This document shows positions 1-64,000 of a stretch of 64,000 nt of DNA, one piece after another. Under the pieces are notes generated by a model. It was given only the letters and a program-made list of their open reading frames with translations, made no database searches and had not been told where the DNA came from. Source of the stretch: Mrakia gelida. Its lineage: Eukaryota; Basidiomycota; Tremellomycetes; Cystofilobasidiales; Mrakiaceae. The DNA lies in contig BRON01000012.1 of NCBI GenBank assembly GCA_024345305.1, positions 1,336,212 to 1,400,211 on the forward strand. The letters run 5' to 3'. Numbering within the stretch: position 1 is the first letter of the stretch; every line of letters begins with the position of its first letter. Both the position numbers and the translations under genes were made by a program.

Positions 1-2949
1 TCGACTCTATCGAAATCTAGGCGTCCGAGTCCATTGAAGACGTTCGTCCGACCTTCGGTCCACCTCCCTTCTCTTTTCCGCCTCTCCCAGCATCAGACTG
101 ATTCCTTTTCGTTCTTTTTTGCTGCTGGGACTATAGATTGGTTCGATACATGTTCGATCCTTCCATTCGTTCGCTCGCAGGAGGTATGTATAGTTCTTTC
201 TCGGTGCTCTCGACTTGCGACAGCCCCCTCCTTCCCTCCCTCGCTCCGATTCGCTAACCGTCCCTCTTCCTCTCCTCGCAGGTCTCCCCAATCCCAAGTT
301 CTTCCCCTTCGAGACCCTCTCCGCCCTCACTCTCGATCCAGCCATTTACGCTCCCTCTGGAGTCCTTCCTCCCAAGGCAAAGAGCTGGATCGCGACCCTC
401 TTCGACAAAGGACTCGCTTTCATCGAGACTCCCAAGTACGCGTCCAAGCCTGGAGATCTCCAGCTTTCGACGGCTCTGCAATACGGAGGAGGTGGAGGGA
501 GTGCTGAGCTTATCGCTTTCTTGAAGGAGTGGACTTTGGTGAGTAGCAGACGAGACATGAATCGGAGAGGCGAAGTGGAGGGCTGCGTTTCGGTGGGCTG
601 AACCTTTCGCTCTGTCTTCGTCTGGTTTTCGTAGATGGTTATCCCTCCTTCCTACTCCGACTTCGACATCATCTTGAACTGTGGTAGCACTGATGGGTTC
701 CACAAGATCGTCGAGGTGAGTCTGGCCACTTGGAAGGAGAAAAAGGCGTCTTTGATCGGACTCCCCGATCCGGACGAGAAACGCGCGATCTGACGCGTCT
801 TCGCCGCTCGCTTCTCGTTTTCTGCAGCTTCTCTGCGAGAAGGGAGACGGAGTTCTCTGCGAGGCCTACACTTACCCTTCGGCTCTTGAGGTCAGTGCCC
901 TTTTCTCTTCCTCCGGCGGCGAGCGTTGACTCGACCGCGACGCTGACATCTCGTTTGTCTCGTGCTCGTGCTCGTTCTCTTTTCTTCCCAAGACTGGATG
1001 GCCAATGGGTGTCCGACCTGTTCCCGTCGCGATGGACGACTTCGGAATGATCCCTGAGGCTCTCGAGGCGCTTCTTTCGAACTGGGACGATGTCAAGGAG
1101 GGAAGACGTCGACCTCGAGTTATGTGTGAGTCGGTGTTCCCCCTCGTCCTCCTCTTTCTCGCTCGCTCGACGCTGACCTCCTCAGTTCGTTGGGTCAACA
1201 GACACCATCACCATCGGTCAAAATCCCACCGGAACCGTCCTTCCTGACGATCGACGACGGGCGATCTACAAGCTCGCGTCGAAGTACGACGTGAGTTCGC
1301 GTCTTCCTCCTCTGTCCCTCGTTCGTCCTTCCTGACGTCGATTTCTTCTGGATTTGTCCCACTACCAGATCGTCATCGTCGAGGACGACCCTTACTTCGC
1401 GCTCAACTTCGGTCCCTACGGGTCTGACGCTCCTGGATCCGAGGAGGAGAACGATCCCAAGCTCTCTGAGCAGAAGAGGAACGAGGTCTTCGTCAACGCG
1501 CTCGGAAGGAGTTATCTGAAGGAGGATCATGAAGGAGTGAGTCGGCTTTCCTCTCCTTTCGTCGCGTAGACTATCCGTCTCGACGCGAGCGAGGCGCGCG
1601 CTGACATGCTTCGTCCTCCTTCCTTTCGCAGCGAGTCATCAGGATCGATACCTTCTCCAAGAGTTCGTCCGCTGTTCCTTCCTCTCTCTCCCTCACCCTC
1701 CTTTGTCGCAGCTGACATTCTCTTTCTTTTTTCGCAGCCATCGCTCCTGGTTGCCGTCTTGGTTGGACGACCTCGAACGCTCTCTTCACCGAACGTCTCT
1801 TGCGAGCGTCCGAGACGTCGACTCAACAACCCTCAGGCCCAACTCAGGTCTTGGTCATCAACCTTATCGTTCGAACTTGGGGTATGGGCGGGTGGTTGCG
1901 GTGGCTGAGAGGTCTTCGAGGAGAGTGAGTACTTGTCTCGCGTCGCCTTTCCCGCCGATCAGACTCGCACACGCGACGCGTCTTGCCGCCTTCGTCGCTG
2001 AACCATCACCGCTCCTTCGAACTCTTTCCTTCCTTTCCCAGGTACGGCCGACGACGAGACTGGATGATCTCCTCCCTCATCAAGGGACTCGATGTCGAAG
2101 TCCGACCTTCGCAGCTCGCCTACAACGTCTTCTCGTCCACCGCTGCTCCCGCTCCTCGACTCATCGCGTACACCAAACCCTCTGTCAGCTCTCTCGCCGA
2201 CGAGCAGTGGAACGAGAAGGTCTCGGTCTACAACAGCTCGAGCAAGGGGAAGGGAAAGAAGATCGTTTCGTTCCTGCCTCCCACCGCTGGGTGAGTTTCG
2301 CTCTTTTTGCTTCGTCCTCCTTTTCCTTTTTTTTCTCTTCCCGACGCGAAAACTGACCTCGAACCCTCGCGTCTTTCCCTACTATTCCTCCTCGACAGAA
2401 TGTTCGTCTGGATCGACGTTCACCTCGACGCTCACTCGTCGCTCACCGGTCGATCCGACGTCCACAGCGAGAGCTACAAGGAGGCTGCCAACGAGATCAT
2501 GCACCGACTTTTCGTTACTCTCGCCGAAGCCAAGGTCCTCGTTGCCCCTGGATGGATGGTTCGTTCTTCGCTCGAGCTCTTCTCTTCTCGTCGATTCAAG
2601 TCGCGTCCTCCCTCGTTCTTCGACTGACCTTCTTCCGTCTCGCCTCGTTCAAATAGTTCGTCGGAAACGGGCTGATGGAAGGAGCTCCCAAAGAAGAGGA
2701 TGCTATCTCCGCTTCGTCCTCACATGCTCTCAAGAGCGACGCGACCGTCGGACACTTCCGGCTCGCCTTCGCCACGCTCGACGAGAAGCCCATGAAGGAG
2801 GTGCGTACTTTCACTCATCTTCTCTTACTCTCTCTCTCTCTCTCCTCCCCCACCTTACAGCTCGTGACTGACTTTTTCTTCCTTGTGCTCTGGTATCATC
2901 CCAGACCATCGCCGCGTTCTGCGTCGTGGTCAAGGAGTTCTTTGCTTAG
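1..2949 (+). CDS. Aro8-type aromatic amino acid / 2-aminoadipate aminotransferase (5' partial)
   Basis: A PLP-dependent class I/II aminotransferase of the Aro8/KAT-AADAT type, which interconverts aromatic amino acids (or 2-aminoadipate) and their 2-oxo acids. I can join 14 exons (1-41, 137-183, 282-538, 635-715, 828-890, 993-1125, 1202-1290, 1369-1536, 1632-1662, 1738-1924, 2042-2290, 2399-2558, 2657-2800, 2905-2949); they total 1,695 nt, 564 codons plus stop. Visible landmarks are [14 protein letters not shown] near the start, GSTDG (cofactor phosphate region), [13 protein letters not shown] and [15 protein letters not shown], whose lysine is the expected Schiff-base residue. The true start lies left of the window, since exon 1 is already in frame at base 1. 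It converges on the GH79 gene 262 bp away. The family is confident; the exact substrate cannot be read from sequence. Confidence 0.92.
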
Positions 2950-3211
2950 ACACAGGCGCCGTTGCTTCCAGACGCTTCGTAGATATCTGGTGGTTTCAAA
3001 AGAATCTTGGTGAACAGGCATTTGGGTTCGATGATATGGTTTCTCCCGCACCGTTCGAACGCTCGAGAGGTCTCGATCCCGACGACGCGGAGAAGGAGGG
3101 CGTCTCTCAGCGCTTCTCGTTGTGTTATTCTTCGAGGAAGTGCAGGTCAGAAGAAGGTTGCATAGCAAGTCTAGATTAGTTGGCGCAGAAGCAGATGAGG
3201 GGCGAGAAAGG

Positions 3212-6200
3212 CTAATGGATGGAAGACGCGACGAAGACAAGAAGAGACGCGACGACGAGGCTATGGAAAGGGTGCGCGAAGCCTGTTTGAGCGCCCGAGG
3301 TAGAGGACGAGCCAACAGAGGAGGCAGTGGCACTGATGAAACAACGAACCGAGAGTCAGCCGCGAGAGATCACCTCGACGCGTCTCAACCGAAACTCACC
3401 TCGCTGAGCCCGCCGCTCCCGAACCAGCTGTTCCAGTCGAGCTCGCAGAAGCAGAGGCAATCGTAGTCGAGGTGAAGTTGACATGGTTGTTGGATCCTGA
3501 GCTGGCGAGGGCCTCGTCGGAGAGGAAGACGAGAGCGATCGCCGGCGCTGGGACGGGGATCGAGCAAGTTCCGTTTTGACAAGTAATGGTGGTAGTCTTT
3601 TGGTCTCCTTTGAGCGTTCCGTCTGACTCCCAGGAAGTTCCGAGAGTTTGGCCGGCGTAGGTGATGTTGTATTGTTCGGAGACGTCGGCTGAGGGATGAG
3701 GGAGGGGGAAACGAAATCAGGACGCGCGACGAGCGCTGGGAAAGAGGCAGTGGGCTCACGAGCTTGGAGGTATCTGTTTGACAGGTAGAAGCGGAGATCA
3801 GCATCGTCATGAAGCGAGACTGAGATAAAAAGGCGACCCACCTGACGTAGACGGAAGAAGAAGCGAGGTTGTTGAGCACAAGGTTGTAATCGTTTGCTCC
3901 CGACGCGTCCGAAACGAAGTTGAAGGCGAGGACTCGAGTTGGTGAGCCAGACTCGTAGATCGCGTAGGCTGGAGTATATCTGAAAATGGAGAGAGAGCTC
4001 TTCAGCTCTCAAATCGCGATGTGACGAGTGAAAGAGCGGCAGACTGACTCGTTCGTGGTGTTGCCGACTCCTCCCCCTCCGAGATCTACAACCTGGGAGA
4101 CGTTGCTTCCTCCCAAGGCTTCGGCGACAATCAGCATCGAGTAGTAGCTTGATCCGGTGGTCCAGAGAGGCTTGGTTCCGTTGGCTGCCTCTGACGGGGG
4201 AGGAGAGGTGAACGGCTGCGAAAAGACAACGCGTCGACGAACGATATCAGCACATCGTGAGGCTGGTTTGCGACAGTCAGACAAGAAGGGAATAGATCAC
4301 TGACGTTGTACCAAGCGTTCCTGCCGCCGACGTGGAGGTTGACCTGAACAGCAACGAGAAACATAAGGAAGCGAGTTAGCGACGACGAAGAAGAGCTAGA
4401 GAACGAGCGAAGGTCTCTCACCATCGTAAAGTTGCGGTAAGCGAGAGTCATCGTCCAATCGACAGCCCACATGGCAGCTCCGAAGCTCGTCGAAAGTCCA
4501 GGGAAGCCAGAGCAGGAGCCAGTGTTCGTCTGTGAAAACGGAAAACGAGTCAATGATCAGTCGTCTCGTTGGCTCGCTCCTTGAGTTCTCGAAAGGTCAT
4601 CAATCCAGCTCTCACTCACCTCAAACATGTAAACATCTAGTCCCATGTCGGTGGCAGTCTGGATTACGAAGGGTAAGCGAGTTAGGGAAGGTCGATCGAG
4701 TCTCGCGACTCGTCCCGTCGCGTCGATTCGATGTCAGCTCACCTGAGCAGGTCCAATGTAGTCGGCGACGAGGTTCGTAGCAGCGGTGTGGGTAAGGTAG
4801 GTAAGAAAGAGAGCAGCCATCTCGTCGGTAGTCCGAGGAGTGAAGCAGTTGTTGTTCTGTGCGAACGGGTGATGAAGAAAGTCAGTCGACAGCGTTCACG
4901 CAACCGGGAGGTCAAAGAGGATGAACGAACGGGGTAATGCTGAAGAGTGAACGCCTTGAGCTGAGATCCGAGTTGAGTCAGGAATCCAGCGTCAACGAAC
5001 TGTTGAGGGCTCCTGTGAGACGAAAAAGGGAGAGTGTGAGCTCGACGCGTCGAAAAGAACGAACGAGGAAAGGAAGACTCGCCAGTTGCTGCGAAGTTTG
5101 AAGACAGATCCGAGAGTCAGAGCTGTAGGAGAAATAGCGACGGATTCGGAGGATCATGCACTCACCAGCAAACACTAGGAGCGAGGTAGTTGTGAAGGTT
5201 GGCGTCCGAGATGTACGAGCTCGAGTCGGACGCGATTGTCGAAAGGGCGTTTGAGAACTCGCTGATGTACTGCTCGAGTGTGTAGTTGGTATCCCGTCGA
5301 CCGGCACTGGATCCATACCTGAGAGAGAAAGAGACGCGAAGCGGTCAGCAAGCGAGCAAGGCGTCGAAGCGATCGTCGCGTCAACTCGCTCACAAATCAG
5401 GCTCGTTTCCGAGCTGAAGGCCTTGAAGGTTATCCCCGAGAACGTCTTGAGCAGCCTTCATCACGACCTCAGTGTTGGTGAAGTTGGTGGCAGAGGCGAA
5501 GCTGAGACCTGAAGGTTCGAAGGTCGAGGACCGAGGACGAGGCAAAATCAGCGACGCGTCGCGGGCTTCATTCTTCTCTTCTTCTCGTCTTTTACGTACC
5601 GTGATACCAATCGACAGCAGCCAAGGAACTTATGTTCCCCATTGCCCATAGGAGCTCGATAGAATAGTCGATGAGAGGTGTGACTGAGGTGGGTCGAACC
5701 GTCTTCTCGAGGAGGTTTCCGTCGGCGAGTCCATCGACGTAGAGAATCGAGCTGGAAGCGAAGAGACCCGTCAGACCCGGGTTCTCGACCGTAAGTTAGA
5801 GAAGGGTTACTTACCCCTCTTGACTGTTTCCACCTTCAGGACCGAGCGACGAGGCGAGCGAAAGTCAGCAAAAGACGAAAGGAAGGGTCGGGCGAGAAAT
5901 CGAAGACTGACCGATTCGAGCTCGAACGCTGCCTCCTCTCTCTCGTATGTTTTGTAAATAATCTGCGAAGACGAAGGTCAGATTGAAAAGAACAAGCTGC
6001 GAAGCGAACGATGATGAACTCACTCAAGAAAGGAGTGTTGAGAGCCCTGCTCGATTCTCCGACTGAAAGGAGGAAAGAAAGGAAGGTCGAGCTCTGATCA
6101 GCTTCCCCGTTTCATCCTTCGCCCAAAGCCTCCCATTTTTTGACCGCTAGTAATCACGGATCTGGTTCGCCACCGACAGCTCGATGCTGAACCCTAGGAG

Positions 6201-6398
6201 AGCACCGTTCTGCTCTCTCGAGATCCCCAGACCTTGAGCAGCGAGATCAGACGACGAAGAAGGGATGAACCAAGCGACCGAGTCGGCGAATCCTCCTTCA
6301 GGAGGAGCTGGAACTGCGAGCCTGGTGCTGTCGAAGAGCGGAGGGTCGGCTCTGACGAAAGGGAGGAGGAGAAGGAGGGAGGAGAGGACGAAAAGCAT
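3212..6398 (-). CDS. Secreted GH79 glycoside hydrolase (beta-glucuronidase type), probably GPI-anchored
   Basis: Starts with a clear signal peptide (MLFVLSSLLLLLPFVRA). It continues through about a dozen exons with GH79 hallmarks: FSIELSVANQ, RARIGGNSQEG, LQLGNEPDLY (expected acid/base Glu, near 5,400-5,430), YMFE joined to TNTGSC (expected nucleophile Glu, near 4,620) and a C-terminal beta domain ending in a Ser/Ala-rich stretch. Known GH79 enzymes remove glucuronic acid from glycans. The frame appears to stop just after a GTGAGT at 3,394-3,399, but that is a splice donor: a GCTGAC branch site and CAG acceptor lead to a last exon at 3212-3332. That exon encodes a Ser/Thr-rich linker and a hydrophobic tail (LVVASLLVFVASS), the layout of a GPI-anchor signal. 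The site of action is therefore probably the cell surface. Some internal splice sites, such as a GTGATT donor after exon 1, are less certain. Confidence 0.88.
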
Positions 6399-6951
6399 CT
6401 CGAAGGAGGATGCAACGAGCGAAGAGAAAGGGAAGAGACGAGAGAGAAGGTCGCAGTTGGGGGCCAGAGATGAGGAGGAGGGTATATCTTCCGAGATGTG
6501 ACCGCATGGTTAGGGGAAGCTCGGTCCAGAGATAGAAAACGCGCCAGGGGGTGGGGAAGAAGGCGGGAGGGCTGAAAGATGCCGAGGGTTCTCCGACCTT
6601 CCGTCCTCTCTTTGAGCGTGAAGCCCAAAGATCTGTAGATATCGGAGGAAAGTGGCTGATGGTTCGTTGGGTGAGGCAAAGAGAAAGGGGAGGGAGTTGA
6701 GCTCGTCGAGTTCGACGCTCTTCATTCAGCCCACTCGACCGACTCCTGGGAGGAGAAGATCAGCACATCCCTCGAGACTTCTCGAGAAGAACAAGCCAAC
6801 GCGGAGATATATAAACCATCTAGAGTCTGAACTGATCCGAAACCAAAAACATATCTTCCCTCGTCCCCGGTCGTGTCCTGTCTAGCTCTCAGTCAAGCCA
6901 GCTCGAGCTCACCCTCCCTCCCTCCTCAACATACCTAAAACAGGCTGTCAT
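6399..6951. other. Intergenic region between GH79 start and small secreted protein stop
   Basis: This is the presumed promoter of the minus-strand GH79 gene plus the 3' end of the next minus-strand gene. It holds purine-rich runs and a TATATAAACC motif near 6,808. I see no gene. Confidence 0.5.
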
Positions 6952-7570
6952 CTAGGTGCTAAGCTGCTCGATACATCCGTTCCATCCTACCCGACCCAAG
7001 CCCAACCAGACCAAACGAAACGAAAGAAGGGGTCAGCTTCGACGTTTCCTTCCTTCCCAACCTCTCTCTCCCTCCCTCTCCCTCCCGCCAAAAACAGACG
7101 CGAGGAGGACTCACCAATGTACGTCAAATCATCGTACCCCCTCCTGCACGACTTCCATCCATCAGCAGCTCCGTCGCAGCAGCCAGCTGTTAAAACAAAA
7201 GCACCCACCAAAGTGAAGGGAAGGAAGGGAAGGTCAGCTCGAGCTGAGCGAAAGCAAGACGGCGAGCTTGAGGGGGACGAACCGAAAGTGCAGTAAAAAG
7301 GACTACAGAACCCGATATCTACGGCGTACTCTGTGATCTCCTTGGCTGTAGAAAACACGGATCAGAGCAGAACGGGGGGCGACGAGGTCAGCGTTCCTTC
7401 GTTCGTCGTCCCTTCCCTTGGCCTCCCTCCTTCTCTCCTTCCGTTCTTTCCTTCTCAAAGGGTGGGTGGGCAGACGGAAACGAACCTTGCACAGCAGCGG
7501 GAGAGGAGACGAGGAGCATCGCCAGGAGGGCGGTGAGGAGGAGGAAGAAGGAGGAGGAGCGGGGGAACAT
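6952..7570 (-). CDS. Small secreted cysteine-rich protein, 84 residues, four exons
   Basis: Exons 7486-7570, 7283-7345, 7115-7186 and 6952-6986 total 255 nt, exactly 84 codons plus stop. All junctions have GT/AG ends and typical donors (GTTCGT, GTTCGT, GTGAGT). The first exon encodes a strong signal peptide (MFPRSSSFFLLLTALLAMLL, cleavage likely after SSPAA or VQA). The remainder, about 55 residues, has six cysteines in the order GFC, FYC, AGCC, KSC, NGC, and two short aromatic-containing segments. Six paired cysteines in so small a secreted protein suggest a disulphide-stabilised extracellular peptide. I recognise no named family; effector-like or cell-surface roles are possible but unproven. 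It sits between a surface glycosidase and an AlkB-like gene, both on the same strand. Confidence 0.72.
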
Positions 7571-8010
7571 CGTGAAGGGTTGCGTGGGCTGAGTTGATGG
7601 GTGGTGGTTTGGAGGGAGGAAGGGGCGAGGAGGGCTTGGGAGGGTTTTGGATGGGTTTTCGGAAGGTTTTCTTGAAGTTTTGGGAAGGCGCTGGGGTCGG
7701 GGTTTGGGTTGAGATGGGTTGAGCTGGGATGGAAAGTTTTGCTGCAGTAGAGGTGGTGACGAACTTGAGAAATAGATCGTCCAGAGAAAGGGCCTGCGGG
7801 AGGGACAGACGAAGACGAGTGAGAAGGGAGGCAGGAGGACGCTTCAGAGATGGGTTTGCTCGAGAGAAAGAGGGCGAGAGGAAGATCAGATCTGTTCGAA
7901 CGCACTTCGGTGTGAGGGCTGGGGTGAAGAGCGAGCCTGAGCGACGCGTCGTCCTCTCTCTTCCTCATTCCCCAAAACAACTCACCACAACCAAAAAACA
8001 CTTGTCCATC
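7571..8010. other. Promoter region of the small secreted protein gene
   Basis: 440 bp between the AlkB-like stop and the start of the small secreted protein. Within about 150 bp of the start, the coding strand (minus) is rich in CAACCC/AACCC runs. One GACGCGTC octamer lies at 7943-7950. No further gene is seen. Confidence 0.45.
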
Positions 8011-9106
8011 TCATTCCCTCTGCATAGGCTCCTCATCCAACCCACCTACTACATCCGCCCCTTCCTTCATCCACCTGAACGTCAAGCTCACACGCGTCCC
8101 TCGTCCTCGCCAACTGAACCCTCCCTCCGCGTCGAGGTCTTCAACGTTGTCGCCTTCTCTCGCCTGCAGAAGCAAGCGCCCACGAACGAAAGCAGGTCAG
8201 AAAAGGGTCGCTCGCAGTTCGTTCCTCGGGCTTGAGAAGAAGCTACCCAGCAAGAGACGCGAAACTAACCTCAATCCCATGCTCCCACTCCCACCTCGCC
8301 TCTTCGTCCAGGATCACAACGCTTCCTTCAGGGAGCCAGAACCGATGTGACTCGTACCCCTCGGGCACTGTTTCCGATGATGGTGATGGTGAGAGAGGTC
8401 TTCGAAGGAGGAAGGACGTTCCTGAGAGGAGGGAGAGGGAGAGGATGGGTGAGGCGTATCGATGAGGGAGGTCGATGTGAGGGGAGATTCCTTGCTGGAG
8501 ACGACGACGATGGGAGAGGGTAGATTGTAGGTCAGAAGAGTGGATAGGGAGGAGGTGGAAGGAGAAGAGGACTCACTCCAGGTTTGTAGAGATTCATGAT
8601 GACTGAACCGAAAGAGAGACAGGAAGCAGGAGAGAAAGGTAAGCTCGGACTAGGTCGATCATCTCCCCATTCTTCCCTAGCAGAGGACGCGACCAGAACG
8701 CACCCTGCCTGCCTCTCCCTCTACTGTCAAAGACGTCTCTCAAGACTTTACTCTCGACCTTCCCCTCGAGGACCTTCTCGACCTCCTCGAGCGCTGCGAT
8801 CATCCAAGTTGGCAAGGAGCTCTGACCGAAGAGCATGACTTGATCCCTCTTTCCAGCGAGGAAGAGTTCTGATTCCGCGATGGATTGGACGAGGGAGGAG
8901 GTGAGATCCGAGGGGAGGAGGGAAGGGAAGAAGTAGAGGCCGGGGAGGGAGGGTGGGGTTAAGAGGGTCAGGGGGAGAGGGAGAGGGAGTGTCGAACCAG
9001 GAGGAGGAGGGGAGGGCGAAGGCGAGGGTGAGGAGCCGAAGAGGGAGTTGGACGAGGAGGAGGAGCTGCTTTTGAGCGAAGATGGAGAGGATGGAGAGGT
9101 GGGCAT
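8011..9106 (-). CDS. AlkB-like 2-oxoglutarate/Fe(II) dioxygenase
   Basis: The protein begins with a Ser/Pro-rich leader, then PGLYFFPSLLPSDLTSSLV and LPTWM, the usual entry to an AlkB fold. Later exons give MNLYKPGQGISPHIDLPH, with an H-x-D iron-binding pair, then ILSLSLLSGTSFLLR, EARWEWEHGIE (second iron-binding His) and finally TRVSLTFRWMK, the R-x5-R signature that holds 2-oxoglutarate. All catalytic positions are present, so it should be an active oxidative demethylase; nucleic-acid or protein substrates both occur in this family. The pattern resembles the ALKBH8/fungal AlkB-like group more than bacterial AlkB. The junction before MNLYKPG is uncertain, because the donor is not a standard one. 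It is divergent from COQ10 with only 205 bp between the two starts. Confidence 0.85.
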
Positions 9107-9311
9107 GTCGATTCCGAGAACATATAAGGGCGAATGCAGTTGGAGGAGAAGAACGACGAAAGAAGGGAAGGATCGAGATGATGAGCTTCGAAAGTCGTCG
9201 GTGAGCTCGATCTTTCCTTCCTTCCTTCCCTTCTCGCTTCCCTCTCTGGCAGCAAACCACCAGCACACCAAAACTTCAACTTCACCTCTTTCCCCTCCCC
9301 TTCCCCTCCCC
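9107..9311. promoter_or_regulatory. Shared divergent promoter, AlkB-like gene and COQ10
   Basis: 205 bp separate the two start codons, so regulatory sequence must be shared. It contains a CATATAAGG element at 9,120-9,128 and a pyrimidine-rich tract on the COQ10 side. No factor site is identified. Confidence 0.45.
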
Positions 9312-10393
9312 ATGTCCTTAAAAACTCTCCTCCCCCGCCGGACTCCCCTCCTGCTCCCTCCCATCAGCAGGCCCCTCCTCCCTCGTCGACCGTTCTTCTC
9401 CTCGCTCCCCTCGCTTCCTTCTCTCCTCTCAGGCGTCGCAGGAGGACCCTCAGGATCAGGTCGAACAACCAGCGGAGGAGGTCCAGAGGGAGATGAACAT
9501 CATTACATAGAAGAGAAGATCTTGCCGTGGGTCTCTTTCTCTCTTCTCTTCTCGACAGACGAGCTCAGAAGAGAAATGAGCTCACTCTCCTCCCTCCTCA
9601 CCCCCTCGCCCGCCCTCCTCATCCCCCTCTCGTCAGCTACACCCCCCGTGAACTCTACTCAGTAGTAGCCAACGTCCCTTCCTACTCGACTTTCGTTCCC
9701 TTCTGTACAGCTTCAACCGTCCTTCCTCCTCGCTCTCCTCCCACTTCCCTTTCGTCGTCGGTGTACGAAAGCAAGATCTCGCCCGATCAGCCGTTCGATG
9801 TAGAAGCTGAACTGAGGATCGGGTTCATGGCTTTTTCCGAGGGGTATATCAGTCAGGTTAAAGGACGGCCGTTCGATTCGGTGGAGGTGAGTGCGCTCGT
9901 CTTTGGGAGGCGAAAGAGGGAAAGGGAGAGGGAGTGTTGGGTTGCGTCGTCGACGGAGGGGGCTGATCTCGTCTCGTCCTCGTCGTTGCGTTGCTTAGGC
10001 CATCGCCTCCTCAACACCTTTGTTCAAAACTCTCGTGACAACTTGTACGAGCAACCCCTCTTTCCCTCTCTTCTTCTCCCTCCCACCTCAACCCAACCCA
10101 ACCCAACCCAAACCCACCCTAACCTCCCCTCCCCACCCCTCCCTCCCTTTCCCTTTTCGTTTTCTTCTTTTCGTTCGACAGGGACATTCCGTCCCGCCTC
10201 TCCCATCTCTCCAACCCCTACCTCCCTCCTCCCAGCAGACATGGGACCCACGCTCGTCACGCTCGATCTTCGCTGGTCGTTCAACAGTCAGAGCCATGCG
10301 CTCGCGTCGGGCGTGTTCTTTGGGACTGCGAGTGGGATGATGGTTAGGGCTTTTGAAGGGAGGGTGAGGGGGTTGTATGGTGATAGGAGCTGA
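9312..10393 (+). CDS. COQ10: Coenzyme Q-binding protein COQ10, mitochondrial
   Basis: Four exons (9312-9526, 9637-9886, 9999-10044, 10182-10393) give 240 residues. The N-terminus, MSLKTLLPRRTPLLLPP, is basic and non-acidic, as expected for mitochondrial import. The body is a START/polyketide-cyclase domain: KILPYTPRELYSVVANVPSY, FVPFCTAS, VEAELRIGFMAFSEGYISQV, then DLRWSFNSQSHALASGVFF. Coq10 binds coenzyme Q in the inner membrane and is needed for efficient respiration and Q biosynthesis. Length and motif order match the family. The third intron contains AACCC-rich pyrimidine sequence, but its splice sites are regular. Confidence 0.93.
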
Positions 10394-11214
10394 GGGTCTG
10401 AGGGGAAAGGGGAGGAGTTGGGTGGGTGAGGATGGGGGGGGAGAGGAGGGGAGAGGGAGAGGGTGAAGGGAGGGACGCGGCGAGGGGGGTTGGGAACGTT
10501 TTTGGATTAGATTGGGCTCGACTAGAGAATGTATCAGGCGGTTACTAGGTATCTTACCCTTCTGCTGGTTCGAAGAGGGCGACACCCTCGAGAGAGACGA
10601 AAACGGGAGGCGACGCGAGTCGACGGAGACACGAGCACACGCAGCCAGTCTATGACTCTTCGTTCGAGCCGAAGGACTGCTCCTTGACTGGAGCTACACG
10701 TGAATGCTCTCTTTTTGGAGACTTGAGCGACGATCTGCTCTCAAAGAGTAGAGGAAGCGAAACCAAAGAGACGGTGCGAAGGAGGACGAGCCGACGACAG
10801 AAACCAAACGCGACCGAAGATCGAGTCCACATTTTCTCACTGAAATTTTGCGCACTTGCGCGACAAGTCATTCTCCTCAGCTGTCCTCCATCCTCTACGA
10901 GAGCTCAAAATGATCTTCTCGACGCGTCTTGAGGGTTTTATCGCGGGCTGGGACTTCGCGCGAAAAACTCCTCGTCGACCTCAACTTTCCCCTCCCTTCC
11001 CTCCCTCCCATCCACGTTCTCCTCTCTCCTCTCTCCCCTCGCCCCCTCTCCCTCCCCTCTCCTCCTCTCTTCTCCCGCTTCTCATCCGACGATCCTCCCT
11101 TCCTCCAAGAGGACCGTTTTCTCTCTCCTCCACCACCACCCACGTAGACTCGCCTCCTCCTCGTCCCCCCTCAGCTCAGCAGCTCGCCTCCTCCCTCCCC
11201 CTCCCTCTCTTTCG
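10394..11214. other. Intergenic region between COQ10 and the ubiquitin protease
   Basis: About 820 bp that likely hold the COQ10 terminator and the protease promoter and 5' UTR. The last 250 bp are strongly pyrimidine-rich on the + strand. One GACGCGTC octamer is at 10921-10928. No credible gene is seen. Confidence 0.5.
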
Positions 11215-13973
11215 ATGGCCGCTGTTTCCTCCTCCCCTCAGCTCCAATCTATGCCAGGAGGGTTCCAACCTTTCTCTCTCCTGAACGGCAACCATGGTGG
11301 ATCTCGAGATGGAGGTGCTCTGAAGGCTTTGCTGGCTGAGCCGTTGGAGTTCAAGGAGACGGCGACGGTGGTCAACTCTTTGGAACCGGGAGAGAGAGGT
11401 TGGATAGAGGTCAATCCTCTGGCTAAGGTGAGCTCCTGCTTCGTCCTTCTTCCTTTCTCACTTCTCCCCTTCCCCGCATACTCATGGCTCGCGTCTTGAG
11501 AGAGCTGACCCCTCCGTCCCTCTTGCTCGCTCGCTCTCCTTCGATGCTTCCTCGCTCGTCCAGCCTCCCAAATCCGAGCTCCCCTCCTCCGTTCTCCCCT
11601 CTCCTTCCACCCCTTCCTCCTCCTCGTCTCCCTCAAAATCAACCAAGAAGAACTCGTCAGCTCTCTACTCGGGTCCCATGCCTCTCACCTTCCCTCCCAC
11701 AGAGCGAGCTCTCGGAGTAGGACTCTCCAATCACGGAAACACCTGCTACCTCAACTCCGTCCTTCAAGCTGTCATTCATACTCCTGGACTCGCTCATTTG
11801 CTGCTTCAGCACGAGCCTTCATCGTGTACGTTCTACTCGTCCTTTTGAAGCTGGTGGGTGGGAGGGAGGGCGAGGGAGGAGGAGGAGCCTGGGAAGGAAG
11901 GAGTGCGCGCGTTTGAGCTCGCCTGGCTCGCTCGCTTCTCGTCGTATGCTGATCTCTCTTCGCCTCTTACTCCCTCTCTCCATAGGTGCCCTCAAGAAGA
12001 AGGAAGAGTACTGCACCATGTGCTCGATGAGACTCATTCACGTCTACTCCTTCAACAAACCCGTCAACGTCTACTTCCCTAGCGTGATCGCGAAGCACCT
12101 CAAGCGTGAGTCGTTTCGAATCCGTCTCGTTCTCCTGGAGCTTTCGTTCTGCGTCGCACGTGCGAATCTAAAGGGATCCTCGCTTTTCGTGGAAGCTGAC
12201 TGAAGATGCTTTGTGCTGTTTTCGTTTTCGTACAGAGATCGCGAAGCCTTTGCGAAACGGACGGCAGGAGGACTCGCACGAGTTCCTTCGGTTCCTCATC
12301 GATGGACTGCAGAACTCGGAGCTCTGGATGCACGGGAACCCCAAGTACGTATCCAATAACCTCCTACACCCTTTCTGAGCTCGTCTGTCCCCTCAGATGC
12401 CCTCGCGACGCTCATCTTCCTCGTCGCTCGAGCTGACTCAAAACGTGCTCCTTCTTTCGTTTCTCGTTCCTGCAGGAACACCAACGGCGACCTCAAGTAC
12501 ACCTCCTCGATCCATCAACTCTTCGGAGGTCGTCTTCGATCGAGAGTCACCTGCTCGAAGTGCGGCCATCCCTCGGACACGTTCGACGCGTTCCTCGATC
12601 TCTCCGTCGAGGTTCGCCAGTGCAGCAGCGTCAAGGCAGCGTTCGACAAGTTCGTCAAGATGGATCGACTCGAGGGTGCTAACAAGTACAAGTGCGAGAA
12701 GTGAGTCGTCAAAGCGCTGTCTTTGGATCGATCTCCTGCGACGAGGGAGGGAGAGCGAGGAGGGAGTGTTGAGGAGAGAAAGCTGGAGCTGACGCGCCTT
12801 TGTTCCTTCGCGTTCGTCCCTCCAGGTGCAAGGTCCTCGTCAACGCTACGAAGCAGCTCACCATCGACGAGGCTCCCAAGGCTCTGGTCGTCCATCTCAA
12901 GAGGTTCACTCCCACCGGAGGGAAGATTCGAGATCGGATCTCGTACGATCAGAATTTCGACATCAGCCCTTACATGTCGGTCGGCCAGGTTCGTCTCGTC
13001 TCTCCTTCTTCTTCTTCTCACCCCTCTCCCGTGGCACCTTAGCTAACACTCGCTTCTTCTCGTTTCCTCTCGCCTTCATCAGCACGGAGCTCGCTACTCG
13101 CTGTACGCCGTCGTCTGCCACTCGGGAGGAGGTCCTCACTCCGGTCACTACGTCGCTCACGTTCGCTCCACCGACTCGAAACGATGGGGATACATGGACG
13201 ACTCGTCGGTCTCGCCCTCGGGGAAGGCTCCTCTCGGTCTCGCGGACGCCTACGTCCTCTTTTACATCCGAGAAAAGGGAGACGCTCTCAGTCGAGCGAT
13301 CAACTCGACCCCAGCAGCCAAGCAGCAGCCCAAGAACCCTTTCTCGCCGGCCAACTTGGATACGGGGAAGCCGATCGAGAGGATTCAGCCACAGCAGCAG
13401 CAGCAGCAGCAGAGGGAGCAGCCGGTGGCGGGACCGTCGAGACTGCCGTTCGTGAACGGAGGAGGAGCGTCGACGACGACGACGACGACCACCCATACCA
13501 ACGGAGGAGGAGTCAAGCGACCTTATTCGGAAGTCAAGGCAGCTCCCGAGGAATCTTCTTCTGGATCCGAAGAGGAGGACGACGACGACGACGAACCTCC
13601 AGCTCCCTCTCAACCCACCCAACCCACTCAGCCCTCCCCCTCTCGCCCTCCCTCCACCTTCCAACCCACCCCTTCCTCCCTCCCCTTCCCTCTCAACCCC
13701 AACCCCAACCACTCCTCCGGCTCCAAACCCAAGCATCAACTCCCTCCCTCCTCCCTCCACCACGGCAGCAGTCGGACCAACAACGTCCCTCTCCCCTCGC
13801 CCACGTCGGAAGGGAAGAAGAAGAAGCATCGCAACAGGGAGAAGAAGAAGGCGAGGTCGATGATCGATCCGTATGGAGTCATGAAGATCGGGGGTGGGAA
13901 CGGGAACCCGAGTCGGTTCGAGTTGGCCAAGGGAGGGAAGAGTGTGGTTGGGTCGATGAAGGGGAGGAATTGA
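11215..13973 (+). CDS. Ubiquitin carboxyl-terminal hydrolase (USP/UBP), USP36/Ubp10-like
   Basis: Seven exons (11215-11427, 11564-11825, 11986-12105, 12236-12344, 12476-12700, 12826-12988, 13083-13973) give 660 residues. The cysteine box is GLSNHGNTCYLNSVLQA (catalytic Cys about residue 132); the histidine box is GGGPHSGHYVAHV (His about 386). Two CxxC pairs (VTCSKC, YKCEKC) form the zinc fingers of the USP domain. The 270-residue tail has a polyglutamine run coded by CAG repeats (13,391-13,412), acidic stretches and a KKKKHRNREKKK basic cluster typical of nucleolar proteins. The compact catalytic domain followed by a basic low-complexity tail resembles USP36/USP42 and yeast Ubp10, which deubiquitinate histone H2B and nucleolar proteins. 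The enzyme class is certain; the orthology is inferred. Confidence 0.93.
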
Positions 13974-14550
13974 GGTCGGTTCGCCTACTCTACCCTGTCT
14001 CTCGATTAGAACCCAGAGCTACTGTCTTCATCATCTTACTCTTTTTCCTACACCGCCTTTTCTTTTGTTCTTGCGCTACCCACCTTGACGTTTGAGTCGA
14101 GGAGGGAGAGGAGGAGTGTCGCGTTCGCGTCGCTTTTCTTTCTCGTTTGCCCTTCGCTTCGCTCCGCCTTCATTTTCTTCCTTTGTTTCGTGGATGTTTG
14201 TTTCTTCTGCCACTCTCGTACACACTCATGATCGCATTGCATTTTTCTCTTCTGGCACATATACCGCCGTCGTGGGCGGGCGTGAGAAAGAGCGAGGGAT
14301 GGACGACGTAGAAAAAGCTTCTTGTTTCTTTCGAGGCGCGACTGACGAGAGGCACTTGTCTAGCTGACTCTTTGGCGAGCTTCAGCTCTTAACTGTCAAG
14401 ACGGCCGAAGTACTTGCTTAGGAGTAGCAGGCAAACTTTTTCTCTCGCCCGATGAAAGAGATGCGAGAAGGAGGAGCACAGCTTCGCGAGGGTTGGTTGA
14501 GCTTTGAGCTTCCTTCCCTCGAAGAACCCTCGACCACGAGGACTCAAACG
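13974..14550. other. Intergenic region between ubiquitin protease and F-box-like gene
   Basis: 577 bp of T/C-rich 3' sequence followed by the promoter of the next + strand gene. No RNA gene or further reading frame stands out. Confidence 0.45.
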
Positions 14551-17041
14551 ATGGACGATCTCAGCCAAGCTGCTCATATGGTGAGCTTAATCCCTGCCCC
14601 CTCCTAGTAGACGAGCCCTGACCTTTCTCTGCATATTTCCCAGACCGGTCGATGCCAACTGCTGGAGGTTCGTCCGAACCAAGCTCACCTTCTCCATTCC
14701 CTTCCCTTCCTCGACCTCGAGCTCATCCTTTCTTCCCCCTCTACTTCACCAACAGATGCCTGTCGAAATCCTCCTTCATATCATCAGTCTCATCGACCTC
14801 GAGGCGGACGAAAACGGGGAAGCTCTCCCTGTTTCTCTGGCTTGCAAAACTCTTCGAGAGGTGAGCTTCGACCTTTCAGTTTCCCTTCCTTCTCGTCCTC
14901 GCTGCCTCGACGTTCCACTTCCCTCGCCTGCTTACTGACGCCAGGGTACTGCTTGACCGCTGAATGGGAAACAGGCATGCTGCAGTAGATACTTCCAAGG
15001 TCTAGAAATCGACGTCTCGAAACCGATTCAACTGAAACTCCTTCGAGCGAGAGCAGACGACCCTAGCGTCGCTCCGGCCATTCGGTTCGTCCTACTCCCT
15101 TCCATTCATCGTGTGGTAGCGCGAAGATCACCATCTGACACCTCTCTTTTTTTTCGCGTCATTCAGAGACCTCAGGCTCTCCTCAGAAGCTGAAACCCAG
15201 CCGGTCAACCGCTCGCTCCTCGACCCTCTCCTTCACGCCCTAGAGAAGATGTCAGGTCTCGACAGGATCTCCCTCCCTCCCTGGCTTCTCGTCGAGGAAA
15301 CTCTCACTGCCTTACGGAACAACCCCTCGGTCCTCGTTATCGACATCGACGGACTCGTCAATCGTTCGACGTTCTCCCTCGACGCGTTCCTCCCTTCCCA
15401 TAACTCCTCCTCCTCCTCCTCCGCTCCTCTTCGCCCCCTCACGTTTGAGCTCGAGCTCGGTCTGGACGAAAGTGGATTCGGCTCGGATCTCGTCGCTCGC
15501 TTCAAACAATCAGGAGACACGGTCGTATCCATCTCCGTCGTCGTCGACTCCCCCATCGTCCCTCCCTTCCTCGTCGACCTCCTCCCCGATCTCAAATACC
15601 TCGACATCGAACTCGACCCGGCGTCAGCAGAAGTTGTTCTTCCCTGGACGAGTACCCTCCCAGCTCTCTACCCCTCCCTCGAAGCGGTCTCGATCGGAAT
15701 CAAGAAGGAGAAGGACGGAGACGAGGAGGATCCGACGTTCTTCCTTTCAAAGTCCAACTGGATCGACATCCCTGGAAACGAGGAGCCTGCGGTAGCGGAG
15801 TTTCTTGGAGAGTGGAGCGAAGTGGCGTTCGAGTCGGTGGATGTGGATCAGAAGATGGGAGGAGGCGACGGAGCCGGAAGGGATGGGGAACTGTCGAGAG
15901 TCGCGTTCGTGCTCGACGAGTGCATCATCAGTCGGTCGATGGTTGTTTCGCTCGGTCAAGTTGTAGGATCGGTGGTGAACCTTGTTCTGGAACCGAGGTA
16001 CTGGAATGCAAGCTTTGGCTGGCAGGTAAGCACACCTCAACTCTCTCGCTGTCTCCCGTCGCTCGTGATCGAGACGCGTCTCACTGACAACTCGTTTCCT
16101 CTCCTCTTTCTCTCTTCAGGATTGGGTGAGCAACCTCTCATCGCTCGTCGTGAACTCTCGGAGCCATCTTTTCTGACTCTTTCCCTCTCCTCTCTTCGTT
16201 TCTTGCCCCCCCTCTTTAGAATTCAACAGTCTCCGCCTTCTCCGCCTTCGAGTCCCTCAAGATGCTCGAGTTCTGCTGCACTTTCACCCCCAGCCTCACC
16301 CTCGACGTCGTCGTCGGCTGCAAACCCGAATGCCTCGACCTCGTCTACACCCACCGACCCTCACTCAAGACGGATCTCGTCCTTGTCGGAGGAAAGGAAG
16401 GACTTCGAACGCTCGAAACAAGACTCAACGTCGCTCGATTGGAACTCCTCGCTCCCCATCTTCCCGTGTCAACGGAGGTCTCCTGGAGGTTCGGTCACGA
16501 CGATCCTGTTGCTGAGTGGTCGGGGTGGGTGGAGAGCGACGAGAAGGGGGAGGGGGAGGGGAGGAAGACGCTCTCGATGAAGGAGGTTGGGAAGAGGAGG
16601 GAGGAGTGGAGGGAAGGGTCCAAGCCGGCTTGTTTGGTGTGCCAGTGGCATTTCCAGGAGGATACAGAGCAGATGACTCCGATAGACTCGCTGGTGGATT
16701 GTCCGGTGGAGGAAGTCCGAGCGGCGCTGGCGTTGGGAGGAATGGATTTGGTCGCGTTTGATTCGAGGTGAGTCGCTGGTCCTCTTTTCGTTCCCTTTCC
16801 AATCTGTGCACGTTGATTGAGCGAAACCCTGACTGATATCATCCACCCTCCGTCTCGGTGTAGATCCCTCGTCGGAAACGAAACTCCATTTGAGGTGTTC
16901 CTTCGGTTCGTCCTCTCCTCCTCGCTTCCGCGAGCAGCTGATCGCGTCTCGTTGGACACGGATGAGTACGGTGCGAAGAGCGAGGCTGATCTTCCTCCTC
17001 TACCTCTTCACAGGTCTGGGTCTGCGTCCTCGTCGTCTTGA
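14551..17041 (+). CDS. F-box-like protein of unknown target, 619 residues
   Basis: Eight exons (14551-14580, 14644-14667, 14756-14860, 14975-15084, 15167-16025, 16120-16125, 16220-16767, 16864-17041) total 1,860 nt with no frame breaks. Near the N-terminus, MPVEILLHIISLIDLEA and SLACKTLREACCSRYF have the spacing of an F-box (LPxEIL..I), so it may recruit substrates to an SCF ubiquitin ligase. The rest is leucine-rich with repeated DL-x-L-x-IDIDG-like strands, as in fungal F-box proteins with irregular LRRs, but I cannot count regular repeats. The sixth exon is only 6 nt (encoding Asp-Trp). Near the C-terminus, CLVCQWHF is a short Cys/His motif of unknown meaning. Function beyond the possible F-box is not known. 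Confidence 0.75.
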
Positions 17042-17494
17042 TGAGTCGGTCTCGTCGGATCCGTCGACAAACTTCGAACGTCGAGACACGGCTGCAGGAG
17101 GGAGTTTTAGATGCGACGAGAAGGTTAAACGGATCGATGGAGAAGTAGACAGCCTGCTTATGAGTCTCCGAGACGCGGGAAAAAGAGAGGAACGTTCCGA
17201 GCTGAGTTCTCGTGCAGGCCGAGAGCGGAAGGGCTGAGCGAAAGAGGGAGAGGCGCGAGACGACGCGTCCTCGACTTTCTGTCAGATTTTCGCTGGGAAT
17301 CAACGGGAATGTTGCGCGTGATTGCAGAAGCTGGGAAACAAAGCCTAGATCTACAAGGCCAAATTCTAGATCAATCACTCGTACCCTGAGAAGATCGGAG
17401 CTCGAAAAGCGACCCTTGTCGAAATGGTCGAGCTCGTCTTTTCCCTTCCCTTCCCTTCCTTCTCCCTCCCAACCATCTCGCCCTCCCCTTCGCC
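17042..17494. other. Intergenic region before small membrane protein gene
   Basis: About 450 bp between two + strand genes. It includes a GACGCGTC octamer at 17262-17269 and a C/T-rich leader just before the next ATG. No gene is seen. Confidence 0.45.
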
Positions 17495-18465
17495 ATGTCC
17501 GCCCTCCCCCGACCCTCCCTAGCGCGCTACGCCATCAACTTCATCCGCCGCCGCGATCTCAACACTCCCGCTCCCCCTCCCTCCGCCTGGTGGCTCTCAA
17601 CTCAACCGTATCGGAAACCCTTCTTCCTCACCTTCCTCCTCGCCGGGTTCGCCTCCGCCGAGTTCCTCGTGTCTGGGTCGCACGAACGAGAGATGGCTCT
17701 CGAGCACAGGAAGATCTTGATCATGGATAACTTTATCGAACAGATCAAAGAGGAGGAGGTGTTTGCTAAAGCTGGAGAGCAGGCAGGGAAGGAGAGGGAG
17801 GAGGATGTGGTGACCAGAGCGGATGTTAACTTTGCCTTGTACGGGATGGAGTTGGAGGAGATTGAGGGAGGGGAGTACGAGGTTGCTGCGGAGGCTGGGA
17901 TGGCTGAGTTGACGAGGAAGAGGGAGGAGGTGAAGGAGGGACTGAGGAGGAAGAGGGAGGAGGAGAGGAGGAAGAAGATCGAGCCCGAGGTGGTGAAGGT
18001 GAGCTTCGACGATACTTACCTTCCTTCGTTTCGTTTTCTCGGCCTCTTCCTCTTTCTGGCAGTTCGCTGATATCTCGCCTCTCTCTCTCTTGCATCCTTC
18101 GTTTGGCTTCGCCCTCTACTCAGGCTGATCTGGAAACAAGAGTTCAAGACTGTTCGTCCATCGTCCTTCTCCTTTTACCCTCCCTCCCTCCCTCCCTCCC
18201 TCCCTTCCTCCCTCCCCAATCTTCTCCATCCTTCCCGATCCTTTTCCTTCCCCCATCATCTCCTCACCCCAGCTCTAACCTCTCCACCTCTCTCCCTTTC
18301 GTTCCTCCCTCAGTCACCAAGATGCTCCTCGAAGACGACACCAAGAAACCCGAGCACGGAGATTGGAGGACTCGACTCAACATCCCTCCGCCGATGACGG
18401 GGAAGCCTATCGATCTCGTGACGGAGCCGGAGGAGAGGAAGAAATGGGCGAAGCAGTTTATGTGA
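17495..18465 (+). CDS. Conserved-looking small membrane protein, 227 residues, unknown function
   Basis: Three exons (17495-17998, 18124-18151, 18314-18465) total 684 nt. A basic N-terminus (ARYAINFIRRRDL) is followed by one hydrophobic segment (FFLTFLLAGFASAEFLVSG, about residues 48-66), then a long charged, probably coiled-coil region rich in Glu/Arg/Lys. It ends with GDWRTRLNIPPPMTGKPIDL. A basic leader and one membrane span would suit a mitochondrial inner-membrane protein or an ER-anchored one. I do not recognise the family. The second intron carries a (CCCT)n run at 18,178-18,217. Confidence 0.68.
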
Positions 18466-18952
18466 AGGATTGGGGATGCTCATGGGAGTTTTGGGAAGCG
18501 TCGCGAAGGAGTGAGGTTGAGGTTTGGGAGGAAAGAGAGGGAGAGAGAGAGAAAGAAAGAGAGAGGTTCTGTCGGCGTAGAAGAGACAGAGAAGTCGGTT
18601 TTTCTGACGGTCGGTCAAGGTGGGAGGAAGTCGTCCGCTTGAGAACGGCGCTCTCGTCGGGAGGGAAGGAAGGACCAGGACGCGTCGCGTTGGTCTACGC
18701 ACGCCGTCGAGCGATCGCCTCCTGTGTCTTTCCTCACAATCCTGAGAAGAAGATAAACCTCCTTATGTGAGCTATCAGCTCTAACAAGTTTCATCTTTCG
18801 TCCCTTTCGGTCGCCCGCTTGAAGTTGAAGCAGTCCAACAACCTGTCGAGCTCGCGTCCTCCTTCCCTCGCTTCTCTCGAGCCCAAACCCAGTCTCTTCA
18901 GTCGTCAAAGGTCATCTCAAATAGCCTACACACCTAATCATGTTTGCACTCG
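18466..18952. other. Convergent 3' region
   Basis: About 490 bp between the stop of the membrane protein and the stop of the GMF gene on the other strand. It is purine-rich near 18,530-18,590 and has a GACGCGTC octamer at 18679-18686. No gene is seen. Confidence 0.45.
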
Positions 18953-19900
18953 CTACTCTCCACCCAGAAGGATTCCCTCGAGATACTCCGTCGTCAGTCC
19001 CTCCGTCCCATCTCGCACTTCGACGACCTGATCCGACACGAAGCGAAGGGAGAACAAGGTCAGCTTCGATGAAAAAAACGACCAGCATCCTCCCTCCCAG
19101 CTCAGTTCTCTGCCTTCTAGTCGGAGAAGGCGAAGAGCAAAACCAGCGAAAGGAAGGAAGAAGAGGCGAGAGGAAGAGATCGAAACGAAGCTCACCTTGC
19201 TAACACTCGCCGCCTGCTGGAACATGCTCAGCGCACTCGCATGAAGAGTCATCAAGTCCGGTGGTGCGCCCATAGGAGACCAGTTGATCAGGGCCATGGG
19301 AGTGGAGGTTCGACCGTCTTTGTGAGTCTGAGAGGAAGGAACGGGGAGAGAGAGAGGGAAGGAGAAGGAGGTGAGCTCATCGTTTCGTCCGAGCCCTTCC
19401 TTCCTTCCGCTCGTCCTTTGGTTCGCTTGAAGAGAGCAGAGTTCCAAGGGAAAGACACCCACAAGCTGGTAAGAGAGCACGACGTATCTTGGGGAGTTGG
19501 AAGGGAGTTCCTCTGCGAGTTCCTCGATGTCAGCGAAGTCGGAGAAGACCTCGTCCTCTTCGATGATGAGCTTCGTCTTGTTGATCTTGACTGAAGACGC
19601 CAAATCAATCAAGCGAAAGAGAGGAAAGAGAGTCAGCCCTACTTTGAGCATGTATCTGTACTGCTGAAGATGGCTGAAGGTGTTGGACTGGTTGGACTCG
19701 ACGAAGAATGGAAGTTGGAGCTCACAAACGATAGCCGAGTGACCTGTGGCTTTGGAGAACCGGAACGCTTTCAGGGAGGCAGTCACGGAGGGAGGGATGT
19801 CGAGGGTTTTACTCTGAGAAGGAGAAGAGATGAGAGAGAGAAGGGTGTCAGTGAGAGGAGATGGGGAAGACGGGGGAGAAGGAAGGGAGGGACGAACCAT
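18953..19900 (-). CDS. AIM7: Glia maturation factor homologue (GMF/Aim7), ADF-homology domain
   Basis: The first coding exon is only the ATG (19898-19900), followed at once by a GTTCGT donor. The next exon, starting at 19813, continues SKTLDIPPSVTASLKAFRF. Later exons read EEDEVFSDFADIEELAEELP, SPRYVVLSYQL, DGRTSTPMALINWSPMGAPP and VEVRDGTEGLTTEYL. This is the single ADF-H domain of GMF, with the SPRYVVLSY and WSPxG blocks intact. GMF binds Arp2/3, debranches actin networks and inhibits new branching, so it should act at cortical actin patches. Starting at the upstream in-frame sequence without splicing would insert a proline/serine stretch that looks like intron, with a CTGACAC branch site. 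The exon from 19,813 inward is confident; the ATG-only exon is inferred from the splice signals. Confidence 0.87.
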   Translation of the reverse strand: MVRPSLPSPPSSPSPLTDTLLSLISSPSQSKTLDIPPSVTASLKAFRFSKATGHSAIVCELQLPFFVESNQSNTFSHLQQYRYMLKVGLTLFPLFRLIDLASSVKINKTKLIIEEDEVFSDFADIEELAEELPSNSPRYVVLSYQLVGVFPLELCSLQANQRTSGRKEGLGRNDELTSFSFPLSLPVPSSQTHKDGRTSTPMALINWSPMGAPPDLMTLHASALSMFQQAASVSKVSFVSISSSRLFFLPFAGFALRLLRLEGRELSWEGGCWSFFSSKLTLFSLRFVSDQVVEVRDGTEGLTTEYLEGILLGGE

Positions 19901-20172
19901 GCTGGTCGTTTGGAGGGAAGAGGAGGTGAGCTCGAGCGAAGTGTCCAGCTTCGAGCTGGGTCGCAGAGGTTTTTCTCCATCAACTGGAGGAGCAGCTCTC
20001 TGATTGAAGAGAAGAAGAGAAAACTGACCCTGAATTTATATATCTCCAAGTTGAATTGACCCTTCCGGCTCAACACCTTCCCGAAAAGCGATCATCTCCT
20101 CGTTCGTCCTCCCATCTCCTGACCTCCCTCCCTTCCTCCCTTCAACCACCATCCCCTCCTCCTTCCCACAAG
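19901..20172. promoter_or_regulatory. Divergent promoter of GMF and ADHFE1-like genes, with TATA box
   Basis: 272 bp lie between the two start codons. A TATATAA element on the minus strand at 20036-20042 is about 136 bp upstream of the GMF ATG and well placed to serve it. The ADHFE1 side is C/T-rich. Confidence 0.5.
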
Positions 20173-22721
20173 ATGCGACTCACTGTCCCCCGCCTGCTCT
20201 ACCTCCCCTCTTCCTCCAGCTCTCGCTCCTTGATCGCCTCTCCAGCCCAGATCTCCTCGCTCATCCACCACGCGAACAGCGCCGCCGTCTGCCCTGCTCA
20301 TGGATCCAACTGTTCCTCCTGCTCGTCGTCCTCGCCCTCCTCCCAGGCTTCTCAGCTCAACTTGGTCTCGGGATTGAGGAAAATGAGCTCCTTGGGAGCT
20401 GCGAGTAACGGTGAAGACAAGGAGTACGCTTTTGAGGTCAGTCGTCTCCAAATCGGAGGGAGGGGCAGAGGAGAAGGTGAGCTCGGGCTCATAATCGTTT
20501 TCCCTTTCTGTCTAGGTCTCTGCTTCCAACCTTCGATTCGGAGACGGAGTCACTCGAGAAGTGGGCATGGACCTCGTCAACATGGGCGCGAAGAAGGTTG
20601 GAGTCTTCACGGACGCTACCGTAGCTCGTCTTGAACCGATGAAGGTGGTGAGTTGGAGGTCGAACTTCGAAGAGTCGTCGTCGGGTCGAGTCGCGAGCTC
20701 ACCCTTCTCTTTTGATTATCTCGCCAGGTCATCGCGAGTTTGGAAGAGAATGGAATTGACTATGAAGTCTTCGACAGATGTAGAGTCGAGCCGACGGATG
20801 CTTCGTGAGTCTTGTTGTGGAGGGAGTTGTCGAGAGACGCGTCCGAACGAGCGAGGGCTGATTTTGTTGTTGACCTTTCGAAGATGGGAGGAAGCGATCG
20901 CTTGGTCGAGGGAGAGGGACTTCTCTCATTTCTTGGCTGTCGGAGGAGGGTCTGTTATCGACACCACCAAGGGTTCGTCTCCTCGATTCTCTCCTTCGTC
21001 GTTGTTTCGATCAGCTGATGAGACTCGCTCGTTCCTCCCTCTCGTTCTTCAGCCGCAAACCTGTTCGTCCTTGCTCCCAGGTTCCAAGGGATTTACTTCA
21101 GGCTAACCAGCTTTCCTCCGTTCACAGCTTCTCCGTCTACCGAGACTCCCCTCTCCTCGACTTCATCAATGCTCCAGTCGGCAAAGGTCTTCCCGTCACA
21201 CGTCCTCTTCGACCTCTCATCGCTAGTTCGTGCCTGCTTTCCCCCCTTTTCATCCGAGCTCTCACCTTGAGCTGACGCAGCCTCTCATCTATAGTCCCCA
21301 CCACAGCTGGAACCGGTTCTGAGACTACAGGAGCCGCCATAGTCGATATCCCTTCGCTTCGATTCAAAACTGGAATCGCCTCTCGAGCTCTTCGTCCAAC
21401 TCTAGGAATCGTGGATAGCAGGAACACCAAGAGCTGCCCTCGGAGTATTAACATGAGTGCTGGCCTGGACGTGGTGAGTGTTCGGCTCTCTTGGGGGAAG
21501 GTGAGAAAAAGATACGATGGAAAACTCGAGCTGACTGTCGACGCGTCGTCCGCTTTTCAGCTGTTCCACGCTCTCGAGTCGTACACTGCGATTCCTTACG
21601 ACCAGAGATCACCGAGACCTCAGAACCCTATCGATCGACCGGCTTATCAAGTGAGTGTACATTCTTGACCCTCTCTTCGACGAGGGAATGGAAATCTGAC
21701 GCGTCTGCGTTTTTGCACGACAGGGACGAAACCCAAGTCAGCTCTTCTCTCTCTTTTCTGTTCCCTGGCCTCATCTCACATCTGACCTGTCACCCTCACA
21801 GTCTCGGACGTCTTCTCCCTTTGGGCTCTCAAAACCACCGTCGAGATGCTTCCTCGAGTCCTCAAGAACGAAGACGACGCCGAGGCTCGAAAACAGATGC
21901 TCCTCGCCGCGACGGTTCGTTCCTCATCCGCACTCTTTACCTCTACTCGTCGCACATTCCTCGTTACTGACATGCTCTTCCTCTCGACCGTCGTTCAGTT
22001 CGCAGGAGTCGGATTCGGAACCGCTGGAGTCCATCTCTGCCACGCGGCTTCCTACCCGATCAGTTCCCACAACAAACTCGGTCCCAAGTACACTCAGAAG
22101 GGAGGTTACGAAGGGTTGGGAGCCCCGATCATCCCTCACGGCATTTCTGTTGCTTTGGTGCGGTTCTCTCACCCCTTCTCTCCTCTCGTCCTCGCGTCTG
22201 ACTTCATTCCTCCTCGCTTTCTTTCCGTTCGACGTTCGAACTCTAGACCGCTCCCTCCGTCTTCGCCTTCACCGCTCCCTCCTCACCAGATCGTCATCAG
22301 CAGATCCTTGACGTTTTCGGCACCTTCTCCAAGAGTGGAGGAAGTCCATCTTCCAACTCAGTAGCCGATGGGAGTCTCGGAGCTCGAGTGAAGGAGAGCG
22401 TGGTCGAGTTCCTAGATTCACTCGGTGGGATGCCGAGAGGGTTGGAAGGGGTTGGTTATGGGGTGGGAGATTTGGACGCGCTGGTTGAAGGGATGCTGGT
22501 GAGTTCGAGAGTTTGCTTTCGTTGTGGGGTGGGTGGGCGGAGAGGGAAAGAACGAGAGAGAGAAAGTCGTCCTGACGTCGCGTCGATGTTTTGGTCTTGC
22601 TTTCGACCTTTTTCAGCCTCAGAAACGAGTCGTCAACCTCGCTCCCAACATTGCCCAGCAGGAGACGGAGGAGAGGAGGGATCAGTTGAAGGGGATCCTG
22701 AGCGATTCGTTGACTTGGTGA
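20173..22721 (+). CDS. Hydroxyacid-oxoacid transhydrogenase, mitochondrial (ADHFE1-like iron alcohol dehydrogenase)
   Basis: A multi-exon gene encoding a group III iron-containing alcohol dehydrogenase. The N-terminus is basic and Ser-rich (MRLTVPRLLYLPSSSSSRSL), as for mitochondrial import. Diagnostic segments follow: FEVSASNLRFGDGVTREVG, LAVGGGSVIDTTKAANL (nucleotide-binding GGGS), IPTTAGTGSETTGAAI, MSAGLDVLFHALESYT, GVHLCHAASYPIS and PIIPHGISVAL. The histidines and aspartate of the metal site are present. The HLCHxxSYPI segment is characteristic of HOT/ADHFE1, which couples oxidation of 4-hydroxybutyrate (or lactate-type hydroxy acids) to reduction of 2-oxoglutarate. The stop is LSDSLTW. 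It is divergent from GMF. Confidence 0.93.
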
Positions 22722-23558
22722 ACGAGGAAGAACAAAACGGTCGAAGCTTCTGGTAGAGCAGAGACATCTCTCGTGTAAAAGCTCATAACAGATGGTATAA
22801 CATTTGAGTGTGGGATGTTTGGTACGGATTTGGAACGAGACGAATCCGAAGACAAGAAGATGGATCCGAAGTTCGACGCGCTCGACTTCGGCTTTGCCTA
22901 TTCTGGAGGCAGCTTTAGCTCCCGCACTTTCGCACAAGAGCTAGCAGCTTCGCGTGAGTCGTAATGAAACTGGAGATTCAAGCGTCTTCGTTTCCTGGAC
23001 TCGACGGGAGAGATCGCGAGTTGGTCAGGACGGAGACGAAAGAACGGAACTGCACTCGCCCCTCATATATCTGTACCTCACCTTCAGAAAGAAGCACCAT
23101 AGTATTACAGAATACGATCAATTTCTGACTTTGTCTATGAAACGTGAGCCTTGCGAGGAAGAGCGAGGCAGGCTGGTTGAGCAAGAACCTCGCGACGCGA
23201 CCTCGAAGGCGCGCCTCACAAGTTCTGCCTTCTGAGAGAAGAGAAAACATCAAATCTTCGCGACCGTACCTTTCTCGACCTTCTCAACTCATCCTTGACT
23301 GCCCTCGGAAGATCATCGAAAGCAGGAAAAAGGGAAGGAAAGTGACGTCTGAGAGGATCCGCAGGCTGGCCCTGGGGAGGTCGAAACGAGAAAATCAGAA
23401 GGACCTCCCCAACTCCACCCTCTCCTCCTTCCCTCCCCCCCCTTCCCCCTTCCCCCTTCCTCGTGAGCTCTTCCAGACCTTTCAATCGTCACCCAGAGCC
23501 TCTCAAGTTTCTTACCTCAACAAATCCTCCTCGTTTCCCTCACAGCTCTCCCTCCAAA
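22722..23558. other. Intergenic region before ARB1
   Basis: 837 bp with the ADHFE1-like 3' end and the ARB1 promoter and leader. A TCATATATCTG element lies near 23,060-23,070, and the last 150 bp are C/T-rich. No RNA gene or protein gene is recognised. Confidence 0.45.
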
Positions 23559-26500
23559 ATGGCTCCCCTTTCAGCTTCCAAGGCCGCTCGTTTGGCAGCT
23601 AAGGTGAGCTCCCAACGTCCCATCTCGAGCTCTGAGACTTTGATCTATAGATCTAGAGTAGGCCAGACCTCTGACCTTGCATTCTCCTTGTTGAACTTTG
23701 TTGTCTACCAGGCTTCCAAGCCCAAGAAGGGATCGACCGACTCTCCCTCGGAATCGACCGCCAGCACTCCCCTCACCTCCCTTTCGACCAAACACTCCGT
23801 CGAGGACCTTAACGCTGGAATGAGGGATTCTCACATCGGATCAGCCGCTGATCGGTGAGTTGCCGGATATAGAGAACATGGGTGGTTTGGGGAGGTGGGA
23901 GGGCGGTGGAGGGAGCAGAAGGAAGGGGGGAAAGACCTCGAAGCTGATCTGAGCCGTGTCTCGTTGGTTCCTTCTTCGTTCGCTTCCTTCCCGTCCTTCA
24001 GATCCGCTACCGGAGTTCTCGCTTCCGACGCTAAGGGTCGAGATGTCAAGCTCGACGGATACTCCCTCTCCTTCCACGGACGAGTCCTCATCGAGTCCGC
24101 TGAGGTTGTTCTTAAGTGAGTCTCGCCTCTCGTTCTTTCCTCGCGTTTCCTCCCGTTCGGAGAGCTGACCTTCATTCGCTTCCTTCCTTCTTCAGCTACG
24201 GTCAGAGGTGAGTCTCTACATCCTAGCTTGAGCGCTGAAGGGTCGAGAAGCTGATCGACTTCTTTTGTCTCGCTCTAGGTACGGTCTTCTCGGAGAGAAC
24301 GGATCTGGAAAGGTGAGCTCGCGAACAAAGACTTTTCGCGACCTCCCCCTCCCCTTCCCTCGCTGACTTCCTCACTTCTTCCTCTCCTTCCTTCAGTCTA
24401 CTTTCCTGCAATCCATCGCCGAGCGAGATATCGATATCCCCGATCACATCGATGTACGTCCATCGCCAATTGATTTCCGAGCTCCCTGCAGCAGCTCATT
24501 CGTTCTCGTCCTTTCTCCTCCCTCCTCGCTTCCCAGATCCACATTGTTCGAGGAGCCGTCGAGCCTTCGGATGTCAAGCCCCTCGACTTCTGTATCGCTT
24601 CCGCCAAGGAGAAGGTTGAGCGACTCGAGAAGCTCGCTGAGGAGCTCTCCGTTGCCGACAACGTCGACGAGCTCGCTCTCGATGCCGTCTACGAGCAGAT
24701 CGAGGAGCTCGACCCTGCCATGTTCGAGGCCAAGGCTGGAGCCATTCTTCACGGTCTCGGATTCACCGCTCCCATGCTCGCCAAGCCCACGAAGGATATG
24801 TCCGGAGGATGGAGGATGCGAGTCGCTCTCGCTCGAGCTCTCTTCGTCAAGCCTCATCTTCTCCTCCTCGATGAGCCTACCTCCCATTTGGATCTCGGAG
24901 CCGTCGTCTGGCTCGAGGCTTACCTTTCCACCTACAACCACATCCTCATTCTCGTGAGACTTTTGTTCCTTTCGATCGTTCCGGCATTGAGCGAGACACT
25001 ATGCTGACCTTCTCGCTCTCCTTCGTCTCGTTCGAATCCAGACCTCCCACTCGCAAGATTTCATGGACTCCGTCTGCACCAACATCATGGACCTCACCAT
25101 GGAGAAGAAGCTCGTCTACTACGGAGGAAACTACTCGACCTACGTTCGAACCAAGTCCGAGAACGACGTCAACCAGATGAAGGCCTACGCTAAGCAGCAG
25201 GACGAGATTGCGCACATCAAGAAGTTCATGTGAGTAGCTGTAGACCCTCGCTTCTCGTCTCCTCGAACTTTCTCTGACCTTCTTCCTTTCGTTTCTCTCA
25301 GTGCTTCCGCTGGTACCTACGCCAACTTGGTCAAGCAGGCTAAGTCCAAGCAGAAGGTTCGTTTCGTTTCTTCGACGCGTCGAGCTCGACTCGACCGCGC
25401 CTTCTTCTTCGCTGACCACCCTTCTTTCTTTTCCCTCTACAGATCATCGACAAGATGGAGGCTGCCGGTCTCATCAAGGAGGTTTCCAAGCCCAAGGTCC
25501 TCTCGTTCAAGTTCGAGGACGTCTCCAAGCTCCCTCCTCCCATCATCGCCTTCTCCGACGTCGCCTTCTCCTACTCCGGAAAGAAGGTCGACTACCTGTA
25601 CAAGGACCTCTCCTTCGGTATCGACATGGACTCGCGTATCGCCATCGTTGGAGACAATGGGTTAGTCTTCTCGCTCTCTCCCCGTTCTCGTACGAGAGAG
25701 AGAGCTCGCGAACTAACTTTCGCCTTCCCCTTCCCTCCCTCCTCTCAGAACCGGAAAGTCGACCCTCCTCAACATGATCACTGGAGAGCTCTCCCCTACC
25801 GAGGGATCCATTTCCAAGCACTCTGCCCTCAAGCTCGCCAAGTACTCCCAGCACTCGGCTGATCAGCTCCCTTACAACAAGTCTCCCCTCGAGCACTTCG
25901 AGTCCCTCTTCCACGCCAAGTTTCCCGATAAGGACCTCCAGGTTCGTCGCTCTCCCTTCCTTGCCTTCCCTCTCCTCGAGTCCAACGCTGACAGCTCTTC
26001 TCTCTTCGTCGTTCGTTCGTTTCGTAAAGTTCTGGCGGTCTCAGCTCGGTCGATTCGGTCTTTCCGGAACCCATCAGACCTCGCCCATCTCCCAGCTTTC
26101 CGACGGTCTTCGAAACCGAGTCGTCTTCTCCCAGCTCGGTGAGTACCCTCTGCATTCAAACCTCCTCGCGGCGCCTCGAACTTGAGAGACTGATACCTCG
26201 TTCGTTCGTTCTTCGTCCCTCTGCAGCCATGGAGTACCCTTCCGTCATTCTTCTCGATGAGCCTACGAACCACTTGGATATGGAGTCCATCGACGCTCTT
26301 GCGTCGGCTATCAAGTCGTTCTCGGGAGGTGTCGTAATCGTCTCTCACGATTTCCGTACGTTCTCCTCGTCTCTCCAGCGTTTGTCGAGCGACGCCAACT
26401 CCCCGAAACTGACTCGTCTCTTCCTCTTCCCTCGCACACAGGTCTCATCTCGCAGGTCGCTGAGGAGATTTGGGAGGTCAAGGGAAAGAAGATCATCAAC

Positions 26501-26680
26501 TTGTCCAAGGAGGGTATGACCATCGTCGACTACAAGGTTCGTTATCGTTTCGTCTCGACTCGTTTTCCCTCGACCGTTCGCTGACCCTTCCCCTTCCCGT
26601 CTTCGCTATTGCAGAACATGCTCGCCAAGAGGTCGCAGGAGCAGATCGCCAAGGCCAAGCTCTCTGGAAAGAAGAACTAG
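23559..26680 (+). CDS. ARB1: ABC-F ATPase Arb1 / ABCF2-like, ribosome biogenesis
   Basis: About twelve exons encode a soluble twin-ATPase protein with no membrane domain. Domain 1 has [16 protein letters not shown] (Walker A), [16 protein letters not shown] (signature) and [20 protein letters not shown] (Walker B). A linker follows with [20 protein letters not shown]. Domain 2 has [33 protein letters not shown] and [19 protein letters not shown]. The order and linker match Arb1/ABCF2, a shuttling ABC-F protein needed for 40S and 60S subunit maturation and export. The second signature reads LSDGLRNRV, as is usual in ABCF2. A short Lys/Ser-rich N-terminus precedes domain 1. All nucleotide-binding residues are intact. 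Confidence 0.94.
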
Positions 26681-27475
26681 ATAATACCCAACCTCGTATC
26701 TTTCTCTCCTTCTGCTTTTCGGTTTTATCTCTCCCTCTCTGTCGGTTAGCGTTCGACGAGTCCCCCTCCTTCTTCACCTCGACTCGGCTCGCTTGCTCCC
26801 TTCTGCGTGTTTCCGTTTCACCCTTCATCGTCTCATCTTTCATTTTCTTTACCTCTTTTCGCGTTATAGACTGCTGGTCTCTCCCTATGTGTGCTAGCTA
26901 CCCCCTTCCCCCTTCCTTTTCAGACCCTGGCTCCGCTCCTTTTTTTCTTTGCATGCTTGACGCGATATCTACGTTAATGACACGCTTCACCTGCTTTGCG
27001 AGAGGTACTCAGGCCGATCCTGAGCCTAAGATATACAGGGTGAGAACGGAAGACGGAGGGAAGGAAAATGTCAGGGATGAGGTGAGAGAAGAGTCGCGAG
27101 ATCGACGCGTCGTCGACCAGCTCGAGAAGAGCAGGACGTGGGAACGAGCGGGCTCACGCGGCAAGGAGAGAGAAAGAAAAAAACAAAGCGTTGCTGACTT
27201 CGATACGAGACACCACAAGGTACGTGATGGACGAGAGGATTCGTTCGACGAGACGTCTCGGCAGGGGTTTTGCGCAAGCTCGCCGTGGGCGAAAAGTGCA
27301 TCGAAGAAAGGAGAACGAGTTAAGACAGGAGTAGATAGAGTAGAGTAAGGAAAGGTCGTTAAACTTCGTAAAGAGATCGAGAGCGAACGGAGAGCAAGAA
27401 GAAGAAGGAGGCAAGTGGGAAAGACAGGAAGGAGAAGAAGAGAAACCGAGATGAGACGCGACGAGATCCGATCTT
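26681..27475. other. Convergent 3' region between ARB1 and SMC5
   Basis: 795 bp between two stop codons facing each other, with T/C-rich sequence after ARB1 and A/G-rich sequence before the SMC5 stop, as expected for 3' UTRs. It holds a GACGCGTC octamer at 27104-27111. No gene is seen. Confidence 0.45.
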
Positions 27476-30400
27476 TTAGTCTCCACGAAGTCGTCTGGTC
27501 TCGCTCAGGAGATGAGAGATGTACATCTTGCCGTCGGTGTCGTTCTTGGTCTTTCGGGCGGGCACTGTTTGAAACAAAAAGGGCGAGACGTAAACGAGGA
27601 GGGGACGCGAGGGTCAGCTTCGTTTTGTCTCGACGCGAGACGGTCGGGTTGGAAAGGGACGAGACTTACGCCACTCTCCGTTGAAGACCACCAAGACTCG
27701 CATTCCTGGATCGTAGTCGAGTCCCTCGAGAACTGGAGGGGGAGAGGAGAGAAACGAAGAGGAGGGGAGCGAGGAGACGAGAAGGGATCAGCACCGATCC
27801 AGATGAGCGGCAGCGCGAGGCGAGGGACGCGGGCTCACGTTTGGGAGTGAAGAGGAAGAACTGTCCGGCGTTGGCGGGGTTGGAGGTGACCTGAGAGAGA
27901 AGGGTAAGGGAGCGAAACGACGTCAGACGCGATCTTCTTCGAACGACTCGATCTCGCGAACTAGGAACTCACGGCGACCAGATGGTTGTGAACTGCTCGT
28001 TCAGCACGAGAGTCCATCCCTTGGTTGATCCTGCGGGCAGAAGGTTACATCGAGATGATGCGAGTCAGCGAAACGAAGGTGGACGACGACGCGTCGATCG
28101 GAAACGAAGGGAGAGGATGGGAAGGACTGACTCGTCAACGACCGTGAAAGGAGTGTTGGCCAACTCGATACAGCTGAGTAGGTACATGATGGTGGTGAGG
28201 GATCGTTCCTTGAGGGAAAGTAAGGCGAAGAGAGAGTTCAGTTTGAGCGAAGAAAGGCGGAGGGCAGCGCGTCGAGAACGAAGACTCACTCCTCCAGACT
28301 GGTGATGAGATGTGAGGACCTCCATCGATTGATCTCCACGGAAGGAAACGAGGATCTCGATGGACCATTCGTTGTAATCTGTAGCATACCGACGAAAAAG
28401 AACGCGACTCGTCAGCGACGTGATCTCGACGAGCACGTCGAGCGAGACGACGAGGGGAGGAAGAAGTGAACGTACCCTCGTGCTCCTTGATGCGGATCTC
28501 TCTTCGGTTGTCGAGAGCATCCATCTACAGATAAAGAGGAAGTGAGTTCAGCGAGGGACGAAGGAACGCGAAGCAAAGCGAAGAGGGCTGACCGATGCTC
28601 GGAACTTCTTGTTGAAGTTGGCGACGAGCTTCCTGAGTTCCGGAAGCCACTTGCCCTGGAGAGATGAAACGAGAGTGGGAGGAGGAATGGGAAGAAGGTC
28701 AGATTCAGAGCGTCAACCGAGGTAGAGGAGCCGATGAGACGAGAGCTCACTCTGATCGAGGCGATTTCCCTCACGTTCGACCGTTCCTTCTGCTCGAGTT
28801 TGGCTTGTTCCCTCTCCAACTCGGCGAGCTGTAAGAACGAAGAGGGAACACGTCAGCAGCCGTATCGAGAAGGAGGGGAAGCAGCTCGACGAGGGTCGAG
28901 GACGAAACCGGAACTCACTAAGTCCTCCGCTCGTTTGAACTTCTCCAACACCGCCGGATCCTCCCCTCCCAAGTCGTCGAGTTCGTTCCTCAACGTCATC
29001 AACTCCTCAAGTAGCACTCGAGGCCGAGGAAGAGATCCTCCTCCTTCCTCCGTCATCTCGTCGATACGGACTTGAACCTTGTTCGACTCGGATTGGGGAA
29101 GGTCGACGAGCTTCCTTTGAGCCTTCTCGTGGAGAGAGAGAGCCTTCTGCCTGAGCTTGGCTACTTGGGTTGTTACTGGATGCGAAGGGGAAACGGCGGG
29201 GGGGGGGGGGGGGGAGATGATGGTCAGAAGAACAATCGAGTCGACCGACGAACGAGAGTTCGAAACCCGAGGGAAAGGAGATCAAAAGAAGACGAACCAG
29301 CATCGTACGCCTTCTTCGCCGCCGAGCTCTCCTTCTTGGCCTTCTTCGACTGAGTTTGGATGTCCTGGATGTTCTCCCTGATCCCGAAGACGGCGAGACT
29401 CGAGTCGACGAGGGACTGATGGGTTCGAGACGCGACGAGAGCGGTTTTCTATTGGCGACAAGCGAGAGAGTCAGATTTCGCAGCCGAGGCGAGAAGAATC
29501 GGAAATGATGCGATTATGGATGCGTACCATGTACTGAAGGTCGAGCTTGATCTTCTTCTTGAGGATGTCCCTGAGCTCCTGGCGAAGCTCCTCGTTCGAC
29601 TCCTCCTCCGTCGGCGCGTTCTCCAGCTCCTCGAGCTTCTTTCGATGGTTGTCTGTGGAGAAACGAAGAAGCGAAAAACGAGCGTCAGTCAAGGAGACAG
29701 GGACGGATGCGAACGAAGAAGCGACGAGGACGAGACGAGACGAGACGAACCGAGAGTCAACTTGTTCTTGTAGTTGGTTCGCTCCAGATCTCGAGACGCT
29801 CGAGCTGCCTTCTTGGCCTTGTCCTAGAGTGAGAGACGAGCAAAAAAGAAGAGTCCGAGGGTCAATTAGAGCGAGACGACTAGAAAATCGAGGCAAGGCG
29901 AGGAAAGAACAGAGAGGGGGACGGACGGAAGCATGCTTCGCCTCGACGATCTGAGTCTTGAGCTCCTCTTCGTCCTCGTTGAGTTGGTCGACCATCTTAG
30001 GAGTCTTGTCGATGTCCTCCTGGAGAGAGGCGATTGTGGTGTTGGCTTCGTCAATGGCGTTTTGGTCGACTGCAAGAGGGAAAAGAGGAGGAGCGGAAGT
30101 GAGTCGTCAAAGCTCGCGTCGAAAGACAGGGAGGAAGGCGGACGAACCAGCGTGCCTGAAACTTCTAGCCGGAGCGATCTGAACAGTGGAGCTCGACGAC
30201 AGGTTGGCTCCGTACTTCGAACTCAGGGTGGAGAATCGTATGTTTCCAGCGATGAACGTGTTGAGACGAGTGTTTCGGACGACGTCGTAGTTGATCGTGT
30301 TGGGTTGGTTTCCCTCGGAGAGAATTCGAGAGGAGATGGCCTTGATGGTGAAGAAGGAGACGGGAAAAAGAAAGGGTCGGCGAGAGGAGTGGGGTTGGAC

Positions 30401-33400
30401 GAGCAACGAAGACGAACCCGGGGAGGTCGACTCACGTTTCGGTACAGGTTCCCGTTGCTCTCGAGAAACTCCTTGACGGGATCAGGAGCGTCGATGAAGT
30501 CGATAGCGTACCCATCGAAACCCATTTGACGAAGCTGAGAGGGAAAAGAGGACGCGTCGAGTTAGTTCGAGATTCGAACCGAGGAGAGCAAGGAAGAGGA
30601 ACGGACCTGAGCATTGGGGATAGGTCCAGGTCGAGGTCGATAGGGTTTGTCGATGAGGGTCCAGTTGACCTCGAGATGCTCCGTTCGTCCGTTCCGACCT
30701 CGGTATCCCTTGTCGACTGTCGACACCCAAAGCGAAGAGAAAAGAAGGTCAGGTCTGTTCTCGTCGCGTCGCTATTCCTCCACTCTCCTCGGACTTCAGT
30801 CGGCTCACCCATTCGTCCGATGGCATCGTAGTCCTCCTTGCACTGGACGACGACAGTCTGATGTTTCAAAACAAAGCAAATGGGCGAAGGGCGTCAAGTC
30901 AGCTCTGCGACGCGACGAACCGCCGCCAAACTGGTCGAGCGGAGAACGAAGACGCGAAAGCTCACCCTCATGATCGCACCAGGAATCGAAGCCTCCACCC
31001 GACTCGCTTGACTCTGATCCGTCACTCCCACAGACAGACAAGGAGGCTCGAACACCTCCATCTTGAACATCGATGGCTTCCCTTCAGCGACGCCAGCCTT
31101 GTCCCTCCTGATGATCTCCACGAGCTTGACGACTCCTTCCGAACCAGGCCAAGACTTGAGATTCGCCATTCGAGCGTTCTGCACACTTTGGAGATGCTTG
31201 ATCCTGGAGAGATGGGGAGAAGGAGAGGGAAGGGAGGGGAAGGTCAGATGCGAGCGAGCGAAAAGAGGTTCGAACGCAACGAAGCGAAAGGATGGTAGAA
31301 CGAACCTTCCTCTCAATCGTTCGATCTGAACCTTCTTGTCCTGAACAGCTCTCTTGAGCCTTTTCCTCTCGTCGTAGACGTTCGTATCGAGTTCTTCCTC
31401 AAGCCTTCGGACCTCGGCTTGGGCGTCGTGCTGTCGAAAAAGAGACGAAGGTGCGAGGTAAGGCGACCGAGCCCGTCGCTTCTCTTCGCTCGAAAAGGAG
31501 GGCGAGAGAAGGATAGACCGAGCGATCAGACTGACCTGCTTGTTTGCAAGAGCAACCTCGTCCTGATCCTCCGGAAGTCTTCTCTTGGCCCAACTCTTCT
31601 CGAGTTTCGCGACCTGCTTCCTCTTCGCCTCCAACTTGTCCAGAGTCTTCTTCGTACGTGCTTCCTGACTGTCGAAGTTTTCGAGGATGATGTCCTTGTC
31701 GTCGGCCTGAGAAGGGAAAGCCAAACAGTCAGGTCGAGCGAGATCCAAGACGAGGGAACGAAAGTCGAGGCGAAACGAAACGACGACTCACGAGCGTCTT
31801 GATATCCGCCTTCAGCTTCTTGAGGTTATCGTTCGCCTTCGAAGCTCTCTCCTTGTAGTCCTTGATCTTGTCTTTCTCCTCGGTCTCCATCTCGACGAAG
31901 TGACTGCAGTAGGGAGAAAGGAATGGCGCGACGACAAGTCAGCTTCGACGCGTCGACCTCTCCTCCTTCCCTCAGAGCGAAGCGACTCACGCTTCCAGGA
32001 TCGTGTACGGCTCCAGAGTGATGGCGGCGTTCTTCCAAACGGCATGTAGCCTCTTTCGCTCGTCTCGAGACTCGGTCCAAACGTCTTTGGCTTGAGCGTA
32101 CTCCGACCAAGGGAGGATGTGTTCGAGGAAGAAGATCTGGGTTCGACGAGGGCGGGAGGCAAGTCAGCTCGAGGGGATTCGTCGAGAGACACGAAGAGAG
32201 GGGTGTGCACGCAAAAGAGAAAGTCGGAGAGAAGTGCCAGAACGAACCTGACTCGCCAACTCTCTCCTCTCCTCAGCGTCCTTCACTTCAGCTTGAAGCC
32301 GATCGTTCGCCGCTCGTCGCCGAGTAGCTTCGTGCGTCTTGGCCTCCAGAGACTACGAGAGCCAAAGAACGAATATGAATCAGGTCAGCTGAGCTCAGCT
32401 CGAGGTCTCGATTCGCGCGAAACCGAAACGAAGGACGCGTCGAGGAAAATGAACAGTCGAGCTCACCTTCTTAACCTCCTTCCCCTCCTTGGTCAACTCG
32501 ATCAACCTCTCATGCCACTCCGTCATCTTAGCGGGTCCAGCAGCCTTCTGAGTCTGTCGAAGGAGTTCTTGAGGAGACATCTCGGCGAACTGAGAGACTC
32601 GTTCTTGAGGCATGAAGGAGCTGAGGGGAGGGAGGGAGCGAAACGAAACGAAGTGAGCTCGAGCGAGAAGGGCAGAGGGAGACGATGCGCTCACCAGAGG
32701 TTTCCGATCTGGATGTTGAGAGCAGTAACCTTCTCTCTGATGACCTTGGCGGTGGATTCGTAGTCTGTTCGAAAGCGACCCAACGTAGAAGAACGAGGCA
32801 GACGCGTGAGCAAGAGACGCGAACGAGAGACGAGCTTTGCCTTCCTTCCTTCCCTTCGCACCCCACCCGGACCCTCAGCTCCTCGAACCCCTACGCCCTT
32901 CCCAACCACCACCCACCCAGTTCACAGATGGGAGTGACTCGAACGCACCATTCAACCAGAACTGAGTCGTCGTCTTTCCCCAAACGAGATCCCTTCGAAT
33001 GACCAGGTTCGGTTCGTCTCCAGCGGACTTGAGCTCGATCTCGGTGTAGGCCTTCTAAGCTCCTTCTCGAATGAAGTCGTCGAACCTATCTCCTCGACCG
33101 AGGACCTGTTTAATCGACGGACGAAGGAGGTGAGCGGGTCTGAGAGGGACAGACCAGGAGGAGGGAAGGAGGTCGCGGGCGAGCTCACCCTCGGAGACCA
33201 ACCGAGTCCGATGGCGATGGCGCAGACGATGGAAGACTTTCCGGATCCGTTGGGGGCCTTGAAGATCAACGAACGACGCGTCAGGAGAGGGGTTTCGAGG
33301 GCAAGGAAAGAAGAGAGAGAGAGAGCAAGCTCACGATGACCGAGTTGAGACCTGGCCCACATCTGAACTCGACTCCTTTGAAGGTCATGAAGTTCTTGAG

Positions 33401-33881
33401 CGCGATCCTAACGATGGAGCCGGGTAGGAATCTACAAAAAGAACGAGGTCAGGTTAGTCACCATCTAGTAGACCTCGAGAAAGAGAAAGAACGAGAGATC
33501 TCACCCATCAGCACCTCTCTGGGTCAATCTCCTCAGGACCTCCTCGCTCAGGACGGCTTGCGTCCCAATACCATCGGGGACCTCCCCTCCTCCTGCACCA
33601 TCGTCGTTCTCGAGCACATCCAGCTCATCATCCTGATCGTCGCTATCTACTCTTCTTCTCTTGAACGTTCCAGCTGGGAGGTCTTCCTCGTCTTCGAGTT
33701 TGCCGGGAGGAGGAGGAGGGGAAGGAGCGAGGTCGAGCTCGAGCTCGTCTTCGGGTTCTGGTTCTGGTTCGTTCTCGTCGTCGTCGATGGGTCGATTGGG
33801 TTTCCTTCGTTTGTTGGCTGGGACGAGAGAAGGATCCTTCTCGTCCTCTGCTGCTGCTGGAGGGGATGGAGACCGCTTCAT
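27476..33881 (-). CDS. SMC5: Structural maintenance of chromosomes protein 5 (SMC5)
   Basis: A large gene of about 1,100 residues in more than 15 exons. The N-terminus (MKRSPSPPAAAED) is acidic with basic NLS-like clusters (ANKRRKPNRP, TFKRRRVD). It then reads FLPGSIVRIALKNFMTFKGV and APNGSGKSSIVCAIAIGLG (Walker A). Long charged coiled-coil segments flank a hinge in the middle. The C-terminal head has EVLTSHHQSGGERSLTTIMY (ABC signature), FTVVDEINQGMDSRAER (Walker B) and FFLFTPKLLEGLDYDPGMRV. The KNFMTFKGVEF and DEINQGMD wording is typical of SMC5 rather than SMC1-4. SMC5 pairs with SMC6 and Nse subunits in the nucleus for recombinational repair, replication-fork handling and rDNA/telomere maintenance. 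Introns carry several GACGCGTC octamers, and one has a 17-G run at 29,198-29,214. Confidence 0.94.
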
Positions 33882-34063
33882 AGGGTTTGTTGGCGTTGAA
33901 GGAAGCTCGCCTCCTCCCTTGCCTTCTCTCTCTCCTTTCGAGAGCTGACCTGTCTCCTTCCTTCCTAACGACCAGCAGCCCCTCCAAACGACCGATCTCT
34001 CTATCTCTCTCTCTCGGATCCGAAACAGATAACCACGCCTATCTAAAACACCGACCCACACCG
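33882..34063. promoter_or_regulatory. Divergent promoter of SMC5 and TRS31
   Basis: Only 182 bp separate the two start codons. The stretch contains a CTCTCTATCTCTCTCTCTC run near 33,990-34,015. No specific factor site is identified. Confidence 0.4.
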
Positions 34064-35558
34064 ATGGCTTCCCGATTATCACTCTTATCAAGTCCGTCCA
34101 AAGAAACGAACGAACGAGAGAGGCGAGAGCTGACCAGATCTCCTTCCCTTCCCATTCCCCTTCCCTCAGATCCCTCCTCCTCCCCCTCCGCCTCCCCGAA
34201 TCGATACTCCCTCCCAGCAGGAGGTATCGCCTCCGGATCTCCCATAAGTGCTCTCGGAGTAACGAAACGGACCTCCCAGCAGGGTCAGCCAGGAGGTCAA
34301 GGTTCCATCTTGGAGAGACCGTCAGTCTCGTCTCGCCTCCCTTCCCTCGTCGACTCGAGCTCACCTTCTTCCTCGTTCCTCGTGCTTTCAGATACAACAA
34401 GACCTTAAGATCGGAGGTCTCTCTATCAGCCTACGCGTTCATGATCTCGGAAATCATCTCGTACTGCCAGTCGAGAGTGGATTCGATCTCGGAACTGGAA
34501 GCAAGGTCAGCTCAACCCTCCCTCTCCTTCCTCGTTCCCCTTCTCCCCGCCCCTTCTTGAGCTAACCCAGCTCTCTTCTCGATAGACTATCTGCACTAGG
34601 TCACCACGTAGGCATCCGTATCCTCTCTCTCCTTCTGCTGAGGAACATGAACGGGAACGCAGCGGCTTTGAAGGTGCGTGCGAGCTCACCCCTCCTCTCC
34701 TCCTCCTTCCCTCGCCCATCTCTCCCTTCTTCGCTCGAGGTCGAGCTCTCCCTCTGATGCGTCCGTCTTGCGCTCTTCATCACAACCAGGACCCCAAGAA
34801 GGAATCTCGCCTCATCCCTTGCCTGCAGTTCATCCACACCCAGGTCTACAGAGCAGCGTTCGGTCGTCCGGCGGATGGGCTGGAGAAGTCGTTTGGAGGC
34901 GAGGATGAGTGTGAGTTCTATCCCTGTCTCTCTCTATCACCATCCCTCTGACCTTCCTCGACAACGTGCCAGTCCGACATATACCTCCATCTCGTCCCAT
35001 CTCTTCCCTCGTTCCGTTTCGCTCGTCTCTTCGTCTCCCGAACTGACCGACCCGACCACGCGTCTCTTCCTCTCGTTCGAACGACGAAACAGACATGATC
35101 TCCCTCAACGTCCCACCTCTCACTCAGCACATCTCTATCCCAAAGGACATGTCCTCCCTCTCGTGCGAAGCTTTCACGGCTGGGCTGGTCGAAGGAGTGC
35201 TGGATGGGTTGGATTTCGTGAGTCCCCTCGCTCCCTCGCTCTCGTCCTTTCGCTACGTCTCGTTCTTCTTCCCCCCCCCTTCCCCACATACACCTTTGCG
35301 GCGCATCCACGCTTCTTCTCTCCACTCATCTTTTGAACGCCACGTCGACACCGTCGGCCTTCCCCAACTCGCTCGTCCGTTCGTTCGTTGCGAACCCAAA
35401 CTGACCGCCCTCCCCATCCCTCGCCCCTTTCGCAGCCAGCAAAAGTCACAGCTCACTCGGTTCCGACGGAAGGCTTTCCTCTACGTTCGGTGGTGCTCAT
35501 CAAGCTGGGGAGCAGCGTGATGGAGAGGGAGGAAGGGTTCGGTGGGAGTGGGAGGTAG
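34064..35558 (+). CDS. TRS31: TRAPP complex subunit Trs31 / TRAPPC5 (Bet3 family)
   Basis: Seven exons (34064-34091, 34170-34320, 34392-34505, 34586-34673, 34790-34910, 35093-35217, 35436-35558) total 750 nt, 249 residues. The first about 70 residues are Ser/Pro/Gly-rich. The rest is a Bet3-type fold: LRSEVSLSAYAFMISEIISY, SRVDSISELEARLSALGHHV, LIPCLQFIHTQVYRAAFGR, ADGLEKSFGGEDEYMISLN, ISIPKDMSSLSCEAFTAGLV and EGVLDGLDFPAKVTAH. This wording is specific to Trs31. TRAPP tethers vesicles at the Golgi and activates Ypt1. No lipid-attachment cysteine of the Bet3 type is claimed. Divergent from SMC5. Confidence 0.93.
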
Positions 35559-36179
35559 AACAGCAGCGACGAGCCAAATCCCACGTTTCGTAGGCTGGAC
35601 AGGAAGCTTGGGCCAGCAGATGGGATGAGGATGACTACTTCGTGCCTTGCTTTGCGCGGGAGGGGTGGGGTGGGCAGGGGGGGGGGGGGGGCGGGATAGA
35701 GAGAGGAGGGAAGCGAAGAGGAGGCGAGATGAACGCGTCGGGCGGCGGGGCTGGGTCGAGAGATGTTCTGCTGCAGCCAAGCCATAACAGCGAGGGTGGT
35801 GCTTCAGTACGGACTTTTCGCCCATAGCCTGCGTTGCATCTATAGTCTGGGCCCGGCCGCGCCGCGCGTGAGGTCTCTGAGAGAGAGGAACGACGCGTTG
35901 TCGCTGCTGATTCCTTCCTTCCTTCCCCCACGAACGAAACGAAACCAAAGTGATCGAGACCTATCCGAGCAAAAACCATGCCAGTCATCTCCAGGTGAAC
36001 GCTGAATAGATACGAACACAAGAGCAAAAGAAGAGGCAAAACTCGTCACTGCTCTCGTTTCTAACTCCGAAAGTCTCCCCTCTTTGCGCTCGCGAGCTCA
36101 CTCCTCCCTTCCTTCCTCCCTCCCCTCACCCTCCCACTCACTCAACCCAGCCCACCCTCTCCCCCTCTCAACCCCAAAG
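35559..36179. other. Intergenic region with a G homopolymer
   Basis: 621 bp between TRS31 and TOM7. It holds a run of 15 G at 35677-35691 within a longer G-rich patch, then C/T-rich sequence leading to the TOM7 ATG. No gene is seen. Confidence 0.5.
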
Positions 36180-36759
36180 ATGGCTTTCAGCGACGAGACC
36201 AAGGTGCGTTTTTGGTTTCGTTTTCGGCTTTTTTTTCCTTTGAAGGGAAGCGAGAGAGAGGGGAGCTGACCTGAATCGATCTTTCGTTTCGTTCCCGTTT
36301 CTTGCAGGAGCGAATCACCAAGGCTGTGGATGTTGGACGGGTGAGTTTCCTCTCGTTCGAGCTTGTTCTTCGTTCTTGTTCGATCCAGCTGTGTCGAGAT
36401 GGGCGAGGGAGAGAAAACGTTGGCAGGGGAGGGAAGGAGAAGGAACGAAACGAACGTCGAGCTGAGCTGACCTTCCGCCTTCCCTCCGTTCTCGATCTCT
36501 TCCTCTTCCCCTTCCAGCTCGTTCTCATGTACGGATGGATCCCGTGAGTTTTCATCAATCTCTCTCTCCTTGTTGATTCACGTTGTCGTTCGAGGCGAAG
36601 AAGGGAGAGGGAAAGGGAAGGGCGAGCTCACTTCCTCATCGAATCGAAGAAGCTGACCTCTCCTTAACACCCTGTACGATCAGATTCATCATCGTCGTTG
36701 GCATGCGACAATCGAACCCTCAGCCGAGTCTGATCAAGTTGATCTCCCCTCTCGCTTAA
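36180..36759 (+). CDS. TOM7: Mitochondrial import receptor subunit Tom7
   Basis: Four short exons (36180-36203, 36308-36340, 36518-36543, 36684-36759) total 159 nt, 52 residues. Reading: MAFSDETKERITKAVDVGR, then LVLMYGWIPFIIVVGMR, then PSLIKLISPLA. The layout (short polar N-terminus, one tail-anchor-like span starting YGWIP, short C-terminus ending in LISPL) is that of Tom7. Tom7 is a small outer-membrane subunit that tunes assembly of the TOM translocase and handling of beta-barrel precursors. The gene is easily missed because no exon exceeds 76 nt. Confidence 0.92.
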
Positions 36760-37782
36760 CAAGTGAGTGAGCTTCGAGTCTTTCTTTTCAACCCGTTGCG
36801 CTTCCTTCCCTTCCCCCTTCCAAGCTCGCCCTCGTCGTTCTCCCCCCATCTCGACACGTACTCGAACTGAGTTGGATACGAGAGGACTCGGAGGCGATGG
36901 GATGGGATTGGGATGGGATGGGAACCCGAACCTCGAGGAAAGGGGGAAGGAGGGAGGGAAGGGAGGATCGAATCGATATCGAGCTCGCAAGCTGACTGAC
37001 GTCCCTCCCTTCGCTCTCCTTCCTTCCTTTGCTCCCTTCCTTGCTGCTCGGGCATATAGATCGGAACGAATCAACTTCAGCAACCAACTCAAAAACAGGA
37101 TCAAATGCTCGCTCTCTTTCCCTCTCCTCTTTCCCGCTCGCGAACGAAAGCACGCCCGACTGAACGAGCGCTCGCTCTCGCTCTCGTTGTCCCTCTGCCT
37201 CTCGCGACCTCGCGACCTGTCCAGTCATCGTTCGTTGATGGATCAGCAGGCGGGAAAGGGGGGCAATCTCTTTCTCTGTTTGGCCAATCAGCCAACAATC
37301 AACCCTCCTGCGAATCGCGCGTCGCTGTCCCCTTGTCTGCACAGAATCCGTCTCAGCAGCTCGTCAGCGGGCCTTCTCTCCACGCCAAGCGGGTGTGAAA
37401 TCTACGGGAACCCTTTCTGCTACGGTGACGGCACGAGGCCTGAACAGAAAGCGAGTCGAAGCGAAGGGAGGGGGTCCCAAACGCGCGTCGCGGTTTGGAC
37501 TCTCACCTCGCGCAAGCTTCGGAAGCTGCAAAATCTACTGACTTGAAGCGCGAGACTCCTCATCAAAAAGTTGTCCGCAGGTCTCGAGTCTTTTTGCGTA
37601 GTAGGGACGCGTCGCGGATGCCTGTTCGCTGGCGGACGCCACATTGCTGTACGCTCGCCCCCTTTGGCCTTCTCACTTTTTCCCGCGCCGTCGTTCGGAA
37701 TCTCCCAACCACAACTTTCCCCTCTCCTCTCCCTCTCTCCCTCCTCTTCCCCTCCCCTTCCGCTCTCCTTCTTCTACCTACT
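36760..37782. other. Intergenic region upstream of TCTP, with a G-quadruplex motif
   Basis: About 1 kb. It contains five GGG runs with 2-3 nt loops at 36899-36922, a GACGCGTC octamer at 37616-37623 and a strongly pyrimidine-rich 100 bp just before the TCTP start. Long pyrimidine leaders fit a TOP-like translational control element, but that is inference. No gene is seen. Confidence 0.5.
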
Positions 37783-39405
37783 ATGCTTCTTTTCAGTGCG
37801 TTCAACCCTTCTGAACTACAGGGCTCTCTCGAGCTGGGGAGGGAGAGGAGGACGAAAAAAGGGAAGGAGCTTGAGAGCTGACCACGTTCTTCTTTTCCTT
37901 TCGTTCTCGTTCGTTGTTGTTGTTTCGACTCTTTTCTAGGCGATAGTGAGTACCTCTCTATATACGTTGCGGTGGCTCAGGCGCCTGGATGGGTGTAGGG
38001 GAGGGGCGGATGCATGCGGGAAAAAAGAGGGGAGCTCGAGCTGACTTCCTTTTCCCTTCCTTCCCTCTTTTTCTTTCCCTTGTCTCGCTCTCGTCCGCCT
38101 TCGTTCCCGCTCTTCTCGTCGTCTATCACTCTCCCTCGCCTCATCCTCTACCATCCCTGCTCCTGTCCCGCCCCCTTTCGCTCTCGCTCCCTCGTTCGGC
38201 TGGTCCTCCCTCGCTTCCTTTCCTCGCCTCGCCTCCCTTTACCCGACTCCCTCGCGTCGTCTCAACCGCTCTCTCATCTACTCCTCGTCTACCACCTCCT
38301 CCTCCTCGCTATCGCCACCACCTCCACCGCCACCACCTTTTTCAGTCCTTACCGGAGACGAGCTCTTCACCGATGCTTACGACGTTGTCGAGGTTGACGA
38401 TTCTTGCGTCGAGGTCAACTGTGACATGATCACCATCAAGGAGGGAGAGGTCAACATCGGTCAGTACTCTTCCATACTCTCGTCCATCTGTACAAGGGCC
38501 TCCTTCGGATGGAGGTGGAAGGAGCTGGTTGGGTTGGAGGGTCGAGACCCGAGTCGCGCGACGTCGAGCTGACCATCTCTCGTTCCCTTCCCTCCTCCTT
38601 CCTTCACCATCTCTTCTCCCTCCTCGTCGTGTCCTCACCCCTGCAGGAGCCAACGCTTCCGCTGAGGAGGCCGAGGAGGACCTCGAGTCCGGATCTTCCG
38701 TCGTTAACAACGTCATCTCCGCCATGCGATTGCAGCCCACCACCTTCGACAAGAAGTCCTACATGATCTACCTCAAGGGTGAGTTTTCGATCTCCCTCTT
38801 CGTTCACGTCTCTCCTCGCGCGTCCCCAGCCCAGTCATCATCTCGTCGAGCTGACTCTCGTCCTCCCTCTCCCTTTTTCTCCTTCCGCTCTCCGTCACTT
38901 CTCTTCCGTCGTCGTTGTCTTTGTTCCTTCCCTTCCTCTCGCCTCTTCCTCCTCCCACCTACGCCGCCTCTTCCCTCGCACCACTGGAATCCTACCCGTC
39001 CCCCCTCCAGACTACATGAAGTCCCTCAAGGCCGCTCTCGTCGCCGCCGGAAAGTCTGACGAGGAGGTCAAGGCTTTCGAGAAGCGAGCTCAGGGTCTTG
39101 CCAAGAAGATCCTCGGAAACTTCAAGGACTACGAGGCCTACACCGGTTAGTCTTCCTTCCCCATCTCTTCCTTTTCCTCTCGCATCTCTTCGTTCGCTCG
39201 TTCGCTCGTTCCTCCCTTCCTTCCATCGCTCGAGAGCTCACCGCTGACTCCCCTCCCTCCTTCCCTCCCTCTTTCCCTTCCTCCCCATTCCACAGGAGAG
39301 TCCATGGACCCTTCCGGACAGGTCGCCCTCCTCAACTACCGAGAGGACGGAACCACCCCTTACTTCACCTTCTGGAAGGACGGACTCAAGGTCCAGAAGC
39401 TTTAA
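37783..39405 (+). CDS. TMA19: Translationally controlled tumour protein (TCTP/Tma19)
   Basis: Six exons (37783-37795, 37940-37945, 38346-38459, 38647-38778, 39011-39145, 39296-39405) total 510 nt, 169 residues, the family's usual length. The joined start reads [20 protein letters not shown]. It continues with [19 protein letters not shown] (flexible loop), [19 protein letters not shown], a helical hairpin around [15 protein letters not shown], and ends [16 protein letters not shown]. The second exon is a 6-nt microexon; without it the conserved MLLFSDI start is lost. TCTP is an abundant cytosolic protein associated with ribosomes and stress. The coding exons use few rare codons and the third codon position is strongly C-biased, consistent with high expression. 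Confidence 0.95.
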
Positions 39406-40810
39406 ATCGGCTTCTTCGTTCCTTTTGTTCCCCTTTTCGTTTCCCCCTCTCCAACCCATCACACTGCACACCACCTCTTAAAAACAGGTCTTCCTCTCTA
39501 GCATTTCCCCTCCTTTCGTCTCGCTTGTGCTTGCTCTTGCTTCAGTAGAAACCCCACCCACCCTCCGCGTCGGTCGAACGACTTCGTTTCGTTTCGTTCG
39601 CGCGCGCCACCCTCTCCCCTTTTCTTAATCTTGCCCTCTTCTTTCTTTTGGTCTCCGAGCTCGCCGCCCGCTTCTCACCCTTTGTTCATCCATTCATGAC
39701 TTTTTTTCTTTCTTTTTTGTTTGGTGGTTGGTTTGGGGTCGAGAGAAGAGATGTGCAAGAGCGAGAGCGAGTGGAAAGGACCAAGACCCCTTCCTTCCTT
39801 CGACTGACTGACTTGCCTTCCTTCCTGCCTGCACAAGGTCAGAGGATCGGGGGTTTGCTTGGCTTAAGGTAAGAGAACAGCACACATCCGACTCGACCTT
39901 CAAAGCAGTGAAGACTGGATCAAATAATCGAACAAAACGAACGAAACGGACGCGATCTTGGTTGTGCGTTTCTGCCCTTTCTGTTCCCGTGATGTTTTGT
40001 TCGCCGCTAAACCCGACTGAGCCGAAGCTGTAACCTCCCTTTTCCCTTTCCAGGACGCTCTGATCGAACTGATCTGCCCAAGAGGTAGGATGGACGAGAG
40101 GCTGCACGCGCGTCGCGTCGTGTTTCCGATTAGGACCCAGCTCTCCCTTCCTCCCCCTTCTTGCTCAAGCTCGTTTTCGCTTTTCTCCGAGATAGAGGGG
40201 CCCACACGAAGCATAGGACAGGTTCAAGCGCGGCTCTACGATCGTTCGTTCTCTCGGAATCGAGACGTCTCCCTCTCTCACTTGCCTGATTCTCTCCGCT
40301 CGCCTATAGTGCGAATTCCACTTTTACTCTACGAGCCTCTAAGTCGGGATACTTTAGTACTTGATCAGCCTCGGAGGCTTTCAAGCGCGTTCGTAGCGTC
40401 TCCGTTCAAGCACAGTCTCGCTTGGGATCCCGTCAAACCAAGCGGGAGAGGGAGAGGAGAGGACGCGATCGAGGGAAAGCTCGACGGATCCCCTTCTCTC
40501 GTTTCTCCCTCGTTTCTTCTTTCCTCGCGTTTTCATTCTTACGCCTTCACCCCCCTTAGGTTGTCAGCCTCGGAAGCGCTCAAGCGCAAAAGTAGACCTC
40601 CCGTTCTCGCAGGAGCGAGCGAAAACGTCTTTCCCTCCACTGATCTCCTCCCGTCCTCTCGCTGCTCGTGCGCTTTCAGCTTGATCTCGACGAGAGCACG
40701 TTCCAAGCATTCAACTGTTCCGGGTTAGACAAGAGGAGAACTGGCTGGCAAGGGAGGAGGGGACGCGACGCGACTTCACTCTCCTCTCCCTTTTCTTCGT
40801 CTTTCTGTTC

Positions 40811-40854
<44 letters not shown>

Positions 40855-43644
40855 CCTTCGCTTTCTACTTCTTGTCTTCATCTCGTGGGATCTTTAATTC
40901 TCCTCTCTTTTCCTCCCTTACGGCCGCGTCGCCACGTTCGCGTCATCTTTCAAGTCTTCATCCCTTTCCGCTTCGCCTCCGCATCCATATCTTCAGGCAG
41001 CGATGCTGCTCGTGCAGTTGCATGCAGCGGGTTGTTGTCGGAGAGATTTAGGGTTGTCAAGGACAGACTAGACGCGGCGGCTAGTGGGACTTTTCGAGTT
41101 GTCGTCGAAATGAGAACGTCGCTCGCTTCTCTTTCTCCGCTGGCTTTCCTTTCAAATCCTCTTCCCTCCTACGTTCCAAGACCATCAATTCATCCCCTTT
41201 TGTCCTGTCTCCTGCTTCTCGTTGGCTCTCTTTATTTTCCACTCCCCAATCTCGAACCCAAACGCGTTCCGTCCCTCGAGCCTGTCCTTTGTTCGTCCTT
41301 TCAACCCTTCATCTCCTTCTTTCTCCGAACCATCATCTCTTTGAGTACTGACCAACACTGCTGGGCTGCTTGCTGGGATTGTGTGTCGAAAGGCACAACG
41401 GATGTTGCGCTCTCTTCCTCTTTGCCTTCCTTCCTTGCTGTTTATCATTTCCTTTGCTCGTCTCGTCCCTTCTAACCTTTGCGCGGCCTAATTCTGTCTG
41501 TCCCCGTCGGTCACAAAATTGCTCTCAGCTCAATCCCAACCTTCGCGTGAGATGGAGTTCGACGCGTCGATTGTGATAACTCTGAGACGTCTTACCCTCG
41601 GCCCTCAACCATCACTTCAGAAGAGACGCGACGAGAAACAGACCGAGACTCTTCGTCTCCCTTGACTGGCTCAAAGATCACATCAAGTATGACCTTTAGG
41701 AGGGAGGGGAGAGATGGAGGCTGCGTAGATATCTTAGGATTGGAGGAGGGGGATATTGCATGGACAGAGGAGGATTGCGGAACGGGAAGAAAGAAAGGAA
41801 GCGCTGAGACGCGACTTTCCCTTCCTTTTGAAGGTCTTGATTTCCTCCTGCTTCAACGTTTTTTGGACGGTTCTGAGTCATGCAATGTATTACATCCGTC
41901 CCTGAGTTCTCGCATTCCGAAGGGGAACAAAATCCATCCGGAATTGATGGAGAACGAGAGAGAAGAAGAAGGAAGGAAGGGCAGAGGAACGACGCGTCGC
42001 TTTTTGTCCTGCCGTTTTCCCCCTCCTTCCTTCAGTCCTTCTTTGGGAACTGGTTTCAACTCCCAGGTGTAGTTTTCATCTTGAGGAGGAGTAGTTGTGA
42101 GAAGGAGAGAAAAAATCGAGCCACAATTGCGCCAGAGAGAGCTCAATCAGGACAAAAAGACCTCGTGTCTTGCGCTTCTCCCCCCTTCCTGCCTTCTCTC
42201 TCCCAAAATTATCACCGCCAGGAATCCGAGCAGTAGCCGTCTATGTTGCGCAAGGGGCGGTAAGGAGGAGGATCCCTCATCTGTAGCAGGGAAAGAGGCA
42301 GAGATCAGAAGAGCGCGGAAAGGGAAACGAAGCTCAGAAGCAGTTCTGAGCGCCGAATGGTTACACTCAGCTCCTCTCAATTCCCCATCGCGTCTCTTCT
42401 GCACTCTCTGACTCTACATTTCCTCTCTTTGCATCCGGCTCATCCAACCCAGGCGAAAGAAACGCCTCAAGGAGTGGATCAGCCGGCGGAGCACGAGGGG
42501 ACGAGGAGTCGATGAGATTTGACGACGCGACGACAAGAGCCGAATGAATAGAAGAGAGAAGAAGGATGAAAAAGAGAAGAAGGGAAGAAGATGGAAAGAA
42601 GACGGATGCAGAGAATAAAGTAGAGAGAGAGATGCGAGCGGGGAGCGAGAGAAGGAGAGGGAAAGAAGAAGGGGAGGGAGATGGAGAGTGACGTCGCGTC
42701 TCCTCTTCTCTCGACAACGCTACAAGCCGTTTCTCCTTAGGATTCCCTCCAAGCTGACCCCCACGGCCTGCGAGAAATGCTTCATCTAGAGCTGCAGAAG
42801 GTCCGTCGGACAAGGAAGCTTTGCAGCGATGGATGGTCGGACCGAGAGCAGCCGTGGAGGAAAGGAGGAAGAGACGAGGACGAGAAGGAGAAAGGAAGGG
42901 ATAGAACGAGGATATAAAGGGAAAAAGGTTCTGACCGACGAGACAAGTCGCGCGCCTGGGACTCGAAAAGATCCGATGTTTTCGTCAGAAGGCGTCGAGG
43001 CCGTCCTCTCTAGGAAACCAACGAAACAGGGCGAGGGAGGGAGGAAGTCAGGTTCAAGGTTTTGAGGAAGCGAAGAAGAAGGAACGAAGCAAAAGCGCGT
43101 CGATTGAACTCACCTTCCATTTGCCAACAGCGCCGCGAGCCTGGCGTTCTCCCCGTCGCTCTTTTTCGGTCTCTGCTCAGTCGAGACGGAGGTACGTCCG
43201 TGGAGTTATTGCTGCTGCTGGGGTTGAGAAACGGGGTGAAAGAACGTCTTCGGTCCCGGTCCGAGGAGCGGAGGTTGGCCTTCCCCTAAGATGATCCGTA
43301 CTAGAGCTCCTCTTTCTAGCTTCAATAGGAAACATCATGAACCGCTCAGATCATATCTATGTATCCCACAAGCCGCCTCGACCTACTGATCCTCCCACCC
43401 CCGAAACTATCCAAGCCGCTCTTCCTTTCTTTCTTCCCTCGCTTTCCTCCTGCAATTCCTTTCCTCCTCCTGCCCCTCGTCTTAAACCCTAACCCTAATC
43501 CAGCCAACCGAACGGTCTCTTGATGCTGTGAGGTCGATGGCACGAACGAACGAAGGAAAGGCAATGCCAGCGTGAGTAAGATGCTGTCTTTCTTCTCGGA
43601 CTCGGTCCAGTCGACGCTGGGCCCAAAAAGGTGCGCGATCTTAC
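39406..43644. other. 4.2 kb stretch without a convincing gene
   Basis: A T run of 39 bases sits at 40816-40854. GACGCGTC octamers are at 41561-41568 and 41991-41998. A telomere-box-like AAACCCTAACCCTAATCC is at 43484-43501. On the minus strand around 41,850-42,830 there are short open stretches with protein-like wording (for example DENYTWELKPVPKEG) that could be exons of a spliced or decayed gene, but I could not join them with consistent phases. I found no tRNA with matching A and B boxes. Confidence 0.45.
40816..40854 (+). repeat. Homopolymer run of 39 T
   Basis: An uninterrupted T run in the gene-poor stretch after TCTP, preceded by C/T-rich sequence. It could be the A-tail of an old minus-strand retrotransposed insertion, but I see no element beside it. 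Length may also be an assembly artefact. Confidence 0.8.
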
Positions 43645-45064
43645 CTAGTTGGGCCGACCAGTGCTGGCGTAATAATCCCTGATCACACCATACTCTCCCA
43701 CGTCCACGGTAGGGTAGAATGAAGCGAGATTGGGGAACTGAAGGAGAAGAGAGTGGACCAGGCAGAAGGAGGGAGATCACTGAAAATCAAAAACATAATA
43801 GTGACTGACTGAGTGACTGACTGACCATGTTTGCAATCGTTTCCTCTGAGAAGTACGCGGGAAACGCATCGACGACGGCGTAGAGCTTGGATACCGATTG
43901 CTGAAGATTTGGGGACCGGAAGCTTGGGCTGACGATCCTCGTCTGTTCGAGGGGGGAGTCGGTCAGCGCTCGCCGGATGGATCGGCCAGCTGAACTCTCC
44001 GTGACGAGGGGATGGATGTCGAGAAAGAAGAGAGGGAAGAAGGACGCGGTGATCGTGGGTCCAGAAGTCACCAATATCTCCCGAGCGAGGCAGGCTTCGG
44101 GGCCGAGAAGCTGCACGGACCGTCAAATAAGCAAAAGAAGGGTTGTCTTACGAGTTCGAACGAAGGAATCAGAAAGGAAGGGCAAAAAAAAACTCTCTCA
44201 CGTTTTTGGTGTCCCACTCCTGGTATTCTGCACACACGGAACGCAGACCGTCCGGATACGCTCCCCCCCTGAGCTGCATTTTGTGGTGGATGAGACCGAG
44301 GATGCCTCTCCCCTCCAAGGGGAAGTTGAGAACCTCCACCACCCGGAGGAGAAGAGGGTCCTTGATGAAAACAAGTCGGACCGGGACCAAGGGGACGAGT
44401 CCTGCGACCAGAACCTCCCGAGTGGCCGAGTCGCGAGGAGCAGACAGATGGGTCGCTCCGAGGTCGTCCAGGATGTCGTGAAGATCTTCCTCCGTGGTCT
44501 GAAGGGAAAAAAATATGTGAGGAAAGGCACAGTGAGGGGGGAAGTGAAAGGTCCGTTCAGTATGGAAAAGCAGGGAACCCACTGGGACCGGGTCCCTGAT
44601 TCTGTTGCCTCCTACAAACACTCACCTCGCTCCGTACCATGCTCCCCAAACGATGGACCAAGGACGAATCCAGCTTGGGCTCCAGCAACGATGAGATGTA
44701 CGCTTGCAGGGCGAAGTAGTTGGCGAGAACGATGGTGGACGCCGGATCCGCTTCCAAGTGAGTTTTGAGGAGCATCAGTACAGGGCTGATGCGAAGTTTG
44801 CGAGGTGCGAGGTAAAAGAGAGCCTGGGTAAGGATGGCCGTCGCCTCGTCGCTCAGAGGGTTAGAGATTCCAGAGATCTGAGATAAGAAAGAATTGCGAA
44901 GGAGGAAGAGGTCAGATGGGGAGAAAGAAGGTCATGGAAGAACCAGTGAGCACACACACCTCGTGAGCAATGAGAAACTCCTTCACCCCAGCCGAGATGT
45001 TGAACTTGTCCCGGAAATCCAGCGTCCGGGAGTTGGGGTGATTGTGGGCGGTAGGTGCGGACAT
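43645..45064 (-). CDS. Unrecognised 343-residue protein
   Basis: Five exons (44960-45064, 44626-44877, 44202-44498, 43826-44110, 43645-43737) total 1,032 nt with GT/AG junctions and no frame break, so the gene model is well supported although I do not know the family. The protein starts MSAPTAHNHPNSRTLDFRDK. It has hydrophobic-helical stretches (LSDEATAILTQALFYLAPRK, ILVTSGPTITASFFPLFFLD) and ends VGEYGVIRDYYASTGRPN. There is no clear signal peptide. It lies at the border between unique sequence and subtelomeric repeats and contains or neighbours several GGACCGGG-type motifs. It could be a lineage-specific gene. Confidence 0.6.
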
Positions 45065-46520
45065 GGCGAAACGTCTGAAGGAAGGAAGTAGGGGAAAAAG
45101 GTGGCAGTTGAGCAGAAGCCGTCGCAAAGTGCCAGCGAGGGTATCTCTTTTTCCAACAGCTGCGCTGGACTGCGGCGATAAGGTAACCTACGATACGAAC
45201 ATAGATCAATTATCTACAAGAACCGAAAATTTGCGTCCTGGGAGCTCTCAGAGCACTGGATACAAGGGGTCTGGTCAACGAGGCTCGGTACCTGGCGGAA
45301 GCAGCTGCAGATTTACCTGCCAGCGCTTTTCTCCTTTGTCTTCTGCGTTTCGGACCGGGACCTAGTCTTTTTCTGCTGGGTCCGGGTCCGAGAAGAACCT
45401 CACACCCTTCCATCAAAGCTCTCGGACCCGGCCCCATCCCTCTTCTCTCTTTGTTTTCGCTTCGGACCCGGTCCCAGGCAACAGAAAGTCAGAGACACCG
45501 GCTTCGGTGCGTGTTGCTGGATTTTCTGCGCTGGAAAATCTCATCGACGACCAAAAACAAAACGAGCGTGCTCAGAATGAGCTGGAAGTGAAGACCAACT
45601 CTCTCCCGCTGGTTTTTACTAGCATCCCGGTCGTTATCACTCAAACAAGCCTGAATGCGTACTTAATAAATATCACCTGGTCGATCGACCTGCGCAGATT
45701 TGTCGTAGCACGACTCGAATGTATAGATCTCAGCAAGTGCTCAGACTTGGCACAAAGCGAATCAGGCAAATCATCCCCGTCCTTAAGCTCTAGTACTGAT
45801 TGTAACGCAAATCTTACTCGTTCCCCCAATCCAACTATACCTCGTTTACCCAAACGAAAGCACCGGGTGAAAAGCTTCCACACCCCTCTTTCACTCCGGG
45901 AATAAGATCAAAACCAGAAATCACAACGCTCGAACTGAGGCAGGCGGTCCTTTCTCTTTCTTTCCTCTCCCTCTCTCTCTCCCATTCCTTTCTCGCTCTT
46001 TGCTCAGCCTCGTCTTTCATGCGAGTCTACTGAAGCTTCTATTCTGTGCTCAACCGATCCATGAGGTATTTATGCATGCACTCTCACTCAACTGTGCTCC
46101 CCAAACCTTTTCTACTCCCTTTGGTCTCTGTTCTGGCTTTCCTTCCTCTGCCTTTGCCCTGCCCTCTTCTTCCCTTCCCTCTCCTCGCCCTTCGCCCCAT
46201 TTCTCTGCTCTACGTACCCTTCAATGGTTACCAATCTTGCCTCGCGCTTCGTGCACTGACTCATCCACCCTCTGCGTTTGACACCTCAGCTTCTCCTCCC
46301 TTTCCTTTCTCCCCTTCCTTGCTGTCAGGTCATTCACTCCCTCGGTTCATCACCTCTCCTGCAATCTGCAGGGGTTACTAACCTTTTCTGCTAGCATAAG
46401 GCAGGAGGTTGCAGTGCGATGCTTATGTTATTCTTTGTTTGGTTCTCTTTCCTTCCTCCTCCGCTGGGGCGAAGTTTTGCTGTTAATGCGCGAAGTGTTG
46501 TATGCGTTTTTGAAAGTGTC
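45065..46520. other. AT-richer transition zone before the subtelomeric module
   Basis: Base composition drops to clearly lower GC around 45,500-46,050 compared with flanking genes. A 132-codon open frame (45507-45905, +) starts with ATG, but I see no family and no intron signals. Four GGACCCGG-like motifs cluster at 45,350-45,480. The rest is pyrimidine-rich without a gene. Confidence 0.4.
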
Positions 46521-46962
46521 CTAACCGTATGCGCGCCGTTCCAACGCGTTGGAACGGTCGTTTCCGTCAAGTCGACTTGACGGATCCGTCAAGTCCGACC
46601 GTTCCAACAGGACTTGACGGACTTGACGGACTTTGCGTCGCTTCGTTCTCCCTCCCCTCCCCACCGAATTGCGAGCGGGAAAAACGACCAGCTAGATCTA
46701 CCTATGAAGTACAATGTATCAGATGCACAGCTGTATACGAGAAAAGCTGCATCGTCGACAGATATTCTCCCGAGAGGTACCTCAAAACGAAGGAGAGGGC
46801 GAGCTCGAGCTGACTTCCGCGAGTTCTTTTCGGAGGAGCTCCATCCTCTCTCTTTCAGCTTCTCTGTATACTCAAGGCCGAAACCGCGGATTGTAAAGGG
46901 CTGGAGTCGTTGGTACATAGCTCTAGTATGTCCCGTAAAGAGGGCTTAGCTCTAGAGTGAGA
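46521..46962. repeat. Subtelomeric palindromic module, copy 1 (upstream of helicase gene)
   Basis: Begins CTAACCGTATGCGC and shows three overlapping or adjacent perfect 22-bp palindromes at 46536-46557, 46563-46584 and 46574-46595, followed by more copies of the same arms. About 330 bp of conserved sequence follows, ending TAGCTCTAGTATGTCCCG. It is almost identical over its whole length to the module at 60353. The left flank here (TTTTGAAAGTGTC) is unrelated to the flanks of the other two copies, so the module has a sharp left boundary. Confidence 0.85.
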
Positions 46963-48316
46963 ACGTGCTCTCGACTCGAGGTTAAAAGTTATGAGCTCGA
47001 GCTCACCTCTGAGCTCCTTCCCCTCCCTCCGATGCAGGCCTGAGCGTCGTGGCGGGAGAATTTGCTCGCTCGAATGGGGAGCGTGCTCTCTATACCTAGT
47101 TTCCTGACTAGGCTTTTCTCAGATTCCGATTCACTGCGAGAACGCTGGCGCAGTGGCAGCAAACCTGTCGATGGAAGGACCTTCTCGTTCGTTCAAGCTC
47201 AGCATCAACCTCCTCCCCTCTCTCCTTCCTCCCTCGCTTACCTCCTACAACAGCAGCTGGACTCTTCCTGGACCTCCTGCCTCTTTGGTACTCTAGAATC
47301 GACCTGGGCGATGGGAGGGTGGTTTCATAAATCGGTGGATCTACAAAGCTGTGGACCGAAGGGGACGAGCTCCGAGTCCATCCCGTGTCTTCGACGAGAA
47401 GTTGCGGAGCTGCTCTCTCCCCCAACCACATCGACATCGACCTCTTCCCTTGACACCTTCCTTTCCATTTCCACTTCCCCTTACCAACAACTTGTCAGAT
47501 CCTACGAGGGACCAGCCTCCTTCCCAAGGACCCACTGGAGCAGTGCTCGAACGGCAGACTTGGTGAGCTCCCTCGCCTTATCGCTCCCTTATCGCTTCCC
47601 TTTCCTCAACCCCTCCTCCTCTCGCAAAGGAGGGAAGTCCTTTTTCTCTAGCTTCTATGTTGGGAGAGTATCCTTTGGGGTGAATAGAACCCACTGAGAA
47701 GGTGGATGCATGCTGGGAAGGTCTCTTGTTTGAAGGAAGGAGGGAGGAGCTCGCTCGCTCGCTCATGACTCGGTCTTCCGCTCCTCCTTCCCTTCCCTCC
47801 TTCATGAGCGAGCTCGATGCTGACCCCCTTTCCTCCCCTTCTCTCCCTACCAGGAACTTCTCCCCCACTCCTTCTCTACTCCTATCCGTCCAACGGACCC
47901 GATCCACTCTCACAACCCTCTCGAGCTTCCTTCGAAAGCGACCTCAGCCAAACCTCCTTCCCCTTTGACACCTCGCTGAACGAGCGCTCGAGAGACCTTC
48001 TCGTAGGATTCAAGTGGGTCTTTTGCTTTCTGCTATGGAGCTGGAGGTTGGGAGAGGTCGGAAAAGGTGGGGCCTGCCCTTGGAAGGGGAGGGGAGGGAG
48101 AGGGAAGGAAGAAGGAAGGAGAAGGAAGGAGGAGTTGCGAGCTCGAGCTGACCATCGTTCTTCCCTTCACCTCACTCGCTCTCCCTCCTTCCTCCTTCCT
48201 CTCAGGTTCTTTCTTTGATCACGTATGTTCCTCTCGCCTACACCAATCCTCCCATACCATCCATTCGAGTTTTGTTCTGACTCTCGATTTTCCATCTCTC
48301 CTTCGTGCTCACACAG
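46963..48316. repeat. Diverged copy of subtelomeric unit body and possible 5' exons of the helicase gene
   Basis: 46,963-47,230 aligns by eye with the unit bodies downstream (shared GAGCTC...CTCACCTCTGAGCTCCTTC and TCGTTCAAGCTCA blocks) but is more diverged. A long open frame at 47062-47562 ends at a GTGAGC donor. Further splice-like signals (GCTGAC, CAG) follow at 47,818-47,853 and 48,150-48,205, and an acceptor sits just before 48317. Joining these in phase runs into a stop in the second piece, so they are either 5' UTR exons or a broken upstream extension of the helicase gene. Confidence 0.5.
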
Positions 48317-51300
48317 ATGAGCTTCTCTTGCTCGAGAGCAATCTGCCACGACCTCTCGCCCTTCTCCACCCTCGCTAAACTCACTCAGCATGTGAAGGAT
48401 GTTCACCAAGCTGAAGTTCGTCTTTCTGGAGGTCTCAAAGGTCCGCTTGCATGCATCTTCACCGTGCTCGCTTCGTTCAAGCTAGCTCAACACTCATCCC
48501 GTTCCTCCCTCGCTCTCGTTCTTCCACCTCCCTCCTTTCAGTTCCTCGAAGGAGCAACGGATCCTTCCCCTGCCCTCGCCCTCATCCGCAATCTCACCTC
48601 TCTCCAACCCCCTCTGCTCTCCACGAGCACTGGAAGACGTGTACGGTCACCGAACCTCTCCATCCGCTCTTCCCTTCTCCTCTTGTTCACCCTCCCTCTC
48701 TCTCTCCCCAACCCAACACTCCCCTTCCACCAACACAGGATCAGCAGGAGGAGGAGGTACTCGCTCACCTAGGGGATGGGGAAGGGTTTGGTTCTGGGAT
48801 GGACGAGGGGGAGGGAGAGGGAGAGACCGAGGGAGGTGGTGGCGAGGGAGTTGGAGGGAGTGCGAGTGGGTCGAGCTTGAGTGGGACGAGGAAGGGGAAG
48901 GAACACAAGGTTGTTGATGGGAGGGAGGGTAGTGGTGGGGAGGATAGGAACTGTCTGGAAGACGAAGCGGAGGGTGGGGTTTGTGGGATGGATGGTGTCG
49001 TCGGTGAGGTCTCTTCGGACGATGGTGAGTCTCTCGCGTCCTGTTCCGTCACTCTCGTTTGCTCTCTCGCTCGAGAGTATGGACCTGTGCTGATCTTTAA
49101 ACCCTTCTTCCTTCCATCAGGCTCAACAGCATCGGTGCCAAGAGACGACGAAGCTGGGATTGGATGCTTCAGGAAACTCGACGTGGAAGGACTTGTCGCG
49201 TTTTGGAAAGGAGAGAGCCTCGCTTGTTCGTCCTTCATCTCCTTCTCTCCAATCTCTTGCTTCCCGATCCTGATCTTTCTTTCTTTTTCTCTGTCTCTCT
49301 CAGCCACGACCAACCTCCACGCCGCTTCTCTAGCCATCAACATGAGGATCGGTCTCGTCGTTTCCACCCACGAGGACCCGTACGGAGGAGGAGTCGCACC
49401 ATCCGGACTCACCGCTCACCTACTCAAGTTCTGCCCTTCCCTCTCCTCCTCCCATCGAAAAACCCTCGTCCGAGAAGCAACCCATCTCCTCAATCTTGCA
49501 CCTTCCCTCCACCACTCCATCTACGGTCCCCTCTCCGATCGGACACTCGCAAGCCAGCTGCTCCTCTCCAGACGGCCCACCTCGACCTTCCCTATGGTCG
49601 AGGGCATCGCCGTGAGGATGAGAGTAGGGTGTGGGAGCTGTGGTGTGGTCTGCAAAGATGGCGACTCCCTCCGAAGCCATCGTCACAAGAAGCACGGAGG
49701 AACGAACCTCGCTCCCACTCCCGCCTACTCCCAACGACTCTTCCCCGACGCTCACCTCCCCGCCTTCGCCGTTCCTCCTCCCTCCCAAGACTCCACCAAC
49801 TTCGTTCCTCCTCCCCCTCCCAAGGTTCCACGATCGGATCCCCTCTCGGCATCAGCAGCCTTCCTTCTCAAGCAGCAGGACGAGATACTCTCCACCCTTC
49901 CCATCCCCAGCGACAAGCTCGACAATTCCCTCTACCACCAACCAGTCTACCAGAACCCTCTCGGCTACGGCTCCTTCATCCGACCCTACCCTCTCGCCAT
50001 CCTTCGCTCAGCCATCTCCCCCGCCCACAACTACCGATCCTCGGACAAGACTCGAATCGAAGACCGCGACCCTCTGCGAAACGTCTGGGTCCACGTTCAG
50101 GATCTCGCCTTAGGAGTTCGGAAGTACGGGACGAATCCGAGCGAGTTCGCTGTGGCGAGGAAGATCGGGATGGGGGACGGGTCGGTGCAGATCTCGGAGG
50201 ACATGGTCGAGGAAGAGCGAGGAGGGAAGGGACCGACGAGGATCTTCAAGCCGCGGCTCGCGGATTCGACCCTCAAACGATACAGCAGGGATTCAAGCTC
50301 GCTCATCCTCTTCGCCCTCAGGGTCACGCCAACGGTCTACCGAAACCCCATCCCCATCCCTCAGGGCGAGCTCGCACCTCCTCCGATCATCTCCCCTCCT
50401 CCCTCCTCCTGCTCCTTCACCACCTCCATCGACCTTCCCTCCTTCCACACCACCGAGCGGATGGTACTCGCAGCCAACACCCTCCGTCAAGTCCTCCAGA
50501 GGGACGTCCTCACCCAGCCGAACGGGGTCGTCGGAGGAGAAGGGAGAGGAGGAGTCGAGGAGTCGAAGGAGGTTCAGGACGCCCTCCTCCAGTTCCTCCT
50601 TGCGATCTACTCCCCTCGATACTCATCCGCTCCTCCTCGGGGCCAGATGGTCCTAGATCAGTTCCTAATCTGCCTTTCCCTCGCTGCTGGAGGAGGCTTT
50701 CGGGAGATCAGATCGTTCGGACCTCAGCTCGCGTCCTGCGAGTTCTTCGTTCGACTCGTCGTCTACCGCCTGGTGCTGGACGAGATTGGATGGGGAGAGG
50801 TTAGGGAGTTGGATGAAGCTGAGGTTGGAGCAGTGCCAGTGTCGAGAGGGTGAGTCCGTTGTCTTGATCGCTTTGGGTTTTGAAACGCGTCGCTCACCTC
50901 TCTCTCTCTCTTTCTTCTTTCTCAGTCTCGACTCGCCGCTCTTCGACCTCGTCAAAGCTCACCCCAACGGAGCTCAAGTTACACCCTTCGTCGTCCTTCG
51001 AGCTACTCGCTATCCCATCTCCCACGCCATCGCCGCTGCTGGACCCGTCGTCTCCATCCAACCCCTTCACGACCCAGTCGAAGGCCACCTCCTCCCTCTC
51101 CTCTCCTACAACCGCTTCATCTCCCTCACCGCTATCGCCGACGCAGCCAAGGAAGCCATCGCATCAGCCGCTTTCTCGATCAAGGCCCTCACCTTCTCGG
51201 CGGACCTCTCAGCAGTTGGCCAAACGATGGAAGGAGTGACGGTCGGAGGAGTTGCGGGAGAGGTTGGGGGATCGATCTTCACGGATCCATCGAACTGCAT

Positions 51301-54300
51301 CAAGCTCGGGATACCTCGGAACCAACAGGCTCTCCTCCTCTCCCTCTCTCTCTCCAACTCCAAGCTCTGGATCTCAAACCCCTCGGACCCTCTCAAACCC
51401 CAGCTCAACCTTCCTCACGCCCGAGCCTTCCTTCACTCCCTCGCCGCCGCGAAGCTCAACCTCCTCGTCGCCATCCACCTCTCCTCCCCTGGAGGTCGAG
51501 CTTCGGAACTCGTTACTCAGCAGCTCACCCGAACGGCCGACCACGGCTCCTCTCTCTTCATCACCTCCAACCGACTCGCCGTTCGTACAGAGGTCAACAA
51601 GACAGGAACGAAGACCATCCATCGCTTCGTGTCTCCGACCCTCGTGCCTCTCGTCATCCAGCTCTTTGGAGTCGTACAACCCTTCGCTCTCTACCTTCTC
51701 TCCCTCCTCCACTCTCTCAGCCCTCTGGACAACAACCTCGCCGTTCAGACCACCTTCAGGACGTTCCTTTGGACAGACGGTGTCGGGAAGCAGATCGTCG
51801 CCGCCGACCTCCGATCCCACCTCAAGCTCGCCTTCGTCTTGTCAGGCTCCTCGTCGGGAGTCGGGCTCCAAACGGTTCGACACGCCGAAGTCTTCATCAG
51901 TCGAATCATCCTTCCTCTCCTCGGATCAGACGCCAACGGACTCCTCGTCGCTCTGGAAACTCAGTCGAGCCAACGGGGCCACTCGCTCAGGACGGACGAG
52001 GCCGCTTACGGAAACACCGACTCCAGTGGTGGGATTCGGGACTTGGCTGCTTTTGGAGAAGCGACGAATGCAATGAGGGTCGTGAGCCTGTATCAACTCG
52101 CGTTGGGAGTGGACCCTGTGAGTCTTTGCCTCCCTGTTCGTTCTCGATCTTCACGCGACACCTCGTTCTGACCAACCCTCCTCTTCCCCCTCCTCCGCTA
52201 CGCTACGCAGGTTCTCAAGATCGACCGCTTGCCCGACAGGCTGGATCTGTTTCTTGGGCGTAGCTCTCATCCGTCGGTGAGTCCTTCCTCCCTTCTCTCT
52301 TCTGGCGACGTCCCTCGCCTGACTGACGCGTCTCTCTTCCTCTCCTTCTCTTCAGCTCTCCTCCAAGCGTCCCTCCTCCTCTTCTCTCTCTTCCTCCCAA
52401 CCTCTCTTCAAACGTCCCACACCAGCACCACCCTCCCCTCCTCCAGTCTCAGGGTACGACGACGAAGGATCCGAGCCGATGGAGCTAAGTCGCGACGACG
52501 CGGCAGGAGGAGGAGGAGATCCAGTCTCGGAGGAGGAGGAGAGGATTTCGATTCTTCCACCAAGTGCGGTGGAGGTATCCTCAAGAAGCCGGACTCCTCT
52601 CGATCTCCAAGCTCTCACGGACGGTGTCGACTTCGACGACGACATGGGCGACTTCGACGGATCCAGTCCCCCTCCTCCTCCTCCTCCGGCTCCTCGCATT
52701 CCTCCTAAACCCTCCCCTCTCCCCGTTCCTCCTCCCTACTCCCAAGCGGATGTCATCACCAGCCTTCTTCGGGAGTGGACCGGCAACCCATCAGCGGAGC
52801 TCTATGAGAACCAGCTCGAAGCTGCTGTCAAGATCATCCGCGGAGGAACCGATTACCTTCTCAGCAGCCCCGTTGGGTCGGGCAAGACCTTCCTCTCCCT
52901 CCTTCGAGCTCTCCTCGACCGCAGTCACCCTACTGGTCGTCTCGTCGTCTTCATCACACCCTTCCGCTCCGTCCTCGCTACGCTTCACGCTCGATGTCGG
53001 AACAGCAGTCTCGACGTCCACACCCACCCCTTCCCTCCCGAAACCCCTCTCGTCAGCCTCCGAGGTGTCCTCCTCATCTCGATCGAGCAGCTAGGCAACA
53101 AGCAGCTTCGAGAGGACCTCGCTTCCCTCGGCACCATAGGGAAGGTCCTCCAGTTCGTCGGGGATGAGGCTCACACCTGGGCGACTCAGTCGGATTGGAG
53201 GCCGTCGATGGGCTACGTCTCCCTCGCTCGACTCGCGCGAGCTCCCTTCCTCCTTCTCTCCGGCAGCTGGACTGAGGGAGCACGGAGACACGCCGGAACA
53301 CTCCTTCACTCAACCCTCACCGAGCTCAACTTCCCTCTTCGTCGTCCTGGAGTCACGTTCCACGTTGTGAAGCTGGACTCCAGCGACGACGTCTTCAAGA
53401 CGATGATGGATACTTTCGGGAACGGTCACCTCTCTGCTCCTAGAGCTCCAGTCATCATCTTTGGATTCACCAAGAAGGAGCTGGACGCGCTACGAGGAAG
53501 GCTGGTGGAGGAGGCGGAGAGGAAGGGTGTCGAGGTGAGGACGGAGGTCTACTACGCGGTGACGGGTGTGGAGGAGACAAGGAAGATGGATGGAACGAGC
53601 AAGGATTGGGAAGCCGGAAGGATCGACTACCTGTTCTGCACAACAGCGGGGATTCAAGCTCTGGACTGTCCGGTGAGTCAAACACAACCCCCCTTGCGTC
53701 GCGTCGGGTCAGGACGAGAACAACAACCGAACTCTCTTCCTTCCTCTTCCAGCAATGCAACCTCGTCATCTTCCTTCCTCACCCAAAAGGATGGACAGTT
53801 TCCGAGCGCGTTCAGGGAGGAGGTCGAGGTCGAGACTGGGAGACCGTCGTCTGGGACCTCCAACGGAAGAAGTCGACGCTTTTCGTCGACCACCCAAACG
53901 GGTTCGACCCTCGCTTCCGCTCTCCAAACAGCTGCATTGCCAAAGCACTGGAGGAGCAGCTCAACGATTTCTCGTCGGGAGACTGTGGACTCTGTACGGA
54001 ATGTCGTCGTCGTCGCGTTGCCCCTCCTCAATCTCCCTCCCTCCCCTCCCACCGAACCACCAACCTCCTCCCCTCAGCCATCTCTCCTCCCCTCATCAGC
54101 TCTCTCTTCCCTACCATCCCTCACTCCTCCGAGATCCCCGAAGCCTACCTCCGATCCCGTCAGCTCCATACTCAAGCAAACATCCTCCTCAACGAACTTG
54201 CCCATCTCCTCCGAACCCTCGACTCCCTCTGCTCGTCGTGCATCCTCCTTCACCCAACCACTCAACTCTCTCCCAACGCCACCTCACTCCACAAGTACGG

Positions 54301-54840
54301 ATGCCCCAGCAAGAAGAAAGAGTACGTTTTCGATTCTGTTTGCCTCTCCTTCTTGACCGCGACGCGTTCTGACGTCGCTTTCTTCTCTTCTCTCGCAGGT
54401 GCTCGTACTGTACTGGCTGCAACTGGAGGAGTCTCGAGACATGCGCAGTCCTTACCGCTCAACGCTCTACCTACTCCAACTGCTGTTTCGGATGCCTCTT
54501 CCCTATCTCGCTGCACGAGGAGGCGGCGGAGGGTGGGATGGGAGGAGGGTGTCCGTTCAGAGCTGCAAAGATGGTTGTTCCTCTTTGCATGCAGCTGTTC
54601 CGGGATCGGAGTTGGAGGAAGAGGGCTATCGAAGAGGGGAGGATTGGATCAGACTGGGGGTGGGTGTCTGACGGAGAAGGGATACTGCTGGGGACGAGGG
54701 AATATCACAAGTGGAAGATCACGAAGGAGAAGGACGTGGAGTTCTCGTTCTGGCTAGGTTTGCTCTCCCCTACACTTCCTTTCACCAACGCTGCTCTTCT
54801 CCTCCTCTGGTTCTACAAGACTGTCTCTCTCCCTACGTAG
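48317..54840 (+). CDS. Telomere-linked RecQ-type helicase (TLH-like), large multi-domain protein
   Basis: About 1,900 residues in several exons. The N-terminus (MSFSCSRAICHDLSPFSTLA...HVKDVH) has C2H2-like spacing; a second Cys/His cluster, CGSCGVVCKDGDSLRSHRHKKH, lies near 49,630-49,700. An acidic linker and a long helical region follow. The helicase domain is complete: SSPVGSGKTF (motif I, about 52,863), VVFITPFRSVLATL (Ia), FVGDEAHTW (DEAH motif II), LLLSGSWTEG (III), PVIIFGFTKKELD (IV), FCTTAGIQALDCPQCNLVIF (V) and VQGGGRGRD (VI, about 53,810). Two Cys-rich zinc-binding-like segments come after it (GDCGLCTEC, and CSYCTGCNWRSLETC to CCFGC). Subtelomeric RecQ-like genes of this kind (tlh1/2 in fission yeast, UTAS in Ustilago, TLH in Magnaporthe) are known beside fungal telomeres. 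The helicase part shows no break, so it may be active. The start and first two introns are uncertain. Confidence 0.75.
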
Positions 54841-54932
54841 TAACTCGTGTCCTCCTCTTTCTGTACTGGTTTGGAATCTTGTTGCGCTCCGCTTTCGTTT
54901 CTTCTCCGGTTCTCTTTGATGTCTCTTGTCTG

Positions 54933-56294
54933 AAGTTGGAGTCGTTGGTACATAGCTCTAGTATGTCCCGTAAAGGTGGCTTAGCTCTAGAGTGAAGATT
55001 TGCCGACGTCTCGAGGTTGAAAGGTATGAGCTCAAGCTCACCTCTGAGCTCCTCCTCCTTTCTCCTATGCGAGTCTGAGCCTCGTGGTAAGAAAATTTGC
55101 TCGCTCGAAGGAGGAACGTGTTCTCTATACCCGGCCTCCTGACTAATCTGTTTTCAGATTTCGAGTTACTGCTAGAATCGTTGCGCAGCGGCAGCGAACC
55201 TGTCGATGGAAGGGCCCTCTCGTTCGTTCAAGCTCAACCCCCATCTTCCCTTGCCCCTCGCTCTATACATGCGCTTCCCCCTTGCCCCTCCTTCTCCATT
55301 ATGACTCCTTGGTAGTATGGGACCAACCCCAGCTGGTTTTTATCTCTCGTCAAGGCTGGATGCAGGAGAAAATGAGCTCGATCAATGTGAGCTCCACCTC
55401 CACCTCCTCCCCTTCCTTCCCTCCATCTTCTCTCCTTCCGTTCTCCTCACCTCTTGCTCGGATCGCAATGGGACTTCGGGGGTATAGTAGGGCAGCTAGG
55501 GTGCCTAGGTGGAAGGTCTCAGATTTCAAGGAATGTATACGGTTGAGGCTCCTCGCTCATGCAGTCTTGTTGAGCTTGACTCTCCTTCCTCCCATGCATC
55601 GCATGCTGCTGAGACTCTCGTACTCACTCTATCTTCTCATTCTCTCTTTCCTACCACTCTAGTATACTTCCTCCTCCATCGCAAACCGCTCCCATTGCAC
55701 GCCTTGGCTCTCCTCTTCCTCCCTCGACCTCGCGATTTGATGCGCTGGCAGCTCGACCTTTCTCCTTCCTTTCCTTTGTCGAAGCTGTCGAGACGAGTTC
55801 TTGCTCCCTTTCCTCCCTTCTGGCGAATATATACGGCTTATATATAGTGGGCCCATAGGTGGAGAAGTAGAGGGATGCTGTAGGAGTGTTGGAAGGCCTC
55901 TCTCGGTCGTCGAGTCGGCTTGCGTTGAGCTCACCTCTCCTCCCCTTCCCTCCATCTCGACCTTGCCTCCCTTCGACGTTCGTCAGTTCTTCCGTGGCAC
56001 TGCTAGATGACCTACTTATGACCTCGTATAGCTTCGCTGACTCTCTGGGTATGTTCAGTGTCGCTCTAGCTGCTTTTGTTAAGGAGTTGGGAGTGCTCCC
56101 GAGTGGATGCGAGATGGTGGACGCGCTCCTTGACGGCTGCTAGAACATGAACGGGCGCACCTGTATACTCGTGAGTATATGCGATCAAAAGGGAATCAAA
56201 AGCCTGTTTGATCCATCTATGACCCGAGGTGATCTACATCAGATGGAAGGGATCAACTTAGGACTTCTCCTTCCAGTCGCGTCCTCTCCCCTCC
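54933..56294. repeat. Subtelomeric unit body without palindromic head (copy R1)
   Basis: Starts 93 bp after the helicase stop with GTTGGAGTCGTTGGTACATA, the same block that follows the palindromic modules elsewhere, and is near-identical to 56690-58020. It contains a conserved TTATATATAGTGGGCCC element near 55,838-55,855 and the first 150 bp of a 330-bp repeat monomer from 56142. It is cut off at 56294, where the next palindromic module begins. Short open frames inside (for example 55097-55315) are shared with the other copies but have no recognisable product. Confidence 0.85.
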
Positions 56295-56689
56295 CTAACC
56301 GTATGCGCCCCGTTCCTGCCTCCAGGAACGGTCGATTCCGTGGAGTCGACTACCCGGATCCGGGTAGTCCGACCGTTCCAGCAGCCCTTTTTGGACTACC
56401 CGGACTTTGCGTCGCTTCGTTCTCCTTCCTCCTTCCACCGAATCGCAAACGGGAAACACGACCAGCGAGATCTACCCATGAAGCACAATGTATCAGAAGC
56501 ACAGCTCTCTAGAACAAAATCTGCATCGTCGACAGCGATTCTCCCGAGAGGTACCTCAAAATGATGAAGAGGGCGAGCTCGAGCTGACTTCCGCGAGTTC
56601 TTTTCGGAGGAGCTCCATTCTCTCTCTTTTAGCTGCACTGTATATTCAAGGCCGAGTTCCTGCTATGCGAAGAGCTAGGGCCGTTGATT
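56295..56689. repeat. Subtelomeric palindromic module, copy 2 (diverged)
   Basis: Begins CTAACCGTATGCGC inside a truncated 330-bp monomer. The first palindrome has become a hairpin with 9-bp arms (56310-56318 with 56323-56331) and a CCTC loop. The next is a perfect 22-bp palindrome at 56348-56369 whose inner letters differ from copies 1 and 3 on both arms. The downstream conserved part follows, with about 10-15 percent differences from the other copies by eye. Confidence 0.85.
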
Positions 56690-57880
56690 AGTAGCTCTAG
56701 TATGTCCGGTATAAAGGGCTTAGCTCTAGAGTGAAGATTTGCCGACGTCTCGAGGTTGAAAGGTATGAGCTCAAGCTCACCTCCCAGCTCCTCCTCCTTT
56801 CTCCTATGCGAGTCTGAGCCTCGTGGTAAGAAAAGTTGCTCGCTCGAAGGAGGAACGTGTTCTTTATATCCGGCCTCCTGACTAATATGTTTTCAGATTT
56901 CGAGTTACTGCTAGAGTCGTTGCGCAGCGGCAGCGAACCTGTCGATGGAAGGGCCCTCTCGTTCGTTCAAGCTCAACCCCCATCTTCCCTTGCCCCTCGC
57001 TCTATACATGCGCTTCCCCCTTGCCCCTCCTTCTCCATTATGAGTCTATGGTAGTATAGGACCAACCCTATCCACTTTTTAGCTTTCGCCAGGGCTGGAT
57101 GCAGGAGAAAATGAGCTCGATCAATGTGAGCTCCACCTCCACCTCCTCCCCTTCCTTCCCTCCATCTTCTCTCCTTCCGTTCTCCTCACCTCTTGCTCGG
57201 ATCGCAATGGGACTTCGGGGGTATAGTAGGGCAGCTAGGGTGCCTAGGTGGAAGGTCTCAGATTTCGAGGGATGTATACGGTTGAGGCTCCTCGCTCATG
57301 CAGTCTTGTTGAGCTTGACTCTCCTTCCTCCCATGCATCCGATGCTGCTGAGACTCTCGTACTCACTCTATCTTCTCATTCTCTCTTTCCTACCACTCTA
57401 GTATACCTCCTCTTCCATCGCGAAACACTCCCACTACCCCTCTTGCTCCACCTCTCCCTCCCTCGACCTCCCCACTCCATGCGCTGGCAGCTCGACCTTT
57501 CTCCTTCCTTTCCTTTGTCGAAGCTGTCGAGACGAGTTCTTGCTCCCTTTCCTCCCTTCTGGCGAATTCATACGGCTTATATATAGTGGGCCCATAGGTG
57601 GAGAAGTAGAGGGATACTGTAGGAGTGTTGGAAGGCCTCTCTCGGTCGTCGAGTCGGCTTGCGTTGAGCTCACCTCTCCTCCCCTTCCCTCCATCTCGAC
57701 CTTGCCTCCCTTCGACGTTCGTCAGTTCTTCCGTGGCATTGCTATTTGACCTACCGATGATCTCGTATCCTTTTGAGGATTCTCTGGAGATGTTCGGTGT
57801 CGCTCTAGCTGCTTTCGTTGAGGAGTTGGGAGTGCTTGCAAGTGGGTGCGAGATGGTGGACGCGCTCTTCGACGGCTACT
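56690..57880. repeat. Subtelomeric unit body (copy R2)
   Basis: Near-identical to 54,951-56,141 (offset about 1,739 bp), including the ATGAGCTCAAGCTCACCTC block, the TCGTTCAAGCTCAACCCCCA block and the TTATATATAGTGGGCCC element near 57,577-57,594. It leads directly into the first tandem array. Confidence 0.85.
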
Positions 57881-59770
57881 AGAACATGAACGGGCGCACC
57901 TGTATACTCGTGAGTATATGCGATCAAAAGGGAATCAAAAGCCTGTTTGATCCATCTATGACCCGAGGTGATCTACATCAGATGGAAGCGATCGATCTAG
58001 GACTTCTCCTTCCAGTCGCGTCCTCCCTTCTTCCAGCCAAGTTCGACTTGCTCAAATCTTCTCTGAGCTGATCGAAACCAATTCGGATCATCTCTAGTAG
58101 TCCTGGCGGTTCTCCCAATATGTTCGGTGCCGCTCCAGCTGCTCTGGGTCCGAAGTTAAAAGTGTTCGCAAGCGGATACGAGAGGGTGGACACGCCGTTT
58201 GACGGCTACTAAGACATGATTGAGACCACCTCTATACTCGTAGGTATATGCGATCGAAAGGGAATTGAAATTCGGTTTCAACTATGAATCACTCGAGGTG
58301 ATCTATACGAGATGGAAGCGATCAATTCGGGACTTCTCCTTCCAGTCACGTCCTCCCTTCTTCCAGCCAAGTTCGACTTGCTCAAATCTTCTCTGAGCTG
58401 ATCGAAACCAATTCGGATCATCTCTAGTAGTCTTGACGGTTCTCCCAATTTATTCGGTGCCGCTCCAGATGCTCTGGGTCCGAAGTTAAAAGTGTTCGTA
58501 AGTAGGTGCGAGATGGTGGACGCGCTCTTCAACGGCTACTAGAACATGAACGGGCGCACCTGTATACTCGTGGGTATATGCGATCAAAAGGGAATTAAAA
58601 GCTGGTTCGATCTATGTATGACGCCAGGTGGTCTATACGAGATGGAAGCGATCGATTCGGGACTTCTCCTTCCAGTCACGTCCTCCCCACTGCCAGCCAA
58701 CTCCGACTCGCTCAAATCTTCTCTGAGCTGATCGAAACCAATTCGGATCATCTCTAGTAGTCTTGACGGTTCTCCCAATTTATTCGGTGCCGCTCCAGCT
58801 GCTCTGGGTCCGAAGTTAAAAGTGTTCGTAAGTGGGTGCGAGATGGTGGACGCGCTCTTCAACGGCTACTAGAACATGAACGGGCGCACCTATATACTCG
58901 CGGGCATACGCGATCAAAAGGGAACTCAAATTCGGTTTCATCTATGAATCACTCGAGATGATCTACACCAGATGGAACAGATCAACTTAGGACTTCTCAT
59001 TCCAGTCGCGTCTTCTCCCCTCCCAGCCAAATCCGACTCGCTCAAATCTTCTGTGAGCCGGTTGATACCAGTCCAAATCATCTCTAGTAGTCTTGACGGT
59101 TCTGTCAATATGTTCGGTGTCGCTCTAGCTGCTTTGTTGAGGAGTTGGGAGTGCTTGCGAATGGATGTAAGATGGTGGACGCGCTCTTCGACAGCTGCTA
59201 GAACATGAACGGGCGCACCCGTATACTCGTGGGTATATGTGATCGAAAGGGAATTTAAATTCGGTTTCAACTATGAATCACTCGAGGTGATCTATACGAG
59301 ATGGAAGAAGTTGTTTCGTGATCCCTTGTTCATGTCACGTCCTCTCCCCTCTTGTGCCAGTTCGACTCACTCAAATTTTCTCTCAGCTGGTCGAAACCAA
59401 CGCAGATCATCTCAAGTGCCTTTGAGGGTTCTCTCAATATGTTTGATGCCACTCCAGCTGCGTGGGGCCCGAACTGGGGGTGCTCGCGAGGAGATGCGAA
59501 AGGATGGACATGCTCTTCACCGGCTAGGAGAACACGAACGAAACCACCACTATAGTCGTGGGTATATGCGATCGAAAGGGAATTCAAATTCGGTTTCAAC
59601 TTTGAATCACTCGAGGTGATCTATACGAGATGAAAGGGATCGTCTCATGACTCTTTGTTCCAGTCACGTCCTTCCTTTTGATGAAGCACCCTGACCTGCT
59701 CAAGTTGCCACTGATCTCCTTTCCAGCAATGAATACAGTCTTGGAAAGTGAAAACAACTAGCTGAAACCG
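57881..59770. repeat. Tandem array of about 330-bp monomers, array 1
   Basis: The phrase AGAACATGAACGGGCGCACC or a close variant recurs at 57881, 58211, 58541, 58871, 59200 and 59529, giving a period of 329-330 bp. Central monomers are nearly identical (CTGCTCTGGGTCCGAAG block); the outer ones are degenerate. On the minus strand each monomer has an open frame of up to 84-92 codons. Confidence 0.9.
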
Positions 59771-60304
59771 TCTATGAGTCGTGGAGACAAGGGACAGCGC
59801 TGGGGTGTTGGGCTGGAGAAGGGAAGGAAAGGACGCGTTGGAAGAGTGTTGGGTACGACGGAAGGAGTGGGAGAGTAGTAGAGTAGTGAAAGTGAAGAAA
59901 AAGTAGAGAAACAGTGTTGGGTAGTAGGTGAGTTGGTTTGGAGGTGTTTGGTAAAGAAAAAAGGATGGGAAAGTGAAAAAGTTGAGGAGTTGGAGTGAGA
60001 AGGAGAAAAAAGTAGGGGAAGTAGTGAGGAGGTTGAGGAAGTAGAGAAGGTGAAAAGGAATTGAAAGTGAAGGTGAAGTGATGTAGTAAGTTTGAGAAAG
60101 TGTGGGAGGGTGTTGTAGTAGAAAAGGGGAGGTGTGGGAGGGAAAAGAAGTTGGAAAAAAGTGAAAAAGAGAGTTGGAGTGGGTTTGAGAGTGAAGTAGT
60201 AGTAGGGAAGTGGTTTTGGAGTAAAGAAAGTGAGAAGGGAGTGTATAAGAGTGTTTGTGGAAAGTTTGAAAGTGATTAGAAGTGTTGGAGTGAGGAAGAG
60301 AAGG
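59771..60304. repeat. Cytosine-free G/A/T tract, copy 1
   Basis: The + strand has no C from 59913 up to the module at 60353, 440 bp including the TTAGGG repeats. The preceding about 140 bp has only occasional C. The sequence is made of irregular GAGAA, GTGAAAG and GGAGTGG-like words, not a simple repeat. Confidence 0.95.
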
Positions 60305-60352
60305 TTAGGGTTAGGGTTAGGGTTAGGGTTAGGGTTAGGGTTAGGGTTAGGG
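60305..60352 (+). repeat. Interstitial telomeric array, eight TTAGGG copies
   Basis: Eight perfect TTAGGG repeats in the same orientation as the chromosome end, lying between the cytosine-free tract of unit 1 and the palindromic module of unit 2. The junction reads TTAGGGCTAACGG. Confidence 0.99.
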
Positions 60353-60729
60353 CTAACGGTATGCGCGCCGTTCCAACGCGTTGGAACGGTCGTTTCCGTC
60401 AAGTCGACTCGACGGATCCGTCAAGTCCGACCGTTCCAACAGGACTTGACGGACTTGACGGACTTTGCGTCGCTTCGTTCTCCCTCCCCTCCCCACCGAA
60501 TTGCGAGCGGGAAAAACGACCAGCTAGATCTACCTATGAAGTACAATGTATCAGATGCACAGCTGTATACGAGAAAAGCTGCATCGTCGACAGATATTCT
60601 CCCGAGAGGTACCTCAAAACGAAGGAGAGGGCGAGCTCGAGCTGACTTCCGCGAGTTCTTTTCGGAGGAGCTCCATCCTCTCTCTTTCAGCTTCTCTGTA
60701 TACTTGAGACCAAAACGGCAGATTGTAAA
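60353..60729. repeat. Subtelomeric palindromic module, copy 3
   Basis: Begins CTAACGGTATGCGC directly after TTAGGG repeats. It has a perfect 22-bp palindrome at 60368-60389; the second palindrome has one mismatch caused by a single T-to-C change relative to copy 1. The rest is almost identical to copy 1 at 46521. Confidence 0.9.
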
Positions 60730-61938
60730 CAGCTGGAGTCGTTGGTACATAGCTCTAGTATGTCCCGTAAAAAGGGCTTAGCTTTAGAGTGAAGATTTGC
60801 CGACGTCTCAAGGTTGAAAGGTATGAGCTCAAGCTCACCTCTGAGCTCCTTCCCCTCTCTCCTATGCGAGTGTGAGCTTCCTAGCAGGAAAATTTGCGCG
60901 CTCGAATAGGGAGCGTGTTCTTTATACCTACTCTCCTGACTAATATCTACTCAGATTTGGATTTACTGCTAGAGTCCCCTCTCAGCAGCTATGAACGTGT
61001 CCAAGGGAGGAGCTTCTTGCTTGCTCAAGCTCAACACCCACCTTCTCTCTCCTCTCGCTCTATACATGGGCCTCCCCCCGGTCCCTCCTTCTCCATTATG
61101 ACTCTTTGGTAGTATGGGACCAACCCCAGCTGGTTTTTATCTCTCGTCAAGGCTGGATGCAGGAGAAAATGAGCTCGATCGAGGTGAGCTCCACCTCCAC
61201 CTCCTTCCCTCCCTTCCCTCCATCTTCTCTCGTTTCGTTCTCCCCTCCTCTTGCTCGGATCGCGATGAGACGTGGAGGATATAGTAGGGCGGCTATGGAG
61301 CCTAGGCTGGTGGTCTCAGATTTTGAGGGATGTATACGGTTGAGGCTCCTCGCTCATGGAGTCTTGTTGAGCTTGACTCTCCTTCCTCCCATGCATCGCA
61401 TGCTGCTGAGACTCTCCCACTCACTCTATCTTCTCGTTCTCTCTTTCCTACCACTCTAGTATACTTCCTCCTCCATCGCAAACCGCTCCCATTGCACGCC
61501 TTGGCTCTCCTCTTCCTCCCTCGACCTCGCGATTTGATGCGCTGGCAGCTCGACCTTTCTCCTTCCTTTCCTTTGTCGAAGCTGTCGAGACGAGTTCTTG
61601 CTCCCTTTCCTCCCTTCTGGCGAATTCATACGGCTTATATATAGTGGGCCCATAGGTGGAGAAGTAGAGGGATACTGTAGGAGTGTTGGAAGGCCTCTCT
61701 CGGTCGTCGAGTCGGCTTGCGTTGAGCTCACCTCTCCTCCCCTTCCCTCCATCTCGACCTTGCCTCCCTTCGACGTTCGTCCGTTCTTCCGTGGCACTGC
61801 TAGATGACCTACCTATGATCTCGTATTGCTTCGCTGACTCTCTGGGTATGTTCAGTGTCGCTCTAGCTGCTTTCTTTGAGGAGTTGGGAGTGCTTGCGAG
61901 TGGGTGTGAGATGGTGGACGCGCTCTTTGACGGCTACT
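60730..61938. repeat. Subtelomeric unit body (copy R3)
   Basis: Aligns with R1 and R2 but with a more diverged 60,890-61,080 segment. The conserved TTATATATAGTGGGCCC element is at about 61,635-61,651. It runs into the second tandem array without a gap. Confidence 0.85.
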
Positions 61939-63500
61939 AGAACATGAACGGGCGCACCTATATACTCGCGGGCATACGCGATCAAAAGGGAATTTAAAGT
62001 CGGTTTCAACTATGAATCACTCGAGGTGATCTACATCAGATGGAAGCGATCGATCTAGGACTTCTCCTTACAGTCGCGTCCTCCCTTCTTCCAGCCAAGT
62101 TCGACTTGCTCAAATCTTCTCTGAGCTGATCGAAACCAATTCGGATCATCTCTAGTAGTCTTGACGGTTCTCCCAATTTATTCGGTGCCGCTCCAGCTGC
62201 TCTGGGTCCGAAGTTAAAAGTGTTCGTAAGTGGGTGCGAGATGGTGGACGCGCTCTTCAACGGCTACTAGAACATGAACGTGACCACCTGTATACTCGCG
62301 GGCATATGCGATCGAAAGGGAATTGAAAGTCGGTTTCAACTATGAATCACTCGAGGTGATCTATACGAGATGGAAGCGATCGATTCGGGACTTCTCCTTT
62401 CAGTCACGTCCTCCCTTCTTCCAGCCAAGTTCGACTTGCTCAAATCTTCTCTGAGCTGATCGAAACCAATTCGGATCATCTCTAGTAGTCTTGACGGTTC
62501 TCCCAATTTATTCGGTGCCGCTCCAGCTGCTCTGGGTCCGAAGTTAAAAGTGTTCGTAAGTGGGTGCGAGATGGTGGACGCGCTCTTCAACGGCTACTAG
62601 AACATGAACGGGCGCACCTATATACTCGTGGGTATATGCGATCAAAAGAGAATTTAAAGTCGGTTTCAACTATGAATCACTCGAGGTGATCTACATCAGA
62701 TGGAAGCGATCGATTCGGGACTTCTCCTTTCAGTCACGTCCTCCCTTCTTCCAGCCAAGTTCGACTTGCTCAAATCTTCTCTGAGCTGATCGAAACCAAT
62801 TCGGATCATCTCTAGTAGTCTTGACGGTTCTCCCAATTTATTCGGTGCCGCTCCAGCTGCTCTGGGTCCGAAGTTAAAAGTGTTCGTAAGTGGGTGCGAG
62901 ATGGTGGACGCGCTCTTCAACGGCTACTAGAACATGAACGGGCGCACCTATATACTCCCGGGCATACGCGATCAAAAGGGAATTCAAATTCGGTTTCAAC
63001 TATGAATCACTCGAGGTGATCTATACGAGGCGGAAGAAGTCGTTTCGTGATCCCTTGTTCATGTCGCATCCTCCCCCCTCTTGTGCCAGTTCGACTCACT
63101 CAAATTTTCTCTCAGCTGGTCGAAACCAACGCAGATCATCTCAGGTGCCTTTGAGGGTTCTCTCAATATGTTTGATGCCACTCCAGCTGCTTGGGGCCCG
63201 AACTGGGGGTGCTCGCGAAAAGATGCGAAAGGATGGACATGCTTTTCACCGGCTAGGAGAACACGAACGAAACCACCACTATAGTCGTGGGTATATGCGA
63301 TCGAAAGGGAATTCAAATTCGGTTTCAACTTTGAATCACTCGAGGTGATCTATACGAGATGAAAGGGATCGTCTCATGACTCTTTGTTCCAGTCACGTCC
63401 TTTTTTCTGACGAAGCACCCTGACCTGCTCAAGTCGCCACTGATCTCCTTTCCAGCAATGAATACAGTCTTGGAAAGTGAAAACGACTAGCTGAAACCGT
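61939..63500. repeat. Tandem array of about 330-bp monomers, array 2
   Basis: Monomer starts at 61939, 62269, 62599, 62929 and 63258 (period 329-330 bp). The monomers at 62269 and 62599 are almost identical to each other. The last monomer is the degenerate type, as in array 1, and grades into the cytosine-poor tract. Confidence 0.9.
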
Positions 63501-63910
63501 TTATGAGTCGTGGAGACAAGGGACAGCGCTGGGGTGTTGGGCTGGAGAAGGGAAGGAAAGGATGCGTTGGAAGAATGTTGGGTACGACGGAAGGAGTGGG
63601 AGAGTAGTAGAGTAGTGAAAGTGAAGAAAAAGTAGAGAAACAGTGTTGGGTAGTAGGTAAGTTGGTTTGGAGGTGTTTGGGTGAGAAAAAAAGAAGGGAA
63701 AGTGAAAAAGTTGGAGAGTTAGAGTGAGAAGGAGAAGAGAGTAGGGGAAGTAGTGAGGAGGGTTAGGAAGTAAAGAAAGTGAAAAGGAAGTAAAAGTGAA
63801 GGTGAAGTGTAGTAGTAAGTTTGAGAAAGTGTGGGAGGGTGTTGTAGTAGAAAAGGGGAGGTGTGGGAGGGAAAAGGAGTTGGAAAAAAGTGAAAAAGAG
63901 AGTTGGAGTG
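63501..63910. repeat. Cytosine-free G/A/T tract, copy 2
   Basis: The + strand has no C from 63642 to the end of the window (359 bp with the telomere). It aligns with copy 1 but lacks the last roughly 120 bp of it, switching to TTAGGG right after GAGTTGGAGTG. Confidence 0.95.
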
Positions 63911-64000
63911 TTAGGGTTAGGGTTAGGGTTAGGGTTAGGGTTAGGGTTAGGGTTAGGGTTAGGGTTAGGGTTAGGGTTAGGGTTAGGGTTAGGGTTAGGG
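63911..64000 (+). repeat. Chromosome-end telomere, 15 TTAGGG copies
   Basis: Fifteen perfect TTAGGG repeats fill the last 90 bases with no variant units. The strand orientation (G-rich strand running 5' to 3' rightward) is that of a right chromosome end. Confidence 0.99.

Follow-up and report, generated by a model that had tools for sequence, protein, structure and literature searches.

Why should several hundred bases at the end of a chromosome almost completely lack one of the four bases, and is this lack actively kept? The question is raised by the last part of the stretch of DNA analysed here (the window), the terminal 64,000 bases of contig C12 (C12:1336212-1400211) of the Mrakia gelida assembly (34.86 Mb in 25 contigs). 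The initial annotation reported two C-free runs there, and base counts give 440 bases at 59913-60352 (A148 C0 G188 T104) and 359 bases at 63642-64000 (A116 C0 G159 T84). These lengths are correct, but they include TTAGGG arrays of 50 and 91 bases (60303-60352 and 63910-64000), so the non-telomeric C-free parts comprise only 390 and 268 bases. A chance origin of the runs is excluded, because the window contains 28.9% C and its next longest C-free run has 77 bases; the longest G-free run has 107. C is scarce already ahead of the inner tract, with 4, 2, 1 and 0 occurrences per 50 bases in intervals from 59800 to 59950. A search for comparable runs elsewhere covered 246,053 bases (the window and loci L039 to L061, with L001 to L038 left out); every C-free or G-free run longer than 110 bases was either the tract with its array or a relative of it at loci L060 and L061.

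Two units in tandem, 56294-60352 and 60353-64000, make up the end of the window. They share 87% identity over 3,059 aligned bases; the inner one was delimited by this alignment and by its boundary motif. Both units, read on the plus strand, have the same order of parts: a start element with an inverted repeat, 330-base tandem repeats (57790-59672 in the inner and 61899-63371 in the outer unit, by Tandem Repeats Finder), a C-poor zone of ∼119 bases (59794-59912, with 7% C, and 63523-63641, placed by alignment of copies), the C-free tract and a TTAGGG array. From base counts and alignment of copies, the tract occupies 59913-60302 in the inner unit and 63642-63909 in the outer one, where it is cut ∼120 bases before the cut of the inner copy. 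The interstitial array (60303-60352, 8.3 copies) is joined to the inner tract and separates the two units, while the terminal array (63910-64000, 15.2 copies) is the end of contig C12. In Saccharomyces cerevisiae the Y′ elements are likewise tandem subtelomeric units with interstitial telomere repeats between them; the likeness is one of arrangement, and we refer to the units as Y′-like.

The outer unit starts with CTAACGGTATGCGC and its inverted repeat immediately 3′ of telomere repeats; the start at both 56294 and 60353 is CTAACSGTATGC, followed by the inverted repeat, the arms of which covary among copies (CCGTTCCAACGCGTTGGAACGG, CCGTTCCTGCCTCCAGGAACGG, CCGTTCCTGCTAGCAGGAACGG). Read on the minus strand, the unit start presumably resembles a Helitron 3′ end. 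Upstream of the units, the ORF at 52479-54356 has a DEAD-helicase match barely past the Pfam cut-off (26.4 versus 26 bits), and further copies of the block that holds it, with 96-98% identity, lie close to the start of at least C3, C5, C11 and C14. Subtelomeric helicase genes occur in other fungi and this ORF may, judged from its sequence, be one of them; a homologue search with it returned no match. Matches were found for three of the 25 ORFs in the Pfam scan. Elsewhere in the Pfam results we saw 14 matches to Fungal_trans domains, matches to STE3-type receptors at two sites on C16 and, on contig C8, the telomerase RNA-binding domain of a telomerase reverse transcriptase.

A similarity search with 59650-60302 as query gave 41 places in the assembly. 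At 23 of them the match starts with base 1 of the query and continues into TTAGGG repeats; 19 of these copies are at contig ends and four lie inside contigs next to interstitial arrays (on C12, on C22 and two on C1). The remaining 18 places are flank pieces, pieces of a second tract on C14 and C6 and diverged interior relatives. At each of the 19 contig ends found to bear a telomere, the tract directly adjoins the array on its inner side, with the C-free strand pointing outward, a count that rests on the arrays listed and leaves room for a short tract-less array on contig ends after C7. The tract is carried by all 15 contig ends with at least 12 perfect telomere repeats, as well as by four further ends with shorter arrays (C3 start, C3 end, C7 start and C10 end). 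Telomere repeats are missing from the assembly at 13 of the 20 contig starts fetched, and the set that was read did not extend to several of the contig ends. The telomere array at the start of C3 (locus L017) holds GGGCTA variants, i.e. C in the G-strand of the telomere repeat itself.

The exclusion of C turned out not to be absolute: 12 of the 23 copies have no C and 11 have one, making 11 C in about 7,960 bases, and six separate changes to C were seen. Over all copies the composition is A+G ∼79% and T+G ∼64%, with A ∼36%, T 21% and C 0.2%. Reading the alignment by eye we saw no pair of TTAGGG units inside the tract, and one single GGGTTAGG in copy C12e. The inner tract has no canonical G-quadruplex (four runs of at least three G, loops of 1-7), and Tandem Repeats Finder detected no tandem periodicity in the tract of the window. 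Repeated 8-mers number 45, above the range of mononucleotide shuffles (mean 16, maximum 37) and within that of dinucleotide shuffles (mean 31, maximum 54).

The point at which the tract gives way to telomere repeats differs between chromosome ends, a feature absent from the initial annotation. By reading the alignments we counted 14 distinct junctions among the 23 copies, 13 of them at contig ends; all junctions of the 23 copies fall within the C-free tract and none in the C-containing flank. Between 162 and 547 bases of tract are left at the junction, with the maximum reached by C14 and C6, which carry double tracts: at the start of C14 and at the end of C6 a cut tract is fused, at a common AGGAGTTGGA, to a second tract that resumes from an earlier position. 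Some junctions are common to two ends (C5/C3, C7/C21, C15/C16, C14/C6, C1/C20 and C12/C1), which suggests, from sequence comparison, that tracts have been copied between ends. We considered junction microhomology as proof of priming by telomerase and rejected it: at the 13 of 14 junctions where it could be measured, the overlap between tract and telomere repeat has a mean of 1.23 bases, against 0.98 in a random model (P = 0.24), and junctions with such an overlap neither prove nor exclude telomerase priming.

We propose, with about even confidence and partly by analogy with known systems, that the tract is a distal subtelomeric element in which telomerase re-adds telomeres, functioning like the SiRTAs of yeast and TelKO (see below); it looks like a spare strip for rebuilding lost telomeres. 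The tract would be the outermost, sacrificial part of a Y′-like unit now dispersed among the chromosome ends of the fungus. Upon loss of the telomere repeats and trimming of the 5′ strand, the 3′ G-strand of the tract would be exposed; having no C, it would be free of G-C hairpins, and in roughly four of five cases its 3′ end would fall on G or A. Telomerase could then add TTAGGG at whatever point the end happens to lie, and an eroded tract could also be repaired by copying another one. Recurrent loss, re-capping and copying between ends would keep C rare, because, as we propose, copies that gain C are removed or outcompeted.

The copies were compared to see whether the absence of C is kept. 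Identical copies were merged, leaving 19 of 23, and each copy was trimmed by 4 to 23 bases at its end; the control was the 600 bases before anchor 59650, 263-863 bases inward of the tract, with 18 copies aligned. The tract alignment has 396 sites, of which 75 are variable with 81 variants, and six variants are to C (three T>C, two A>C and one G>C). In the tract 6 of 81 variants from A, G or T create C versus 77 of 226 in the control (Fisher test, P = 9e-7); the control sits in the 330-base repeats, where the alignment register is possibly off in places, inflating the number of variants and not obviously the share to C. When linked variants were merged, 6 of 55 events were to C in the tract versus 53 of 122 in the control (P = 1.2e-5). 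With isolated variants only, the shortfall is modest, 6 of 44 versus 30 of 89 (P = 0.02). The two short zones that separate control from tract have 6 and 5 such variants, of which 2 and 0, respectively, create C; these numbers are too small to place the start of C avoidance. The C-poor zone itself varies little, with 8 variable sites in 119, versus 16 in 144 before it and 75 in 396 after it; from its sequence we regard it (59794-59912 and 63523-63641) as a candidate functional element, e.g. a start site or a protein-binding zone.

Diverged relatives of the tract are found inside contigs. Locus L060 (positions 82-571, on contig C25; L061 is on C23) consists of three tandem units of ∼158 bases followed by four TTAGGG repeats, with 3 C in a total of 493 bases. 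BLAST aligns it to the tract at 74% identity across 256 columns, and other segments agree at 67-84%; L060 and L061 are, by their sequence, apparently an older lineage of the tract, the one best matched by the end of C11 and by the second tract of C14 and C6. Between L060 and C11e there are 45 mismatches in 263 ungapped columns, two of them with C; none of the 16 changed T became C and there is no A>C, against ∼8.7 T>C expected in a rough estimate that takes A>G as its basis and uses hand-entered site counts. When L060 is compared with three other copies, 0 of 32, 0 of 23 and 1 of 26 mismatches involve C, and between the interior relatives and C12int the counts are 0 of 32, 2 of 44 and 1 of 13. 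With so few C among the mismatches of a diverged relative, the exclusion of C persists across considerable divergence. The claim that the lack of C is not just a legacy of recent duplication is therefore upheld: new C is under-represented among variants and rare in the interior relative, and hence the exclusion is older than a recent duplication.

The same data bear on the strongest rival to re-addition, that composition was passively inherited and has no function. A C-free low-complexity seed caught beside a telomere long ago could have been spread by recombination, with later change coming mostly from slippage and from the exchange of patches among C-free copies, which are unable to introduce C. 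Much of the variation in the tract indeed occurs as blocks common to several copies, C11e and the second tract of C14 and C6 resemble the interior L060 lineage, six C have arisen among the 44 isolated changes, and repeated 8-mers exceed mononucleotide shuffles, though not dinucleotide shuffles. We consider this explanation rather unlikely: the deficit of new C survives the collapse of linked variants, and the lack of T>C and A>C between L060 and C11e also speaks against it. Re-addition, for its part, has to accommodate the moderate depletion of C among isolated changes and the fact that we found no contrast between ends and interior: per change, C is avoided to about the same degree in the interior relatives and in the terminal copies.

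A strand-specific mutation process had also been suggested. If the G-strand of the tract is often single-stranded, its pyrimidines, chiefly C, could be damaged and mutated away; in yeast with uncapped telomeres, UV-induced mutations in single-stranded DNA hit the pyrimidines of the unresected strand (PMC2577886). The tract is poor in pyrimidines (T 21%, C 0.2%), C falls over ∼120 bases ahead of it, and in the 150 bases before the C-poor zone we counted, by majority, C>T at 6 of 39 and G>A at 0 of 30 sites. Further inward, however, mutation is strand-symmetric, both in the control flank at 263-863 bases (C>T 42/141, G>A 54/156, T>C 44/161 and A>G 32/143) and in the 900 bases past it (C>T 78/243, G>A 71/235, T>C 75/262 and A>G 70/214). 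This symmetry argues against mutation of one strand over the whole chromosome end, and the idea of a process reaching far inward was given up; a process restricted to the outermost few hundred bases is conceivable. Asymmetric mutation of the flank was thus rejected as the cause, the C>T hint in the 150-base zone being too small for a claim. Moreover, C>T alone should raise T, which makes up 21% of the tract, 15% of the C-poor zone and 26% further inward, and removal of C leaves the rarity of T>C and A>C unexplained. All in all, damage of one strand seems an unlikely origin.

The G-strand is practically unable to fold. The folding energy of the tract is 0 as DNA (mean of −0.41 for its dinucleotide shuffles) and −6.0 as RNA, whereas four other 389-base segments, taken on either strand, reach −94 to −134. 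The proposal that C is avoided because it would permit G-C hairpins agrees with these values; yet the strand is unfoldable because it lacks C, dinucleotide shuffles also hardly fold, and the property follows from composition. One could speculate from the sequence that the tract forms the main part of a telomere-repeat RNA in which C is avoided to keep it unfolded or to allow R-loops with the C-strand. A GC skew of +1, the negligible RNA folding and the C-poor zone immediately upstream, which varies little and might include a start site, are compatible with such an RNA; in the Rfam search no family reached the gathering score within the window, and we regard this explanation as very unlikely.

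The start of contig C1 deserves separate mention. It has 100% identity with 56293-64000 of the window, the end of C12, over 7.7 kb, reflecting either a very recent end-to-end copying or one clone placed twice. Past its telomere array, C1 runs into F-plasmid-like vector sequence (L039, 1-1021), with pieces 1-384 and 393-939 matching Escherichia coli plasmids at 98.7% and 99.8%; this looks like cloning-vector contamination from a telomere clone. Although both observations are of a kind expected from an assembly or cloning artefact, such an origin of the tract is hardly credible, as 19 distinct copies on many contigs agree while differing in truncations and variants.

How does the tract compare with elements known from other telomeres? 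The R element of Kluyveromyces lactis is distal in the subtelomere, common to ends, over 1 kb long and strongly biased to purines on one strand. The tract, compared by description, has such a purine bias (A+G ∼79%); the R element is longer and is characterized by purine bias rather than by absence of C. TelKO of Naumovozyma castellii, described at 220 and 445 bases, lies immediately inside the telomere with its G-strand bias outward, is 75-82% T+G, holds pieces of telomere repeat and is missing from 7 of 18 wild-type ends (PMC12408736). As far as that description goes, the tract shares with TelKO its position immediately inside the telomere (at 19 of 19 ends found), a length of a few hundred bases, the outward G-strand bias and length variants of differing extent that have spread between ends; it differs in being purine-rich and nearly C-free, with T+G of only ∼64%, A of ∼36% and no strongly T+G-rich strand with telomere-repeat pieces, and in its presence at all 19 telomeric ends found (PMC12408736). 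The SiRTAs of S. cerevisiae, where telomeres are added after loss, are reported at 31 of 32 subtelomeres; they are TG-rich, bind Cdc13 and receive a score for how closely they resemble the telomere repeat (PMC10055226). Like them, the tract has its characteristic sequence on the strand running toward the telomere; unlike them, it is rich in G+A and does not resemble TTAGGG arrays (PMC10055226). Telomere addition may occur inside it, where 14 distinct natural junctions lie, with an overlap that is not above chance (P = 0.24). In Ustilago maydis, another fungus with TTAGGG repeats, the UTASa and UTASb segments before the telomere are also of variable length (612-658 and 734-805 bases in sequenced clones); the likeness is again by description, and the main text of that paper does not use the words purine or strand bias (PMC6167521). 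In a literature search among open-licence papers we found no title or abstract describing such a tract.

Returning to re-addition, the observations that speak for it are the position of the tract at 19 of 19 ends, its orientation, the variable cut points with 14 junctions inside it, the junctions in common, the unfoldable strand, the shortage of new C and the telomerase domain encoded in the genome. On the other side stand the chance-level overlap at junctions, the only moderate depletion of C among isolated changes and the search for a contrast between ends and interior, which found none; together they leave us about evenly divided. Telomerase would be the maker of the junctions. That absence of C is itself the selected trait, giving an unfoldable strand of several hundred bases with a usable 3′ end at almost any base, is a more tentative suggestion; we attach similarly guarded belief to a composition code for telomere rescue, independent of any fixed motif or telomere-like sequence. 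What is new here is the near-total absence of one base, retained over divergence, at all telomeric ends found.

If selection keeps the tract C-free, what a chromosome end requires behind its telomere may be base composition rather than a motif, in the form of a strand that remains open and is extendable from nearly any point. With many natural junctions within one genome the idea is testable, and it might also account for G-strand-biased sequence found in the same place in other fungi.
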